A DNA stretch of 64,000 bases from Desulfobacterales bacterium (lineage in GTDB: Bacteria; Desulfobacterota; Desulfobacteria; Desulfobacterales; Desulfosalsimonadaceae): NCBI GenBank assembly GCA_018335195.1, contig JAGXKN010000017.1:1-64000 (forward strand). The letters run 5' to 3'. Numbering within the stretch: the stretch's first letter is position 1; every line of letters starts with the position of its first letter. A program made the translations under genes and the position numbers. Below, piece by piece: positions 1 through 64,000 of this stretch. Below the pieces are notes generated by a model. It was not told the DNA's origin, made no database searches, and was given only the letters and a program-made list of their open reading frames with translations.

Positions 1-443
1 CTATCATGCCGAACCCAAATTCAGTTCATAAAAAACGGGGATTATCGTTTATAGTTTGCATTTTGTTTGGATAAACGAGCTGCTGGAGGATGTGGATAAG
101 ATGGCCTTGATTGGGGGATGTCGTAGGCTTTTTTTCAGGAGGTAGAGCTTCGTCTGAAAGCTAAGCTCATTTTCCGCCAGGAACTAAAAAGGCTTTTGCT
201 GGTTCAGCACTCCCGTCTCTTGTCCAAAACGCCTCAAGGATCTGAAAAAACGATGCCGGCAATCCAGGACGTATTCCTAAGAGGGATTCGTCTTTGGATC
301 GTGTGGAAATACAGGTTGACTTCAGGCGGCCGGGTAGGGTATTCAGCGATTGATGGAAACAGTCGATGGAAAAATACAGGGGTTTATCGGTTTTTATATC
401 CTGTCTGGATGGCCATGGCAAGAGTGATTTGGGGGTGGTAATC
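1..443. other. Leader region with no recognisable gene
   Basis: No reading frame here resembles a known protein, and the short open frames lack both Shine-Dalgarno sequences and coding character. A G-rich ribosome-binding stretch at 431-438 belongs to the CaiB-family gene that starts at 444. The promoter of that gene should lie in this region, but I cannot point to convincing -35/-10 boxes. Confidence 0.5.
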
Positions 444-1592
444 ATGAAAGAGACCGGTGCGTTAAGCGGCATTACGGTGCTGGATCTGTCCCGGCTGCTG
501 CCCGGGCCGTATGCGTCCATGATCCTGGCAGATCACGGCGCCCGGGTGATCTGCCTGGAGGATCAGCGGTTTGCAGCAGAGGCCTTTGCCGACAATACGG
601 TCAATCGCGGCAAGGAGCACATGTCGCTGAATTTGAAATCAGACCGGGGCAAAAAGATCTTTTTTCAGCTTGCGCAATCCGCGGACGTTGTTCTGGAGGG
701 ATTCCGGCCCGGGGTGACCGCGCGGCTTGGGGTGGATTACGAAACGGTCAAGTCCCTGAATCCGAAAATCGTGTACTGTTCGGTTACGGGATACGGCCAG
801 AGCGGGCCTTATTCCGGTTTGGTCGGCCACGATGCCAATTACCTGAGCGTGGCCGGGGTCCTGGATGTAAACGGCGAGGCCGGCGGCAGGCCTCTGATAC
901 CCGGCATCCAGATCGCGGACATGGCAGGCGGCGGTATGAATGCGGTGATCGGAATCATGCTTGCCCTTTATTCCCGGGAAACCACAGGAAAGGGCCAGTA
1001 TATCGACATTTCCATGACAGACGGGTCCCTGAGTTTGATGTCTCTTGCACTGACTCTCCAGCAGGCTGCGGGCGGTCCCCTGCGGCGGGGAGATTCGCTC
1101 TTGTCCCATCATTATGCATTTTACAATACCTATGAGACCGCTGACGGGCGTTATCTGTCCGTTGGTGCGCTGGAACACCGGTTCTGGAAAAACCTGTGCG
1201 AGTTCTTCGAGGTCCCGGAGTACATCCCGCTGCAGTATGATGAAAACCGGCGGCAGGAAATCCTGGAATTTTTCCGCGCGCAGTTCAAGTCCCGCCCCCT
1301 GGCGCACTGGAAGGAAGTGCTGGCCCAGCGCGATATCTGTTGGGCGCCGGTGCAGAATCTTTCCGAGGCGCTTGAAGACCCGAATTTTTCGCACCGGGAA
1401 ATGGTGGTGGAACTTTCCGGAAAAAACGGCCGCAGGCTTACCGCCTTGGGTGCGCCGGTGAAGCTCTCGGATACCCCGCCGCGGGTTAAGGGCATGCCCC
1501 CGGACTTTGGTGCCGATACCTGGGCGATTCTACAGGAGCTCGGCTACGAAGAAGCGGCAATCGAGTCCCTTTTTCAGGAGGGGGCGGTCTGA
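444..1592 (+). CDS. CaiB/BaiF family protein, probably alpha-methylacyl-CoA racemase
   Basis: 382-aa class III CoA-transferase-family protein. The N-terminal LSRLLPGPYASMILADHGA block and the GFRPGV segment are standard for the family. GHDANY carries His129, and IADMAGGG carries Asp159. In AMACR-type racemases an equivalent His/Asp pair removes and returns the alpha proton, so epimerisation of 2-methylacyl-CoA (branched-chain or propionate-type lipid metabolism) is more likely than CoA transfer. The chosen ATG has a G-rich Shine-Dalgarno 5 nt upstream; an in-frame ATG at 366 would add 26 unconserved residues. The TetR gene 62 bp downstream may regulate it. A formyl-CoA-transferase-like activity cannot be excluded. 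Confidence 0.85.
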   Translation: MKETGALSGITVLDLSRLLPGPYASMILADHGARVICLEDQRFAAEAFADNTVNRGKEHMSLNLKSDRGKKIFFQLAQSADVVLEGFRPGVTARLGVDYETVKSLNPKIVYCSVTGYGQSGPYSGLVGHDANYLSVAGVLDVNGEAGGRPLIPGIQIADMAGGGMNAVIGIMLALYSRETTGKGQYIDISMTDGSLSLMSLALTLQQAAGGPLRRGDSLLSHHYAFYNTYETADGRYLSVGALEHRFWKNLCEFFEVPEYIPLQYDENRRQEILEFFRAQFKSRPLAHWKEVLAQRDICWAPVQNLSEALEDPNFSHREMVVELSGKNGRRLTALGAPVKLSDTPPRVKGMPPDFGADTWAILQELGYEEAAIESLFQEGAV

Positions 1593-1653
1593 GGTTTTTC
1601 CCGGAACCCGGATGCAGCAAAAACGTGAACAATCCGCAGGTATGCAATAAAAA

Positions 1654-2271
1654 ATGACAACATCCCTTGAAAAGGCCAAGCAGAACCCGGAATCCATGAA
1701 GGCCCGGATCCTGGAAGCTGCCCGCAAGGCATTCGGCGAGTATGGATTTCACGGCACCACCACCCGTATGATTGCAAATGTGGTGGATATTGATATTTCC
1801 ACGCTGTACTACCATTGGGGGGAAAAGGGGGATCTCTACGAGGCCGTGATCCGGGACATCAACGACGGGATGGGCGGCAAGCTCGTGGAGGTGGAAAAAA
1901 AGATTAAGGGCAAGCCCCTGGCCAGGCGGCTGGATATCGCAATTGATGAAATGGTGGATTACCTGTTTGAAAATCCGGAAATTTCAAACCTGACGCTGTT
2001 TCGCTACTTTATGAAAACCCGCCACGGCAGTCTGCTGGATTTCAGGGTCCCGGAATACCTCTCGGATATCGCCTATTCCATGGGGCTGGCAGAAGACCGT
2101 AAAAACGTGCCTGTGGAGGCCCGGATGAAGGTGCTGTCCATCATGAATGCCATTCACAATTTCGTATCCGGAGAGAATTTTTTCCGGCCCATGATGGAAC
2201 TGAACCGGGAGCAATACATCCGCCAGGCCAAGGAAACCCTCAAGTTTTTCAACCTGGCGGCGTTTACCTAA
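1654..2271 (+). CDS. TetR/AcrR family transcriptional regulator
   Basis: 205 aa. The N-terminal helix-turn-helix is clear: ILEAARKAFGEYGFHGTT at about residues 19-36, followed by the recognition helix and the typical STLYYHWGEKGDLYEAV stretch. The C-terminal ligand-binding half is all-helical and not specific. It lies 62 bp behind the CaiB-family gene on the same strand, so the two may form an operon; an acyl-CoA effector is a reasonable guess but only inferred. It converges on the MerR gene at 2308, with just 36 bp between the stop codons and no clear intrinsic terminator. Confidence 0.88.
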   Translation: MTTSLEKAKQNPESMKARILEAARKAFGEYGFHGTTTRMIANVVDIDISTLYYHWGEKGDLYEAVIRDINDGMGGKLVEVEKKIKGKPLARRLDIAIDEMVDYLFENPEISNLTLFRYFMKTRHGSLLDFRVPEYLSDIAYSMGLAEDRKNVPVEARMKVLSIMNAIHNFVSGENFFRPMMELNREQYIRQAKETLKFFNLAAFT

Positions 2272-2307
2272 AGGTTCGCATTTGCAGGCCGCGGCCGGCC
2301 CGGCGTT

Positions 2308-2727
2308 TTATTCGGGCGGCACCATGTTGAGTTCCTTTAAGCGTCGCAGGACCTTCTCCTGCACGGTGAGCAGGTCTTGCTTGAGGATTTCGAGTTCCTC
2401 CATCCGGCTGTTGATTTCCTTGAGCTTTTTCTTGCCGTAGGCATACGTCTTTTTCAGCTGCTTTTCCTCATCCATGTCAAAGTCGGCCATGCCGATCATC
2501 TCGGCGATTTCGTCCAGGGAATAGCCCAGCCGCTTGCCGCGCAAAATCAGCTTTAGGCGGGCGCGGTCCCGCTTGTCATAGATGCGGTGGTTGCCCTTGG
2601 TGCGCTGCGGGGAGATCAGCCCTTTTTCCTCGTAGAACCGGATTGCCCGGGTGCTGATATCGAGTTCATCTGCAAGTTCTGAAATGGAAAAGGTTCGGTC
2701 TTCCGGTTTGACTTTCGGCGGATTCAT
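2308..2727 (-). CDS. MerR family regulator, LiuR-like
   Basis: 139 aa. The N-terminal winged helix reads FSISELADELDISTRAIRFY, followed by EEKGLISPQR and a long dimerisation helix (KKLKEINSRMEELEILKQDL). No cysteine pair for metal binding is present. This layout resembles LiuR, which controls leucine, isovalerate and fatty acid degradation in Proteobacteria. The start chosen has AAAGGAG just upstream and overlaps the mtaB stop as ATGA, so translation is coupled to mtaB. An upstream in-frame start would lie inside mtaB. A candidate LiuR-type palindrome lies at 30021-30036, ahead of the acyl-CoA synthetase/HMG-CoA lyase operon, which fits this role. Confidence 0.8.
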   Translation of the reverse strand: MNPPKVKPEDRTFSISELADELDISTRAIRFYEEKGLISPQRTKGNHRIYDKRDRARLKLILRGKRLGYSLDEIAEMIGMADFDMDEEKQLKKTYAYGKKKLKEINSRMEELEILKQDLLTVQEKVLRRLKELNMVPPE

Positions 2728-4070
2728 ATTGCTGCTCCTTTCAACGATTGTTCCGTGTGGACGTCCGTGATCCGGCATCCGGTCCGCGATCCCTGCAGTC
2801 CGGAGGCGTTTTCCGCGTAAACCGGTATATAATTTTCACTGAGACCTTTTGACAAGTTATTATTTTGTCCCCTGGTTTCTTCAATGACTACATCCAGGGT
2901 CTTTCCGATCATGCCTTGGTAAAACCGCCTTTTTTTTTCAAGGCCGAGCGCGTGCACGGTTCGGCATCGCTCCTTGATGCGCGCCTGCGGCACGGATCCG
3001 GAAAACCGCGCGGCCAAAGTGCCCGGCCGGGGGGAGTAGGGAAACACGTGCAGATAAGTGACTGGCAGGCGGTCAATGAGGCTGCGGGTTTGTTCAAACG
3101 CCGCGTCATCCTCGCCGGGAAAACCGATGAGCACGTCCGCCCCGACGGCGGCATCCGGAAACAGGCTGCGGATTTTTTCAACCCGCTCGGAGAAAAGCTC
3201 CGGTTCATACGGCCGCTTCATTTTCTTTAAGACCCGCGGATCACCGCTTTGCAGGGGAACGTGAAAGTGGGGGCAGATGCGTGCAGAATCCCGGATCACC
3301 CCGAGCAGTTCATCGGTGATCTCGGTGGGCTCAATCGAGCTGAGCCGGATGCGATGGCCGCCCTCGATGGCATCGAGTGTTTTCAGAAGACCGCACAGGT
3401 TTGTTTGCGGACTGAGGTCTGTGCCGTATTTGCCGATATGAATGCCGGACAGGACGATTTCCGGAGCACCGGTTTCAAGCAGATCCCGGAACGCGGATAC
3501 CGCTTGGTCAGGCGGCAGGCTCCGGCTTCTTCCCCGGGTATACGGAACAATGCAGTATGAACAAAACGTGTCGCATCCGTCCTGGATTTTCAGAAAAGGC
3601 CGGGTACGCGCCGTGACCGCCGGGGCGTGTATGGGGGCGAAACGCCTGTAGCCGGAAATATCGGTGTGGCGGATCTCCGGGCCAGGGGCGCATGATTCCG
3701 TGCCCGCGGCCGAACGGAAGTGCGCTTTCGGGTGGACGATCTCCGGAAGTTGGTGTTTGTGGCCCTGGCCGATCACGTAATCTACTCCCTCGATTGCGGC
3801 AAATGCGTCCGGGTCCAGCTGGGCATAGCAGCCCGTAACCACGATTGCGGCATCCGGGTGGCTGCGCACGGCTTTTCGCACTGCCTGGCGCGACTGCATT
3901 TCCGCCTTTTGCGTCACCGCGCAGGTGTTGATAATGCACAAACCCCCATCCCCGTTGGAGCCGTGGTTTTCCCAGCCGTTTTGATTCCTGCAGCGGGCGG
4001 CAATGGCTTCGGATTCGGACTGGTTGACCTTGCAGCCAAGGGTGATGATATGTACGCCCTGATTCATCAT
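2724..4070 (-). CDS. mtaB: tRNA threonylcarbamoyladenosine C2 methylthiotransferase MtaB
   Basis: 448 aa, full length for MtaB. It converts t6A37 to ms2t6A37 in tRNAs reading ANN codons. The N-terminal methylthiotransferase domain begins ITLGCKVNQSES and has further cluster cysteines in NTCAVT and VTGCYAQ. The radical SAM motif CDTFCSYC has its cysteines at residues 166, 170 and 173. A TRAM-like domain closes the protein. LGCKVNQ and IVPYTRGRSRS favour MtaB over MiaB or RimO. It lies 14 bp after mnmA and overlaps the MerR start by 4 nt, giving a tRNA-modification operon. Confidence 0.92.
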   Translation of the reverse strand: MMNQGVHIITLGCKVNQSESEAIAARCRNQNGWENHGSNGDGGLCIINTCAVTQKAEMQSRQAVRKAVRSHPDAAIVVTGCYAQLDPDAFAAIEGVDYVIGQGHKHQLPEIVHPKAHFRSAAGTESCAPGPEIRHTDISGYRRFAPIHAPAVTARTRPFLKIQDGCDTFCSYCIVPYTRGRSRSLPPDQAVSAFRDLLETGAPEIVLSGIHIGKYGTDLSPQTNLCGLLKTLDAIEGGHRIRLSSIEPTEITDELLGVIRDSARICPHFHVPLQSGDPRVLKKMKRPYEPELFSERVEKIRSLFPDAAVGADVLIGFPGEDDAAFEQTRSLIDRLPVTYLHVFPYSPRPGTLAARFSGSVPQARIKERCRTVHALGLEKKRRFYQGMIGKTLDVVIEETRGQNNNLSKGLSENYIPVYAENASGLQGSRTGCRITDVHTEQSLKGAAI

Positions 4071-4084
4071 ATGATCTTTTATGC

Positions 4085-5161
4085 TTATTCAATCCAACCG
4101 GCGGCAGCCACTGCTTCCTGCTGGTAGCATACAGCCGCCTGGCCCGGCGTGATGGCTTTCTGGGGCTCCCGGAACCGTATTGTCGCGGAGTTGCCGGGAC
4201 CGGGTTCAATCCGGGCCGCTGCCCCGCGGTGACGGTAGCGGATTTTTGCATGCACCGGGACCGGTTTTTCCGGCTTCGGGATCAGCCAGTTGACATTGCT
4301 GATGCTGCAGGTTTCTTTATACAACGTATTTTCAAATCCCACAACCAATCTGTTGTTTTGCGGGTCAATGCGCACAACGTAATAGGGAGCCTCTGCCGGG
4401 CAGTCGAGCCCCCGGCGCTGGCCGATGGTATAGCGGTGCAGACCCTTGTGCCGGCCGATGACATTGCCTTCGGTATCCACGATGGGCCCGGGTTCGGATA
4501 CACCCGTCTCCCGGGCTTCCAGGAAATCGCCGTAGTTCTGTGCCGGGATAAAACAGATATCTTGGCTTTCCCGGCCGGAAGCGGGATGCAGGTCGTGCGC
4601 GCGTGCGATTTCCTGCACCCGGCTTTTTTCCAGATTGCCCAGGGGGAAAATTGCGCGGGAAAGCTGTTTTTCCGCGAGCATGGAAAGAAAGTAGGACTGG
4701 TCCTTTTTGCGGTCTGCGCCCTTGAGCAACTGTAGCCGGTTTGCTTTTTTTTCGATCCGGGCATAATGCCCTGTGGCCAGGTGCGTGGCGCCAAGATTGC
4801 GGGCAGCTTCAAGCGCGGCGCCGAACTTGATGATCCGGTTGCACATTACGCAGGGATTGGGTGTTTTGCCGGTCCGGTAGGTCTCAATAAAGTAGGCGAC
4901 GATGTTTTCTTCAAAGGTTTTTCGGCTGTCGATGATGTGCAGAGGGATTTCGAGCTGCCGTGCGATTCGCTGCAATTGCGGGCCCGGCCTGTGAGATGCG
5001 GGACTGCCGGGTCCGGGACTCCGGGGGTTTTCATTTCCGTGCCGGCGGGATTCGTACCCGGTGATAAAATGAATGCCGATGATGTCCGGGTTTTGCTGCT
5101 TTAGCAGGTGGGCTGCGACCAGTGAGTCGATCCCCCCGCTTAATGCAACAGCTACAGTCAT
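4085..5161 (-). CDS. mnmA: tRNA-specific 2-thiouridylase MnmA
   Basis: 358 aa. ATP-dependent enzyme that inserts sulfur at C2 of wobble uridine 34. The PP-loop SGGIDS is at residues 8-13. The catalytic cysteines are Cys104 in NPCVMCN and Cys203 in QDICF, equivalent to Cys102 and Cys199 of the E. coli enzyme. GHYAR and TIGQRRGL are also present. After about residue 38 there is a short Gly/Pro/Ser-rich insertion not usual in the family. The gene starts within 2 nt of the upstream ATPase stop and precedes mtaB. Confidence 0.95.
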   Translation of the reverse strand: MTVAVALSGGIDSLVAAHLLKQQNPDIIGIHFITGYESRRHGNENPRSPGPGSPASHRPGPQLQRIARQLEIPLHIIDSRKTFEENIVAYFIETYRTGKTPNPCVMCNRIIKFGAALEAARNLGATHLATGHYARIEKKANRLQLLKGADRKKDQSYFLSMLAEKQLSRAIFPLGNLEKSRVQEIARAHDLHPASGRESQDICFIPAQNYGDFLEARETGVSEPGPIVDTEGNVIGRHKGLHRYTIGQRRGLDCPAEAPYYVVRIDPQNNRLVVGFENTLYKETCSISNVNWLIPKPEKPVPVHAKIRYRHRGAAARIEPGPGNSATIRFREPQKAITPGQAAVCYQQEAVAAAGWIE

Positions 5162-5162
5162 G

Positions 5163-5873
5163 TCACACCGGGGCGTCGCTGATCAGCATGGTGGAGGGAT
5201 CCAGGTATAACTCGGAATTGCTTTCGGCTTCCGCCGCGGTTTCGCCCGGCACCTTTTTTAGATATACGCGGTTCTTGTCCGGATGAAGCTGAAGCATCAG
5301 ATCAAAAAGGCCGGAAAACGGGACAAATGAATTCGGAATGCCCGAAGGCGCCACCGGGTCGTCGCGGTGCGTGCGCACGGTGAACCAGAATATCAGCTGG
5401 TGCTCCCGTGCGAAATTTTTCAGCCCGTCGAGCCGGGTGTCGTTTTCGTCCGCAAAGGTGAACCCGTCGATCATGATCTGCTGCGGCCTGAAAATCTCGC
5501 TTGCCATGAGTTCGGAAATTCGTTTTTCCAGCTTATCCACGTTGAAGCTTTCGGTTTCAAACGTCATGATAAACCGGTTGTGCAGCAGCTGGTTCCAGAG
5601 CTTTTCCGTCTGCGGGGTGGCATCTGACTGGGTCAGGCGGTAGAAGACTTCCCGGTGCCAGAGATTGACCTTGTCCACCGGGTTTTCGGTGCTAATATGC
5701 AGGATGTTTTTATCGTTTAACATGGCATAGATGGCAAGCTGGACCAGCAGGGCGGTCTTGCCCACGCCCGCCCGGGCGAGGATGGCTGCAAAGCCGCCGT
5801 TTTCAATTGTGCCGGCGGCCTGCTCGCCGATTATTTTCAGTGGGTCTCGGGATATCAGCGAATCTTTCAGCAT
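5163..5873 (-). CDS. RecA/KaiC-like P-loop ATPase of unknown function
   Basis: 236 aa. The Walker A motif ARAGVGKTALL lies near residues 33-43, and a Walker B-like strand (QQIMIDGFTF) near 132-141. The fold resembles RecA/KaiC-type cytoplasmic ATPases, but no DNA-repair or circadian-specific motif is visible and the substrate is unknown. It is the first gene of a leftward operon with mnmA and mtaB and lies 76 bp behind fusA on the same strand. An association with tRNA or translation functions is suggested only by position. Confidence 0.65.
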   Translation of the reverse strand: MLKDSLISRDPLKIIGEQAAGTIENGGFAAILARAGVGKTALLVQLAIYAMLNDKNILHISTENPVDKVNLWHREVFYRLTQSDATPQTEKLWNQLLHNRFIMTFETESFNVDKLEKRISELMASEIFRPQQIMIDGFTFADENDTRLDGLKNFAREHQLIFWFTVRTHRDDPVAPSGIPNSFVPFSGLFDLMLQLHPDKNRVYLKKVPGETAAEAESNSELYLDPSTMLISDAPV

Positions 5874-5949
5874 CTGTATTTAGCTCCTTATCTTTGTGCT
5901 CGTTATGGATATTGTCCGGTCCGCACGCGGCTCCGGTCCGGCCGGGCGA

Positions 5950-8037
5950 TTACTGGGCCGCTGTTTTGGACGACTGGCGGAGGTTTTTCTCGATTTCCTG
6001 GAGCACGGACTTGGGAACTTCCTTGTAGGTTTCAAATTCCATGGTGAACTGGGCTTTTCCTTGGGTCAGCGACCGAAGCACCGTGGAGTAGCCGAACATT
6101 TCCGCAAGCGGTACGTGCGCCTCGATCACCGTGGAGACGCCTTCATCCTGAACCCCGATAATCACGCCGCGCCTCTGGTTCAGCGAACCCATCACGTTGC
6201 CCTGGTATTCATCCGGGGTTTCCACGGCCACTTTCATCACCGGTTCGAGCAGGACCGGGCCGGCCTTGTGATAAGCCTGCTGGAATCCGCCCCGGGCAGC
6301 GGCCTGAAAGGCCATTTCCGAGGAGTCCACCGAATGGGAGGATCCGTCGTTTAAAACGACCCGAACCCCGGTTACCGGGAATTTCATGTAGGGACCCTTT
6401 TTCATGCACTCCCGAAAACCCTTTTCACAGGCCGGGATATACAGTGTGGGAATGTTTCCGCCGGAAACCTTGTTTTCAAATTCGAATTCCTCTTCAGTCG
6501 GCTCCATGTACCCGATAACGCGTCCGAATTGCCCGGCGCCGCCGGTCTGCTTCTTATGCGTGTAGTCAAACTGGCTCTGCTGGGTAATGGCCTCTCGGTA
6601 AGCCACCTGGGGCTCTCCCGTGTGCAGCGCGACACTGTATTCCCGTTTCATTCGTTCCAGGTATACCTCCAGGTGCAGCTCACCCATGCCGGAGATCAGT
6701 GTTTCGCCGGTTTCCGGGTTGTAGTTGGTCTGAAATGTCGGGTCTTCCTTGGTAAACCGGTTGAGCGCTTTTGACATGTTGGTTTCCGACTTGTAGTCTG
6801 CGGGTTTGACCGCCAGCGTGATCACCGGTTTCGGGATATACATGGAGGACATGGAGAGGTTCATGCCCGGTTCGACGAACGTGTCGCCAGAAGCGCAGTC
6901 CACCCCGAACAATGCGCCGATGAAGCCGGCGGGAATTTTATCCACCTCTTCCATCTTGTCTGCATGCATCCGAACGATCCGGCCGATCTTGATTTTCTTG
7001 CCGGAGCGCACGTTGTATACGGTGTTGCCCTTTTTGAGCTCGCCCTGGTAGGTCCGGATATATGTGAGCTGGCCATAGGGGGTATCCTCGAGCTTGAATG
7101 CTAGGGCCACCAGCGGCTCCTTGTCGTCTGCCGTTAAAGCCACCGGGGTTTCCTCCTGGCTGATGTCCAGTGCGTGGCTTTCCACCTCCCTGGGCGAAGG
7201 CAGGTAATCGGTCACCGCATTGAGCAGGGGTTGGATGCCCTTGTTTTTGTAGGCCGAGCCCATGAGCACCGGGGTAAGCTTTCGCTTGATTGTGCCGTTG
7301 CGAATGGCGCCTGCCAGCAGTTTGGCGGAAACCTCCTGTTCTTCCAGAATGGCTTCTGTGAGATCGTCTGAAAAGATGGAAGCGGCTTCCATCAGTTCCT
7401 CGCGCTTTTGCGCGGCCTCGTCTTTCAGCGCATCCGGAATTTCATCGGTCTTGACGGTTTTGCCCCATTCGTCTTCAAAATAAAAAGCTTTCATCGAAAT
7501 CAGGTCAATTACGCCTTCGTGGCCGGCCTCCAGGCCGATGGGAATCTGCAGGGCAATCGCATTGTGGCCCAGTTTTTCCCGGAGCTGGTCGATGACCCGG
7601 AAGGGGTTGGCCCCGCTGCGGTCGCACTTGTTAATAAAGGCAATGCGCGGGATGTTGTAGCGCTTCATCTGCTGGTCCACGGTGATGGACTGGGACTGCA
7701 CGCCGCCAACGGCGCAAAGCACCAGGATCGCCCCGTCCAGAACCCGCAGCGACCGCTCGACTTCCATGGTAAAATCCACGTGTCCGGGCGTGTCGATAAT
7801 ATTGACTTCGTATCCGTTCCACGTGCAATAGGTCGCTGCCGAGGCAATGGTAATGCCCCTTTCCTTTTCCAGGGCCATGGAGTCCATTGTCGCGCCCACG
7901 CCGTCCTTGCCGCGCACTTCGTGGACCTTGTGAATCCGCTTGGTCAGATACAGGATCCGTTCTGTCAGCGTGGTCTTGCCGGAGTCGATATGCGCGCTGA
8001 TACCGATGTTTCTTACGTTTTTGATTTCCAAACTCAT
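5950..8037 (-). CDS. fusA: Elongation factor G, spd/mitochondrial EFG1-like subfamily
   Basis: 695 aa GTPase that drives ribosomal translocation. Motifs are AHIDSGKTT (P-loop), [13 protein letters not shown] (G3) and NKCD (G4), followed by domains II-V. Signature stretches such as [31 protein letters not shown] sequence and [12 protein letters not shown] are much closer to mitochondrial EFG1 and the spirochaete/planctomycete/deltaproteobacterial spdEFG1 group than to canonical EF-G I. The gene stands alone, not in a str operon with rpsL, rpsG and tuf, also typical of spdEFG1. A second EF-G elsewhere in the genome is likely. Confidence 0.93.
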
Positions 8038-8236
8038 ATACCGTTCACCTTGCCCAAAAAAGATGTTGTCCGCCCGAGGCGAAAATCCTACCTTTATATC
8101 TGACTGCAGCTTAACCTGTCAATCGGTTTCTTGCAGTTTTTTGAAAAAAACGGAACCCGGGAGGTAAAAGAAAGCAACGCAGATAGCAGATAATGGACTT
8201 TAAATATAAACATTTCCGTCGGGCACGCAATGGCCC

Positions 8237-8689
8237 TTATTCCGATTCGACGAGCCGGTCGTGGATCAGTCCGTAAAAAGGCGAGGCATGAACCGAGGTA
8301 AACCGCCAACCCACATGGGTCATGCAGGTTGCGCAGATTGCCACCTGCCAGAAATATCCGGAAAACCATGTGAATTCATCCGTGGGAGAGCCAATGGCCC
8401 CGCACCCCCAGGCATTTCTGAAACAATCGATTTCAAAAACAATGCCGTGCGGGTTGGCAAATGTATGCTGGTGTGCACCGCCCACGGCAATGCGCTCCTC
8501 CGGGCTGGTGATTGCAGCCAGGCATTGCCGGCACAATAGTTGACGTCCATCATAGGGGGTTTCTTCGGTTTCGGCTTCTTCCTGCCCCTCGGTTTTTTCG
8601 GCAATGTCGGGCTTGAAGAAAAAAACCGGCATCGGCACAGGGAAATCGGATTTTTCCGGGACTTTAACCATCCACATGTGATATTTCAT
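8237..8689 (-). CDS. Bacterial cereblon-like CULT domain protein
   Basis: 150 aa. A variable acidic N-terminus of about 48 residues is followed by a CULT domain, the fold of the thalidomide-binding region of human cereblon. Zinc ligands are the pairs CRQC (53, 56) and CATC (119, 122). FANPHG matches cereblon, and the aromatic cage is complete: Trp108, Trp114 and Trp128, with spacing 6 and 14 exactly as in human W380/W386/W400. Residues equivalent to the region around human His378 read EFTW rather than EHSW. The start is uncertain: ATG at 8689 directly abuts a GAGG, while ATG at 8677 would have it 12 nt away. Natural ligand and role are unknown. fusA lies 200 bp downstream. Confidence 0.85.
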   Translation of the reverse strand: MKYHMWMVKVPEKSDFPVPMPVFFFKPDIAEKTEGQEEAETEETPYDGRQLLCRQCLAAITSPEERIAVGGAHQHTFANPHGIVFEIDCFRNAWGCGAIGSPTDEFTWFSGYFWQVAICATCMTHVGWRFTSVHASPFYGLIHDRLVESE

Positions 8690-8824
8690 CCTCAATCGGG
8701 TGATATCCAAATTTGCCGCTGAAACGTTTGAAACCCTCATTTTTTTAATATAATTTTGTTTGTATGAATTGTAAATTGAAAAATCAACGGCACAACCTTT
8801 ACAGAAAGGCGGAGAACAGGCTTT

Positions 8825-10723
8825 ATGTGCGGCGTATCCGGCATTATCTCTGAGTCGCTGTCTGCAGACGGGCTTCGCCGGCGGGTCGGGAAAATGGGAG
8901 AAATTCAGGGCCACAGGGGTCCGGATGACCGTGACGCCTACGTCCATGAAGGCCCGTGGGGCAGGATGGGTCTGGGTTTTGTGCGGCTTGCCATCCTGGA
9001 TCTTGACACTGGGATGCAGCCGATCCGTTGTCCTGCAGACGATACGGTGATCCTGTGCAACGGCCAGATATACAACTATGTGGAACTGCGCCCCCAGGTG
9101 GCGGACGCCCCGTTTGTTTCCCGGGGGGATGTCGAGGTTGCGCTCCACCTGTACCGCAAAAAGGGGATTTCGTTTTTAAACGAACTAAACGGGATGTATG
9201 CGGGCGCAATTTTTGACCCGGGGAAAAGAAAGCTGTTTTTGTTCCGGGATCGTTTCGGCATTAAGCCCCTGTATTATGCCGCCGGGCCGGACGGGTTCGC
9301 GTTTTCCTCGGAGATCAAACCCCTTTATCAGGCCCTGGACCTGGAATGCCGGATCAACGAAGCCCGCCTGCCCACGTATTTCGTCTACCGCTACGTGCCC
9401 GGCAGTCAGACATTGTTTCGCCATATCATGCGCGTGCCCCCGGGCGCGTACATGGAATTCGACCTGGACGAGAAAACGTTTTCAGTGCACCGATACTGGA
9501 ATTATCATGTATTCCGGAAGGATGCGCCCATTGGTCTTAATGCGGCGGCGCAAGGGTTTTACGATCTTTTTCAGGATGCGGTTCGCATACGGCTCCGGGC
9601 GGACGTGGAGCTGGGGAGCTTTATCAGCGGCGGCATTGATTCCTCAGCCGTGGCGGCAGCGGCCGTGGAGAGTCATCCGGATATGCGGATGTACACGGCC
9701 ACTTTCGACGAGCCCAAATATGACGAGCTGCCCGAGGTTCAGCGTTTTTTAAAGTTCCATGCGGCAAGCTTTTCCGGTGCAAGACTGCATCCCGCAGCCT
9801 GCGGCAGGGACATGCTGCAGCGATTGCCGGGCATTGTCCGCGCCATTGAGGAGCCGATTTCCCTGGGGACCATACTGCCCACGGACCGAATATGCGAGGC
9901 TGCCGCCCGGGATGTCAAGGCGGTGTTGACCGGCGAGGGCGCCGATGAGATATTTGCGGGTTACCGGAAGTTCATGCTTGAAATGGCGGCAGCGGAATAC
10001 AGCAGCCTTTCTCCGCGGCTGCAGCAAAAGGTGCAGCAGCGGTACCCGGAACTCGAGGGTTTCCTGGCCTTGCGGAGCGCGAATCCGGCAGAGCGCTACA
10101 TCCAGTCCGAAGCCCTGTTTGGCGGCGATGAGCTCAATCGGCTGCTGGGAAGCCGCACCGAAGAACCTGTCTTCCCGGAGGACGCCATGCCGGAGCTCAG
10201 CGGAGACGAACATCCGGTCAATTCGGCGATTGCCTTTGAAAGTCGATGTCGGCTGCCGGATTACGTAGTGCTTAGGCTGGACAAGCTTTCCATGCGGCAC
10301 TCCCTGGAGACGCGAACGCCGCTGCTTGATTACCGGCTTGCGGAATTTGCCGCAAAGTTGCCGCTGTCCATGAAAGTCAACCTGGCCCTGGACCGGGAAA
10401 AGTTCATTTGCGGTTATGCGTTTGCCAAATACGGGCTGCTTGACGCCAAAACCGCGTTTCGCAAAAAACAGCCCTTTACTTTTCCCATGGCCAACTGGTT
10501 GTCAGACACGGCCCGGCTTCCGGAAGCGATCCGGGAGGTCCTGTTCGGGGATTTGGTCAAGCGCCAGAACGTTATCAATCCCGGGTTTGTCCGGGAACTG
10601 GCAGACAGTGTCACCGTGGCCGAAATCGGGCCTCAGACCCTGGTATCCCAGGCGGATCGGCTCTTTTCGGTGATTGTCTTTACGTTGTGGTACCAGGCGT
10701 TTATGCGGGATACGGGAATATAA
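8825..10723 (+). CDS. asnB: Asparagine synthetase, glutamine-hydrolysing
   Basis: 632 aa. The N-terminal class II glutamine amidotransferase begins MCGVSGII; Cys2 is the nucleophile after Met removal, and GHRGPDD follows. The C-terminal synthetase has the pyrophosphate-binding SGGIDSS at about 270-276 and GEGADEIFAGY. It makes asparagine from aspartate, glutamine and ATP, although AsnB homologues can also amidate other carboxylates. It is followed 14 bp later by a GCS2-type ligase and then glutaredoxin, an arrangement suggesting a dedicated amide or thiol pathway. The ATG lies just after a purine-rich sequence. Confidence 0.9.
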   Translation: MCGVSGIISESLSADGLRRRVGKMGEIQGHRGPDDRDAYVHEGPWGRMGLGFVRLAILDLDTGMQPIRCPADDTVILCNGQIYNYVELRPQVADAPFVSRGDVEVALHLYRKKGISFLNELNGMYAGAIFDPGKRKLFLFRDRFGIKPLYYAAGPDGFAFSSEIKPLYQALDLECRINEARLPTYFVYRYVPGSQTLFRHIMRVPPGAYMEFDLDEKTFSVHRYWNYHVFRKDAPIGLNAAAQGFYDLFQDAVRIRLRADVELGSFISGGIDSSAVAAAAVESHPDMRMYTATFDEPKYDELPEVQRFLKFHAASFSGARLHPAACGRDMLQRLPGIVRAIEEPISLGTILPTDRICEAAARDVKAVLTGEGADEIFAGYRKFMLEMAAAEYSSLSPRLQQKVQQRYPELEGFLALRSANPAERYIQSEALFGGDELNRLLGSRTEEPVFPEDAMPELSGDEHPVNSAIAFESRCRLPDYVVLRLDKLSMRHSLETRTPLLDYRLAEFAAKLPLSMKVNLALDREKFICGYAFAKYGLLDAKTAFRKKQPFTFPMANWLSDTARLPEAIREVLFGDLVKRQNVINPGFVRELADSVTVAEIGPQTLVSQADRLFSVIVFTLWYQAFMRDTGI

Positions 10724-10737
10724 AAAAGTGAGGGCAT

Positions 10738-11664
10738 TTGGGGACAGGTAAGGCTATATACGACCTGGCGGAAACGTTTACACGGGGATTTCTCGACGTG
10801 ATGTCTGAGGTTCTGCCCAAAACCGAGCGCACATACGGCTTTGAATTCGAGTTCCTGCCCCACCGGATTATGGACGCCAGCGATTTGACGGCCGTGGAAG
10901 ACCTGTTTGCGCAATACGGCCAGCGGCTGGACAAAAACGGGGTGCGGTTTGAAAACGGCACTCTCGTGGACTTTGAGCCCGGGGGGCAGATTGAATACTG
11001 CAGCCCGCCGCTTTTGGCGCATGAAGAAGCGGCGATAGACGAGTTGCTGGCGTTCATGGTTGACATGAACGCCCGGGTCAAAGATCAGGTCGGCATTGAA
11101 TATCTGGCTGTCCCGTATTTTCCGGGGCGAAAAGACGCGCCCCTGTGCCTGAGCTCGGATCGATACGTGAACCTGCATCGGCGCCTGGCAAAAAGCGGCA
11201 CCCGAGGTCATGAAATGATGAAGGCAACCGCCGGGATTCATTTGCACGTGGCCATATGCAATATGCCGGAATTGCTGCCGCTGTTTTACAGGCTTTGCGA
11301 GCTCTCCCAGGATGAGACGTTCGGGATGTCAGCAGTACGCCGGGATATATGGAGCCAAACCGATGACACGCGATGCGGCAGGCCGCCGTGTTGTGCCGAA
11401 CCCATGGATGAACCGGCGGTGTTGATCGATCGCTTGGTCCGTTTCGGGCTTCAGGCTGTTGTGCTCGGCGAGGAAGTGCCTTTTTTCAGGTGCTCGGATC
11501 AATCGTTTGAAGCATTTTTGGATCATCTGACCACCATTTTTACCGACGTCCGGTTCAACCTCAAGGGCACAACCCTTGAGCTGCGGACCCCGGACAGCAT
11601 GGCGGTGGAATCGTTTAAGCCGGTCTGGCAACGGTTTATTGAGAAGACAGAAAACATTTTTTGA
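10738..11664 (+). CDS. GCS2-type glutamate-cysteine ligase-like carboxylate-amine ligase
   Basis: 308 aa of the ATP-dependent carboxylate-amine ligase fold. Typical elements are TYGFEFEF near the N-terminus, PGGQIEY, GIHLHVA and the late KGTTLELRTPDSM. Members join glutamate to cysteine or another amine. No glutathione synthetase is next to it, so the product could be gamma-glutamylcysteine or another gamma-glutamyl compound. The start TTG has AGTGAGG 3-4 nt upstream; an ATG at 10801 is the alternative and would shorten the protein by 21 residues. It sits between asnB and a glutaredoxin gene, all closely spaced and presumably co-transcribed. Confidence 0.72.
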   Translation: MGTGKAIYDLAETFTRGFLDVMSEVLPKTERTYGFEFEFLPHRIMDASDLTAVEDLFAQYGQRLDKNGVRFENGTLVDFEPGGQIEYCSPPLLAHEEAAIDELLAFMVDMNARVKDQVGIEYLAVPYFPGRKDAPLCLSSDRYVNLHRRLAKSGTRGHEMMKATAGIHLHVAICNMPELLPLFYRLCELSQDETFGMSAVRRDIWSQTDDTRCGRPPCCAEPMDEPAVLIDRLVRFGLQAVVLGEEVPFFRCSDQSFEAFLDHLTTIFTDVRFNLKGTTLELRTPDSMAVESFKPVWQRFIEKTENIF

Positions 11665-11678
11665 ATCAGGAGGGTGCG

Positions 11679-11939
11679 ATGACACAAGTGGAAATTTACA
11701 CAACGCGGAACTGCCCGTATTGCAACATGGCCAAGTCGCTGCTGGGCAAAAAGGAAATATCCTACCAGGAGATTGCGTTGGATTCGGACCCCGACAGGAT
11801 GACAGAGGCCGTGGAGCGAAGCGGCGGGCGCAGGACCGTGCCGCAGATTTTTATTGATAATCAGCATGTTGGCGGATATGATGAATTAAACGCACTGGAA
11901 AAGGCAGGAGAGCTTGATCCCATGATCGGCCGGCAGTAA
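11679..11939 (+). CDS. grxC: Glutaredoxin (GrxC-like)
   Basis: 86 aa, standard size. The dithiol active site CPYC is followed by the cis-proline TVPQIFI and GGYDEL glutathione-binding segments. It reduces disulfides or mixed disulfides using a low-molecular-weight thiol. A strong AGGAGGG precedes the ATG at 11679. It follows the GCS2-type ligase by 14 bp, consistent with that enzyme making the thiol it uses. Confidence 0.93.
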   Translation: MTQVEIYTTRNCPYCNMAKSLLGKKEISYQEIALDSDPDRMTEAVERSGGRRTVPQIFIDNQHVGGYDELNALEKAGELDPMIGRQ

Positions 11940-11976
11940 GTCCTGCGCATCATCAACCACTCATTCCGGGGATGAT

Positions 11977-12339
11977 ATGAAAAAGTCAGGTCGGAAAAAA
12001 AAACAGACGCGGGAAAATACCCGAACCCGGGTGTGGGAGGATACCAGAGCCGTCATTAAGGTAGCCGATCCCTACAGTCAGTCGCGGGAAGTGCTGACGA
12101 TCAGTGGCGATGTGGCGGACCTGGGGGGTACCGGCATGTTTCTGGTCACAGGCGATCCTGTGCCGGTTCCCGCGGAAGCAGAGATTTCCATTGAGTTTGA
12201 TTCCGCCCGGCCATCATTGCGCAGAGTCCATGCCCGGGGCCAGACCGTGCGGACATCTACAGACGGGGTGGGAATCCGGTTTACAGAGATTGATTTGAAT
12301 CGCCTCCAGCAATGCATCCTGGCCCGGATGAACCGGTAA
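11977..12339 (+). CDS. PilZ domain protein
   Basis: 120 aa. After a basic N-terminal tail (KKSGRKKKQTR) comes a single PilZ-like beta-barrel with VADLGGTGMFL in place of the D/NxSxxG loop and VGIRFTEID near the end. PilZ domains bind cyclic di-GMP, but here the canonical serine of the DxSxxG motif is replaced, so binding is uncertain. It is 37 bp behind grxC and could be the last gene of the asnB operon. Confidence 0.7.
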   Translation: MKKSGRKKKQTRENTRTRVWEDTRAVIKVADPYSQSREVLTISGDVADLGGTGMFLVTGDPVPVPAEAEISIEFDSARPSLRRVHARGQTVRTSTDGVGIRFTEIDLNRLQQCILARMNR

Positions 12340-12398
12340 CAGCCGGGGTTGCTGCCCGGTGCCTGATCGCAAAACCAGCGTTTCCGGATAAAAGCTGC

Positions 12399-12608
12399 TT
12401 AGACGTCTTCGGGATACCGTGTAGCAGCGGCGGCATTACTGTGCGCCCTGCCCGCCTGTCGGCGTTCATCAATGGCCAACAGGATCATATAAGGGTAGGT
12501 GAGAAGAAATTCGAAAACAAAGCCGAGTCCGATCATCAGATAGATGAAAGGCAGTTTGACCGCATAAAACCGGATTGCTTTGCCGAGTTGTTGGAGCCCT
12601 GAGACCAT
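12399..12608 (-). CDS. Small predicted membrane protein
   Basis: 69 aa. One long hydrophobic stretch (LPFIYLMIGLGFVFEFLLTY) is followed by a second short apolar run (PYMILLAI) and a charged tail starting DERRQAGR, consistent with one or two membrane helices. The Shine-Dalgarno is weak. I recognise no family; the positive flanks and hydrophobicity pattern are the only support. It is divergent from the MFS gene 63 bp away. Confidence 0.45.
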   Translation of the reverse strand: MVSGLQQLGKAIRFYAVKLPFIYLMIGLGFVFEFLLTYPYMILLAIDERRQAGRAHSNAAAATRYPEDV

Positions 12609-12670
12609 TTATATGCCTGCGTCGCGTTTTTTTGGTCCTGATTTCTGCCTGATATTGTGTAATCCTGCAA

Positions 12671-13996
12671 GTGCGAAAGATACATGATTTGGCCGCATTC
12701 GTAAACAGAATATCACGCGGTTCCAATTTCATTTTCTGGGGCGTGGGATCCTTCCAGGCCCTGGCCATGTTCCGCCGGGGCCTTTTCTACGCCTACCTGT
12801 CCATTTACCTGAGATACTACCTCGACCTGTCAGTTACGGAAACCACCCTGTTTGCCACCCTTCCCATGCTTGCCAACATCATCGCCCAGACCTTTGTGTG
12901 GGGACGGCTTTCAGACCGCTTCCAGCTTCGGCGGACCCTGATCCTCTGGGGCGAATTTTCCGGCGCGGCCGGGACGGTTCTGATCTGGGCGTTTCACGTG
13001 TTGACCGACTCTCCGCATGTGGCCGGGTACATCGTCATCCTCGGCCTTACGGTCGTGGAGATGTTCTGGTCCATGAGCAACATCGGCTGGAGCGCCCTGA
13101 TTTCCGATCTTTACCCGGAGCAGAAACGCAACGAAGTCCAGGGGCGCCTGGCAAGCGTGGGCGGCCTGGGCCGGCTGTTCGGCATCTGGCTCGGCGGGCT
13201 GCTGTATGACGGCATGGGTCGGATGTACAACGGCTGGGGGTTTGAATCCGGGGTCCTGTTTTTTGCCGCCGCCGGGGTCATGCTGATTTCCATGCTTCCG
13301 GTCCGGTTTCTGCCCGAGGGCGGTGTGGATCGGCAGCATGATACGCAATCGGAGTGCGACGCCCGATGCAGGGCCGATTCCATAAGGCTGTACGCGGTTT
13401 TCCTGGTGGCCATGACCCTGATTAATTTCGGCAGAAACTGCGTGATGACCATTCAATCACAGTACTTGTTTCTGGATTCCGGGTTTGCCGTATCCAGTAA
13501 AATGCTCGGCTATATTTTCAATACAGAAACCGCGGCCATCATTCTGCTGGGCCTTTTTTCCGGCGGCATCGGGCGACGGATCGGAAACGGCCGGGCGGTT
13601 TGCCTCGGGGCGCTGGCTTCGGCACTTTATTTGATCCTCTTTGTGACATCCGACCAGCTTGTCTGGATTTTTATTGCCAACTTTATCCGGGGGGCGGGCG
13701 CGGTCATCATCCTGGCGGCTTCCTATGCCATGGCCTCGATTTTGATTCCGCCGGATCTCCGGGGGCGTTTGTTCGGGTATTTCAATGCCACGCTTTTTCT
13801 GTCCTGGGGGGTTGCCGGCACCCTGATCGCCGGGCCCATCGTGGATACAATGGAGTTCATGGGTTTTGCGCAGGTAGCCGCATACAAGGCGGCTTACCTG
13901 GCGGCCCTGGCAATGACACTGGCAGGTCTGGTCCTGCAGCTCGTACTGGTTTTTATCCTGATGCCGCGGGCGGGCATACGCAAGGCCTTGAAATAA
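12671..13996 (+). CDS. Major facilitator superfamily transporter
   Basis: 441 aa polytopic inner-membrane protein with about 12 hydrophobic segments. The loop between helices 2 and 3 (WGRLSDRFQLRRTL) is the MFS A-like motif. Substrate cannot be read from sequence. Translation probably starts at GTG 12671, although no strong ribosome-binding site is visible there. A nucleoside transporter gene follows after 36 bp, suggesting co-transcription. Confidence 0.85.
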   Translation: MRKIHDLAAFVNRISRGSNFIFWGVGSFQALAMFRRGLFYAYLSIYLRYYLDLSVTETTLFATLPMLANIIAQTFVWGRLSDRFQLRRTLILWGEFSGAAGTVLIWAFHVLTDSPHVAGYIVILGLTVVEMFWSMSNIGWSALISDLYPEQKRNEVQGRLASVGGLGRLFGIWLGGLLYDGMGRMYNGWGFESGVLFFAAAGVMLISMLPVRFLPEGGVDRQHDTQSECDARCRADSIRLYAVFLVAMTLINFGRNCVMTIQSQYLFLDSGFAVSSKMLGYIFNTETAAIILLGLFSGGIGRRIGNGRAVCLGALASALYLILFVTSDQLVWIFIANFIRGAGAVIILAASYAMASILIPPDLRGRLFGYFNATLFLSWGVAGTLIAGPIVDTMEFMGFAQVAAYKAAYLAALAMTLAGLVLQLVLVFILMPRAGIRKALK

Positions 13997-14032
13997 CCAG
14001 CATTCGCAGCATATGGTAAAAGGAGGAGTGCC

Positions 14033-15277
14033 ATGATCGTTTTCCGCAGTGTTCTGGGCTTTTTGCTGCTGGTGGCGATTGCCTGGTGTATCAGTGAAAA
14101 CCGCCGGCGTTTTCCCGTTCGTACGGTTCTGGCAGGGCTGGCCATTCAAATCGCGCTGGCGGTGGCACTTTTGAAGCTTCCGCTGTTTGCTCGTCTTTTT
14201 GTGTATCTCAACCGGGCCGTGCTGGCCCTGCAGGAGGCGACCCAGGAAGGCACTTCGTTTGTATTCGGTTACTTGGGCGGTGGCGAGGCCCCGTTTGCCG
14301 TCAAGGATCCCCAGGCGACCTTTATCCTGGCATTCCAGTCACTGCCGCTGGTACTGGTAATCAGCGCATTGTCCGCGGTGCTTTTCTACTGGCGGATTTT
14401 GCCGCGCATCGTGAAGGGTTTTTCACGGCTGCTGGAGAAAAGCATGCGCCTGGGGGGTGCCGAGGGGCTTGGCATCTCGGCCAATATTTTTGTAGGCATG
14501 GTGGAGGCGCCGCTGTTGATCGGGCCCTACGTCTCCCGCATGAGCCGCAGCGAACTGTTTACCCTGATGAGCAGCGGCATGGCAACCATAGCCGGCACGG
14601 TCATGGTGGTGTATGCCAGCATTCTCACCGACGTGATTCCCAATGTCATGGGGCATATTCTCACGGCTTCCCTGCTCAGCGCTCCTGCGGCCATCGTGAT
14701 TTCAAAAGTCATGATCCCGGAGACCGGAAGGCTGACAAGTGCCGAATTAACAGGCGCGCAGGAAGCCTCCGGTGCCATGGACGCGCTGACCCGGGGCACA
14801 CTCCAGGGCATGGAACTGATGCTAAACATTATTGCCATGATAATCGTGCTGGTGGCACTCGTTCACCTGGTCAACCTGGGGCTCGGCCTTTTGCCGGGCT
14901 TCCGGGGAGATCCGCTCACGCTTCAGCGCATGCTGGGATGGCTGCTTTCCCCCTTGGTTTGGGTAATGGGCGTTCCCTGGTCCGAGGCCCAACAGGCCGG
15001 ATCCCTGCTCGGAACCAAGACCGTGCTCAACGAATTTATCGCATACGTGGAGATGAGCCGGATGGAAGCAGGCGTTTTGAGCCCGAAAACCCTGCTGATC
15101 ATGTCCTATGCCCTGTGCGGTTTTGCCAACCCGGGGAGCCTGGGCATCATGATCGGGGGCCTGGGCGGCATCGCACCCGACCGTCGCGATGAGATTGTTT
15201 CCCTGGGGTTTCGCTCAATTGTTGCAGGCACGCTGGCCACCTGCATGACCGGTACGGTGGCGGGGATTCTGGGGTAA
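14033..15277 (+). CDS. CNT-family nucleoside transporter-like protein
   Basis: 414 aa with multiple membrane helices. The gate-domain stretch NIFVGMVEAPLLIGPY and the later SGMATIAGTVMVVYA match concentrative nucleoside transporters (NupC/CNT), which take up nucleosides with Na+ or H+. The C-terminal half ends with ALCGFANPGSLGIMIGGLGG, also typical. AGGAGG lies 8 nt before the ATG. It is located directly behind an MFS gene. Confidence 0.85.
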   Translation: MIVFRSVLGFLLLVAIAWCISENRRRFPVRTVLAGLAIQIALAVALLKLPLFARLFVYLNRAVLALQEATQEGTSFVFGYLGGGEAPFAVKDPQATFILAFQSLPLVLVISALSAVLFYWRILPRIVKGFSRLLEKSMRLGGAEGLGISANIFVGMVEAPLLIGPYVSRMSRSELFTLMSSGMATIAGTVMVVYASILTDVIPNVMGHILTASLLSAPAAIVISKVMIPETGRLTSAELTGAQEASGAMDALTRGTLQGMELMLNIIAMIIVLVALVHLVNLGLGLLPGFRGDPLTLQRMLGWLLSPLVWVMGVPWSEAQQAGSLLGTKTVLNEFIAYVEMSRMEAGVLSPKTLLIMSYALCGFANPGSLGIMIGGLGGIAPDRRDEIVSLGFRSIVAGTLATCMTGTVAGILG

Positions 15278-15569
15278 GCAGGCAGAAAAAACATACCGTC
15301 TTTTTTCTTGCACCGGCATAGGGGATACTTTGCACCTGGAAAGATTGGCAAGAGTTGACAAGTAGTTATATATGCATATGTTTGAGTATATAAAATAAGA
15401 AGATCCAAGAGTGTATTTCATTTCTGGTGCGGTAACCGGGAATCTTCACAGAGTTGAATTTGAATTCAGCAACAATGGGGATTCTGTAGGAATCACATGA
15501 AATCCTTTCCTGCAGTCGAAATATAGCTTGCTTTCACAATAATCCTTAAGTGCATAGGAGGAGGGCACA
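15278..15569. other. AT-rich intergenic region upstream of the radical SAM gene
   Basis: I see no gene. The stretch around 15350-15415 is AT-rich and probably carries the promoter of the radical SAM gene, whose Shine-Dalgarno AGGAGG lies at 15557-15562. Confidence 0.4.
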
Positions 15570-17078
15570 ATGGCTATAAATTTCAAAGGCTGGAAGGATC
15601 TGATGCCCAAGCGGACCATGGCGGAAAAGGTGCTTGGGCAGGCATTGAAATATCTTGGCAAAGATACGGACAAGAATGCCAAATACGTATTAAAGGCCGT
15701 GGACCATATCGCCAGCGGTGAGAAACAGGAAATGGTCCAAGAATGGTTTCATCATTGGATGCGGGAAAACGGTCCCGGCCGGCAGTTCCTGCACCGGGTG
15801 GTGCAAAATACCCATCCCCGCGTGCGGGAGCGCTACGTGGCGCGGATGGTGGCCAGCATGTTTTTCCGGGATCCGGAGGCACCCCGGCGGGCAGAGCAGC
15901 AATTCGGCATCCAGCCGCCGCCCACCATGCTGATTTCACCCACCATGCGTTGCAACTATCGTTGTGAAGGTTGTTACGCAGGCAGTTACGAGCGCAAGGA
16001 CGACATGGATCCGGAAGTCTTTGACCGCGTCCTGACAGAAGCCGAAGAAATGGGGTTGAATTTTATCACCATTCTGGGCGGCGAACCCTTTATCTACCCC
16101 CATCTCTTTGAAGTACTGGAAAAGCATCCCAAATCTTTCTATCAGATTTATACCAATGCCTCGCTTATTGATGAGAAGACCGCCGAACGCTTGGTGGAAC
16201 TGGGCAACGTAGCCCCGCAGATCAGCATCAACGGGCCGCGGGAATTCACCGATGCAGTGCGGGGCAAGGGTTCGTTTGATAACTGCGTGCGCGCCATGGA
16301 CCGGCTCTATGAAGCCGGCTGCCCGTTCGGGTTTTCATCACTTGTTACCCGCAAAAACATGGACGTGATCTGCTCGGATGAATGGATCGATTTCCTGATT
16401 GAAAAAGGCGCTTTGTACGGATGGTATTTCCTGTTCATGCCGGTGGGCAGCGATCCGGAGATGGAACTCATGCCCACGCCCGAACAGCGGGACCAGATGC
16501 GGCGGTTTCAGTCCCATGTGCGGGAGACCAAGCCGCTGCTGCTGGTGGATTTCTGGAATGACGGGGTCCTGTCCGGCGGCTGTATCGCCGGCGGCCGGCT
16601 GTATTTCCACATCAATCATCGCGGAGATGTGGAACCCTGCATTTTCTGTCATTTTGCAACCGACAACATTCATGACAAGCCGCTCGCAGAGGCTTTGAAT
16701 TCTCCGTTTTTCCGGGGAATCCGCGCAGAACAGCCGTTTTGCTACAATACCCTGCGGCCCTGTCCGATGATCGACCATCCCCAGACAATGTGGCATATTA
16801 TCCGGGAACACGGCGCCAAGCCGACGCATGAAGGGGCGGAAACCATGTTTACGGACCTGGCCCCTGAAATTGAAGAATATGCCAGCGGCGTCAGGCAGGT
16901 CATGGATCATGCATGGGAAAGCGAAGGCTACAAGGACTGGGCTGCCAGGTGGATGCATCACTGCGGCCTGGCTCCGGAAAATATTGAACGGCGGCGCCGT
17001 GAATTCGAGGAAAAACAGCAAGAAGAAACAGCGCCGGAATCGTCGGCGGATTCCGTAAAGCAAACCAAACAGGCATAA
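15570..17078 (+). CDS. Radical SAM/SPASM domain protein
   Basis: 502 aa. A 120-residue N-terminal helical region precedes the radical SAM motif CNYRCEGC (about residues 128-135) and GGEPF. The C-terminal half holds SPASM-type auxiliary cluster cysteines in GGCIAGG, EPCIFCHF and RPCPMIDHP. The tail is Glu/Ser-rich and low complexity. Such enzymes modify peptides or proteins, but no precursor gene is adjacent, so the substrate is unknown. It stands alone, with a strong Shine-Dalgarno before the ATG and an intrinsic terminator after the stop. Confidence 0.85.
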   Translation: MAINFKGWKDLMPKRTMAEKVLGQALKYLGKDTDKNAKYVLKAVDHIASGEKQEMVQEWFHHWMRENGPGRQFLHRVVQNTHPRVRERYVARMVASMFFRDPEAPRRAEQQFGIQPPPTMLISPTMRCNYRCEGCYAGSYERKDDMDPEVFDRVLTEAEEMGLNFITILGGEPFIYPHLFEVLEKHPKSFYQIYTNASLIDEKTAERLVELGNVAPQISINGPREFTDAVRGKGSFDNCVRAMDRLYEAGCPFGFSSLVTRKNMDVICSDEWIDFLIEKGALYGWYFLFMPVGSDPEMELMPTPEQRDQMRRFQSHVRETKPLLLVDFWNDGVLSGGCIAGGRLYFHINHRGDVEPCIFCHFATDNIHDKPLAEALNSPFFRGIRAEQPFCYNTLRPCPMIDHPQTMWHIIREHGAKPTHEGAETMFTDLAPEIEEYASGVRQVMDHAWESEGYKDWAARWMHHCGLAPENIERRRREFEEKQQEETAPESSADSVKQTKQA

Positions 17079-17114
17079 GATGACGCAAAACTGCAGATTA
17101 TTATAGCCCGTGTC

Positions 17115-17143
17115 AAAAAACCCTCCCTTGCGGAGGGTTTTTT
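17115..17143 (+). terminator. Intrinsic terminator, possibly bidirectional
   Basis: AAAAAACCCTCC and GGAGGGTTTTTT form a perfect stem around a short loop, with A- and T-runs on both sides. It ends the radical SAM transcript 37 bp after the stop codon. Confidence 0.9.
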
Positions 17144-17296
17144 GCGTGCTGCTCCAGCGCGTCCGGGCATGCGTAGCCGATTGGATATTGTGATACGCAG
17201 ATATTTTTGTTATGTGTATAATTTGTGTTTTCTTTGTGCCCTGCCGCGAAGTGCGCGAGGTAATGATTTTCATATAACCGGAAAAAGGCTTCGTTT

Positions 17297-18304
17297 TTGA
17301 GCTCCAGGCAGCCAGTAATCGGTATCACAATGGGCGATCCTACGGGCGTGGGGCCTGAGATCATTTGCAGGGCACTGGCGCGTCCGGAGGTTTTTCAATA
17401 TGCCAGGCCCCTGGTTATCGGGGATACAGGCATCCTGGAAAAGGCAGCGGTCACCGCTGGCACGGCGAAGCGGTTCACCAGAGTCGATTCTCCGGGCCAG
17501 GCCGTATTTGACACGGATGCGATCCCGGTGTGGAATCTGTCCGCGCTGGATCCGCAGGCGCACCAGTGGGGGCGGCCCGGCAGGGAAACCGGGCGGGCCA
17601 TGATTTCCTATATCGAGCGCGCCATTGACATGGCAATGGCCGGAGAGATTTCAGCGCTGACCACATGCCCCATCAACAAGGCGGCCATGAAAATGGCCGG
17701 CGGCCAGGATCCCGGGCATACCGAGCTGCTGGCCCGGCGCACGGGCACGCAGAGCTATGCCATGATGATGGCCGGAAAACGCCTCAGGGTCGTGCTGGTC
17801 ACGATCCACGTGGCCTTGCGGGCGGTTGCCGATTCCATTGATCCCGGCCGGATTGCGGAAATGATCCGGCTGACCGACCATGGGCTAAAGGCCCGCTTCG
17901 GCATTGTCGCGCCGAAAATCGCCGTGGCCGGGTTAAACCCGCATGCCGGTGAAGAGGAGATGTTTGGCCACGAGGAAGTCCGCTTAATCCGGCCGGCAAT
18001 TGAGCAGGCGGTTTCCGAGGGCATTCTTGCCACCGGACCCCACCCGCCGGATACCGTATTCTATCATGCTGCGGCCGGCACATATGACGCGGTGGTCTGC
18101 ATGTATCACGATCAGGGATTGATTCCGTTTAAAATGCTCCATTTCAGCGACGGTGTCAATACGACCCTTGGGCTGCCCATTATCCGGACTTCCGTGGATC
18201 ACGGCACCGCCTACGATATTGCCGGCAAAGGTACTGCAGATCCGGGAAGCCTGATTGCCGCCGTTGAAATGGCCGCCGCACACGCCGGCCGGGCCGGGCT
18301 ATAG
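17297..18304 (+). CDS. pdxA: 4-hydroxythreonine-4-phosphate dehydrogenase PdxA
   Basis: 335 aa, full length. It oxidises 4-phosphohydroxy-L-threonine in pyridoxal phosphate synthesis. ITMGDPTGVGPEI opens the protein. Metal-binding histidines sit in TIHVALR, LNPHAGE and RTSVDHGTAYDIAG. Start is TTG with AAGG about 9 nt upstream; no better start is in frame. uvrA begins 22 bp after the stop. Confidence 0.93.
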   Translation: MSSRQPVIGITMGDPTGVGPEIICRALARPEVFQYARPLVIGDTGILEKAAVTAGTAKRFTRVDSPGQAVFDTDAIPVWNLSALDPQAHQWGRPGRETGRAMISYIERAIDMAMAGEISALTTCPINKAAMKMAGGQDPGHTELLARRTGTQSYAMMMAGKRLRVVLVTIHVALRAVADSIDPGRIAEMIRLTDHGLKARFGIVAPKIAVAGLNPHAGEEEMFGHEEVRLIRPAIEQAVSEGILATGPHPPDTVFYHAAAGTYDAVVCMYHDQGLIPFKMLHFSDGVNTTLGLPIIRTSVDHGTAYDIAGKGTADPGSLIAAVEMAAAHAGRAGL

Positions 18305-18325
18305 CTTGAAACGCCGACTGATTTC

Positions 18326-21181
18326 ATGATGCGCAAGGAAACCGACAAGATCATCATCCGGGGTGCCAGGCAGCACAACCTGAAAAATATCGATGTGGAT
18401 TTGCCGCGCAATCAGATGGTCGTGATCACCGGGCTTTCCGGATCCGGCAAGTCCACCCTGGCTTTTGACACTCTATATGCCGAAGGCCAGCGCAGGTACG
18501 TGGAATCCCTGTCCACGTATGCCCGGCAGTTCCTGGAGCGCATGGAAAAGCCGGATGTGGACCAGATCGAGGGGCTGTCGCCGGCCATTGCCATTGAACA
18601 AAATAGCGGCGGGCACAATCCGCGTTCCACGGTCGGCACGGTAACCGAAATTTACGATTACCTCAGGCTCCTGTTTGCCCGGGCCGGCACGCCGCATTGC
18701 AACAGGTGCGGACGGCCGATTACCTCCCAGTCCATTGACCAGATCGTGGACCGGGTTATGTCCATGCCCGAGGGCACACGGATTATTATCCTTGCGCCCC
18801 TGGTCAGCGGGCAGAAGGGGACGCATGAGCGGCTGCTTGCCTGGTTGAGAAAGGAGGGCTTTGCCCGGGTTAAGGTCGACGGCGAGATCCGGGAGCTTGA
18901 CAGTGTGGGCAAGCTGGCTAAAACCCGAAAGCACAATATTGCGGTGGTAGTCGACCGCTTGGTGGTCAAGCAGAACATGCGCAACCGGCTGGCCGATTCC
19001 CTGGAGCTTGCCTTGTCCCATTCCGAGGGATTTGCGGTGGTGGAATCCCCGGACAACAAGGACGGCGATCCGCTTTTATTTTCCGAAAAGGCTGCATGCA
19101 TGCATTGCGGCATCCGTTACCCGGAGCTTACCCCGGCCAGCTTTTCCTTTAATTCCCCCCAGGGGGCTTGTCCAAAATGCGACGGCTTGGGTACCACAAT
19201 GGAGTTCGATCCGGACCTGATCATTGCAGATCCCGATCTCTCGCTGCGCGAAGGCGCAGTACGCCCCTGGGCCAACCGGAACTCCGTGCATTTTGCCGAA
19301 TTCCTGGACGCATTGACGCGTCATTACGGGGTGGACATTTATACGCCTTACCGGGATCTGCCGGAACGTTTCAGGCAGGTGCTGCTGTACGGGTCCGGGG
19401 ATGAGGAGATTCCTTTTTACATGACCCGGGCAAATCGCCGGGTGGATTTTACCCGGCCCTTTGAAGGCGTGATTCCGAACCTGCAGCGACGTTACGTGGA
19501 AACCGACTCCAATGCCGCGCGCGAAGATATCAAGCAGTACATGAACTTTGCGCCGTGCCCCGAGTGCGCAGGGTCCCGGCTGAATTCGGTCAGCAGCGCC
19601 GTGCGTGTGAGCAACATGACCCTCCCGGAGATTACCGCTTTTTCCGTGGAAGGGGCATTTGACTTTTTCAGTATGCTCAGCCTGGAAGGCAAAAAAGGGG
19701 TGATCGCAGACCGGATCGTTCGGGAGATCACCGAGCGGCTCGGTTTCCTGAAAAATGTCGGCCTTTCCTACCTGACCCTGGACCGGGCGGCAAGCACTCT
19801 TTCCGGCGGTGAGAGCCAGCGCATTCGCCTGGCCACCCAGATCGGCTCCAAGCTCACCGGCGTGCTTTACGTGCTTGATGAACCCAGCATCGGCCTGCAT
19901 CAGCGGGATAACCGGCGGCTGCTGGAAACGCTTTTTCAGATGCGGGATCTGGGCAATACCGTGCTGGTGGTGGAACATGATGAGAACACCATCCGTTCGG
20001 CCGACCACGTGGTGGATATGGGGCCGGAAGCCGGGGTCAAGGGCGGGTACCTGGTATTTTCCGGCAGCCCGCAGCAGCTGGCGCAGTCGGCGGATTCCCT
20101 TACCGGGCAATATCTTGCCGGTAAAAGGCGGATTGAGACCCCGGAGATCCGGCGCCAGGCAGGAAATGCGCATTTTGTCATCCGCGGGGCCTGTGAAAAC
20201 AACCTGAAAGACATTGATGTTTCCTTCCCGCTCGGCTCATTTATTTGTGTCACCGGGGTGTCTGGCTCGGGCAAGTCCACCCTGGTGATCGAGACCCTGT
20301 ACCGGGTGCTTGCCCGAAGACTCTACCGATCCGGCGTGCCGCCGGGAAAGCATGCTTCTGTGGAGGGATACGAGCATATCGACAAGGTGATCAACATCAA
20401 TCAGTCGCCCATCGGGCGCACGCCCCGGTCCAATCCCGGAACCTACACGGGGGTGTTTTCGTTTATCCGGGAGCTGTTTGCCAAGACCCCCGAGGCCCGA
20501 AAGCGCGGGTATAAGTCGGGACGATTTTCCTTTAACATCCGGGGCGGGCGCTGCGAGGCGTGCAACGGAGACGGGATCATCAAGATTGAGATGCATTTTC
20601 TGCCTGATATCTTCGTGCCATGCGACGTATGCAACGGCAAACGTTACAACCGCGAAACCCTGGAGGTCAAGTACAAGGGAAAGAATATCTCAGAAGTGCT
20701 TGATATGACGGTAAACCAGGCGATGCGGTTTTTTCGGAACATCGGAAATATCCGGGTGAAGCTCCAGACCCTGGTGGACGTGGGTCTGGGCTATATTCGA
20801 CTGGGCCAGCCGGCAACCACGCTTTCCGGCGGAGAGGCCCAACGGGTCAAGCTCTCGCGTGAACTGGCAAAGCGCGATACCGGCCGCACGCTGTATATCC
20901 TGGACGAGCCCACGACCGGGCTTCACATGGAGGATATCAAGCAACTGCTTTCCGTGTTAAACCGGCTGGTGGAGGCGGGAAATAGTGTGGTGGTGATCGA
21001 GCACAACCTGGATGTGATCAAGTATGCCGATCATGTGATCGACTTGGGGCCCGAAGGCGGCGATGCGGGCGGGCAGGTGGTTGCCACCGGCACTCCGGAG
21101 GCAGTGGCAGCAAACCCGGAGTCGCATACGGGTGCATTTCTGCGCGATGTTCTGGAAGCAAACGCGGTTTCCCGGCAATAG
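18326..21181 (+). CDS. uvrA: Excinuclease ABC subunit UvrA
   Basis: 951 aa, standard length. Damage-recognition ATPase of nucleotide excision repair. Two ABC modules each have a Walker A ([20 protein letters not shown]) and signature ([18 protein letters not shown]). Zinc-binding modules are CMHCGI with CPKCDGLG, and CEACNGDG with [10 protein letters not shown]. Two adjacent ATGs at 18326/18329 are equivalent start candidates. It is close behind pdxA and ends at a terminator. Confidence 0.97.
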
Positions 21182-21221
21182 GCAAATGCCGCCGCCCGGG
21201 AAACCGTTTTAAAATAAAAAA

Positions 21222-21255
21222 AAGCCTCTGCCGGGAAATTGCCGGGCAGAGGCTT
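21222..21255. terminator. Bidirectional intrinsic terminator
   Basis: AAGCCTCTGCC (21222-21232) pairs perfectly with GGCAGAGGCTT (21245-21255), with an A-run before and T-rich sequence after. It lies between converging uvrA and atpE and probably serves both. Confidence 0.92.
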
Positions 21256-21278
21256 TTCATTTTTTCAGCAGTTGCTGA

Positions 21279-21560
21279 CTACACCCCGAGCAGCGTGTTG
21301 ACAACGCCTGCCATGGGGGTTGCGTAGATGATAATCAGCGAGACAACCAGTGCATAAATACACAGGGACTCGATCATGGCCAGGCCGATGAGCATGGTCA
21401 CGGTGACTTTACCGGAGGATTCGGGATTGCGGGCGATCCCTTCCACCGCGGATCTCAGGCCGATTCCCTGGGCGATGCCGCAGCCGAAAGCCGCAATCGC
21501 GATGCCGAAACCGGCGGCTGTCACACAAGCGATAAAGAATTGTAATGCTTCAGCTTCCAT
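21279..21560 (-). CDS. atpE: ATP synthase F0 subunit c with Na+-type ion site
   Basis: 93 aa, two membrane helices joined by the polar loop ARNPE. Ring subunit that carries the coupling ion. The ion-site residues are Gln31 in helix 1 and Glu64, Ser65 and Tyr69 in helix 2. These match Gln32, Glu65, Ser66 and Tyr70 of the Na+-dependent Ilyobacter/Propionigenium enzymes, with identical spacing. Sodium coupling is therefore likely, but not proven. AGGGAGG precedes the ATG. It is the last gene of a leftward atpZ-atpI-atpB-atpE operon; F1 genes are not in this window. Confidence 0.94.
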   Translation of the reverse strand: MEAEALQFFIACVTAAGFGIAIAAFGCGIAQGIGLRSAVEGIARNPESSGKVTVTMLIGLAMIESLCIYALVVSLIIIYATPMAGVVNTLLGV

Positions 21561-21645
21561 TTAAAAACCTCCCTTGAATAATGAGTTTACGTTACCGGCT
21601 TCTTCCAAAAACCGTGTTTATAACATCCCAATGGGATTATGAATG

Positions 21646-22335
21646 CTAGTGCGCTTCTTCCATGGCTGCTGAAAAATACATCACCGAAAGCAGATAGAAG
21701 ATGAATGCCTGGACGAATGCCACGAATATGCCCATCGCCATGATCGGCAGGGGCGCAAAAAAGGCGCCTGCCAGCATGAACAGGATAACAAGCACCAGTT
21801 CGTGGCCCATCATGTTGCCGAAAAGCCGGAAGGACAGGGAAAGGACCCGGGCCAGGTGGCCGATAATCTCGATGGGCATGATAATGGGGATCATCCACCA
21901 GACCGGTCCGAGAAAGTGTTTAATATAACCGAATCCATGACATTTCACACCCACGTACTGGGTAAAGAAAAATACCGGTACGGCGCAGGACAGCGGGGTG
22001 TTTAAATCCGCGGTGGGAGCAGTAAATCCCGGTATCAGCCCGAGGACGTTGGATACGAAGATGTAGATGAAAATCGTGGCCACAAACGGAAAAAACCACC
22101 GGCCTTCCTCGCCGGCCACGTCCACGGTGAATTCTTCAAGGCCCGAGAGAAACAGTTCAAATACGTTCTGCGCCTTGTTCGGGATCATGCTGATCTGCCT
22201 GGCGCCGAGGGCGCCCAAAATGATCAGAATTGCCATGACCACCCACGTGTAAATCACGTGCGGGTAGGCGTGGGCGAAGTGATCCAGCCCGACCAGTTCA
22301 AACAGCTTCACGAAAATAAGAAACGGATGTTCCAC
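21646..22335 (-). CDS. atpB: ATP synthase F0 subunit a
   Basis: 229 aa stator membrane protein forming the ion half-channels. The essential arginine helix appears as SLSFRLFGNMMGHELV, and the C-terminal helix as IFVAFVQAFIFYLLSVMYF. The start is GTG with AAGGAGG 9 nt upstream, immediately after the atpI stop; a longer in-frame start would lie within atpI and is not conserved. Confidence 0.95.
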   Translation of the reverse strand: MEHPFLIFVKLFELVGLDHFAHAYPHVIYTWVVMAILIILGALGARQISMIPNKAQNVFELFLSGLEEFTVDVAGEEGRWFFPFVATIFIYIFVSNVLGLIPGFTAPTADLNTPLSCAVPVFFFTQYVGVKCHGFGYIKHFLGPVWWMIPIIMPIEIIGHLARVLSLSFRLFGNMMGHELVLVILFMLAGAFFAPLPIMAMGIFVAFVQAFIFYLLSVMYFSAAMEEAH

Positions 22336-22336
22336 T

Positions 22337-22723
22337 TCAGACCGCCTCCTTGGATAGAAGTTTGGTAAGTTCCCGGATTGTGGCCAGCATAATGCTTGCC
22401 ACAACAATCGAAAGACCGATAAATAACCCTAGCGGTTCCACGTATCCGCCGGAGATCAGCAGGAACAGGATGATTCCGCTGATCACGAATCGGATATAAT
22501 ACTTGACCAGCACCACGTTGTGAGATGTCAGATGCGGGGGCGTCAATGCCCGCCTCAGGGTTCTGTGAAGAAGGTGAAAGTTGACGGTGGCAATCAGGCC
22601 GCCGGCAATAATGCCCAGGGCAAAATCCGGAGGCGCAGCCAGGGTTCCGGCAATACTGACAATTGCAAACAGAATCCAGTTCGTCCAGATAACAAATTTG
22701 AGCAGACGCTTTTGTACAACCAT
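22337..22723 (-). CDS. atpI: ATP synthase subunit I
   Basis: 128 aa with four hydrophobic helices, the standard size and position for AtpI directly ahead of atpB. AtpI proteins assist c-ring assembly or divalent cation transport. GAGG lies about 9 nt before the ATG. Its stop is 1 nt before the atpB GTG. Confidence 0.85.
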   Translation of the reverse strand: MVVQKRLLKFVIWTNWILFAIVSIAGTLAAPPDFALGIIAGGLIATVNFHLLHRTLRRALTPPHLTSHNVVLVKYYIRFVISGIILFLLISGGYVEPLGLFIGLSIVVASIMLATIRELTKLLSKEAV

Positions 22724-22735
22724 TCTATAAAAGCC

Positions 22736-22954
22736 TCAAATGTTTCTGCTGCGTTTCATGGCCCGGTAGATATTGCTGAAACCCGCAAGGATGCCGAATC
22801 CCAGAAATATAAACATGAATACGGGAGTGCTGTTAAACAACCGGTCCAGCCCCAGCCCGATAAACAGACCGATAAATATGGCCAATGCGACCGAAAAGCC
22901 GAGGCTGCTGTAATAAGCCAGCTCCCGGAACATCTGCCTGGTTTCCCTTTTCAT
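22736..22954 (-). CDS. atpZ: AtpZ/AtpI family protein
   Basis: 72 aa with two membrane helices (LGFSVALAIFIGLFIGLGLD and VFMFIFLGFGILAGF). This is the AtpZ-type small protein that heads F0 operons. Start ATG 22954 has GGAGG upstream; an earlier in-frame start would add 18 residues without a ribosome-binding site. It is the first gene of the F0 operon and is 12 bp from atpI. Confidence 0.85.
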   Translation of the reverse strand: MKRETRQMFRELAYYSSLGFSVALAIFIGLFIGLGLDRLFNSTPVFMFIFLGFGILAGFSNIYRAMKRSRNI

Positions 22955-23075
22955 ATTCGCCTCCGGGCAAGAAATTTCCCAGGCTGCTAAAAGTCGATTT
23001 TTTACCACAGCTAAATCCCGGGGTCAATAAAAAACGGACCAATCGTCTGTGCATTGCAGGGAGAAAATGCCTTTT

Positions 23076-24767
23076 CTATCGGCTCAGGCGGCGATACTTG
23101 ATCCGGTGGGGCCGTTCGGCCTCAGCACCCAGCCGCTTTTTGCGGTCCGCCTCGTAGTCAACGTAATTCCCTTCCACCCAGACAATCTGGCTGTCGCCTT
23201 CAAAGGCCAGGATGTGGGTGGCAATGCGGTCGAGAAACCAGCGGTCGTGGCTGATGACCACGGCACACCCGGCAAAGTTTTCCAGGGCGGTTTCCAGGGC
23301 GCGCAGGGTGTTGACATCCAGGTCGTTTGTGGGTTCGTCAAGCAGGATGACGTTTGCGCCCTGCTTGAGCATGCGGGCCATGTGCAAGCGGTTTCGCTCG
23401 CCGCCGGAGAGCATGTTCACTTTTTTCTGCTGGTCCGCGCCTGAAAAGTTGAACCTGGAGACATAGGCCCGGGACTTGACCTCCACGTCGCCGAGCCGGA
23501 TGACGTCCTCGCCGTCGGATATCGCCTCCCATACGGTTTTTTCCGAGTCCAGGCTGGCCCGGCTTTGTTCCACGTAAGCCAGGCGTACGGTATCGCCGAT
23601 GCGTAACTTCCCGGAATCCGGATTTTCATCTCCGGTGATCATCCGGAACAGGGTTGTCTTGCCGGCGCCGTTGGGGCCCACCACGCCGACAATGCCTCCC
23701 GGCGGCAGGCTGAAGGTCATGTCTTCGACCAGCAGTCGGTCCCCGTAAGCCTTGGATACCTGGTCTGCCTCGACAACCACCTTGCCCAGCCGTGGCCCCG
23801 GCGGGATGTAGATCTGCATCTCCTTGACCCGTTCCGGACCCTGCTGGGAGAGCAACTGCTCGTAGCTCTGGATGCGGGCCTTGGACTTGCTCTGCCGGGC
23901 CTTGGGAGACATGCGGATCCATTCCAGTTCCCGTTCCAGGGTTTTTTTCCGCTGGGTCTCGGCCTTTTCCTCCTGCCAGAGCCGTTCCTGCTTCTGCTCC
24001 AGCCAGGAGGTGTAATTTCCCTTCCAGGGCACGCCGCGACCGCGGTCCAGCTCCAGGATCCAGCCGGCCACGTTGTCGAGAAAGTACCGGTCATGGGTGA
24101 CTGCGATCACTGTGCCTTCGTACTCTTGCAGGTGCCGTTCCAGCCAGGCCACGGTTTCGGCATCCAGGTGGTTGGTGGGCTCATCGAGCAGCAGGATGTC
24201 GGGTTTCTGCAGAAGAATCCGGCAAAGGGCCACCCGGCGGCGTTCGCCGCCGGAGATCACTTTTACGGGCGTATCGCCTTCCGGGCAGCGAAGCGCCTCC
24301 ATGGCCATTTCCAGGCGCGAGTCAATGTCCCAGGCATCCGCGGCCTCGAGCTTTTCCTGGACCTCTGCCTGGCGCTGGATCAGTTTGTCCATCTCCTCGT
24401 CGCTCATGGGCTCGGCAAACTGTTCATTGATCCGGTCGTATTCGGCCATCAGCGCCATGGTGTCGGTCACTGCTTCTTCCACGACCTGCCGGACGGTCTT
24501 TTCATCGTCCAGCTCGGGCTCCTGTTCGAGCAGGCCGACCGTGTATCCCGGGCTCATGGCCACCTCGCCGTTGTACTCCTTGTCCCTGCCGGCCATGATC
24601 CGGAGCAGGGTGCTTTTGCCTGCGCCGTTTAAGCCGAGCACGCCGATCTTGGCCCCGTAAAAGTAGGATAGGGAAATGTCCTCGATAATCGGTTTTTTAT
24701 AGTGATACTTGCTCACCCGGTTCATGGAGCAGATGACTTTGTTTGGCTGTTGCTGCTGCTGAGTCAT
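23076..24767 (-). CDS. ettA: ABC-F translation factor EttA
   Basis: 563 aa with two ABC domains and no membrane segments. Walker A motifs GLNGAGKST and GPNGAGKTT, signatures SGGERRRVALC and SGGERNRLHMARM, and LLDEPTNHLD/LLDEPTNDLD Walker B segments are all present. The linker contains the arginine/lysine-rich EttA region. It gates ribosomal entry into elongation according to energy state. The start MTQQQQQ has AGGAGA upstream. Confidence 0.93.
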   Translation of the reverse strand: MTQQQQQPNKVICSMNRVSKYHYKKPIIEDISLSYFYGAKIGVLGLNGAGKSTLLRIMAGRDKEYNGEVAMSPGYTVGLLEQEPELDDEKTVRQVVEEAVTDTMALMAEYDRINEQFAEPMSDEEMDKLIQRQAEVQEKLEAADAWDIDSRLEMAMEALRCPEGDTPVKVISGGERRRVALCRILLQKPDILLLDEPTNHLDAETVAWLERHLQEYEGTVIAVTHDRYFLDNVAGWILELDRGRGVPWKGNYTSWLEQKQERLWQEEKAETQRKKTLERELEWIRMSPKARQSKSKARIQSYEQLLSQQGPERVKEMQIYIPPGPRLGKVVVEADQVSKAYGDRLLVEDMTFSLPPGGIVGVVGPNGAGKTTLFRMITGDENPDSGKLRIGDTVRLAYVEQSRASLDSEKTVWEAISDGEDVIRLGDVEVKSRAYVSRFNFSGADQQKKVNMLSGGERNRLHMARMLKQGANVILLDEPTNDLDVNTLRALETALENFAGCAVVISHDRWFLDRIATHILAFEGDSQIVWVEGNYVDYEADRKKRLGAEAERPHRIKYRRLSR

Positions 24768-24838
24768 AGCGAAGTTTTTCTCCTGTTTGATTCCGCAGGT
24801 GCCGATCAATAACTTTATTGCCCGCGGGACGGGAATTC

Positions 24839-24866
24839 AGGGACGAACCTGTGTGTGTTCGTCCCT
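24839..24866. repeat. REP-like perfect hairpin
   Basis: AGGGACGAAC (24839-24848) and GTTCGTCCCT (24857-24866) are perfect inverted repeats around an 8-nt GT-rich loop. There is no T-run on either strand, so it does not look like an intrinsic terminator. It lies between yhbY and ettA, both leftward. Confidence 0.6.
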
Positions 24867-24925
24867 ACGGATATAGGATCGTCAATTTTCGTCCACTTTT
24901 CGGATATCAGTTCGTTTCCGCGAGT

Positions 24926-25231
24926 TCAAGACAATTGGATCTTGCGCTTTTCCGGATCCGGATGCCGCCGGTAAAAAATGGCCATGTGGCCGATCATGCC
25001 CACTAGTTCGGACCCGGTCTCGTTTTCGATGGTGCCGGAGATGGCTTTTTTCTGATCCTTGTCCTTGAAATCCAGGAACTTGATCTTGATCAGCTCATGG
25101 GTATCGAGTGCTTCGTTGACTGCCTCGATCACCGCAGGGGAAAGCCCATTCTGGCCGATCATCACGTGCGGCTTGATCCCGTGGGCAAGCCCCCGCAGAT
25201 GCGTGCGTTGGTGGCCCTTGAGTGTCTGCAA
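24926..25231 (-). CDS. yhbY: YhbY/CRS1-type RNA-binding protein
   Basis: 101 aa, a single CRM domain. The GxxG-type loop region LAHGIKPHVMIGQNGLS is typical, as is LIKIKF. Such proteins bind pre-50S ribosomes. Start is TTG with GGAGGAAAATAT directly upstream, a convincing ribosome-binding site. Confidence 0.9.
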   Translation of the reverse strand: MQTLKGHQRTHLRGLAHGIKPHVMIGQNGLSPAVIEAVNEALDTHELIKIKFLDFKDKDQKKAISGTIENETGSELVGMIGHMAIFYRRHPDPEKRKIQLS

Positions 25232-25290
25232 ATATTTTCCTCCGGTATTTGGTGATTTACTCTGGCTTGCGAATTGCCGGTTTCAGTGGT

Positions 25291-25617
25291 ATGGATACGG
25301 TGTCCCGGGTATACCGGAACGACCCGGTTTTTTTCAACAAAGAATTGCACAAGGAAACAGTTTTGGCCAAGCGACCGATTACACCGGCATATATCATATT
25401 CTACATTCTCTTTCTTCCGGATTCGTGGCGGATTGCCGCAGGACTCGCTGCCGGGGTGTTTCTGACCCCCTACGTGACTCGGCCCGAGATGGGAACAGGC
25501 GGGCAGGCCATGATGTTTGTGATGCTCGTGGCCATGGGGTATGCGGCCTTTGGTATCCCGGCCCGGTTGATTACCGGAAAATTAAAGAAATGGTTCCTGG
25601 GCGATAGATATGGATAG
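25291..25617 (+). CDS. Hypothetical membrane protein
   Basis: 108 aa. Two or three hydrophobic helices (AYIIFYILFLPDSW; AAGLAAGVFL; AMMFVMLVAMGYAAFGIPA) follow a polar N-terminus. I recognise no family. The gene is divergent from yhbY, and longer in-frame versions would overlap the yhbY start, so ATG 25291 is preferred, although its Shine-Dalgarno is weak. Confidence 0.5.
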   Translation: MDTVSRVYRNDPVFFNKELHKETVLAKRPITPAYIIFYILFLPDSWRIAAGLAAGVFLTPYVTRPEMGTGGQAMMFVMLVAMGYAAFGIPARLITGKLKKWFLGDRYG

Positions 25618-25677
25618 TGACAAATGTGTTCTGCAGCGCCCGTTGATCCGCTGAATTCCTGAAGGTAACCCGGGGAG

Positions 25678-26583
25678 TTAACCACCCGGTTCGATCGGTC
25701 CGCTTTTCATGACTTGGCCGGGAAGCGGACGGGCCAGAAATTTTTCCAGCTGGCGGGCGGCTTTGATGAGGGTGGATAGCTGCATTCCGGTATCAACGCC
25801 CATGGACTCAAACATGAACACCGCGTCTTCCGTGGCCAGGTTGCCTGCGGCCTGCGGTACGTTCGGGCATCCGCCGATGCCGCCCAGAGAGGTGTCAAAC
25901 ATGGTGATTCCGGCCAGATACCCGGCATACAGGTTGGCCATGGCGATGCCGCGGTTGTTGTGCAGGTGCAGGCAAAGGGCTGTCTCCGGCAGATGCTCCC
26001 TGAAAAAGGCGATCGTCTCGGTGAGCTGTTTCGGGTTTGCCATGCCCGTGGTGTCTGCAAGCGTGATGCGGTCGGCGCCGCGCCGGACAAACTGCCGCGC
26101 AATGGAAAGCACGTCAGATACTGGCACCCGGCCTTTGTAGGGGCAGCCAAAGGACGTGGCAATGGCGGCTGCCACGGGTATCCGGTATTCGGCAGCCGCT
26201 GAAAAGATTGCTTCCAGATCGGCAAGGGACTCGCTGATGCTGCGGTCCACGTTTTCGCGATTGTGGGCCTCGGAGGCAGACACAAACACGATTAGCCGGT
26301 CTACGCCGGCATCCATGGCCGCCCGGGCGCCTTTCAGATTGGGCACCATGACTTCATGCCGCAGGCCGCTGCGCTTGACCCGGGCCATTACATCGGCTGC
26401 ATCCCGGAGCTGGGGGACGACCCGGGAACTGACAAACGAGGTGGTTTCCAGGTACGTGACCCCGGCCCGGGCCAGGGCGTCTATGATTGCCAGTTTGTCC
26501 GCTGTGGAAACAAAACCGTTCTCGGACTGAAGCCCATCTCGCAGGGCCACTTCCCGGATGATCACCCCGGGTGGATCATTCAT
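25678..26583 (-). CDS. Hydroxymethylglutaryl-CoA lyase
   Basis: 301 aa TIM-barrel of the DRE-metallolyase family. REVALRDGLQSE at the start, HLHNNRG (metal histidines) and the catalytic loop cysteine Cys239 in GGCPNVPQAAGN are all present. It cleaves HMG-CoA to acetyl-CoA and acetoacetate, the last step of leucine degradation. It overlaps the upstream acyl-CoA synthetase by 8 nt and is the last gene of that operon. Confidence 0.93.
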   Translation of the reverse strand: MNDPPGVIIREVALRDGLQSENGFVSTADKLAIIDALARAGVTYLETTSFVSSRVVPQLRDAADVMARVKRSGLRHEVMVPNLKGARAAMDAGVDRLIVFVSASEAHNRENVDRSISESLADLEAIFSAAAEYRIPVAAAIATSFGCPYKGRVPVSDVLSIARQFVRRGADRITLADTTGMANPKQLTETIAFFREHLPETALCLHLHNNRGIAMANLYAGYLAGITMFDTSLGGIGGCPNVPQAAGNLATEDAVFMFESMGVDTGMQLSTLIKAARQLEKFLARPLPGQVMKSGPIEPGG

Positions 26584-28207
26584 TGCCGAATACGTCCCTG
26601 TAGTTTTCGCGCATGTCGCGCTTTAACAGTTTGCCTGTCGGGGTTTTGGGCAGGGCGTCGACAAACATCACTTTCTTGGGCACCTTGAAGGGTGCCAGGT
26701 TTTTCCGGCACACTTCCAGAATTTCTTCTTCGGCAATGGTTTCGCCTTTTCTGGGCACCACCACCGCGGTCACGGCTTCCACCCACTTGGGATGGGGCAC
26801 GCCGATAACCGCCACTTCCTCCACCCGGCTGTCCAGGTACACGGCTTCCTCCACCTCCCGGGAGGGCACGTTTTCGCCGCCGGTTTTGACCATGTCCTTT
26901 TTGCGGTCCACCACCGTGATATACCCGTCTCCATCCAGCACGCCCAGATCCCCGGAGTGAAACCACCCGCCGCGCATGACATCATCGGTTTTTTCCGGAT
27001 CCTTGAAATACATCATCATGGCATGCGGTCCTTTGCCGCAGATCTCACCCGGCTTGTCAATCTCTTTGATGACCTCCCCGGTGTCGCTTTCCAGGTGGGT
27101 TTCCATGTTCAGGCCGGCGCGGCCAGCAGAGCCAAGCTTCTCCCAGGCATCCTCAGCCTTGAGGATGGTGTGGTAGGGCGCCAGCTCGGTCTGGCCGTAG
27201 TAATTGTAGACTTTTGTGCCGGGCAGCCGTTCCAGCAGCTCCCGCAGCACCTCCACGGGCATGATCGAGGCACCGTAGTAAAGCTTTTTTAGGCTTGACA
27301 GATCATGGGCGTCAAATTCCGGGTGCCGGAGGATGCCGATCCAGACCGTTGGCGGGGCAAACAGCATCGTCGCCCTGTATTTTTCCACGTTTTTCAGGAT
27401 TTCCCCGATATCCGGGGCCATCAGGATATTCGTGCCGCCGATGTAAAACATGGGGTTTAAAAACACGTCCCGCTGGGCACAGTGGTAGATGGGCATGGCG
27501 TTGATATTGATATCCGAGGTTTCGTAGCCGCCGTCAAAAATGCATCCCATGTACTCGGAAAGCAGTGCCTGGTTATTGATGATCACTCCCTTGGGCCGGG
27601 ATTCCGTGCCGCTGGTATAGGTCATCTGGCAGGGGTCCTCGATGCGCAGCAGCGTATCGGGTTCGGTATCCGGATATTTTCGGTACCAGTTGTCAAACTC
27701 CAGGAATCGTTCATCCGGGGGCGCCTGGCCGGCTCCCTGGTTTGACCAGATCAGGGTTTTGACAGTCGGCATCTCGGCAATCACGTCCTTGGCCAGGTCA
27801 TAAAGGGCGTCTTCAACAATGAATACCGTGCTTTCGCTGTGGTTGATACAGTATTGAATGTCTGGCCCGTGGAGCAGGTAGTTGATGGCCAGGTATACCG
27901 CCCCGGCCTTGCAGCAGCCCAGCCAGGTAAGCACGTGATGCAGGGTGTTGTGTGCGAGAATGGCCACCCGGTCGTATTTCTGCACCCCCAAGTCCAGTAA
28001 GGCATTGGCCGTCTGGTTGCACGTCTTTTCCAGTTCAGTGTAGCTCATGGCCTGATCCTGGAAAATCAGGGCGGTCTTGTCCGGGTGGTGATAGGCGCTG
28101 CGGCGGATCATGTCTGCAATAACCCACCGGTTAACGCGGTTGTAGCGATTGAGCAGATATTCGACGTTTTCCCGGTTCAATGTGTTGAAAGCGGCGTTTT
28201 CGTTCAT
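26576..28207 (-). CDS. AMP-forming acyl-CoA synthetase
   Basis: 543 aa adenylate-forming enzyme. The ATP-binding loop TYTSGTESRPKG, YYGQTE and GGWFHSGDLG, and a C-terminal catalytic lysine in KTPTGKLLKRDM, are present. It activates a carboxylic acid as its CoA thioester; chain length cannot be read. It lies between a second synthetase and HMG-CoA lyase, so branched-chain or short-chain acids are plausible substrates. Confidence 0.88.
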   Translation of the reverse strand: MNENAAFNTLNRENVEYLLNRYNRVNRWVIADMIRRSAYHHPDKTALIFQDQAMSYTELEKTCNQTANALLDLGVQKYDRVAILAHNTLHHVLTWLGCCKAGAVYLAINYLLHGPDIQYCINHSESTVFIVEDALYDLAKDVIAEMPTVKTLIWSNQGAGQAPPDERFLEFDNWYRKYPDTEPDTLLRIEDPCQMTYTSGTESRPKGVIINNQALLSEYMGCIFDGGYETSDININAMPIYHCAQRDVFLNPMFYIGGTNILMAPDIGEILKNVEKYRATMLFAPPTVWIGILRHPEFDAHDLSSLKKLYYGASIMPVEVLRELLERLPGTKVYNYYGQTELAPYHTILKAEDAWEKLGSAGRAGLNMETHLESDTGEVIKEIDKPGEICGKGPHAMMMYFKDPEKTDDVMRGGWFHSGDLGVLDGDGYITVVDRKKDMVKTGGENVPSREVEEAVYLDSRVEEVAVIGVPHPKWVEAVTAVVVPRKGETIAEEEILEVCRKNLAPFKVPKKVMFVDALPKTPTGKLLKRDMRENYRDVFGNE

Positions 28208-28251
28208 TTGATTTCCCTCCGCATTTGGTTTTCCATGGCAGACAAACGGGG

Positions 28252-29904
28252 TTATGTCTCGGGCGCCTCGTTTAAGGCGATTTCCCGGAGCTTGAATTTC
28301 TGGATTTTTCCACTGGCAGTGGTGGGAAATTCATCCACAAAATGAATATGCCTGGGAATCTTGTAAAAGGCGATTTTATCTTTGCAGAAATCCTGAACTT
28401 CTTCTGCAGTTGCCTGATCCCCGTTTCTTAGCCGGATAAAGGCAGCCACCTCCTCGCCGTATTTCCGGCTGGGAATCCCGACCACCTGGACATCCTGGAC
28501 CTTGGGATGCGTGTAGAGGAATTCCTCGATTTCACGCGGGTAGATGTTTTCCCCGCCCCGAATGATCATGTCTTTTAAGCGGCCCTGAATGGTGCAGTTG
28601 CCCTGTTTATCCATGCTGGCCAGATCCCCGGTGTGCAGCCATTCGTCTTCGTCAATGGCTTCCTTTGTCTTTTCCGGCATTTTGTAATAGCCTTTCATGA
28701 TGTGATACCCGCGGCTGCAAAGTTCGCCGGTCGCCCCGGGACCGAGCGTTTCCCCGGTGGCCGGATCCACGATCTTGACTTCCACGTTGGGCAGGGCCCG
28801 GCCCACGGTTTCGGTGCGGATCTCCATGGGATCGTCCCTGCGGGTCTGGGTGATGCCGGGCGAGCTTTCGGTCTGGCCGTAGACAATGGTCAGTTCCTCT
28901 GCGCCCATTTTTTCCACCACGCCTTTCATCACTTCCACCGGGCACGTGGAACCCGCCATCACGCCGGTTCGCAGGTGTGTGGTGTCGTATGCCTTCTGGT
29001 CCATGGCTTCGAGTTCGGCAATGAACATGGTGGGAACGCCGTGCAGAGCGGTGCATTTCAGTGCATCCACGGTTTCGAGCACCTTTTCGGCGGAAAATGC
29101 GGTAACCGGCGCCATGGTGGCCCCTGAAACCGTACAGCACATGGTGCCGATGACACAGCCGAAGCAGTGGAAAAACGGAACCGGTATGCACAGGGTGTCC
29201 TCGGGTGTCAGGGCCATGATTTCCGCCATGCTTTGGCCGTTTCCGATCAGATTGGCGTGGGTGAGCATCACGCCCTTGGGATAGCCGGTGGTGCCGGAGG
29301 TATACTGCATCATGACAACATCGTCGGGATCCACTTCTGCGGCCCGCTCATCGAGCTGTGAATCTGAAATGCTTTCGCCCAGTTTCAGCATGTCTTCCCA
29401 GCTGTACATGCCGGGGATATCTTCGTCGCCCAGGTGGACAATGTTTTTCAGGTACGGCAGTTTTTGGGTCTGCAGGTCTCCGGGGCTGCACGCGTCGACC
29501 TCCCGGCAGACCTGGCGCAGGATCCGCAGGTATTCATCGGCCTCGCGCACGCCATGGGTCAAAATCAGGGTGGTGGTATCAGACTGATCCAGAAGGTACT
29601 CGAGTTCATAGGCCCGGAAGTTGGTGTTTACCGTGACCAGGACCGCGCCGATTATGGGGGCGCCGAATTGCGTGTAAACCCACTGCGGCAGGTTGTTGGC
29701 CCATATGGCGATATGATCGCCGCGCTTTACGTTCAGGGCCATCAGGCCCTTGGCGACCTGACGGCAGATGTCCCGGAATTGTGAAAAGGTATTTTTAAAG
29801 CCGTGCTCGTAGTAGGCCAGGGCGGTGTGATCTGCGAGTTCACGGGCGTTCTGCTCGACAATGTCACCGATTCGCGTTTTGCTGGCTTCAAATTTCCAGG
29901 CCAT
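28252..29904 (-). CDS. AMP-forming acyl-CoA synthetase (AMP-binding)
   Basis: 550 aa. Motifs are YTSGTTGYPKGVML, VYGQTESSPGIT, EWLHTGDLA and TASGKIQKFKLRE with the catalytic lysine. It resembles fatty-acid or medium-chain acyl-CoA ligases. AGGAGGG precedes the chosen ATG at 29904; a longer start in frame would add 24 unconserved residues. It leads the operon, and a palindromic candidate operator lies 117 bp upstream. Confidence 0.9.
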   Translation of the reverse strand: MAWKFEASKTRIGDIVEQNARELADHTALAYYEHGFKNTFSQFRDICRQVAKGLMALNVKRGDHIAIWANNLPQWVYTQFGAPIIGAVLVTVNTNFRAYELEYLLDQSDTTTLILTHGVREADEYLRILRQVCREVDACSPGDLQTQKLPYLKNIVHLGDEDIPGMYSWEDMLKLGESISDSQLDERAAEVDPDDVVMMQYTSGTTGYPKGVMLTHANLIGNGQSMAEIMALTPEDTLCIPVPFFHCFGCVIGTMCCTVSGATMAPVTAFSAEKVLETVDALKCTALHGVPTMFIAELEAMDQKAYDTTHLRTGVMAGSTCPVEVMKGVVEKMGAEELTIVYGQTESSPGITQTRRDDPMEIRTETVGRALPNVEVKIVDPATGETLGPGATGELCSRGYHIMKGYYKMPEKTKEAIDEDEWLHTGDLASMDKQGNCTIQGRLKDMIIRGGENIYPREIEEFLYTHPKVQDVQVVGIPSRKYGEEVAAFIRLRNGDQATAEEVQDFCKDKIAFYKIPRHIHFVDEFPTTASGKIQKFKLREIALNEAPET

Positions 29905-30020
29905 GAATGTTTCCCTCCTGTAAATGCTGGTTGTAGACGTTCGGGGAGTTTCAGGGGTGCTTTTGCGTAAAATCACCGGACGGAAATGTAAACGATGTTT
30001 AAAAAAAAATAAAGAGTAAA

Positions 30021-30036
30021 TTGACGTTAACGTTAA
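30021..30036. promoter_or_regulatory. Candidate LiuR-type operator
   Basis: TTGACGTTAACGTTAA is a 16-bp inverted repeat with one mismatched pair around the perfect palindrome ACGTTAACGT. It lies 117 bp upstream of the first gene of the acyl-CoA synthetase/HMG-CoA lyase operon, in an AT-rich stretch. The ACGT..ACGT arrangement resembles sites reported for LiuR-type MerR regulators, and a LiuR-like gene is at 2308-2727. Confidence 0.5.
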
Positions 30037-30078
30037 AATTTTTCGAGGGTAAAGATCCGTCCGCGCGGGGCAGAGGGG

Positions 30079-30891
30079 TCAGGCAAAAAGGACGAGGCTG
30101 GCGGCCATGACCGCCATACCGGTGATCAGGCCGTAGATGGACAGGTGATGCTCTCCGTATTTTTCCGCGGCAGGCAGCAGTTCGTCAAGGGAAATAAACA
30201 CCATGATGCCGGCAACAGCCGCGAAAAGCAGTCCGTATACCATGTCGTTTAAAAAGGGCATCAGGATGAGGTATCCCGCCAGCGCTCCCACGGGTTCGGA
30301 AATGCCCGAGAGAAACGACAGGGTAAAGGCGCGTTTTCTGCTTCCGGTGGCGTAATAAACCGGCACGGAAACCGCGATTCCCTCCGGGATGTTGTGAATG
30401 GCGATGGCCACTGCAATGCTGATGCCCAGCGCCGGGTCCTGCAGGGCGGCGGTAAAGGTTGCCAGGCCTTCGGGGAAGTTGTGAATGCCGATGGCCAGGG
30501 CGGAAAGAAGACCCATGCGCATCAGGCTGTTTTTTTTGTGTATGGCCTCCAGGGTTTCAAATTCTTCGATCCCGCGGATTTCATGCGGGTTTTCAAATGA
30601 GGGCACCAGCTTGTCAATAACGGCAATGAGCAGGATTCCGCCGAAAAAGGCCAGGGTGGTTGCCAGGTATCCCGGTTGCTGCCCCAGGGCCCCGACCAGG
30701 GATTCTTTGGCCTTGAAAAAAATTTCAATCATGGCAACATAGATCATCACGCCTGCGGAAAATCCCAGAGCCAGGGAGAGAAACCGGGTGTTGGTGCTTT
30801 TGGCAAAGAAGGCCAGCGCACTGCCGATACCCGTTGCCAGGCCGGCGGCAAGGGTGACTCCGAAAGCAAATAACACGTTGTCCGGCGGCAT
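30079..30891 (-). CDS. zupT: ZIP family metal transporter (ZupT-like)
   Basis: 270 aa with eight predicted membrane helices. The paired metal-site motifs HNFPEG and HNIPEG, in helices IV and V, define ZIP transporters that take up Zn2+ and related divalent metals. A short histidine-containing loop ([19 protein letters not shown]) precedes helix IV. It is monocistronic and divergent from the rubredoxin gene. Confidence 0.92.
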
Positions 30892-31090
30892 CAGGGTTTT
30901 GCCTTTTGATATTACGGGTTATCAGGAAAGCCGGACCGTCCGGTTGGTAAAAATGATAATCAGGTTCCCGGAAAATGGCAAATCCGGAGCTGCCCAACGC
31001 CGGTTTCTTATTTGACACCCCACGGTTTGCCAATACATTTAGGAAAAAGTCATAAATAATAAAAATCACTGTCCACAAAAGGAGGAAACC

Positions 31091-31252
31091 GTGAAATACG
31101 AATGCCCGTGCGGTTATGTATATGATCCCGAAGAAGGCGATGCCCAGGCCAATATCACCGGCGGCACGCCGTTTGATGACCTGCCCGAGGGGTGGGTATG
31201 CCCCAAGTGCGCGGCTGAAAAGGATTATTTTGAACCGTTGGAGCAAGACTGA
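31091..31252 (+). CDS. Rubredoxin with CxCG first motif
   Basis: 53 aa, a one-iron electron carrier. [23 protein letters not shown] and DYFEPL are standard. The first cysteine pair, however, reads YECPCGY, one residue shorter than the usual CxxCG, so the loop would be C-x-C. Frame and bases are unambiguous across the motif. Start is GTG with AAAGGAGG just upstream. The YceI gene follows 27 bp later. Confidence 0.92.
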
Positions 31253-31279
31253 ACCCCGAAACAGGTAAGGAGGAATGCC

Positions 31280-31882
31280 ATGAAATGGAAGATTACCGGA
31301 TTTGCGCTGTTGATCCTGATGCTGGCAGGGGCCTCACTTGCCCACGCCGAAGCAGCGCAGGAGTGGGAAATCGATAAGGCCCATACCAGTATCTACTTCG
31401 ATGTGAAGCATACCTATGCCACTGTTCGCGGCCAGTTCGGCAACTTTACGGGCACCCTTCGTTTTAATCCCGAGAACAAGGAGGCCAGCGGACTTGATAT
31501 CAGGGTTCACGCCGCAAGCATTAATACGAATATCGCCAAGCGTGACAACCATCTGCGCTCAGAGGACTTTTTTGACGTTGAAAAATACCCGTACATCACG
31601 TTTAACAGTACGGGCGTGCGGCATGTGGAGGATAATTCGTATGTTATCACCGGACTTTTGACCCTCAAGGACGTCACCCGGCGGATTGAAGTGCCGGTCA
31701 CCTTTTTCGGAATTCAGGACAACCCCATGGAAAAAGGACAGACGGTCGCCGGGTTTGAGGCGGAATTCACCATCGACAGGATGGACTACAATGTGGGCAC
31801 GGGCCGGTTTCTGGAAATGGGCGTGGTCGGCCGCAAGGTTAATATCGTGGTCACCATGGAGGCCTTGAAGGACAGCAAATAA
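31280..31882 (+). CDS. yceI: YceI family periplasmic lipid-binding protein
   Basis: 200 aa. A signal peptide (KITGFALLILMLAGASLAHA) with a likely cut after AHA is followed by a YceI beta-barrel: EWEIDKAHTSIYFDVKH, LRSEDFFDVEKYPYITF and TLKDVTRRIEVPV. The family binds isoprenoid chains in the periplasm. AAGGAGG precedes the ATG. It is 27 bp behind the rubredoxin gene. Confidence 0.93.
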   Translation: MKWKITGFALLILMLAGASLAHAEAAQEWEIDKAHTSIYFDVKHTYATVRGQFGNFTGTLRFNPENKEASGLDIRVHAASINTNIAKRDNHLRSEDFFDVEKYPYITFNSTGVRHVEDNSYVITGLLTLKDVTRRIEVPVTFFGIQDNPMEKGQTVAGFEAEFTIDRMDYNVGTGRFLEMGVVGRKVNIVVTMEALKDSK

Positions 31883-32032
31883 CCGGGATCCGGTTCCTGC
31901 GGGCAAGGCCCTGGCAAAGGTGGATGCCATGATGTTTTTATTTTGACTTTTGGCATTCAAATATGTTTAAAACGTGCTGACAAGCGAGCCGATCCACTTA
32001 ATATACAGCTTTACTTGCAAAGGAGGATGTGC

Positions 32033-32401
32033 GTGCCGAGTCTGCTGCCCACAGAGGAGCAATTCCAGAACATCCACACGGTTTCCGATCAGGGCGAACT
32101 CGTGATGGTCAACCTGCTATGCTTCAAGCCCGAGGGCGGAGAAGCGCTTTATGAAAAATACTCCCAGCTCATTTATCCGATCTTAAAAAGGATCGGGGCC
32201 CGGGTGATTTACTACGGCAGCGGAGTGATGACGTTTATCGGCGATGAATACTGGGACGCGGTGCTTCTTGTGGAATATCCGTCGCGTTCGGTTTTTGTGC
32301 AGATGGTGCAGGATCCCGAATACCTCAGGGCTAGTAAATATCGGGAAGAGGGACTGATTGATTCCCGCCTATATGTCACGCGCCCTCAGTGGATGGGATA
32401 A
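32033..32401 (+). CDS. DUF1330 domain protein
   Basis: 122 aa, a small ferredoxin-like alpha/beta barrel of the DUF1330 type. Hallmarks are VMVNLLCFKPEGGEALYEKY, YYGSGVMTFIGDEYWDAVLLVEYPS and FVQMVQDPEY. Function is unknown. GTG 32033 is chosen because AGGAGG is 6 nt upstream, whereas the in-frame ATG at 32027 abuts the Shine-Dalgarno with no spacing. It converges on selD. Confidence 0.8.
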   Translation: MPSLLPTEEQFQNIHTVSDQGELVMVNLLCFKPEGGEALYEKYSQLIYPILKRIGARVIYYGSGVMTFIGDEYWDAVLLVEYPSRSVFVQMVQDPEYLRASKYREEGLIDSRLYVTRPQWMG

Positions 32402-32420
32402 AACCCCGTAATTTTTTTTG

Positions 32421-33464
32421 TTATTGGATCCGTACCTGGCCGCATGAATCCGGTCCCGCGACTTCACCGATAATTGCGGCTTCGATGCCGGCATCCCGCA
32501 TTGCGGAAAGACATTTTTCCGCCCGGCCTGCGGCTACGGAAACAACAAGCCCTCCGGAAGTCTGGGGATCGAACATCAAGTCTGCAAGGGTCTCGTCCAC
32601 TGCATCGTCAATAAAAACCACATCTGAGAAGTGTTTTTTGTTGGTGTAGGCGCCTGCAGGAAACAGGCCCATGGCGCCGTACTCCAGCGCCCGGTCCATG
32701 ACCGGCACGCTTCGGGTATCCAGCCGGATCCGCTTTTTGCCCGCCCGCGCCATTTCCAGCACGTGTCCGGCCAGGCCGAATCCGGTGATGTCCGTGCACG
32801 CGGTGGCCGCAAACCGGCCGGCGATTTGTGCGGCTTCCCGGTTTAGACAGGCCGCGGTTTCCACCAGTGATTCCAGTGCTGCCCCCTCCGCAATGCCTCC
32901 CTTGAGCGTGGTGGCCAGCACGCCCATACCGACGGGTTTGGTCAGAATCAGCCGGTCTCCCACATTGGCCCCGCCGTTGGTGAGGATATGCTCCGGGTGC
33001 ACCAGCCCGGTCACGGACATGCCGTATTTGAATTCCGTGTCGTTTACGCTGTGACCGCCCACCAGAACGGCTCCGGCTTCGTGGAGCTTATCGAGTCCGC
33101 CTTCCAGGGTTTGCGCAAGAACCGACTCGGGTAGTTCATCTGCGGGAAAGCACACGATGTTCATGGCTGTCACCGGGTAGCCGCCCATGGCGTAAATATC
33201 GCTCAGGGCGTTTGCTGCCGCGATACGGCCGAAATCATAAGGGGAATCCACGATGGGGGTGAAAAAATCCAGGGACTGGATCATGGCCGTAGTTTCGTTG
33301 ATCCTGTAAACGCCCGCATCGTCGGAACTTTCCATGCCCACCAGCAGATCCGGGTGGGTATTGACCGGCAGCTTTGCCACAACTCTGTCCAGGACCCCCG
33401 GACCAAGCTTTGCCGCTCATCCCGAGGCCCGGGTTTTGGCGGTCAGTCTGTAATCGTCGCCCAT
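32421..33464 (-). CDS. selD: Selenophosphate synthetase SelD, itself a selenoprotein (Sec16)
   Basis: 347 aa including one selenocysteine. It makes selenophosphate from selenide and ATP. The frame that starts at ATG 33464, with AAGAGG upstream, meets TGA at 33417-33419 (codon 16) and continues with AAKLGPGVLDRVVAKLPV, restoring the family's SGUAAK catalytic motif, where other SelD proteins have Cys or Sec. The Lys of this motif is also catalytic. A SECIS-like hairpin begins 13 nt downstream of the TGA. Without recoding, the protein would begin at 33380 and lack its active site. It lies 19 bp behind pyrK and supplies selenium for SelD itself and for the peptide gene at 54327. Confidence 0.95.
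33387..33403 (-). promoter_or_regulatory. SECIS-like hairpin in selD
   Basis: On the minus strand GTCCGG and CTGGAC form a 6-bp stem (one G-U pair) around the loop GGGTC. It begins 13 nt after the TGA at 33417-33419, in the place and style of bacterial SECIS elements, which have a GGU in the apical loop. Confidence 0.7.
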
Positions 33465-33483
33465 GTCATTTGCCTCTTAAGAT

Positions 33484-34281
33484 TTATAAAAGTACCCGTG
33501 CGTCAAATACCGGCCCGTCCTTGCATACATGTCGATACCCTTCTCCGGCCTCATTCGTGGAAACCGCGCACCCCATGCACACGCCCAGCCCGCAGGCCAT
33601 AAGGGTTTCAATTGAAACCTCGCACGCAATTCCTTGGTTTTGGGCAATTTCGCCCACCGCCTTGAGCATCGGGTGCGGGCCGCAGGCATATATCATGCCC
33701 GGATTGTTTTTTTCCAGCCATTCCTGTAAAGGATCCGTGACAAGGTTCTTTTCTCCGGCTGTGCCGTCTTCCGTTGCCACGCTGACCTGCATGCCGAGTT
33801 CGTAAAAAATGCCTTCGCACAGGATGTCGGTTCCGGTGCGCCCGCCGAGAAAGACCATGACCCGGTTCATGCCCATTCCCGCCTGTTTCAGCCTTTCGGC
33901 CAGAAAAACCAGCGGGGCCACCCCTATGCCCCCGGCTGCAATGGCCACGGGGTGTTCATGGCATCGGACCGAAAATCCATGCCCGATTGGGCCGAGCATG
34001 TCCAGCTCACTGCCCGGAACCTGCCGGGCCAGTTGGCGTGTAAAGCCGCCCACCACCCTGTAGAGAATCTCCATGTACAGGGTGCCCGCGCCTCCGGAAG
34101 GCAGGCGGTGGATGGAAAAAGGTCGGCGCAGCAGTGGTTCGGCCTGGTCCGGCAGGCGGATGGTTACAAACTGCCCGGGTGTCGCTGATGCATAATGCGC
34201 GCCGCAGTTGAGGCGGATTCTGTGATATCCGTCCGAGATTGCCTCATTGTGGATAATTTCAACGGTTTGCTGTGTGATCAT
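33484..34281 (-). CDS. pyrK: Dihydroorotate dehydrogenase electron transfer subunit PyrK-like
   Basis: 265 aa. An FAD-binding domain (RRPFSIHR) is followed by an NAD-binding domain (AAGGIGVAPLVFLAE) and a [2Fe-2S] loop whose cysteines appear in ACGLGVCMGCAV and HVCKDGP. It passes electrons between NADH and the PyrD catalytic subunit in pyrimidine synthesis. No pyrD is adjacent, so another partner is possible. It overlaps the upstream laccase-domain gene by 23 nt. Confidence 0.87.
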   Translation of the reverse strand: MITQQTVEIIHNEAISDGYHRIRLNCGAHYASATPGQFVTIRLPDQAEPLLRRPFSIHRLPSGGAGTLYMEILYRVVGGFTRQLARQVPGSELDMLGPIGHGFSVRCHEHPVAIAAGGIGVAPLVFLAERLKQAGMGMNRVMVFLGGRTGTDILCEGIFYELGMQVSVATEDGTAGEKNLVTDPLQEWLEKNNPGMIYACGPHPMLKAVGEIAQNQGIACEVSIETLMACGLGVCMGCAVSTNEAGEGYRHVCKDGPVFDARVLL

Positions 34282-35059
34282 GATTGATTTCCCTTTTCAG
34301 GCCGACAACTGCGGCAAAACGGCCGGTGCTGCCCTCGCGGCGATAAGAATAAAACAGGTGCGGGTTGCACATGGTGCATACGTGGGCGCATTCGACGTTT
34401 TCCGGCTTGACCCCGGCTACCCGGAGCTGGTCGCGGCTGATCTGCCAGAAGTCAAACCGGTCTTTGTCATCCCTGTACTTCCAGAAGCCTTTCGGGATTT
34501 CCTGCCGGTAGTGGACAAATTCGGCGCAGCACGGCCCCAGAGACGGGCCGATACCTGCTGACAGGTCTGCCGGATCCACGGCGAATTCCCGTTTCATGGT
34601 ATCAATGCATGCATCTATGATGTTGCTGATGCTGCCCCGCCACCCGGAATGGATATTTGCGGCCACACCCCGGACCGGGTCACAGAGCATCACCGACTGG
34701 CAGTCCGCAGCCTGGATGGCCAGGCCGGCACCCGGGATTTGCGTAATCACCGCATCGGCAGTTGGCGGTGATTTGACGGCGCGCTGGCGCTCATGGCCGG
34801 TTTTGATCACTGCCACTTCTTTTCCGTGGACCTGGTTGAGAAAGACCAGTTCCGCATCGTCCATGCATCCGGCAATCGCCCGGCGGCCGGATTCCACGGC
34901 TGCAGGCGGATTGCCGCTGTTTGTCCCCACGTTCAGATTGCCCTTTGATCCGGGATGTTGCCTTTCCAGGCGCGTAAATACGCCATGAAAAATTCCGGGC
35001 AGGGCGGCCAGGTTTGAAAAAGCGCCATATAGCAGTTTGTCTTTCCGGCAAAAAAACAT
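34259..35059 (-). CDS. pgeF: Laccase-domain protein YfiH/PgeF (peptidoglycan editing or purine-nucleoside enzyme)
   Basis: 266 aa. The family pattern includes LNQVHGKEV, ADCQSVMLCDP, NIHSGWRGS and the C-terminal CTMCNPHLFYSYRREGSTGRFAAVV. The metal-binding residues are the histidines in these motifs and the cysteine in ADC. Homologues are copper- or zinc-binding enzymes described as peptidoglycan-editing or adenosine/inosine processing proteins. Its 3' end overlaps pyrK. Confidence 0.88.
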   Translation of the reverse strand: MFFCRKDKLLYGAFSNLAALPGIFHGVFTRLERQHPGSKGNLNVGTNSGNPPAAVESGRRAIAGCMDDAELVFLNQVHGKEVAVIKTGHERQRAVKSPPTADAVITQIPGAGLAIQAADCQSVMLCDPVRGVAANIHSGWRGSISNIIDACIDTMKREFAVDPADLSAGIGPSLGPCCAEFVHYRQEIPKGFWKYRDDKDRFDFWQISRDQLRVAGVKPENVECAHVCTMCNPHLFYSYRREGSTGRFAAVVGLKREINHDHTANR

Positions 35060-35184
35060 GGGCGATCCAACCAGGGGTCATTTGTTTTCAGAAACGACAG
35101 GCTCCGGGTACCCGTTCATCAATGGTGGAAAATTTTCCGCGCAAAACTCTGTTCCAAGCGTAGAAGTATATTATTATAAACGCA

Positions 35185-36018
35185 TCATACGGCCCGTGCA
35201 AGGGTCAGCACAAAAACGCCTGCCGCGCGCGCGCGCACAAGCACGCGGGCGCATTCCTCCACGGTCGATCCGGTAGTATATACGTCATCGACCAAAAGTA
35301 CGTTCTTTCCGGCGACCCGGTCCGGGTGCTTGACGACAAATGCGTTTTTCATGTTTTTGATGCGCGTACGGCGGTCCAGGCCGGTCTGGGTTGCGGTGTT
35401 TTTTCTGCGAACAAGCATATCGGCATCAATGCCCATCCGGGAAGACGACGAAATCCCGTTTTTTCGTGTCATTTGTGGCCAGCGGCGGATCATGAGAAAC
35501 GTCTGGTTATAACCCCTGCTGCGAAGGCGCCTTTGGTGAAGGGGTACGGCGGCCACGGTGTCGATGTCCGCATCGCTGTAATGCCGTATGAATTCCAGAT
35601 ACATCAGAAGCCCGAACGGCTTTGCAAGCCCGATTCTGCGCTGGTACTTGTATGCATGGATGAGATTCAGCAGGGCGCCGTCGTATACGGCGCAGGCCCG
35701 GGCGCGGTAAAAGTGCTTTTTGTGGGTGATGCAGTCGCCGCACAGGTGATCGGCATCCGCCCGGCTTTTAAAGGGTTCTCCGCACTTGGCGCATAACGGT
35801 GTGTCCACGGGGGCATAGTCCGTCAAGCAGGCAGGGCACAAATATGGGTGCATGACCCGGTAAAATGCGGCTTTTGGCGGCATGCCCGCCAGCTCTGCCG
35901 GATTGGCCCCAGTTGCCCGCCGCTCAACGGGTATGAAATTGCCGCAGGCATAGCAGGTTTTTGGAAACAGCGCATCGGATACGGATTGCCGCAGGCGCAG
36001 ACCGGCTTCACCGAGCAT
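35185..36018 (-). CDS. ComF family phosphoribosyltransferase-like protein
   Basis: 277 aa. An N-terminal zinc-ribbon region with cysteine pairs (CYACG, CPAC, CAKCG, CGDC) precedes a PRTase fold with [15 protein letters not shown] and the PRPP-binding loop [13 protein letters not shown]. ComF proteins assist DNA uptake in competent bacteria. The start ATG 36018 overlaps the icd 3' end by 11 nt and the Shine-Dalgarno is weak; the longer open frame would run inside icd. Confidence 0.87.
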
Positions 36019-37249
36019 CTTCCAGCCGGCAGATGCCCTCCACGATGGCGTTTGCGAATTCCGAGCAGCACACCTCGCAGCTGCCCTGGATCTGTCTGGC
36101 CAAGTCATAGGTCACGTTGCCGCATTTCACGGTCTCAGCAAGGCATTGCCGGACGCGTTGGGCAGCCTGGTCCCAGCCCATGTAATCCAGCATCATGGCG
36201 CCCGAGAGAATCAGGGAACTGGGGTTAACCTTGTCAAGTCCGGCGTATTTCGGAGCAGTTCCGTGGGTGGCCTCGAAAACCGCACACTGGTCGCCGATAT
36301 TGGCCCCGGGTGCCATGCCGAGCCCGCCGACCTGTGCGGCCAGCGCATCGGAAATATAGTCCCCGTTTAGGTTGGGCGTGGCAATCACCCCGAATTCCTC
36401 CGGTCTCAGCAGAATCTGCTGAAAGAGCATATCCGCGATCCGGTCCTTGATCACGATTTTGCCCGCCGGCGGTTTGCCGTTGTAATGCCTGTAGACGTCG
36501 TTTTCCGTGACGGTTATGTCGCCGAAACGCTCCTTTGCCACTTCGTAGCCCCATGTGCAGAAGGCGCCTTCGGTGAACTTCATGATGTTGCCCTTGTGCA
36601 TCAGGGTCACGCTGGGATAGCCGTTGTCAATGGCATAGGTGATCGCGCTGGCCACCAGGCGTTTGGTGTTTTTCGCGCTGATGGGCTTGATGCCGATGCC
36701 TGCGCCTTCGGGCAGTAAGGCGTGCATCTCGCTGCGCAGAAAATCTGCCACTTTTTCGGCCTCCGGGCTGCCGGCCTGCCATTCGATGCCGGCATACACG
36801 TCCTCTGTATTTTCCCGGAATATGACCATGTTGATATTCTCCGGATGCTTCATGGGGCTGGGTACGCCGGGAACGTATTTTACGGGCCGCACGCAGGCAT
36901 ACAGATCCAGTTCCTGGCGGAGGGTCACGTTTAAGCTGCGGATACCTTTTCCCACGGGCGTGGTCAGCGGCCCCTTGATGGCCACCATGTGCTGCCGGAT
37001 GGTGTCCAGGGCCCGGCGGGGCATCCATTGGCCGGTTTTCTCGTATCCCTTTCCCCCGGCGTCCACTTCCTTCCATTCGATCCTGCGCTTGCCGCCGTAG
37101 ACGTTTTCCACGGCCCCGTCAATGACCGTTCTGGTGGCTTTCCATATGTCCGAGCCGGTGCCGTCGCCTTCAATAAAAGGAATAATGACATGATCGGGCA
37201 CGTTAAGCTTTCCGTCCGGGTCTTTTGTTATGGATTCGGCTTTGTTCAT
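36008..37249 (-). CDS. icd: Isocitrate dehydrogenase
   Basis: 413 aa, close to the E. coli NADP-type length. [13 protein letters not shown] opens the enzyme, [13 protein letters not shown] carries substrate residues and [20 protein letters not shown] the metal aspartates. It converts isocitrate to 2-oxoglutarate in the TCA cycle. ATG 37249 is chosen because AAAAGGA lies 10-11 nt upstream; an ATG at 37270 would add seven residues. Confidence 0.93.
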
Positions 37250-37266
37250 TTGATGCGGATTCCTTT

Positions 37267-38040
37267 TCATGGTTTCTTCTTTTTCTGCATGCGCTGGCGA
37301 AGCGCTTCGTACATGGCGATTCCGCCGGCCACAGAGGCATTCAGCGAATTGATCGCCCCGGTTTGCGGAATATGGCACAGAAAATCGCAGTGCCGTTTGA
37401 CCAAGGGGCGGATACCCCTGTCCTCGCCGCCGATGACAAGGGCGCGCGGTCCGTTCATATCGATATCATACAAGGGATCGTTTCCCTGCTGATCCAGACC
37501 GATAATCCAAAAATGATTTTTTTTCAAGTCCTTCATGCAATTGGCAAGATTTGTGATCATGCAGAGCCGGGCGTGTTCCAGTGCGCCGGCGGATGCCCGG
37601 GAAACCGCGGGCGTGGGTGCCGCCGAGCGATCCCTGGGAATGAGGATGCCGGCAACCCCGGTGCATACCGCTGTGCGCACAAGAGCGCCCAGATTCTGCG
37701 GATCCTCGATGCTGTCGATAATCAGCAGAAATGCATCCTCTGAATACCGGCCGTATTTCTTGAGCAGAGAGCCGAAGTCCATAAGCGGGCACGGGCTCGT
37801 GCGCGCGGCAATATCTTGGTGGTGCGGCGTGTCGGAGATTCTGCGAATTTCTTCCCGGGTGACGGAAGTAAGGGGAATATCCAGCCTGCGGGCCTGGTGG
37901 GCGATTCTTTCGATGCGCTTTGCCGGTTGCTCCCGGCTTACGTAGATTTCGTGGATCTTCCGCCTTCCGGCGCGCATTGCTTCACCAACCGGGTGGCTGC
38001 CGGAAAGAATTTCGGTCTTTGGAAAATTGCGTGAATTCAA
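37267..38040 (-). CDS. rlmB: 23S rRNA 2'-O-methyltransferase, RlmB/TrmH family
   Basis: 257 aa SPOUT-class methyltransferase. The N-terminal substrate-binding domain begins [13 protein letters not shown]. The catalytic half holds [25 protein letters not shown] and the knot sequence [15 protein letters not shown]. RlmB methylates G2251 of 23S rRNA in E. coli. Start appears to be TTG with a poor ribosome-binding site. It is 17 bp ahead of icd. Confidence 0.88.
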
Positions 38041-38111
38041 AATACCGACAAATCTGCGTGGGGTTGGTGTTTTTCGTTCTCGTACGAGCCCATGTGCAAG
38101 AACCGGATCTG

Positions 38112-38711
38112 TTATGTGTGAAGGCGCTTTCCGGCATCCCGGTAGCTTTCGATCAGCTCGATCAGCTCGGCTGCAGCGGTTTCCAGTTCATCGTTGATAA
38201 TGACGTGGGTGTACTCGCTGCTGCACGCGATTTCCTCTTCCGCGGCCTTCAAGCGTCCTGCAATCACCTCCGGGGGATCGCTGCTGCGCTTTTCCAGCCG
38301 GTGGCGGAGCACTTCCATGGACGGCGGCATTATGAATACGGCAACGCTTTCAGGGAATTTTTCCCGGATCTGGCGGGCTCCGTTGACGTCGATGTCCAGC
38401 AGGATATCATGGCCGGCCGTAAGATCGGCCTCAAGCAAATCCGCTGAAGTGCCGTAATAATTGCCGTGGACTTCTGCCCATTCCGCCCATCTGCCTTCGC
38501 GAATCCGGCGTTCGAATTCCTCCCGGGAGATAAAATGATAGTCCGCTCCCTCGGTTTCGCCTGTCCTGGGCGGCCGGGTGGTGTAGGAAACAGAATACCG
38601 CATGTCAGGAAACCGGGAGAGGATGCGTTTGCACAGTGTGCTTTTTCCGGTGCCCGAGGGGGCTGAAAGGATAAACAGGCATCCTTTTTCTGTATGTGCA
38701 GTTGCAGCCAA
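38112..38711 (-). CDS. gmk: Guanylate kinase
   Basis: 199 aa. P-loop SAPSGTGKSTL, GMP-binding YTTRPPRTGE and GADYHFIS, and LLDIDVNGARQI are typical. It phosphorylates GMP to GDP. Start is TTG, 8 nt after the remA stop; the AAGG in the remA tail serves as a distant Shine-Dalgarno. The yicC-remA-gmk order is common in bacteria. Confidence 0.93.
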   Translation of the reverse strand: MAATAHTEKGCLFILSAPSGTGKSTLCKRILSRFPDMRYSVSYTTRPPRTGETEGADYHFISREEFERRIREGRWAEWAEVHGNYYGTSADLLEADLTAGHDILLDIDVNGARQIREKFPESVAVFIMPPSMEVLRHRLEKRSSDPPEVIAGRLKAAEEEIACSSEYTHVIINDELETAAAELIELIESYRDAGKRLHT

Positions 38712-38718
38712 ACCGGGT

Positions 38719-38997
38719 TTATACCTTGCGCTTCTGCTTTTCCATCTCTTTTTCCTTCAGCGCCATGAATCTTTGGGAAATGGTTTCCGCCTGCATGGCT
38801 GAAAGGATGATGTGATTGGTCTTGGTGATAACAAGCGACCGGGTCCGGCGGCCGTGGGTGCCGTCAATCAGTCGGTTCTCCTCCCGGGCCTCGTCCTTTA
38901 ATCTTTTCATGGGCGCGGAATTGGGCGAGAGAATGGCGATCACCTCCTCGGCGACGATGGCGCCGCCGAAACCAATGTGGAGTAAATTGTAGTCCAT
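38719..38997 (-). CDS. remA: RemA/DUF370 family protein
   Basis: 92 aa. LLHIGFGGAIVAEEVIAI and GRRTRSLVIT with SAMQAETISQRF define the family. RemA is a DNA-binding regulator of biofilm matrix genes in Bacillus; in other phyla its role is uncharacterised, although it is normally next to gmk. ATG 38997 has AGGAG 7-8 nt upstream. Confidence 0.9.
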   Translation of the reverse strand: MDYNLLHIGFGGAIVAEEVIAILSPNSAPMKRLKDEAREENRLIDGTHGRRTRSLVITKTNHIILSAMQAETISQRFMALKEKEMEKQKRKV

Positions 38998-39031
38998 TTC
39001 AGGCTCCTGCAATTGATTGTTTTATCACAAC

Positions 39032-39130
39032 CCCGCTGCTTGGCAGCGGGCCCCAGAACTTAAACAGAGACACTTCGTGTCTTTTTATTCTCCCGCTTCG
39101 CTGGAAAATAAAGCAACCCGCTTTGCGGGT
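39032..39130. other. Three consecutive short-loop hairpins between yicC and remA
   Basis: CCCGCTGC-ttg-GCAGCGGG (39032-39050), AGACAC-ttc-GTGTCT (39068-39082, followed by T-run on the plus strand) and ACCCGC-ttt-GCGGGT (39116-39130) lie in the 160-bp yicC-remA spacer. All have 3-nt loops. They could regulate readthrough, stabilise the RNA or be repeat debris. Confidence 0.5.
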
Positions 39131-39157
39131 GGTTGTTTACTCGGTTAGAATTCAGAT

Positions 39158-40039
39158 TTATTCGATGTTTTGCACCTGTTCCCGGAGCTTTTCAAGCTCG
39201 GCTTTTGCGGAAACCACCAGGTGGGAAATATCCGCGCTGGCCGCCTTGGCTCCCATTGTATTGAATTCCCGGGCAAATTCCTGGAGCAGAAAGTTCAGCG
39301 GCTTGCCCCCGGGCTCGTCGGCTTCCATAATCTGCCTGAATTGTTTGGCATGGCTTTGCACACGGGTGACTTCCTCGGAGATGTCGCTTTTATCGGCCAG
39401 CAACGCGGCCTCCTGGGCGATGCGCGACGGATCGATTTCCCCCGTGTCCCGGGTAAGTTCCCGGATCCGGTTTTTCAGGCGGTGCTGGTAATACTCGAGC
39501 AGTCCCTGCCGGAGATGATCAATGCGTTGCATACAGTTTTCGATAAACGCAAGGCGGCTTTGCAGGTCCGCGGCCATGGCCTGGCCCTCATTTGTCCGCA
39601 TGGCGTCAAAGGAGGCCAGGGCACGTTCCAGGCTCCGGCCCAGGGATTGGCGCACGGCTTCCATGTCCGCGGGGGGTTCAACGCTTTCTACAACTCCGCT
39701 GACACCGGTGAGATGGGAAATGCTCACGGGTTCCTCAATACGGAGATGATCCCGCAGCTGGTTTAAGGCGTTGTAGTAGGCTTCGGCAAGCTGTTTGTTG
39801 ACGGTGAAGCTGTGGGTTTGGGTATCCTGCCGGGAAATGCCGACGCGGACCTCGACGCGTCCCCGGGAGATGGTGCAGTTGACCCTCTGTTTGACATAAT
39901 CCTCCAGGCTTGCGTATGTCGAGGGCAGCCGCACTGCCAGATCAAGGTAGCGGCTGTTGTAGCCGCGGATCTCAACCGTTGTGGTGATGCCGTTGTCCGA
40001 GTCCTCGGTCCCGGAAAATGCGGTCATGCTTTTAATCAT
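39158..40039 (-). CDS. yicC: YicC family endoribonuclease-like protein
   Basis: 293 aa from ATG 40039. The family start MIKSMTAFSG, then EIRGYNSRYLDLAVRLP and the C-terminal KPLNFLLQEFAREFNTMGAK are diagnostic. YicC proteins are endoribonucleases linked to stress RNAs. It lies at the head of a yicC-remA-gmk series; the upstream DUF4416 gene overlaps its start by a few bases. Confidence 0.92.
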   Translation of the reverse strand: MIKSMTAFSGTEDSDNGITTTVEIRGYNSRYLDLAVRLPSTYASLEDYVKQRVNCTISRGRVEVRVGISRQDTQTHSFTVNKQLAEAYYNALNQLRDHLRIEEPVSISHLTGVSGVVESVEPPADMEAVRQSLGRSLERALASFDAMRTNEGQAMAADLQSRLAFIENCMQRIDHLRQGLLEYYQHRLKNRIRELTRDTGEIDPSRIAQEAALLADKSDISEEVTRVQSHAKQFRQIMEADEPGGKPLNFLLQEFAREFNTMGAKAASADISHLVVSAKAELEKLREQVQNIE

Positions 40040-40577
40040 AGTGTCTTTCTTCTGCACTTTTCAGATCGAGAATGTATTTTCCGCGGACCCTTTGCAGAAA
40101 ATCCAGCATGTCCCGGGCGGCATAGTCCGGGTATGTCCAGGGCAGACTCCGGAAAGCACCTTTGCGGAACACCAGGGTCAGGTCTGCGTACATCCCGTCG
40201 CCGATATATATGCGATGGGAAAAATTCTTTCCTGTGGCCAGCACGAACCGTTCGCGCAATAAATAGCCCGGGTCGATATTGACCCGTCGGTTTTCTCCGG
40301 CGGCAAACACCGATTCGATGGCATTGGTGGCGTGCTTGATGCCCGCGATGGCATCCTGGGCGATCAACTGCTTGAAGGCCATCATGCGGCGCCAAAGTCC
40401 GGTGCCCATCTCCGGGGTATAATAGTCCGTGTAATCAAACCGAAACCAGTTGCTTGTCAGGTCAATCTCGCCGAAGTCGCTGCAGAGTTGTTCGGCAACC
40501 GGTACAATCAGATCCGGCTCGGCGGTAAAGACGCCGATGACAAGCTTTGCGGGCGCAGGTGAGGTCGGCCGGCTCAT
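40032..40577 (-). CDS. DUF4416 family protein
   Basis: 181 aa. Features include FDYTDYYTPEMG, RVNIDPGYL and SLPWTYPDY, the signature of DUF4416, a family common in Desulfobacterota and related lineages. Function is unknown; conserved acidic and aromatic residues suggest an enzyme. It is tightly packed between a Trm112-like gene and yicC, sharing a TAATG junction with the former. Confidence 0.88.
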   Translation of the reverse strand: MSRPTSPAPAKLVIGVFTAEPDLIVPVAEQLCSDFGEIDLTSNWFRFDYTDYYTPEMGTGLWRRMMAFKQLIAQDAIAGIKHATNAIESVFAAGENRRVNIDPGYLLRERFVLATGKNFSHRIYIGDGMYADLTLVFRKGAFRSLPWTYPDYAARDMLDFLQRVRGKYILDLKSAEERHYD

Positions 40578-40750
40578 TACTGCGAGATCGGTTTGGCTTC
40601 ATCCACCAGCATTATCGGTATATCGTCTCGGATTTCGTAGATCAGTTCGCAGTTGTCGCAGATCAGGCCGTCTTTGCTTTCATTGAGATAGATTGTGCCC
40701 TTGCAATTGGGGCAAACCAAAATATCGAGCAGTTCCTGGCTGATAGCCAT
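40577..40750 (-). CDS. Trm112 family zinc-ribbon protein
   Basis: 57 aa. LLDILVCPNCKG and a second pair GLICDNCELIY give a zinc ribbon, and IRDDIPIMLVDEA ends it, as in Trm112/YcaR proteins that activate methyltransferases. AGGAG lies upstream of the ATG. It overlaps the following DUF4416 gene by one base. Confidence 0.9.
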   Translation of the reverse strand: MAISQELLDILVCPNCKGTIYLNESKDGLICDNCELIYEIRDDIPIMLVDEAKPISQ

Positions 40751-40872
40751 GCGAAAAATCTCCTGTTAAGGTTTTTGAAACGCTTTGTTTAATAAAAAGA
40801 GTTCTATAGCAAACAAAGCTGGTGCATGCAAAAGGAAAAATAGATCCGCCCTGCGGATAGGCGGGAAGATTC

Positions 40873-41286
40873 GTTTTTTTGCAGAGCCTTTCAATATGAA
40901 AAGCTCCCGGAAAGCCCCCGGCATTCAACGCCAGGCCGCGAGCGTCGCTTGCCGGGACAACCGCCTGTCGCTTCACTCGGGCCGTGCATCTCTAAGGCTC
41001 GCTTCGCGGCGGCTCGGCAATCTCGCCCACGATCGTGGGCTCAGACAATGCCGGCCGCCGGCTCAGTATCGTCAAGAGCTGCTCCGAGCCTCGTGCAATG
41101 CGCCATGCGCCAGCCCCGTCAATTTCCGCACGAGAAAATCCGGCCGGGTCCCGTAGATATTTACACTCGAATATCCGGGCGAACACACAGGTTCGACCCT
41201 ACACAGGGGATTTTGAAGCCAGATGTTTTTTTGCAGCACCTCCCTAAGCTGAAAGCTTCCGGGAAAAAACACCTGGCTTCAATGCA
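40873..41286. repeat. Intergenic block with degenerate direct repeats and a 16-bp palindrome
   Basis: The 810 bp between the Trm112-like gene and the nitroreductase hold no convincing gene. Two about 62-bp segments (40873-40934 and 41225-41286) are similar: both start GTTTTTTTGCAG, contain GAAAGCTYCCGG-like sequence and end in a GGC(A)TTCAAYGC(C)AG motif. Between them is GCCCACGATCGTGGGC (41025-41040), a perfect 16-bp palindrome. This may be a repeat-family element or a decayed insertion. Confidence 0.5.
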
Positions 41287-41563
41287 GTCCCACGCCGGGG
41301 CAATTGCATGAAAAATGCTTGACGCCGTATAAAGCCCTCGATAGTTATGGATAAACATAAAGGGTGATGATATCGAGTGAATCCGAAGATATTGCCGCCC
41401 CGGCAGCTTTTGGCCAGCCCGGATTTCCGCCTGATCCCTGCTTTCATCCAATTGCGTTGCCTGCATTGAAACTTCCCGGGCCGGGATATGCTGCCTGTTC
41501 CTGTTATAAAACACACGAAATCGTGTGTGTCTGTTTGTCAATTCCTTATGAAAAGGGGTAGCC

Positions 41564-42238
41564 ATGAACGTCACCGAGGCGATTAAAAAAAGAAACAGCA
41601 TTCGCGGGTTCAAGACCGATCCGGTGCCTGCAGAAGTAATTGAATCCATACTTGAAACCGCCGTTTATGCTCCGTCTGCCTTGAACTCACAGCCCTGGGA
41701 ATTTACCGTGGTGGCCGGCCGGGTGCTGGAACACATCTGCAGGGAAAATGTTGAAAAACTTCGGGCCGGGCAGTCGGGCGGTCCCGAACACACCACCGGC
41801 CTGTGGCCCAAAGACAGCGTCTTCCGCCAGCGCCAGGTGGGTCTTGCAAAACAGTTGTTCTCCCTGATGGCAATTGAACGTGACGATAAGGAAAAGCGGC
41901 AGCAATGGCTGGAACGGGGGTTCCGGTTTTTTGACGCCCCGGCGGCCGTTATAATCTCTACTGACCGTGTATTGGGCGAATCCGGTCCGCTGCTGGATAT
42001 CGGGGCCGTGATGCAGAATATCTGCCTGGTTGCACTTGAACAAGGACTGGGCACCTGCATCGAGGATCAGGGGGTTTTTTATCCGGATGTGATCCGGAGA
42101 TACACCGGGATTGATGAAGGCAAAAATATCATTATCGCTATTGCCATCGGCTATCCGGATCCGGAACTTCCCGCCAATCGGGTGGACAGCGGCCGCGTGC
42201 CGGTATCCGAAAACACCACCTGGCTCGGTTTTTCGTAA
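41564..42238 (+). CDS. Nitroreductase family protein
   Basis: 224 aa FMN-dependent oxidoreductase. KKRNSIRGFKTDPVPAEVI at the start, APSALNSQPWEF (FMN contact) and DIGAVMQNICLVALEQGLGTC are standard. Substrate unknown: nitroaromatics, quinones or enones are typical. The ATG follows GGGGTAG. polX begins 20 bp downstream and is probably co-transcribed. Confidence 0.9.
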   Translation: MNVTEAIKKRNSIRGFKTDPVPAEVIESILETAVYAPSALNSQPWEFTVVAGRVLEHICRENVEKLRAGQSGGPEHTTGLWPKDSVFRQRQVGLAKQLFSLMAIERDDKEKRQQWLERGFRFFDAPAAVIISTDRVLGESGPLLDIGAVMQNICLVALEQGLGTCIEDQGVFYPDVIRRYTGIDEGKNIIIAIAIGYPDPELPANRVDSGRVPVSENTTWLGFS

Positions 42239-42258
42239 TTTCTGCCCGGGAGGGTGTA

Positions 42259-43989
42259 ATGGCCATACATAACAACGAAATCCGCGACATTCTCGAAAAA
42301 GTGGCCGATCTCCTGGAAATCCGGGGAGAAAACCCGTTCCGGGTACGGGCCTATCATGAAGCCGCACGCGTGGTCGAGTCGATGTCCGAGCAGATTGTCC
42401 GGCTGGTGGCGGATAATCAGGACCTGACGCAATACCGCGGCATCGGAAAGGACATGGCGGGCAAAATCCGGGAAATCGTGGAGACCGGCACGCTCAGCCA
42501 GTTTGAAGCACTCCGGGCCGAAATGCCCCTCACCCTGCTGGATATGCTGCAGGTGCCCTCACTGGGCCCCCGCAAGATTTCCCTGATTTATAACAAGCTG
42601 GGTGTAACCACTCTCGAAGAGCTCAAGGATGCCGCGGTACAGGGTAAAATCGCACAGTTGAGCGGATTCGGGGAAAAATCCCAGCAGAATATCCTCGATT
42701 CACTGGACCGGATCGAGGAGGCCGAGGAGAGTCGCATGCTCTGGAGCGATGCCGAACCCTTTGCCAGGGCTCTGGAAAAGTATATCCGGAAGGTCGAGGG
42801 CGTCCGGCAGGTTCGGGTGGCCGGAAGCTTCCGCCGCGGACGCGAGACAGTGGGCGATCTGGATATCCTGGCAACCTGCCTTCGCGGGTATGAAGAAAAG
42901 CTGATGACCGCATTTGTGGTCTTCGAGGATATAAAACAGGTATTGGCCCACGGCAGAACCAAGAGCAGCATTGTGCTGCGCTGCGGCCTGCAGGTGGATC
43001 TTCGGATTGTGCCCCAGGTGAGCTTCGGGGCGGCGCTGCATTACTTTACTGGTTCCAAGGCACATAATATCGCGGTTCGCAAGCTGGGCACGGACCTGGG
43101 ATACAAGATCAACGAATACGGGGTTTACCAGGAGGAAAAACGGATTGCCGGCAAAACGGAAAAATCGGTCTATGAATCGGTGGGCCTGGTCTACATCGAG
43201 CCGGAATTGCGGGAAAACCTCGGCGAAATCGAGACTGCGGAGGACAACCGGCTCCCGGTTCTGGTCAAGCGGTCTGATATCCGGGGGGATCTGCACGCGC
43301 ATACCCGGCGCAGCGACGGACACGGAAGCCTGGAGGAAATGGCTAGGGCGGCAAAGGCGCTGGGCTATGAGTACCTGGCCATTACCGAGCATTCCCAGAA
43401 AGTGGCCATGGCCGGCGGCCTGAGTGAAAAACAGGTGCGCGTCCACATGGAAAACATTGACCGGGTAAATGCAAAACTCAAGGGCTTTTGCCTGTTAAAG
43501 GCAATGGAAGTCGATATCCTGGCAGACGGCAGCCTGGATCTGGCGGATTCGGTTTTAAGGGAACTGGACATGGCCGTTTGTTCGGTGCATTACCAGCAGC
43601 GCCTTCCCATGAAAAAGCAGACAGAACGCATCATCCGAGCCATGGACAACCCGAATTTCGATATTCTGGGCCATCCCACCGCCCGCCTGATCAATACGCG
43701 CGATCCCATGGAGATCGACCTGGAAAAAATCATCGAGGCCGCAAAAGAGCGCAACGTGGTCGTTGAACTAAACGCCCAGCCGGATCGCCTGGATCTGCCC
43801 CATGCCTATTGCAAGACGGCTGCGGATCTGGGCGTGAAAATCGCTCTTTCCACCGACGCCCACAGCATGGACAATCTCGGCTTGATTCGAAACGGCATCA
43901 TCGCCGCCCGCCGGGGCTGGCTAACCCGGGATGACATCATCAACACGCGCCCGCTGTCCGAACTCCGCAAGCTGCTCCGGCGGGGGTGA
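42259..43989 (+). CDS. polX: DNA polymerase X family protein with PHP domain
   Basis: 576 aa. The N-terminal 8-kDa helix-hairpin-helix region is followed by a PolX palm with VGDLDILAT (metal aspartates near residues 200-203) and VDLRIV. The C-terminal PHP phosphoesterase begins with DLHAHTRRSDGHGS near residue 343 and includes GHPTARL and STDAHSMDNLG. PolX fills gaps in base-excision repair; the PHP domain gives 3'-5' exonuclease or AP-endonuclease activity. Confidence 0.94.
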   Translation: MAIHNNEIRDILEKVADLLEIRGENPFRVRAYHEAARVVESMSEQIVRLVADNQDLTQYRGIGKDMAGKIREIVETGTLSQFEALRAEMPLTLLDMLQVPSLGPRKISLIYNKLGVTTLEELKDAAVQGKIAQLSGFGEKSQQNILDSLDRIEEAEESRMLWSDAEPFARALEKYIRKVEGVRQVRVAGSFRRGRETVGDLDILATCLRGYEEKLMTAFVVFEDIKQVLAHGRTKSSIVLRCGLQVDLRIVPQVSFGAALHYFTGSKAHNIAVRKLGTDLGYKINEYGVYQEEKRIAGKTEKSVYESVGLVYIEPELRENLGEIETAEDNRLPVLVKRSDIRGDLHAHTRRSDGHGSLEEMARAAKALGYEYLAITEHSQKVAMAGGLSEKQVRVHMENIDRVNAKLKGFCLLKAMEVDILADGSLDLADSVLRELDMAVCSVHYQQRLPMKKQTERIIRAMDNPNFDILGHPTARLINTRDPMEIDLEKIIEAAKERNVVVELNAQPDRLDLPHAYCKTAADLGVKIALSTDAHSMDNLGLIRNGIIAARRGWLTRDDIINTRPLSELRKLLRRG

Positions 43990-44094
43990 TCTCAGCCGGG
44001 TCTTGCCGGACGCATCGGGTGTTGTTCGGATTTAAAACTTCCACCTATGTGATGGAGGACCCGGAAAGGTTTTATCGTTCCAAACAGATAAGCC

Positions 44095-44295
44095 AAAACA
44101 CGAAATTCGAATATCGAAATTCGAAACAAATCCGAAATCCCTAATGACAAAAACAAAACAGCTTCATACATCGCCGGTTTCGTATCAATTGCCCGATACT
44201 GCATTTGTTTATCCCTTACGGGATGCTAACGCGCGGACTTTGAATTTCGGTGATTCGAGTTTGTTTCGATATTCGTGCTTCGGCTTTCGAGTTTA
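44095..44295. repeat. Imperfect inverted repeat of CGAAATTCGAA-type units
   Basis: The 350-bp gap between polX and the DUF1847 gene holds no gene but two AT-rich arms (44095-44141 and 44239-44295). They share the units CGAATATCGAAA and ACAAAYYCGAA in opposite orientation. Such arrays look like dispersed intergenic repeats of Desulfobacterota. Confidence 0.5.
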
Positions 44296-44353
44296 TGCCT
44301 GTTATTATTTTTTTGCCTCCTTTCAGGAGGCCACCAGCTAAGCGGGTGGAGAA

Positions 44354-45109
44354 TCACTCTTCCGCCGTGATATCCACCTTTTTCCAGCCGCCCTCGGGAT
44401 GGACACGCTGGTCTGTTCGCTTTAAGCGGTTGTAGTATGGAGTGTCCGAAAGATAGAGCGCGGCCAGCGGGTTGTGACCCAGCACCCGGTCCTTGACGGC
44501 AAGCACCGTGCAGGGGGCATTGCAGTACTTGAAAAAAAGCGTGTCATGCCCCACGCAGAGCCCCAGCAAAATTGCCAGGTCAACGTTCTGGTGGTTCAAG
44601 AGCCGGGCCTGCACGATTGGGTTGCACATGGACTCCATGGCCTCCGGCCCCCGGATTTTTTCCCCGCCTGTCAGGCCGAGAGACTCCTTGGGGCTCCGCC
44701 CGACCTTGCAGCACACGGAAGCCATGTTAAACCCCTTGGATTCGAAGATTTTGGAAAGCTTTCGCGCCTCCCTGCGAAGACCGATGCAGAAAGCCAGCCC
44801 CAGGGTCTGGTAGCCGCATTTGCCGGCAAATTGAATGACTTCTTCAATTCTGGGTATGCGGGTCTTGAGTCCCTCCTCGTCGATTTCATAGCACTGGGCC
44901 TCCTGGATGGAGGCCTGCCTGGCAAATTCCTTGATATTGTGCTTGTAGTAATGGGTGGCGCCTTCCCGGATGATCTCCTCATAATTTTGCATGGGACACG
45001 TGGATGGCGCCTTTTCAATCGGGGGCAGCGGGTCGTTGATCCCGGCGTCTGGATAGCATGTACTGCCGTCGCAATAAGCGCACTGGCTGAGCGGGTTTTT
45101 ATCATTCAT
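44354..45109 (-). CDS. DUF1847 cysteine-rich metal-binding protein
   Basis: 251 aa. Cysteines are in CAYCDGSTC, STCPMQN, AFCIGL, ASVCCKVGR, MCNP, LCVGHD and YCNAPC. This matches DUF1847, which is found in anaerobes and predicted to bind metal, perhaps as an iron-sulfur or metal-handling protein. Redox role unknown. It stands alone between repeat-rich DNA and the truncated hydrolase. Confidence 0.85.
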   Translation of the reverse strand: MNDKNPLSQCAYCDGSTCYPDAGINDPLPPIEKAPSTCPMQNYEEIIREGATHYYKHNIKEFARQASIQEAQCYEIDEEGLKTRIPRIEEVIQFAGKCGYQTLGLAFCIGLRREARKLSKIFESKGFNMASVCCKVGRSPKESLGLTGGEKIRGPEAMESMCNPIVQARLLNHQNVDLAILLGLCVGHDTLFFKYCNAPCTVLAVKDRVLGHNPLAALYLSDTPYYNRLKRTDQRVHPEGGWKKVDITAEE

Positions 45110-45287
45110 ATGCGAAGAACTCCTTGGATTCTCGAATATTTTTCGACTCTAGTTGACAGCCGCGTCTAGATGTAAGATGCATTATTTTTCAAAAGCGCAG
45201 ACTTTTTATTGTACCGTAACTTTAAGCAGTTTCAATGAAAATTTTTCGGATTGAATTTTGTTGTGTTGTACCGGGGCAGGAAATAAG

Positions 45288-45878
45288 GTGTCGTATCAGG
45301 AGATTTTGTTTGACTCCGGCGATCTGAAGTGCGTGGGCTGGTTTTTCAAAGCTTCAGGCGAATCTCCCGGCCCATGCGTGATTCTGGCGCATGGTTTCTG
45401 CGGCGTCAAAGAAGCGCGCCTGGATGCCTATGCACGGGAATTCGCGGATGCGGGATATCATGCGCTCGTATTTGATTACCGGCATTTCGGCGGCAGCCCG
45501 GGCAGCCCGAGGCAATTGCTGTATATCAAAAAGCAGCAGCAGGACTGGCACGCCGCGATAACCTATGCCCGATCCCTTCCGGGGGTGGACCCGGACCGGA
45601 TCGTCCTTTGGGGAACGTCGTTTTCCGGCGGTCACGTGGCCGAGACGGCGGTTAAGGATGGCGGCATGGCCGCGGTGATTTCCCAGGTGCCCCACATGAG
45701 CGGAATTGCCACAGCCATGGCCGCAGGCCCGGTTCAGGGCATCCGGTTCTGCCTGGCTGCGGTTTACGACTTGATTCGTTCACGGACCGGCTTCAGCCCG
45801 TTTTATATACCGGCTTTCGGCAAACCCGGGCAACTAGCTGCAATGACAGCTCCCGGGGAGTTCGAATCCTCCCGCAAG
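45288..45878 (+). pseudogene. Truncated alpha/beta hydrolase
   Basis: The first 190 or so residues are a good alpha/beta hydrolase: VILAHGFCGVKEARLDAYA, FDYRHFGGSPG and the nucleophile elbow GTSFSGGH. Related proteins are about 300 residues. Here homology stops near 45865, losing the catalytic Asp and His. The same frame then runs open for about 350 codons antisense to the START-domain gene, ending at 46949. GTG 45288 follows GCAGGAAA. Most likely a deletion joined the gene to its neighbour's 3' end. Confidence 0.7.
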
Positions 45879-46910
45879 CTAATCCATTTCGGTTTTTACG
45901 AAAAGGGCCATGACGTCCATGACGGGCCCGGTCATGGCGCCCTCGGCAAGGATCAGCTCCAGGATTTCCTCGTCTTCAACCATTTCATCGACCATTTCCC
46001 TGTTTGTTGTCAGTTCTGCCAGCAGTTCATTGTTTTTACGGGTTTGGATGTCGACTTTAAAGTACGGGGTTTTCACATACTCCCGCATAATGGCGGTAGT
46101 GGTTTCTTTCAGGCCCTCCTCGGAAAAGCCGGCTTTGAGGGTGACTTTTACGAGTTTGGCGTCTGCCAGCACCGTTTCAATGATATGCGGATCATTGAAA
46201 CGGGTGCGCAGGATCGATTCCGCAATGGTCTCGCTTACAGGCATATTCACCGGGTTGAAGGGATCGGCATTTTTGTATTGATCTTTTTTTACAAAATCTT
46301 TCAGGTTTTTCAGCGATTCATGCGGAACGCCTTCCAGGGACGGGTTAACCGTCATGGCCGGCAGATTACCGCCGGCTTCCAGGAAAATCGAATAGGTGAC
46401 CTCGGTTTTCTCCATTTCCCTGAAGCGCATGATATACCGCTGCAACATGGCCGGCACCCGGACCAAGCCGTCTTTTTTACCGACTTCCGGATCGTCCATG
46501 ATCCGGGTGGTGGTAATAGTACCCGGCAGATCGCCGCTGACCTCGGTCTTGGCAGTTGCCACGGCATCCCGGTCGCTGGTGGGCCAGGGAAAATTCAATA
46601 TCAGGTAAACATTCATATCATTGGGCGAATATCGTTTGAGAACTTCTGCCTCCTTCACCTTTGCCATCCACTCGGGGTAATTGGGTACATCCCGAAGGAC
46701 TGCCCCGATTTGCGCCATGGTTGCATCAATGGTAGTGGTTGCTTTAAAGGCATGATAATTCGAGTCTTCAACGACCCGGGAGTAGCTTTTAATGCTGTCT
46801 TCTTCGTCCTCGATCTTCCAGTTTTCAGCAGCGGCAGGCGCCTGGAAGCATGCTGTCAGAGTTATTCCGCAAAAAGCGACAATCGCTGTAATGGTGGCCT
46901 TCTGTATCAT
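45879..46910 (-). CDS. START/SRPBCC-domain exported protein
   Basis: 343 aa. An N-terminal signal segment (ATITAIVAFCGITLTACFQA) has a possible lipobox cysteine at LTAC. The next part matches START-type lipid-binding domains: FKATTTIDATMAQIGAVLRD, PEWMAKV and ILNFPWPTSDRDAV. The C-terminal third is of unknown fold. GGAGGAAGGG precedes the ATG. Ligand unknown; envelope lipid handling is likely. Confidence 0.78.
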   Translation of the reverse strand: MIQKATITAIVAFCGITLTACFQAPAAAENWKIEDEEDSIKSYSRVVEDSNYHAFKATTTIDATMAQIGAVLRDVPNYPEWMAKVKEAEVLKRYSPNDMNVYLILNFPWPTSDRDAVATAKTEVSGDLPGTITTTRIMDDPEVGKKDGLVRVPAMLQRYIMRFREMEKTEVTYSIFLEAGGNLPAMTVNPSLEGVPHESLKNLKDFVKKDQYKNADPFNPVNMPVSETIAESILRTRFNDPHIIETVLADAKLVKVTLKAGFSEEGLKETTTAIMREYVKTPYFKVDIQTRKNNELLAELTTNREMVDEMVEDEEILELILAEGAMTGPVMDVMALFVKTEMD

Positions 46911-47077
46911 TTCCCTTCCTCCTTATACAGGCATTGTTCAGAAAAATGAATTTGTGACTGTTTTCTTTCCGGATAGATTTTCAGGACTCAGAAGGCGTGC
47001 AAGGGCGCTGCAAGGTAAAATATTCCAAGAACGGTTCGGTATCCGAAAACAAGATCAAGCACGATCAGATTCGCCAG

Positions 47078-48196
47078 CTACTTGATCATTTTCTCCAGAA
47101 ACCGGATTCGCTTGAGGGGCGCGATTCCCAGCAGGGCTTGCATATGTTTGGCGTCGCGCATGCGTTTTTCCTGGCCGTAGTCCTTCATATAGCCCACGCC
47201 GCCCATTAGCTGCACCCCGTCAGTGGTGGCCCCACATGCCATTTCCTGGATGTGAAGCGCCGCGGCCCGGGAGCTCTGTTCCCATCCGGGCAGGCCTTCA
47301 TCCACTGCATGGCAGGCCGAGGTCATGACCATGTCCGCGTTGCTCATTTTGACTGCCATGTTGGCCATAAGCATTTTCACCTCCGACCATTTGATGATTT
47401 CCTGGCCGCCCTGAAATCGGGCCCGGGCATATTCCATGGCTTCCTTAAAGGACCCTTTCATCACGCCGGCCGACATGGCCGCGGCCGCGGTATGAAACTT
47501 GTCTGCCATTCGCGTAAAATAGGTGTCTCCCCGGCCCGGGTCGCCGATGAGCGCGGCCCCGGCATTTGTAAGTTGCAGGTCCACGGCCGGGCATGCCCTT
47601 AATCCCAGGCTGAGCACGGGCTCGCTTTTCTCCACGCCCGGTCCTTCGAGGTTGACCAGAAAGAAACTGTAGCCGTCTTCTTTTTCGAGTCGGGCCGGGA
47701 TCAATGCGTGACCGGCAACTCCAGCAAGCACCACGTATTCCAGGGATCCGGAAAGGGTATAGGTGTGGCCGTTTTTGCGGGCCTCTGCCATATTCGGGAT
47801 TTCGGCCGGATTGTTGAACACCGGCAGTCCGATCAGGCAGTCCCTGGCGGTCTGACCGCCGGCAAGCTTTTCCAGCTCCGCCTCGTTTCCGGCCTCGAGC
47901 ATGATCTGCTGGGCTGCTGCAGTGGTAAAAACAATCCCGCCCATGCTGCTGTCCTCCCGGCAGAGATTTTCAAGCAGGCGGCTTAAGGCGGTAATTCCCT
48001 GGTTCATGCCGCCTGCGGATTCCGGCAGGATCAGGTGAAAAAAATCGAGCTCAAAGGCTTTCTGCAACACGGAGTCAAAAAACGGGCCGAACGGGAACCT
48101 GTCGTTTTCCTCCCGGTTCGGGGCCAGTTCTTTTCTGGCAAATTCCGCGGCTGCCTTGTCAAGCATTTCTATTTCTTTGTTTTTGACTGCCGGCAT
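47078..48196 (-). CDS. Acyl-CoA dehydrogenase family protein
   Basis: 372 aa flavoprotein. N-terminal helical domain with REENDRFPFG, middle beta domain and C-terminal helices including MKGSFKEAMEYARARFQGGQEI, DGVQLMGGVGYMKDYGQEKRMRDAK. The last motif region normally holds the FAD- and substrate-contacting residues. The usual catalytic Glu position is not clear to me. AAGGAAAAATC precedes ATG 48196; a longer frame runs into the alcohol dehydrogenase gene in the wrong phase. Last gene of a four-gene leftward operon. Confidence 0.87.
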   Translation of the reverse strand: MPAVKNKEIEMLDKAAAEFARKELAPNREENDRFPFGPFFDSVLQKAFELDFFHLILPESAGGMNQGITALSRLLENLCREDSSMGGIVFTTAAAQQIMLEAGNEAELEKLAGGQTARDCLIGLPVFNNPAEIPNMAEARKNGHTYTLSGSLEYVVLAGVAGHALIPARLEKEDGYSFFLVNLEGPGVEKSEPVLSLGLRACPAVDLQLTNAGAALIGDPGRGDTYFTRMADKFHTAAAAMSAGVMKGSFKEAMEYARARFQGGQEIIKWSEVKMLMANMAVKMSNADMVMTSACHAVDEGLPGWEQSSRAAALHIQEMACGATTDGVQLMGGVGYMKDYGQEKRMRDAKHMQALLGIAPLKRIRFLEKMIK

Positions 48197-48233
48197 GATT
48201 TTTCCTTCTGTCAATGCTTTCTTTTCTGTTGGT

Positions 48234-49490
48234 CTATTTTTTCCCGCCTTTTTTAATTTTCCGTCTGTCCAGAGGGGTGCCTTCCCAGGCGTGTTCGAGT
48301 ACCATCCGGGCGTCATCCGGAAGCAGTTCCTCGGGGTTGTACATTCGGGCCCCGTCGGCCATGATGTTTCGGGCGATTTCCGACAGCATGGATTTCGGGA
48401 TCGCCTGCTCGCCCTGGGGATTGTAGATTTCCTTGAGGAATCGGGGATGTTTTCCGTCGGTGGCATCATGCAGGTCCTCGTTGAGTCGGCGCACAAGGGC
48501 AATGACTTTTTCGGGTCTTTCGTTTTTACGGGTTTGCGCATACGTTTCCGGGCCGCCGAGGGCAAACAGCAGCTCGCCGATATAGCCGGCCCGGCGGTGA
48601 AGGTTGTACTCCATTCCATAGGGCATCAGAATGCTCATGCAGTTGCCGTGGGGCACGTGGCAGATCGCGCCGATGGTGTGACCGATGTTGTGCACCATCC
48701 CGACCATGGAGTTGGAAAACGCCACCCCGGCCATGGTGGAGGCATTGGCCAGTTCAAGCCGGGCTTGTGTATCATCCGGGTTTTTGACCACGTGCAGCAG
48801 GTTTTCGCTGATTGCCCGGATGGCCCGCAGGGCAAAGGCGTCGCTCAAGGGGTTTTTTTCCATGCAGTAATAGGACTCGCAGGCATGGCTCAGCGCATCC
48901 ATGGCAGTGGCGGCGGTTAGAAACGGGGGAAGGGTTTTGGTCAGGCGCGGGTCCAGCACAGCCAGATCCGGCAGCAGGAAATAAGAGACAAAGCCCATCT
49001 TCACGTGACGGTCCGGATCGGCAATAACGGCCACCAGGGTCATTTCTGAGCCCGTCCCGGTGGTGGTGGGCAGGATGGCCAAGGGATTGAGTCTTTTGCG
49101 CACCTTCCCGGCACCCTGGTAGTCCAGCAGGGATCCGCCGCCCAGGGAGACCACGATATTAACACCCTTGGCGGTATCAATCACCGATCCGCCGCCCACG
49201 GCAAGGATGGAGTCGCATGATTCCCTGCTGTAAATGCCGGCGATCTCGTCTACGACCTTGTAATCCGAATCCACTGGGATATTGTTGTAAACAGGACCGA
49301 TCTGCAATTCATCTCCCATGGCATCCCTGACCATGTCAATGAGCCCCGCGTCTTCCACACCCTTGTCCGTGATAATCAGCGGGCGATTCGCATTTAATCC
49401 GGCCAGGTGGCCCGGGATCTTTTCAAGGGCGTTTTCGCCGGATATCGTTTTGGCACGGCTGCAGAAATCATAAAAATCTGGCATGAACAT
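48234..49490 (-). CDS. Iron-containing alcohol dehydrogenase
   Basis: 418 aa. NAD-binding GGGSVIDTAKG and PTTTGTGSE are standard. All four iron ligands are present: Asp198 and His202 in MDALSHACES, His267 in MVHNIGH and His281 in HVPHGN, with the spacing of FucO-type enzymes. It interconverts an alcohol and aldehyde or ketone with NAD(H). It lies directly downstream of a degenerate paralogue, and aor is divergent, suggesting aldehyde turnover. Confidence 0.93.
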   Translation of the reverse strand: MFMPDFYDFCSRAKTISGENALEKIPGHLAGLNANRPLIITDKGVEDAGLIDMVRDAMGDELQIGPVYNNIPVDSDYKVVDEIAGIYSRESCDSILAVGGGSVIDTAKGVNIVVSLGGGSLLDYQGAGKVRKRLNPLAILPTTTGTGSEMTLVAVIADPDRHVKMGFVSYFLLPDLAVLDPRLTKTLPPFLTAATAMDALSHACESYYCMEKNPLSDAFALRAIRAISENLLHVVKNPDDTQARLELANASTMAGVAFSNSMVGMVHNIGHTIGAICHVPHGNCMSILMPYGMEYNLHRRAGYIGELLFALGGPETYAQTRKNERPEKVIALVRRLNEDLHDATDGKHPRFLKEIYNPQGEQAIPKSMLSEIARNIMADGARMYNPEELLPDDARMVLEHAWEGTPLDRRKIKKGGKK

Positions 49491-49506
49491 GGCGCCCCCC
49501 TATGTG

Positions 49507-50112
49507 TTACAGATTCCTGTAAATGACCTTGATCAGGCCCGGAGAAAAGGACTTCAGATAAATCCGGACTCGGTTGAGGTGCTTTTTCACCGGCGAGAGC
49601 TCGGACCACTTGGGATATCTTTTTACCGCCAGCCTGGCAATAACTTTGGGCAGCAAATGAATTTCCACGATATCGATCACCCGGACCACGGCCAGTGCTT
49701 GGGGCAAATTGCCCTCGACAATGAAGCGGTCATACGCGAAAGCCTGAGCGGTGGATTCCTGAAACGTAAAGACTTTGAATGCGGATTCGAGGTTTTTGAT
49801 GTCCAGGCCCAGGTCGATTTTTCTGCCATACAGGTTCCATCCCAGGTATTTGACATTGCCTTGTTTGTCTTTGCCGATCACCATATAAGGGCCGCCCGGG
49901 GCCACTCCGAGATAGAAGGTAAACCGCTCGGGAAGGTCGCCAAAGATTTTTTTGACGGATTGATCCACCTTTGACGCGGCCTCGATGGCACGCCCCACGA
50001 TGAGCAGCATGACAAATACATAGCCTTTCTTGATCAGTTTGGTCCCGGGGGGAATCTCGGGATATCTGCTGATGTTCAGGGTTTTGTTCACGGATTTTGA
50101 AATGCTTTTCAT
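49507..50112 (-). CDS. Uncharacterised protein, SCP2-like
   Basis: 201 aa, no signal peptide. The middle (FTFYLGVAPGGPYMVIGKD; GWNLYGRKIDLGLDIKNLES) has the beta-strand pattern of a sterol carrier protein 2-type lipid-binding fold, but this is only a weak resemblance. The C-terminus is basic. It overlaps the upstream dehydrogenase-like gene by ATGA and lies 16 bp ahead of the functional alcohol dehydrogenase, so the three are translationally linked. Confidence 0.55.
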   Translation of the reverse strand: MKSISKSVNKTLNISRYPEIPPGTKLIKKGYVFVMLLIVGRAIEAASKVDQSVKKIFGDLPERFTFYLGVAPGGPYMVIGKDKQGNVKYLGWNLYGRKIDLGLDIKNLESAFKVFTFQESTAQAFAYDRFIVEGNLPQALAVVRVIDIVEIHLLPKVIARLAVKRYPKWSELSPVKKHLNRVRIYLKSFSPGLIKVIYRNL

Positions 50113-51266
50113 CTGCCGCCTCCTTTTTGGGTCTGCTTGATGATCTCCAGGCAGTCCTGGGGCGAAAACGGGAAATCCTTTCTGGATCCGGCATGCACGC
50201 AGGCCTTTTCAAGCCGGTAAGCGGGGATGTGAAGGGATGAAAGGGTTTCGGGGATCTGCCCGCGGGTTTCGTCAAGAAGCGCAAGAAACATCTCAACGCC
50301 CTTTTGCGGCCGCTGTTGTTCGGGCGTTTTTGCGTATACCGCCATGCCGCCTGCGGCCAGTAGCAGATCATCCCCGGGCGGTCCGGTTTTCTGCGTCATC
50401 CATGCCAGGGCCGCAGGTGTGAAAATCCGTATAAAAACACCCCTGGCGATGCCGGTGATTTTTTCAAGTTCCTCGGCAAGCCCCCGAACCACACCGGGAG
50501 CGGCGTTTGCAGCGGCAATACCGGCCATAACGCCGGCGTTGGCCATTGCCAGGCTGTGTTTTCTGTTTTTCGGTCTTTTGATGGCTTTTTTCAGGCTGGC
50601 GGCTGCAAATCCAACCCCGGCATGGGCAAATGCATCTTTCATGGGGCTGTGCTCCCCGTCCAGGAATGCGGTTACGGCATTGTCCATGGTTGTCAGAGCG
50701 GATTGCGCAGCACACCTGCGGGTGCATGCCGCTGTCATTCGCTTGTCAAGGATAATGGCATCCGGGTACAAAAAATTCGAGGTCAGGCGCCGGTTGTCAA
50801 CGGTTATTGTTTTGCCGGACTCGCTTCCGTTTGTGCAGCATGCGGGAATATGGATAAATGGTTTTAAGCGTTTTCCCGGCGGGCTGCCGTTAAAAAACTG
50901 GAAAAGGTCCTGCGTGTCATGGGAAACTAGAAGATTGGCCGCCCGGGCCACATCTGCCACAGGGCCGCCGCCCACCGCGACAATGGCATCACAGCCCCGC
51001 TCGGCAAACAGCACGGCCGCCTGGCGGGCCAAGCTGATGCCGGCATAATCGCGGATTTCATCAAAAATCCCGCCCAGGGGGCACCCGGAATCGGCAAACG
51101 CCCGGATCAGGGTTTTGTCCAGCCCCCGCCGCGTATGCTCCCGGCCCGTGATGACCAGCGGCTTATGGGCGTCGTTGCTTGCCAGTTCCGTGGGGATGCT
51201 TTCCAGGGCGCAGGCGCCGGAGGTGATTTTCGGCTGGCTGTAAAATTCGTAGTGAAGATTCTGCAT
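50109..51266 (-). CDS. Iron-alcohol-dehydrogenase paralogue lacking metal ligands
   Basis: 385 aa with the overall Fe-ADH fold: VAVGGGPVADVARAAN keeps the dinucleotide loop. The metal site is degenerate. Asp195 remains in TTMDNAV, but the next ligand is Thr199, and the helix that should carry two histidines reads PGVVRGLAEELEKITGIARG with none. It is therefore unlikely to bind iron and may be a structural or regulatory partner of the intact enzyme downstream, or have changed chemistry. It leads the operon; RBS and promoter are in the spacer to aor. Confidence 0.8.
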   Translation of the reverse strand: MQNLHYEFYSQPKITSGACALESIPTELASNDAHKPLVITGREHTRRGLDKTLIRAFADSGCPLGGIFDEIRDYAGISLARQAAVLFAERGCDAIVAVGGGPVADVARAANLLVSHDTQDLFQFFNGSPPGKRLKPFIHIPACCTNGSESGKTITVDNRRLTSNFLYPDAIILDKRMTAACTRRCAAQSALTTMDNAVTAFLDGEHSPMKDAFAHAGVGFAAASLKKAIKRPKNRKHSLAMANAGVMAGIAAANAAPGVVRGLAEELEKITGIARGVFIRIFTPAALAWMTQKTGPPGDDLLLAAGGMAVYAKTPEQQRPQKGVEMFLALLDETRGQIPETLSSLHIPAYRLEKACVHAGSRKDFPFSPQDCLEIIKQTQKGGGR

Positions 51267-51646
51267 GATCCATCTCCTCTAAGGGCGCAAATCGTTTTGG
51301 AAAGGATGGTGCAGTCGGGTCCGCGTGTCGGTACACCGTCTTGTTTTGTGATGAGGGTCAATCAATGAAACCATACCCCGGGAAAAAAGTCAAAAGTCGG
51401 GAATCGGGAAACACGAAACGTCGGTATGGATTGACACGTCATTCTAAGTCAGGTATGATAAATTTGCAATCACTTATTTTGCTGTCCGGGGAAAACGACT
51501 CATCCTGCCGAAGAATTACTGTTGCTTGTGTGCGGGAATCGGATGTAGACTGCAGGACCAAAGCCTGCGGAAAGATTGCGGACGCCCGGCCGGCAGGGCG
51601 AAAACGATTCTGCGCACTTTTCGCAAATATTCTAAAGGAGTCTGCC
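51267..51646. other. Divergent promoter region between the dehydrogenase operon and aor
   Basis: No gene seen. This 380-bp stretch must contain both promoters. AAAGGAG at 51634-51640 is the aor ribosome-binding site. I see no obvious operator. Confidence 0.4.
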
Positions 51647-53521
51647 ATGCAGGAAATTGTGGGCACAAGCAACAAGGTGCTGGAAGTGGATTTGACAAAC
51701 CAAAGTTTTTCTGTCTCCGAGATTTCGGACAAGGACCGCAGGCTCTATCTCGGCGGCAAGGGCATCGGGCTGAAACTGCTTTATGACCGTCTGTCCCCGG
51801 GCATTGAGCCGCTCGGGGAGGAAAACATATTTGTCCTGGCCATGGGGGTGTTCATGGGCACCGGCGTGCCGTGTTCCGGCCGGTTCGAAGCGGTGACAAA
51901 GTCGCCGCTTACAGGTTTGATGACCTCGAGTTCATGCGGCGGCCCGTTCGGCATGGCCCTGAAGACTTCCGGATGGGACGCCGTGGTGATCCGGGGGCAA
52001 GCTCCCGGGCCCGTTTACCTCCGTGTGGATGCAGAAGGGGTCGAGTTCAAGCCTGCCGGTCATCTCTGGGGGCAGGGTACCGGAAAAGCCGAAAAAGCCA
52101 TGCTTGCCGAAGGCTCGGGCGCCATGGTGATCGGCCAGGCCGGGGAAAACCAGGTTCGATTCGCCAATATCCGCTCCGGGCATCGCTTCCTGGGAAGAGG
52201 CGGCATGGCCGCAGTGCTGGGGGCAAAAAACGTCAAAGGCATGGTGGCAAACGGAAATGAATACAAGATCGTACCCGCGGACAGGGAGAAGTTCCGCAAG
52301 TCCAATCGCCGGTTTTTTCAATATATCAATCACAATTTCGTGACTGCCGGCTCATTCCGGGACTATGGAACCAACGCAAACCTCAATCCCGGAAACGCCG
52401 GCGGCATCCTGCCGATCCGCAACTTTACCGGCGGCAATCACGGTCTTGCCGCCAAGGTGTCCGGCGAAACCATGGCCGAAAGATTCAACACCAAGCACGA
52501 CACTTGCAAGCCTTGCGCCATTCTGTGCGGACACCGGGGCACCATCCGGGGAGAGCAGCGCCATGTGCCGGAATACGAAACCATTACGCTCATGGGCACC
52601 AACCTGGAGATTTTCGATCCCGAGATTATTTCGGACTGGAACGAGCTTTGCGCGGAATACGGACTGGATACCATCTCCACCGGCGGCACCCTGGCCTGGG
52701 CCATGGAGGCCACGGAAAAGGGCATGATCTCCACGGATCTGAGATTCGGTTCGCCCGAGGGGGTTGCCGGGATGATCGAAGATATTGCATTCTGCCGGGG
52801 GATTGGAAAGGACCTGGCCATGGGATCGGCCGAGGCATCGAAAAAATACGGGGGCGAGGACTTTGCCATGCATGTCAAGGGCATGGAACTGCCCGGATAT
52901 GACCCGCGGGGGGCGTTCGGCCACGGCCTTTCCTATGCCACTGCCAACCGGGGCGGATGTCACTTATCGGCATATGCGGTGGGCCTGGAGGTGCTGCTGG
53001 GCATGGCCGAACCTCAGGCGCTTCGCTGGAAACCCTACATGGTCAAGTTCATGGAAAACAGCTTTTCCGCGGTCAACTGCCTGCACATCTGCATGTTTAC
53101 CTCTTTTGCGGTTTTTCTGGAGCCGCCCCTGATCCGGTTTACCCCCAATTTCATGATCAGGCTGTTAAATCAGAACATGTCCAAACTCGCCCTGAATCTC
53201 ATGGACGTAAGCCTTTGGCCCGAGCTCTGGCATGCCATCCTGGGCAAGCGCTATACACCGTATCTGGGCATGCTCGCCTTTTACAAAGCCGGCGAACGGG
53301 TGCATGTGCTGGAGCGCTACATGAACACCCGGGAGGGCATATCCAAAAAGGATGATACACTGCCCCGTCGCCTGCTCACCGAGGGACGCAAATGCGATGC
53401 AAAAGAAAAGACCGTTCCCCTGGAGCCGATGCTGAAAAAATATTACAAGACCCGGGGGTATGACAAAAACGGCATTCCCAGGGAAAAAACTCTGCGCCGC
53501 CTGGGCATAGAACCAGGATAA
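51647..53521 (+). CDS. aor: Aldehyde:ferredoxin oxidoreductase family protein
   Basis: 624 aa tungsten-pterin enzyme. RRLYLGGKGIGLKLLYDRL, the [4Fe-4S] cysteines of DTCKPCAILCGH (about residues 287-293) with a fourth in the NCLHIC segment near 478, and cofactor-binding stretches such as EYETITLMGTN and GLDTISTGGTLAW are present. It oxidises aldehydes to acids with ferredoxin. ATG 51647 has AAAGGAG 6 nt upstream; a longer open frame is non-coding. The shikimate kinase starts 8 bp after the stop. Confidence 0.93.
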   Translation: MQEIVGTSNKVLEVDLTNQSFSVSEISDKDRRLYLGGKGIGLKLLYDRLSPGIEPLGEENIFVLAMGVFMGTGVPCSGRFEAVTKSPLTGLMTSSSCGGPFGMALKTSGWDAVVIRGQAPGPVYLRVDAEGVEFKPAGHLWGQGTGKAEKAMLAEGSGAMVIGQAGENQVRFANIRSGHRFLGRGGMAAVLGAKNVKGMVANGNEYKIVPADREKFRKSNRRFFQYINHNFVTAGSFRDYGTNANLNPGNAGGILPIRNFTGGNHGLAAKVSGETMAERFNTKHDTCKPCAILCGHRGTIRGEQRHVPEYETITLMGTNLEIFDPEIISDWNELCAEYGLDTISTGGTLAWAMEATEKGMISTDLRFGSPEGVAGMIEDIAFCRGIGKDLAMGSAEASKKYGGEDFAMHVKGMELPGYDPRGAFGHGLSYATANRGGCHLSAYAVGLEVLLGMAEPQALRWKPYMVKFMENSFSAVNCLHICMFTSFAVFLEPPLIRFTPNFMIRLLNQNMSKLALNLMDVSLWPELWHAILGKRYTPYLGMLAFYKAGERVHVLERYMNTREGISKKDDTLPRRLLTEGRKCDAKEKTVPLEPMLKKYYKTRGYDKNGIPREKTLRRLGIEPG

Positions 53522-53529
53522 AGGGCTGA

Positions 53530-54048
53530 ATGCAAAGGGTATTTTCCAATTTCGTGTTAATCGGCATGCCGGGTGTCGGAAAAAGCACCGTGGGGGTCAT
53601 CCTTGCCAAGCGGGCCTCCCTGGGTTTTGTGGATACCGATGTGCTGATACAGACTTCGCAGGGATCTACGCTGCAGGAAATTGTGGATATCGACGGGCAT
53701 GAGGCCCTGCGCAGGAAAGAAGAAGAAGTGATTCTTGCCCTGTCTGTGCGGCATCACGTCATTGCAACCGGCGGCAGCGCGGTATACAGCAGCCGGGCCA
53801 TGTCGCATCTGAAGTCAGACGGAATGCTCATCTACCTGGAAGTCGATCTGCCCACCCTGAAAGCAAGAGTTCCGGATTACGGCAGGCGGGGCATTGCAAA
53901 ACGGCCGGATCAGAATTTTTCAGATCTGTTTGCCGAACGCGCCACACTCTACAAAAAATACGCGGACTTGACGATTCCCTGTTCGGGCCTCAGCCAGGAG
54001 GCGGTTTGTGAAAAAATTCTTGATGCAGCAGAAAACCGCACCGGCTGA
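53530..54048 (+). CDS. aroK: Shikimate kinase-like protein
   Basis: 172 aa. P-loop GMPGVGKSTVG, DTDVLIQ (shikimate-binding Asp), EALRRKEEEVI and ATGGSAVY match shikimate kinases, which phosphorylate shikimate in aromatic amino acid synthesis. It is close behind aor with no other aro genes nearby, so a related small-molecule kinase role is possible. Confidence 0.85.
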   Translation: MQRVFSNFVLIGMPGVGKSTVGVILAKRASLGFVDTDVLIQTSQGSTLQEIVDIDGHEALRRKEEEVILALSVRHHVIATGGSAVYSSRAMSHLKSDGMLIYLEVDLPTLKARVPDYGRRGIAKRPDQNFSDLFAERATLYKKYADLTIPCSGLSQEAVCEKILDAAENRTG

Positions 54049-54326
54049 AAATCGAGCGGGCGCCGGGCGCGCGTGATCCCGCGTATCCACCGCGATTCGG
54101 AGTCCCCCGCCCGGAAACCTTTGTGCACCCGCACCGTGCAATTCCCCGTCTCATCCATGTCGAAGACTGCTTTCCGGCCCGGTGTTTTCACATCCTTTAC
54201 TTGAGTCCCGCCGCGAGTTTATTGTTCGACAACGCATAAAACGGGCATTATTTTTTTACAATACAAGGCGGAGATGTTCGGGTTGCTTTTTTCAACACTG
54301 ATTTTTAAATCAAAGGAGGGGGTAAA

Positions 54327-54620
54327 ATGGATGGAAAAGATTTGAAAAAATTTCTTGCCGGCCTGACGATTGCAGGTCTGGTAAGCCTCGGCGGCGGGTC
54401 CCTGCCAGCGGTCCATGCAGGAAGCGGCTGAGGTTCCAGCGGCTGAGGGGCCAAAGAAGACAGCGCAGGTGGCGCTGACGAAAAACAAGAGCATAGGGAC
54501 CATATGACGGAAGAAGAAAAAGAAGAAATGGAGGCCAAGGACAGAGAAGAAAAGCAGGACAGGGAGAAACAAAAAAAGGATGAAAATGAAGATGCCGGTA
54601 GAGACAACTCCGGCGATTAA
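54327..54620 (+). CDS. sbtA: SbtA-like selenopeptide RiPP precursor (two selenocysteines)
   Basis: 97 aa when two in-frame TGAs (54429-54431 and 54444-54446) are read as Sec35 and Sec40. AAAGGAGGGGG is 5 nt before the ATG. A basic start and a hydrophobic leader (KKFLAGLTIAGLVSLGGG) end at VHA, a plausible export or leader cut site. The core GSGUGSSGUG follows, and then an extremely acidic Glu/Asp/Lys-rich tail ending GRDNSGD at TAA. The two Sec repeats match my recollection of the SbtA thio(seleno)oxazole precursor family. The radical SAM gene downstream matches SbtM. A SECIS-like hairpin follows the second TGA. The frame stays open for 58 codons past it, so this is not an accidental read-through. 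Confidence 0.9.
54461..54477 (+). promoter_or_regulatory. SECIS-like hairpin in sbtA
   Basis: CAGCGC and GCGCTG form a perfect 6-bp stem around the loop AGGTG. It begins 14 nt after the TGA at 54444-54446. The GCAGGT run matches the E. coli fdhF SECIS apical loop as I remember it, and spacing mirrors the selD hairpin. Confidence 0.75.
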
Positions 54621-54688
54621 TGGTTGATGATGCGGCATAAAGTCATGCCGTTTAAGTGACGAGCGCCTTGTGTTGCCAGGACCTATCA

Positions 54689-54722
54689 AGAGCCGGCATG
54701 TTCAGACTGCCGGCTCTTTTTC
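54689..54722 (+). terminator. Terminator or attenuator between sbtA and sbtM
   Basis: AGAGCCGGC (54689-54697) pairs with GCCGGCTCT (54709-54717), followed by T-rich sequence. It lies in the 143-bp spacer and would make the precursor mRNA abundant and the maturase transcript rarer, as is usual in RiPP operons. Confidence 0.85.
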
Positions 54723-54763
54723 CGCATTATTGAAAACACTGAATTTTTCCCGCGGAGCAGTTT

Positions 54764-56347
54764 ATGTCCGAATCCGTTTTCAGCCCGGATCCGCAGCGAC
54801 GATATCCTGTTTGCCTTGCAATTCTGCCGGATCTGAAAAGCAGTATGCCAAAAGAGGTCCTGCTGTCCGAGTTTCTGCAAACCTCTGCCGATCATGACGT
54901 TTTTCCTCCGTATCTTGTTGACCTGGCAAGGATAGAGGAGTGCAGGTATGCCCTGATAAATTCCCCGCCGTGTTTTCCGGAAAGCGTGCCGGCACGAAGG
55001 GTCAATCCGGCCCTTGACCTGCTTACCGTAAACTGGTCCAACCTGCCGGAATTCATCAATGATCACAGTGTTGTTCCCGCGCCCGGCACGGCGTATGTAC
55101 TTGTCTGGATCCCGCCCGGGTCCCGGGATGTCAGGATTTGCAGCGCAGACGCGGATGATCTGCTGGCTCTTAAAATCGTGGCCGAGGGCACGGATCCTGC
55201 CAGGGCTGCGGCCGAAGGCGGCATTTCAGTCGGCGCCATCGAGAATCTGCTTTTCCGCAGCCAGCAGCGCGGCCTGATCCTGGCTCCGGATACCCTGATA
55301 CGGCGTCCCCGCCGATTTCCCGCAGGGCAGATAAGCAATCCGGATTTTTTTTCCTCGGAAACCTTTACGCTGCAATGGCACCTTACCCAGGCATGTGATC
55401 TTAACTGTCGTCACTGTTACGACAGAACCGAAAGAAAAGCCATGACACTGCAGCAGGCGCTGGGGGTTCTGGATACGTTCCTTGATTTCTGCAGCCGGCA
55501 TCGCGTGTTCGGGCACGTGTCTTTTTCCGGTGGCAACCCAATGCTTTACCCGCATTTTGACAGGATTTACAGGGAGGCTGCAGACCGTGGTTTTATGACC
55601 GCGGTGCTCGGCAATCCCATGCCCACCCGGCGGATTGATAAAATGATGGCGGTTCAGAAACCCGGATTCTACCAGGTCAGCCTCGAAGGGACGAAAGCGC
55701 ACAACGATTACATCCGTGGCCCGGGGCACTATGATCGCACGATGGATTTTCTGAAACAACTTGGTGATCTCGGGGTCTGCCGCATGGTGATGCTCACCCT
55801 GACCCGGCACAATATGGACCAGGTACTGGAACTGGCGCAATCTTTGAAGAGACATGCCGAGTTGTTCACTTTCAACCGCCTGGCAAGCGTGGGGCAGGGG
55901 GCGCAGCTCTCAGCCGCCCCTCCGGAATCGTTTCCGGGTTTTCTGAGTGCGTACATGGAAGCAGCAAAGTCCAATCCCGTTATGGCTTATAAGGACAACC
56001 TGTTTAATCTTTTGAAATGGCAAAAAGATATTTCGGTGGGCGGAGGCTGCACAGGCCACGGCTGCGGAGCGGCATTCAACTTCGTATCAGTGCTGCCTGA
56101 CGGAGAAGTGCATGCCTGCAGGAAATTTCCTTCATGGATCGGCAATATTTACGAGCAGTCCTTAAACGATATATACCACGGCTTTTATGCCGGAAAATAC
56201 AGGGGCGGGTCGAGCGCCTGCAACGAATGTCCGGTCCGCCCGGTCTGCGGTGGATGCCTTGCAGTGAGCTATGGGTACGGCCTTGACATCTTCAATGAGA
56301 AGGATCCTTATTGTTTCTTGGAAAATCCGAAAGGCGGGACGTTTTAA
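54764..56347 (+). CDS. sbtM: SbtM-like radical SAM/SPASM maturase
   Basis: 527 aa. About 200 N-terminal residues precede the radical SAM motif CDLNCRHC (near 211-218) and FSGGNPM. The C-terminal SPASM region has GGGCTGHGCG, VHACRKF and the cluster ACNECPVRPVCGGC followed by DPYCF. This is the architecture of peptide-modifying maturases that form thio- or selenoether/oxazole-type links. Its partner is the selenopeptide gene 143 bp upstream. ATG has GGAG just before it. The identification as SbtM rests on memory of the family and the paired precursor. Confidence 0.85.
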   Translation: MSESVFSPDPQRRYPVCLAILPDLKSSMPKEVLLSEFLQTSADHDVFPPYLVDLARIEECRYALINSPPCFPESVPARRVNPALDLLTVNWSNLPEFINDHSVVPAPGTAYVLVWIPPGSRDVRICSADADDLLALKIVAEGTDPARAAAEGGISVGAIENLLFRSQQRGLILAPDTLIRRPRRFPAGQISNPDFFSSETFTLQWHLTQACDLNCRHCYDRTERKAMTLQQALGVLDTFLDFCSRHRVFGHVSFSGGNPMLYPHFDRIYREAADRGFMTAVLGNPMPTRRIDKMMAVQKPGFYQVSLEGTKAHNDYIRGPGHYDRTMDFLKQLGDLGVCRMVMLTLTRHNMDQVLELAQSLKRHAELFTFNRLASVGQGAQLSAAPPESFPGFLSAYMEAAKSNPVMAYKDNLFNLLKWQKDISVGGGCTGHGCGAAFNFVSVLPDGEVHACRKFPSWIGNIYEQSLNDIYHGFYAGKYRGGSSACNECPVRPVCGGCLAVSYGYGLDIFNEKDPYCFLENPKGGTF

Positions 56348-56449
56348 CCGCCCGGTTTCGGGCGAATTTTGCGAACCGCCTTGCGGAAGAAATTTTATGG
56401 CTCACTGGAGTCGCTCCAGACTGCCCGGGAGGTCCTTGACTTTTGCAGT

Positions 56450-56803
56450 TCACACAGCCACGTATACACCCCGCTTTTTCCGCTTGATTTTGCCCTCTTT
56501 ATTTAACCGAAACACAATATTTCTCAGTTTCTTATCGTCATAATCCGTCCGGGCCTTGATATCAGCGAAGCTGGCGCCATCCCCGATATCCTTGATTACA
56601 TTGAGCACCACTTCAGCCGCTGATTTGCCCTTTGTTGTTTTGGAGACAGATTTTTTGGTCACAGACTTCTTTGGCAGGCCTTTTTTCAGCGCATCAATTT
56701 TACGTTCAAGGCGAGTGATATCTTTTTTCGTGGCGATATCATATTTCTGCAAAAAGAACTTGATCATTGCGTCAAAACTGGGTTTGTGCTGTCTTTGTGC
56801 CAT
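56450..56803 (-). CDS. Coiled-coil and winged-helix DNA-binding protein
   Basis: 117 aa. An N-terminal helix (DITRLERKIDALKKGL) is followed by a Lys/Ser/Thr-rich linker and a C-terminal winged-helix-like part (EVVLNVIKDIGDGASFADI; KKLRNIVFRLNKEGKIKR). Likely nucleoid-associated or regulatory; I recognise no named family. GGGAGC precedes the ATG. It is on the strand opposite sbtM. Confidence 0.65.
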   Translation of the reverse strand: MAQRQHKPSFDAMIKFFLQKYDIATKKDITRLERKIDALKKGLPKKSVTKKSVSKTTKGKSAAEVVLNVIKDIGDGASFADIKARTDYDDKKLRNIVFRLNKEGKIKRKKRGVYVAV

Positions 56804-57093
56804 GGTATGCTCCCATTATCCTTGTTGTGAATAAAAGACATAGAGATTATAACGTTTTTCTTAATTACTCTTATAATAGTAATGTTTTGGAAAGTGTCAA
56901 CGAATGCTTATAAATCAATTCTTTTTTTTTAAGTTAATGTTGTTTCGCTAACACCTAATGATCTGAATGGTTGGCATGCCAATCTTTTCCGGGTTGATCG
57001 AAGAAAATGTTTCATATCAGCGCATGACAGAACATAATATTCCCTCATAGCTGTCTGCCTCGCCAAACCCGATTTTCAAAATTCAGGAAATTT

Positions 57094-57162
57094 TCAGGAA
57101 GTCGGATTTGAACCGGCCCGGACGGTGCCCGGTACCCCTCAAGATAGCGTGTCTGCCAAATA
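57094..57162 (-). pseudogene. tRNA-Leu(GAG)-like remnant
   Basis: Minus-strand sequence contains a D-loop-like GGCAGACACGCTATC, an anticodon-loop-like TTGAGGG, a variable-arm-like piece and the T-arm CGGTTCAAATCCG, followed by an acceptor-like TTCCTGA. The 5' acceptor half is not recognisable and the anticodon stem (CTATC/GTACC) does not pair, so it is not a functional tRNA. It may be a decayed gene or attachment-site scar. The rest of the 56835-57333 gap holds nothing I can name. Confidence 0.4.
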
Positions 57163-57333
57163 TAAATCGAGTTCCAATAAGAGGGATTGAAGAAGTTTCC
57201 GGGAGTTATCAGTTACAGAAATTTTTTGAAGAGCAGGGCGGATAGTTGAGTTACAGACGTTACGCCTTTGGCTTGGTGCTATGGGAGCCAGCGCTTCTGT
57301 TTCCGATATATTTGTGTTTCTGTGCGCTTGTCT

Positions 57334-57753
57334 TTATTTTGGGTTGTTTATCGAGAGGTTCGGTTTTTTGTTTCGGTCAGAATGCTTGCAGCGATAATAC
57401 GCTTTTACAAAGGCAACAATAGTATCTCTCTGTTCTTTTTCAGGTCCGATAAATTCAATCCCGCTCAGATAAATTCCGATCCTGCTTGATTGCCGGGTAT
57501 TTGCCACCCTGCCTTTGACTTTTAATTTCTTCCCATCCAGGTTAAGCGTGATCAGCAGGACGGATGAACCATTTAACGGTTTTTCGGTTTTTAGCAGAGC
57601 CCCGCTCAGGCTCAGGTTCAATGTTTTGCCTTTGCCCTGATCTATTATTTCCTCGTTTCCATCAAACAGGATATAGCTTACAGTGTTCTCGGTCTTTATC
57701 CTGGGATGTTTACGCCTTTCCATAATTTTGGAGGCAGTTTGTTGGTTGTCCAT
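57334..57753 (-). CDS. PilZ domain protein
   Basis: 139 aa. ERRKHPRIKTE provides the RxxxR motif, and LNLSLSGALLKTEKPL a DxSxxG-like loop (N-L-S-L-S-G), followed by VKGRVANTRQ and GIEFIGPEKEQRDTI. It is a cyclic di-GMP receptor candidate. The neighbouring diguanylate cyclase gene, 132 bp upstream on the same strand, is a likely partner. Confidence 0.88.
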   Translation of the reverse strand: MDNQQTASKIMERRKHPRIKTENTVSYILFDGNEEIIDQGKGKTLNLSLSGALLKTEKPLNGSSVLLITLNLDGKKLKVKGRVANTRQSSRIGIYLSGIEFIGPEKEQRDTIVAFVKAYYRCKHSDRNKKPNLSINNPK

Positions 57754-57885
57754 TTGGTCGCCCTTTTATATGAGAGAAGAGTTCACGAAGACTTTTAATG
57801 CACCTTGTATCATTGAATTTTCATGCATGTCAATCCCGGATAAGCAGAAAAGTTGAATAATATCACTGGATTTTCGCTTGATCTG

Positions 57886-59577
57886 TCAAGTCTTTGATTG
57901 GGCTTGTTTCGCCTTTTCAATGTACATGTTGTCATCGGCGATCTTGAACAGGGCTTTGGTGTCCACAGGAGGTGCACTTCTTGTTGCCGTACCGATAGCT
58001 ATGGATAAATTTGGTTCCATCTTTTGAGAATTAGATCTTTTCGTGACTTCTTTGATTCTCTCCACACATGCTTCGATTACCTCGTCACTGCACCGGGGGA
58101 GAAGCACAGCGAATTCATCGCCTCCGATGCGGGCGATGATATCACTGGCACGAAAAGATTGCCGTAAGATATCGGCGGCCTTTTGAATCAATTCATCTCC
58201 CTTCTGATGTCCCATCGTGTCGTTGACGCGTTTCAATTTGTTTATATCACAAACAATGATCCCTATGGGAAGATGCCGGCTTTTTCCCAGGCGTTCCATT
58301 TCTTCTTCAAAATAGGCGCGGTTGTATACCCCGGTTAAGGCGTCATGAAAGCTCAGGTACTTGAGTTTGTCTTCCGTGATTTTCCATTCGGAAAGGTCCC
58401 GGAGAATACTCAAACTGCCAAGTTTTTGTTTTTTTTCATCATACAGCAGGCTCATGGAAACCGCACAAGGGATTGAAGACCCGTCTTTACCCTTGAAGTT
58501 GATTTCGTAATTCTGAACAGTTCCCTGCTTTCTGAGCAGATTTGATATCTTCTCCCTTGCTTTGCTGTCGGTGTAAAAATCAAAGGCTTTTTTGCCTTTC
58601 ATTTCCTCGAAATCGTATCCAAACATTTCTGCCGCATTGTTGTTCCAGCGCGTAAACCGGCCATGTTCATCCACAATAGCGATTGCATCCGGGGAGTTTT
58701 CGAAAATATTATCCAGAAAATTTCTTTCGAGTTTGTATTTTTCTTTTTCTTCCTGCAGATTGCGCTCTGCCTGTTTTTGCCGGGTGACATCCAACAACAT
58801 GACAACGAGTGTATACATCGGGGCCTCTTGTGGATCATCTTCAGAATAGGGAAGGATTTTAACTGAAACCACTTTATTATTGAGTTCCAGGATTTCATCC
58901 AAAACCGGCCCTTCCCAGGCCTTGCCGACCCCGGAAATCTTTTGTCGAATCCGGGCTTGGGTTTCATTTTCAAAAAGCTTTGTGAAATCAGTCGACAGCA
59001 GGTTTTCCTCAGCTATACCAATAATTGAAATTGCTGCCGGGTTCGCATAGGTAATTTTTGCATCGTGAGTCAGTTCCACCAGGCCTTCAGACATGTTGTT
59101 AGATGTCATCTCATTGTGTTTCTTAGAGGCAAGCAGCTCCTTGGTGATTTGTCTTGCAAACAGGTTGTTCCCGCCGACGGTTTCGCCCTGCAGGTGATCC
59201 AAGCGTCCGGCTTCCACATGTTTGATTATATAATCGACGTGCCATGCAAGCCTGTCAAAAGGGCCTTTGGCAAGGATGAGATCGGCTCCCAAGTCTTCGG
59301 GAGAGTGTTTTTCCCCCTCTTCTACGGCAATCCCGGAAAGTATAACAATAAAACATTGATGCAGATCTTTGCGGCTGCGAATGACTTGGCAAAGCTTTTT
59401 CCCGTCAATGTTGGGCATCACAAGATCAACAAAAATGACATCCGGGGTATAGGATTCCAGTAATTGTAGAGTGGAAAGCCCGTCTTTGGCGGTAATGATC
59501 TCGTGTCCTCTTTTTGTGATCAAATCGGACATGAATTTGCGAACCACCGGATGATTATCTGCCACCAGTATTTGCAT
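57886..59577 (-). CDS. Response-regulator diguanylate cyclase (REC-PAS-PAS-GGDEF)
   Basis: 563 aa. An N-terminal receiver domain has the phosphoacceptor Asp51 in VIFVDLVMP. Two PAS domains follow (about 160-275 and 290-405), then GGDEF at residues 485-489 in RIGGDEFAVLL. An inhibitory-site motif RASD lies five residues before it, so both synthesis and feedback inhibition by c-di-GMP are intact. ATG 59577 is preferred to TTG 59580 and has GAGGAT upstream. No membrane helices; it is a cytoplasmic sensor. Confidence 0.92.
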   Translation of the reverse strand: MQILVADNHPVVRKFMSDLITKRGHEIITAKDGLSTLQLLESYTPDVIFVDLVMPNIDGKKLCQVIRSRKDLHQCFIVILSGIAVEEGEKHSPEDLGADLILAKGPFDRLAWHVDYIIKHVEAGRLDHLQGETVGGNNLFARQITKELLASKKHNEMTSNNMSEGLVELTHDAKITYANPAAISIIGIAEENLLSTDFTKLFENETQARIRQKISGVGKAWEGPVLDEILELNNKVVSVKILPYSEDDPQEAPMYTLVVMLLDVTRQKQAERNLQEEKEKYKLERNFLDNIFENSPDAIAIVDEHGRFTRWNNNAAEMFGYDFEEMKGKKAFDFYTDSKAREKISNLLRKQGTVQNYEINFKGKDGSSIPCAVSMSLLYDEKKQKLGSLSILRDLSEWKITEDKLKYLSFHDALTGVYNRAYFEEEMERLGKSRHLPIGIIVCDINKLKRVNDTMGHQKGDELIQKAADILRQSFRASDIIARIGGDEFAVLLPRCSDEVIEACVERIKEVTKRSNSQKMEPNLSIAIGTATRSAPPVDTKALFKIADDNMYIEKAKQAQSKT

Positions 59578-59660
59578 CAATCTTAAATCCTCGGGGTTGC
59601 GGAATTGAGTACAACCGGTTCATAAAGGAGTGTAACGCGTATTTTCTGATCGGATGGCCA

Positions 59661-60961
59661 ATGCAATTAATAAGGATCAAAATAGTTCATCGATTAACGC
59701 ATTTCAACCCTGCCATCAAGTTTATTCGTTTTTCCGATCTGTTTAATGCCAAGTTTTCGTTGTATATGACAGATGCAGCGCCCGAACAATTTGCGGCGTT
59801 TCACGTAACTATTGACGAGGTCTGGGTACATCGGGCTGAAACCGGCGAGGCGGCGGAAGATGTCAATGGCGGAAGCGGGGTGCCGCCCGGGGGCCCGGAA
59901 ACCGACGGCGGGTGGGAACGGGTTGCCTCCCCGGAGCGGACATATAACCTGCTCTCGCTGGTCAACGGAGCGCTGGCCGAACTTGGCACCATGGATCTGC
60001 CGTCCTGAGGCTACCCCCAGATCCGGCTGATGCTCGGAGATGAACCGGACGGCAGCGCAAATATCAGGGGCAATACCCATCCGGATGAAATGCCGAACTA
60101 TGTAATTCTGGAGGATACCAACAATGACCCAACTGAGGATATAGAACCGCTGGAGTTACCGAGCGGATACCAGACCGGGATCAAGCTGGTGCATGAGTTT
60201 ACGCTCGAGGCCTGCATCACCGCGGATCTGGTCCTTGATTTCGACGCGGCCCGGTCCGTGGTGGTGGCCGGACAGAGCGGCAAATACATCCTCAACCCCA
60301 CGATCATGATCATCGACATCGAGGAATTTCTGCTGGTCAGGGGAGTGGTCACCAGCGGGGGAGATCCGCTGCCCGCTGCCCGGGTCAGCGCTCAGGTTTT
60401 TGATGCGGAAGCGCCCGACGGCGAAGATCCGCTCACGGTCGTGACCTCGACCGTAACAGATGAGAACGGGGCCTATCAGATGTACGTGCCCGTTGGGTCT
60501 TACAATATCGTGGCATATAAGCGCCCGGGCGCTGCCTTGGAAAAAGACGATTATTACGGGCCGGCGTGCGGAATAGTCAATGACCGGTTTACGGGTTCCG
60601 TATATGAACAAAACCTTTCACTCGGAATCTTTCAAACCGGCGACATTCTCATTACGGTCTCTTTTCCCGCAAACGGTGAGGAAGATCTGCAGACTGCTTC
60701 AATCAGCGTGAGTGAGGCCTCTGTATGTTCTCAGAGCACTGATTTTATCGAAATCGCTTTGGTTGTCGGCAGCGAAAGCACACCTGATAAGAATATGTTC
60801 GAATATACGCTGAGCGTACTCGGAATACTTGCAGAAGCCGAAAAAGAAGGAACGCCCTATACGGTTGTGGCCGAAAGCGGGGGAGCGTTGATCGAAAAGA
60901 AATCGAAGTGCGGGCAAACCTGAACACGCCGGTTGCATTTGATTTCAGCAGCTCGGAATAG
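59661..60961 (+). pseudogene. Broken DUF4382 plus carboxypeptidase-regulatory-like secreted protein
   Basis: The reading frame matches a DUF4382 domain: SLYMTDAAPEQFAAFHVTI, GWERVASPERTYNLLSLVNG and PQIRLMLGDEP. A beta-sandwich (LLVRGVVTSGGDPLPAARV) and a further domain follow. Damage is visible at three points: no signal peptide or proper N-terminus, an in-frame TGA at 60006-60008 where relatives have Gly, and a one-base slip near 60893, after which another frame completes VRANLNTPVAFDFSSSE to TAG at 60961. No SECIS-like hairpin follows that TGA. Confidence 0.65.
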
Positions 60962-61020
60962 GGCAGCCGTTTTCATGCGGGCGCCGGAGCCATTACGGCC
61001 GGTTTGCACAAAAAATCAGT

Positions 61021-61229
61021 CCTAAATTGAGCGTTTCAAATTTTTACACGGATCAATATTTTATATTTTTTTAAGGCATTAAGTCATTTTCAGGTGTTCA
61101 AATTTGAAACCCTCCGGGATTTTCAATTTTGCCGTATGTACTGCGTCAGATGCAGTCTCGCATAGTCCACTATAGCTTGTCTGCATCTTCCTTGTATATC
61201 CGGCAAACTTGAAAATCGCTCAATTTAGG
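61021..61229. mobile_element. 209-bp MITE with inverted repeats and TCAGT target duplication
   Basis: CCTAAATTGAGCG (61021-61033) and CGCTCAATTTAGG (61217-61229) are perfect 13-bp terminal inverted repeats, and similarity extends inward for 23-25 bp (TTTCAAATTT vs AAACTTGAAA). TCAGT is duplicated directly outside both ends (61016-61020 and 61230-61234). No coding capacity. A non-autonomous element moved by a transposase elsewhere. Confidence 0.9.
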
Positions 61230-62038
61230 TCAGTATTTCACCTTGATGCCGGCCAAGATCAGCTTCCGCCGGATTTCTCTTTCCAGGGCGGCGGCGGTGC
61301 TGGCAGTGGTGCCGTGGTAGAAGCGCGCAATATATTGTCGGATCTTATTGATCGCGCCCATAAAATTCGGACTCCAGGAGATTCTCAGATTGTCGGAGGA
61401 TTCGGTTGATTCCTGTCGGGCGTAGATCCGCCGTTTATCCATGCCGACCGATAGGGTGGCATGGATTCGCTCAAGCGACAGATCGAATCCGGCCCCGAAC
61501 GGATATCCAGCGGGGTTTTTGTCCGCATCCGGCCGGTCAGGCTGAAGAAGCCGCTGGGGCATGATAATCGGGGTTTCCGGCATACAGAGTCGGGACGGCT
61601 GATGCAGAGTGATTCCGGGTTCACCCCGGGGACCTGCGGTTGTATAGTTTTCCGGGAATTGAATGAATTTGTATACTCTTGTATCTTTTTGATAAATAGA
61701 TACGGGTTTGCGGGTCTGTATTTTTCCGGCCGGTCAAAAGCGGTATCCAGTTTTGCCGCAAATCCGGTGATGAGCGGCTGACACATTTTCCCGGGGCCGG
61801 CCGAGAGAAGGCAAGGCATGTCTGCCCGGCAGCCCCTCCAATCCATTAATATTTCCTTGCGATTCAGTTTCTTGACAAAATCGGGGGTGGATCGGACCGA
61901 GGGGGTAGCCAGCGGGGGCGTCGCTAATAATTTGATTTGCTTATGAAATGTGTAATTCGTCCCTGCCGGAAGAAACGCCGGCATCATTGGGTTGAACAGC
62001 AGGACGAAAACGGCAAGGGATAGCAATCGATGTTTCAT
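61230..62038 (-). pseudogene. Frameshifted secreted protein gene
   Basis: The 5' part encodes a signal peptide (RLLSLAVFVLLFNPMMPAF) and about 105 residues; the 3' part, in another frame, ends ...RRKLILAGIKVKY. Adding one A to the A5 run at 61721-61725 joins the two into a single 269-aa open frame. Function unknown; the C-terminal aromatic residue is reminiscent of outer-membrane proteins. The MITE's duplicated TCAGT supplies the stop codon. Either a real inactivating slip or a homopolymer error. Confidence 0.55.
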
Positions 62039-62121
62039 GCCGTAAATAACGCAAAAACCAGTCCAATTCGCTCCTTCCTGTCAGACGGTGGCCTCCCAAT
62101 CCGCCATTTCACCGCACATGG

Positions 62122-63198
62122 TCAAATACAGGCAAATGGGGCCAGGCCCTTTTTCCGGCGCACGGCCTCAAGCAGCCCCACGGTTCCGGTCATCATGTTG
62201 TCTCCCCAGGGCGCGCCCCAGTGAACCGGCAGCCGGCTTTGGGCCATGAGGGCTCGCTTGGGCCCGGTGGCGATGATGGCCTGGATATTGACAAATCCGA
62301 CAGTCTCCCGCAGGTAGGCGCCGTGGCCGCCTTCGGCTAGGATCTGCGCGTGCTGGATCTCTCCGTCGGCCAGCTCCCGGATGAGAGATTCGATACGATT
62401 CAGGCTCACATCCCGGGTGTGGTATTCGACCATCCCGGCCACCTGATCTCCCTGTAATGCCGCCACCACCGTGTGGGAGGTTGCGATATCCAGGACCACA
62501 ACAGGCGTTTTATTGCGCGCACCGGCATCCTGGGCGGCGCCGGCAAGGGCGGCCATGCCGGAGTCCATCACGCAGATCTCCCGGGTATTGAGCCAGCGTG
62601 CGTCCCGGGCGATGCTGTTTAGGCGGTTGAACGCCGTTGGCACCGCCTCGCCTGAAAAGAGCAGATTGGTTGGCACCGGGCTGGCATCTAGCATTTCCCG
62701 AAACAGGTTGTGCCGGAAATCCAAGTGGGACACCCCTTTGGGGGCGGCCCCATGGTCCTGGGCGCACAGGGCCACGGCTTCCAATTGCATGCTGACGCCC
62801 AGTCCATTGAAAATCTGCTCTATGCGTGCAGGTTGAACATCTGCGAGAATAATGGGGGTATGCGTCCCTTCTGAAACGGCTCGGGCCAGTTGCCGGTCAT
62901 TGGCGCAAACCATTCCAAAGCGTTTCACCCGTTCCATGTCATGATGCAGGGTGGCTGCGGCGGCAGGGGAAATGAGCACCTCGCTTTCGGCAGCCCGCTG
63001 CTTCAATGCCTCGGTTACAGGGCCGCCGCCCATCTCCGCCCCTGTCACAGCAAGGGGGCCTCGGCTTTGCTCAATATGCCGGGCAATGTGGCGCACCGGC
63101 GACATGACCACCGCCTTGAAGTGCTCCCCGGATGCTGAGTCCCAGCATAAAATATCCATGGTGCCGGCCCCGATATCGATTGTTAAGTAGCGGCTCAT
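62122..63198 (-). CDS. DUF1786 actin-like ATPase-fold protein
   Basis: 358 aa. YLTIDIGAGTMDIL is the phosphate-1 loop of an ASKHA-fold ATPase, and VVLDIATSHTVVAAL a second such loop. LAEGGHGAYL and TGAEMGGGP also fit DUF1786, a family often mis-labelled as pyruvate-formate-lyase activating. Function unknown. It starts 12 bp after a weak purine-rich site and stands alone. Confidence 0.85.
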   Translation of the reverse strand: MSRYLTIDIGAGTMDILCWDSASGEHFKAVVMSPVRHIARHIEQSRGPLAVTGAEMGGGPVTEALKQRAAESEVLISPAAAATLHHDMERVKRFGMVCANDRQLARAVSEGTHTPIILADVQPARIEQIFNGLGVSMQLEAVALCAQDHGAAPKGVSHLDFRHNLFREMLDASPVPTNLLFSGEAVPTAFNRLNSIARDARWLNTREICVMDSGMAALAGAAQDAGARNKTPVVVLDIATSHTVVAALQGDQVAGMVEYHTRDVSLNRIESLIRELADGEIQHAQILAEGGHGAYLRETVGFVNIQAIIATGPKRALMAQSRLPVHWGAPWGDNMMTGTVGLLEAVRRKKGLAPFACI

Positions 63199-63913
63199 AA
63201 ACAGACTCCTTTTCTGCCGGTATTGGCTGTATTATACGTGGCGGCATAAATAATTGCTTCTATTGAATAACAACCACGAAGATCGCGAGGATCCCGAAGG
63301 TTTTCAATTTTAAAGCGATGTTTCTTCGGGCGCTTCGTGAACTCCGCAGTGATAAATACTTTTCAAAAAACGATTTATGCGAAAAAAAGAATCACGCTTT
63401 GTATAAAAACAATGGTCCTGTTGCAGATGGTCTGTAGCGCGTTTATAACAGCCGCTGGCTTTTAATTCCGGCTGATATAGCAGTTGGCCCATATTTGTGC
63501 TGGATTTTCCGGATATAAGTCTTCAGCCCTGGCAATACTGCTGAAGTTTTTGCGTATCCACTTGCGAAGAGCCTTGACAAGGGCGAGGTCATGAAAGCGG
63601 ATGACCTCCCCGAGGCTGTTCAGGTCCTGTTGTATACGGCAGTACATATACATGCCAACCTAGCTCATTTATGCAATTACGGCATGATAAGGGTAAGCCG
63701 TAAAAGCGCTCTGAAGGCTGGTTTCTGACATCCGGGCAATTGTTGTCTCCGGCCGGATACATACTGCCTAATGTCCTTTATTTAATCACTTTTTATTCAA
63801 AAAACAATTGAAGATCATAAGCTTCCGTTTCAGCCGGATTCCCGGGTCCGCATCCGGGGCGAAACCGTGCCCGCCAGCGCGGCCCGGGGCAATCAATATG
63901 CTGTGGCCAACAA
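63199..63913. other. Region without a recognised gene
   Basis: Two small minus-strand open frames (63310-63492, 60 aa; 63462-63653, 63 aa) overlap and have no clear ribosome-binding sites. The second contains VKALRKWIRKNFSSIARA but I recognise no family. They could be pieces of a frameshifted gene. Confidence 0.35.
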
Positions 63914-63967
63914 AAAAGCCCCAAGGATGCGGCCGGGGGGAACCCGCGGCACATTCATGGGGCTTTT
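63914..63967. terminator. Terminator-like hairpin
   Basis: AAAAGCCCCA (63914-63923) and TGGGGCTTTT (63958-63967) pair perfectly, with a GC-rich inner part. T- or A-rich sequence flanks both sides, so it may end transcripts from either direction at the window edge. Confidence 0.7.
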
Positions 63968-64000
63968 GGGATTATACTTTTTGAATTATTTCTATAAAAA

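Follow-up and report, generated by a model that had tools for sequence, protein, structure and literature searches.

Can two TGA codons lying five codons apart in one short reading frame both be read as selenocysteine (Sec) when a single SECIS-like hairpin follows them, and what would become of the peptide made in this way? This question is raised by a locus in a 64,000-nucleotide stretch of a Desulfobacterales genome (the window, by which we mean this whole stretch). The original prediction had described the locus as a Sec-containing RiPP precursor with its maturase, and had listed two in-frame TGAs in the context GSGUGSSGUG, a strong Shine-Dalgarno sequence, a leader-like N-terminus, an acidic tail and a downstream SPASM-type radical SAM gene. 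Each of these elements was found on inspection, and the main features are the following.

54327..54620, + strand, sbtA precursor gene (TIGR04081), 97 codons, with TGA at codons 35 and 40 predicted to encode Sec
54312..54319, + strand, strong Shine-Dalgarno sequence of sbtA, AAAGGAGG, recognised in the sequence
54327..54419, + strand, leader (residues 1-31), signal-peptide-like, ending in PAVHA before GSGUG and conserved across the family
54429..54431, + strand, TGA 1 (Sec35, predicted), followed after 35 nt by the loop of the sole SECIS-like hairpin
54444..54446, + strand, TGA 2 (Sec40, predicted), with the hairpin loop 20 nt downstream
54423..54452, + strand, 15-bp tandem duplication, SGUGS + SGUGA (units 54423-54437 and 54438-54452)
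54461..54477, + strand, SECIS-like hairpin CAGCGC-AGGTG-GCGCTG (6 bp, loop AGGUG, -9.1 kcal/mol)
54688..54718, + strand, terminator-like hairpin between sbtA and sbtM (11 pairs, 9-nt loop, TTT), found by eye
54764..56347, + strand, sbtM, radical SAM/SPASM maturase of 527 aa (TIGR04082; Pfam Radical_SAM and SPASM)

The sbtA frame runs from an ATG at 54327 to a TAA at 54618-54620 and has an acidic tail (14 E and 9 D versus 8 K and 4 R in the 66 residues past residue 31); sbtM starts 143 nt beyond it. The original prediction had suggested a search with the NCBI models of both proteins, and this search placed the two above the curated cut-offs: SbtA scored 39.4 bits with TIGR04081 (cut-off 30.5; match to residues 1-24) and SbtM 644.5 bits with TIGR04082 (cut-off 350; model positions 28-516 of 516). 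In the 3.29-Mb genome, sbtA was the only match above cut-off to the first model and sbtM the only one to the second. The second-best NCBIfam model for SbtM, rSAM_ACGX (TIGR04340), gave 167.3 bits, below its cut-off of 400. The leader is followed by SGUG-type sites at codons 35 and 40, with a SECIS-like hairpin 35 and 20 nt away, respectively. Judged by sequence, the pair is thus a member of the known SbtA/SbtM family in an unusual form: it shares the models, the Sec in SGUG and the adjacent radical SAM/SPASM maturase, and it differs from a typical SbtA, in which units such as SGUGGxKDSAVSxE come after the conserved leader, by having two SGUG units five codons apart and one common hairpin.

Radical SAM RiPP maturases such as SkfB, CteB and SuiB make thioether or Lys-Trp links; these are not oxazoles, the SbtM family being associated with a thiooxazole. 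The original prediction had held that the SbtA/SbtM family was known only from computational description and lacked a characterised product, which has been overtaken by in vitro work. Passages of PMC11002830 describe an in vitro reaction of an SbtM (WP_083768621) in which Cys and Sec substrates lose four hydrogens; a thiooxazole was recognised by NMR in the Cys product (Lewis et al. 2021, as cited there). The expectation that standard annotation would miss the peptide also needs correction, as NCBI has a model naming the precursor. Sec-containing RiPPs were proposed by Haft and Basu in 2011, as stated in a passage of a 2016 review (PMC4979651), and the family was listed as "Selenobacteriocin, TIGR04081, SGUG, 2 Sec" in a review of 2026 (PMC13188914). 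The literature passages searched gave no in vivo product, location or role for SbtA/SbtM.

Decoding of TGA as Sec had been made dependent on the presence of selA, selB and selC, all of which, together with selD, were retrieved from the genome: tRNA-Sec (selC; 76.6 bits, anticodon TCA), selB (340.6 bits) and selA (611.7 bits) in a genome search, and selD within the window itself.

32529..33449, - strand, selD match (TIGR00476, 361.5 bits; translation and fold)

This selD has an in-frame TGA of its own (33417-33419, context RASGUAAK), and 20 nt downstream of it lies a hairpin loop, GGT. SelD is therefore a predicted selenoprotein, and the reading of TGA as Sec is supported twice within the window.

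To place the precursor in its family, we used the best 80 out of 376 relatives from named genomes, most of which carry Desulfobacteraceae, Desulfobulbaceae or Deltaproteobacteria titles. Of 98 genomes of relatives, a set that includes the genome of the window, 12 encode SbtM, as do 48 of 389 in the order. Nine seeds were used to build a leader profile, with which 80 precursor hits were obtained; removal of L016 (the window again) and of repeats of the same protein left 76 unique precursors. Outside this set stand L070, L077 and L088, which were found with an iterated model, and 19 later hits, one of which (L114) looks spurious. For 12 of 92 loci (L009-L100) no SbtA was found, and six of the twelve have a contig end at most 350 nt upstream of sbtM. 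The leader is common to the 75 other unique precursors, nearly all of which carry TGA or Cys at the same kind of site; the frame conserved in relatives is the TGA-containing one, and not a different, TGA-free frame. SbtA usually lies just upstream of sbtM, the exceptions being L070, L092 and L093. The number of motif TGAs per precursor ranged from 0 to 5, with three in 36 of 76, two in 26 of 76 and none in three precursors.

Several features of individual relatives were also recorded. A frame of 216 codons in L115 (678-1325) contains ten motif TGAs spaced by 19-21 codons, that is, ten predicted Sec; a hairpin was scored for nine of the ten, the stem of the seventh being mismatched and the hairpin of the tenth lying past the stop. 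L089 and L091 have two different tandem SbtA genes before one sbtM, one with and one without a lipobox. In several precursors (L032, L035, L036, L038-L040, L047 and L054), the terminal SGUGG of others is replaced by (K)AIEGC or AVEGC, which leaves a Cys at or near the C terminus. In eight loci (e.g., L072), a small gene with a zinc-ribbon-like CxxC...CxxC pattern is found on the same strand ~1.4-1.6 kb past the sbtM start. In the window, the region upstream of the pair (48234-53521) encodes two iron-containing alcohol dehydrogenases and an aldehyde ferredoxin oxidoreductase; these families were not recurrent beside SbtM in 81 loci.

The SECIS-like hairpin of the original prediction is present, but there is one for the two TGAs and not one for each. 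According to passages of PMC13188914, bacterial SECIS elements have a loop of 3-9 nt, a stem of 4-16 bp, a G in the first two loop positions, a distance of 16-37 nt from the UGA and a minimum free energy (MFE) of -7.5 or lower, all of which hold for the window hairpin (loop AGGUG, 6 bp, 20 and 35 nt, -9.1 kcal/mol). An Rfam scan gave no match. Across the 76 precursors, a hairpin with a G[G/U] loop was present at most 45 nt downstream of 191 of the 194 motif TGAs; for Cys codons in the same motif the figure was 20 of 50, with just 3 of 50 at 14-24 nt. Among internal core TGAs (those more than 16 codons before the frame end), the hairpin loop was located 14-24 nt downstream in 140 of 149 cases, as compared with 35.2 ± 4.1 (maximum 47) in 100 resamplings of synonymous codons that left the protein the same. 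Plain MFE z-scores of the hairpins gave a signal too weak for use.

The hairpin also covaries. In a set of 92 distinct sequences, picked by loop letters only and having the loop at 20 nt, the six pairs were formed in 99, 100, 100, 90, 92 and 79%, and four or five standard pair types were observed at each of the inner three pairs, indicating compensatory changes. When the pairing was slid by one base either way, nine of the twelve values were 2-16% and the rest 34, 54 and 87%. The set with the loop at 17 nt was 74-96% paired (n = 47), and 41 of 44 motif TGAs in the 19 further SbtA hits had a hairpin at 17-23 nt. This conservation implies that the repeated DSAVSxE is in good part the translation of a SECIS. 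In L069, L012, L058 and L115, the SECIS-like hairpin of C-terminal TGAs lies past the apparent true stop, i.e., in the 3' UTR.

How the window came to have two sites and one hairpin is likely explained by a 15-bp tandem duplication of SGUGA. The same layout is seen in L014 and L018, the precursors of which are identical to those of L021 and L023, respectively: in all three, TGA 1 is 35 nt and the second site 20 nt from the sole hairpin. The 15-bp copies are identical at 13 of 15 positions in the window and at 14 of 15 in both L014 and L018; because other in-frame neighbouring 15-mers reach at most 11-13 matches, a tandem duplication is preferred, and a deletion fusing two Sec modules was disfavoured against it. 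The second copy in L018 is TGC, so that in this precursor only the first TGA would rely on the hairpin at 35 nt. In the SbtM tree, the window, L014/L021, L018/L023 and L017 (sbtA off contig) form one clade with a support of 100/100, and in the sister rows L015, L019, L020, L025, L026 and L027 the first TGA retains a hairpin at 14-24 nt. L057, the SbtM of which is 50% identical to that of the window, likewise shows a spacing of 35 nt between a TGA and its hairpin, and another TGA lies in the interval; the SbtM alignment and tree comprise neither L057 nor L032, the stretches of which contain a stop. A private second SECIS for TGA 1 was also considered, in the form of a GGUUCC/GGGGCC pairing around TGA 2 in the window; L014 and L018 fold otherwise, and this candidate was rejected.

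Since 20 and 35 nt both fall within the 16-37 nt rule and -9.1 is below -7.5, one hairpin is predicted to decode both codons, and we infer that TGA 1 would be decoded from 35 nt. An analogous economy is described in passages of PMC9499178 for archaeal genes with two Sec, in which a single SECIS serves both UGAs; like the window they have one SECIS, and unlike the window they carry it in the 3' UTR. The bacterial TsoB (UxxxxU) is listed in a table of PMC13188914 with two Sec five residues apart, the same spacing as in the window SbtA, and hairpin sharing between the codons is not stated in that table. On a shared bacterial SECIS, nothing on point was found in literature titles and abstract openings or in the passages of PMC9499178 and PMC12013277.

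The maturase has the features expected of an enzyme acting on such a precursor, and three of its regions are relevant here.

54989..55309, + strand, N-terminal RRE-like domain (residues 76-182), AlphaFold2 pLDDT 93.3, order b-b-b-a-a-a
55394..55417, + strand, CxxxCxxC motif CDLNCRHC (residues 211-218), with three Cys invariant in 57 of 57 sequences
56063..56233, + strand, SPASM domain (residues 434-490), Pfam

In addition to the radical SAM cysteines, Cys 429, 434, 452, 486, 489, 495, 498 and 517, which include those of the SPASM domain, were invariant in all 57 aligned sequences. The N-domain, folded alone, was modelled with three strands followed by three helices, as in an RRE; its structural matches to RRE-containing RiPP enzymes were moderate, the comparison of the whole model barely probed it, and a search of solved structures with its sequence gave nothing below E 1. 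On the strength of this model, the N-domain likely binds the leader as an RRE. Between the two genes, a terminator-like hairpin was detected in 29 of 76 precursors and in 0 of 76 in a control stretch, with at least one of the 29 (L082) resembling a SECIS; that of the window was missed both by a scan allowing loops up to 8 and by the family-wide script. The window hairpin would lower sbtM relative to sbtA and so provide more precursor than enzyme.

The leader suggests where the peptide goes. Its pattern, approximately MDxKDLKKxLAGLxIAGLxxxGG, comprises a basic start and a hydrophobic middle, followed by A-x-A or a lipobox-like Cys. By a rule-based assignment, a lipobox or [AV]xA was at the right place in 64 of 76 precursors and neither motif in 12 of 76, compared with 25.1 ± 3.9 (maximum 35 in 500 trials) when residues 21-40 were shuffled. 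The site at the leader end (residues 26-30) held 24 Cys and 1 TGA, as opposed to 33 Cys and 193 TGA at core sites (Fisher p 8e-17, relatedness ignored). L042 (VPGHA) and L056 (LPGC), a tree pair at 100/98, have different leader-end motifs. Codon 29 of the L013 SbtA is a TGA at the lipobox position (TLSAU), where relatives have Cys; it may represent an error of sequencing, a replacement of Cys by Sec or a genuine Sec. Among frames of at least 80 codons in 81 loci, many of them with short flanks, no exporter, protease or immunity family recurred beside sbtA/sbtM: 77 of the 81 loci had the SbtM family and 9 had the next most frequent real neighbour family, and spurious-looking antisense frames of SbtA accounted for 15 and 6 loci. 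The lack of a recurring neighbour family fits the general secretion route. Taken together, these data indicate that the peptide is likely exported and its leader cut during export, for which the general secretion route may be used. Literature titles and abstract openings contained nothing on point concerning exported Sec-RiPPs.

Several other readings of the locus were weighed. That the frame is a chance or decayed one has a practically negligible probability: a TGA occurring twice in frame is what such a reading would lean on, and it is refuted by the covariation of the SECIS, which, with the leader shared by 75 other unique precursors and a family model above its cut-off, places the gene beyond chance. 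We consider it rather unlikely that only TGA 2 is decoded as Sec while TGA 1 mostly terminates translation or is misread, the duplication being a near-neutral accident that lowers yield. This would agree with a distance of 35 nt that is far from the usual 17-21 nt of the family and close to the upper bound of the published rule, 37 nt, and with a layout carried by three species only in this set. However, 35 nt is inside that rule, the tail and the hairpin stay conserved behind TGA 1, and TGA 1 was kept as TGA in the three species, even in L018, where the second copy became TGC. Decoding of both codons from the common hairpin is therefore preferred.

The fate of the product can likewise be read in other ways. 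The label "Selenobacteriocin" in passages of the review PMC13188914, the strong conservation of the leader, as expected of a recognition sequence, and the RRE-like domain predicted in SbtM would all suit a leader that serves only for recognition by SbtM, an unlinked cytoplasmic peptidase then releasing a Sec-RiPP that acts as bacteriocin or signal. This is unlikely in view of a leader end that alternates between A-x-A and a lipobox and at which Cys is almost never replaced by TGA though core sites are mostly TGA; nor does a peptidase or exporter family recur beside the pair. It is quite improbable that Sec remains a free selenol in a redox or metal-binding selenopeptide and that SbtM acts otherwise in vivo. 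The in vitro work concerned another SbtA/SbtM pair, and the catalytic motifs and SPASM cysteines are conserved while the use of this substrate is only predicted, but the removal of four hydrogens from Cys and Sec substrates by an SbtM (passages of PMC11002830) and the usual position of SbtA just before sbtM argue against free selenols.

The reading that we prefer, with a probability of about 0.7, is that of a Sec-decoded SbtA modified and exported as follows. The precursor would be translated with two Sec through the one common SECIS hairpin, its leader would be held by the RRE-like domain of SbtM, and SbtM would oxidise the Gly-Sec sites to selenooxazoles while the peptide is still in the cytoplasm, on the model of the reaction known in vitro; the signal-peptide-like leader would then be cleaved as the peptide is exported. 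Modification in vivo and leader docking are proposals, and by analogy with bufferins the exported peptide may bind a soft metal or serve envelope redox chemistry.

Bufferins are signal-peptide RiPPs with thiooxazoles that bind copper, and, like HvfA and methanobactin, they are products of MNIO/DUF692 systems, an enzyme class unrelated to radical SAM. The window differs from these in having a radical SAM enzyme and Sec residues, and DUF692 had no match among the nine window proteins scanned; the analogy with bufferins is a functional one only. We propose tentatively, at somewhat less than even odds, that one SECIS serves two UGAs after a 15-bp duplication and that the products are exported or lipid-anchored selenooxazole peptides of the envelope, i.e., radical-SAM-made selenium counterparts of bufferins. 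Two of these ideas, the use of a single bacterial SECIS by two codons and the export of the product, are absent from the literature passages searched and are testable predictions from sequence.

The shared hairpin represents a natural test case for the distance over which a single bacterial SECIS works and for the number of times it can do so. The modular growth of the family, with as many as ten predicted Sec codons in the frame of L115, offers a bacterial model in which multi-Sec decoding could be tested. For SbtA/SbtM, of which the reaction is known in vitro, the comparison made from the window suggests where the in vivo product may be: the leader evidence points to the periplasm and the envelope as the place of a peptide that likely carries oxidised Sec.
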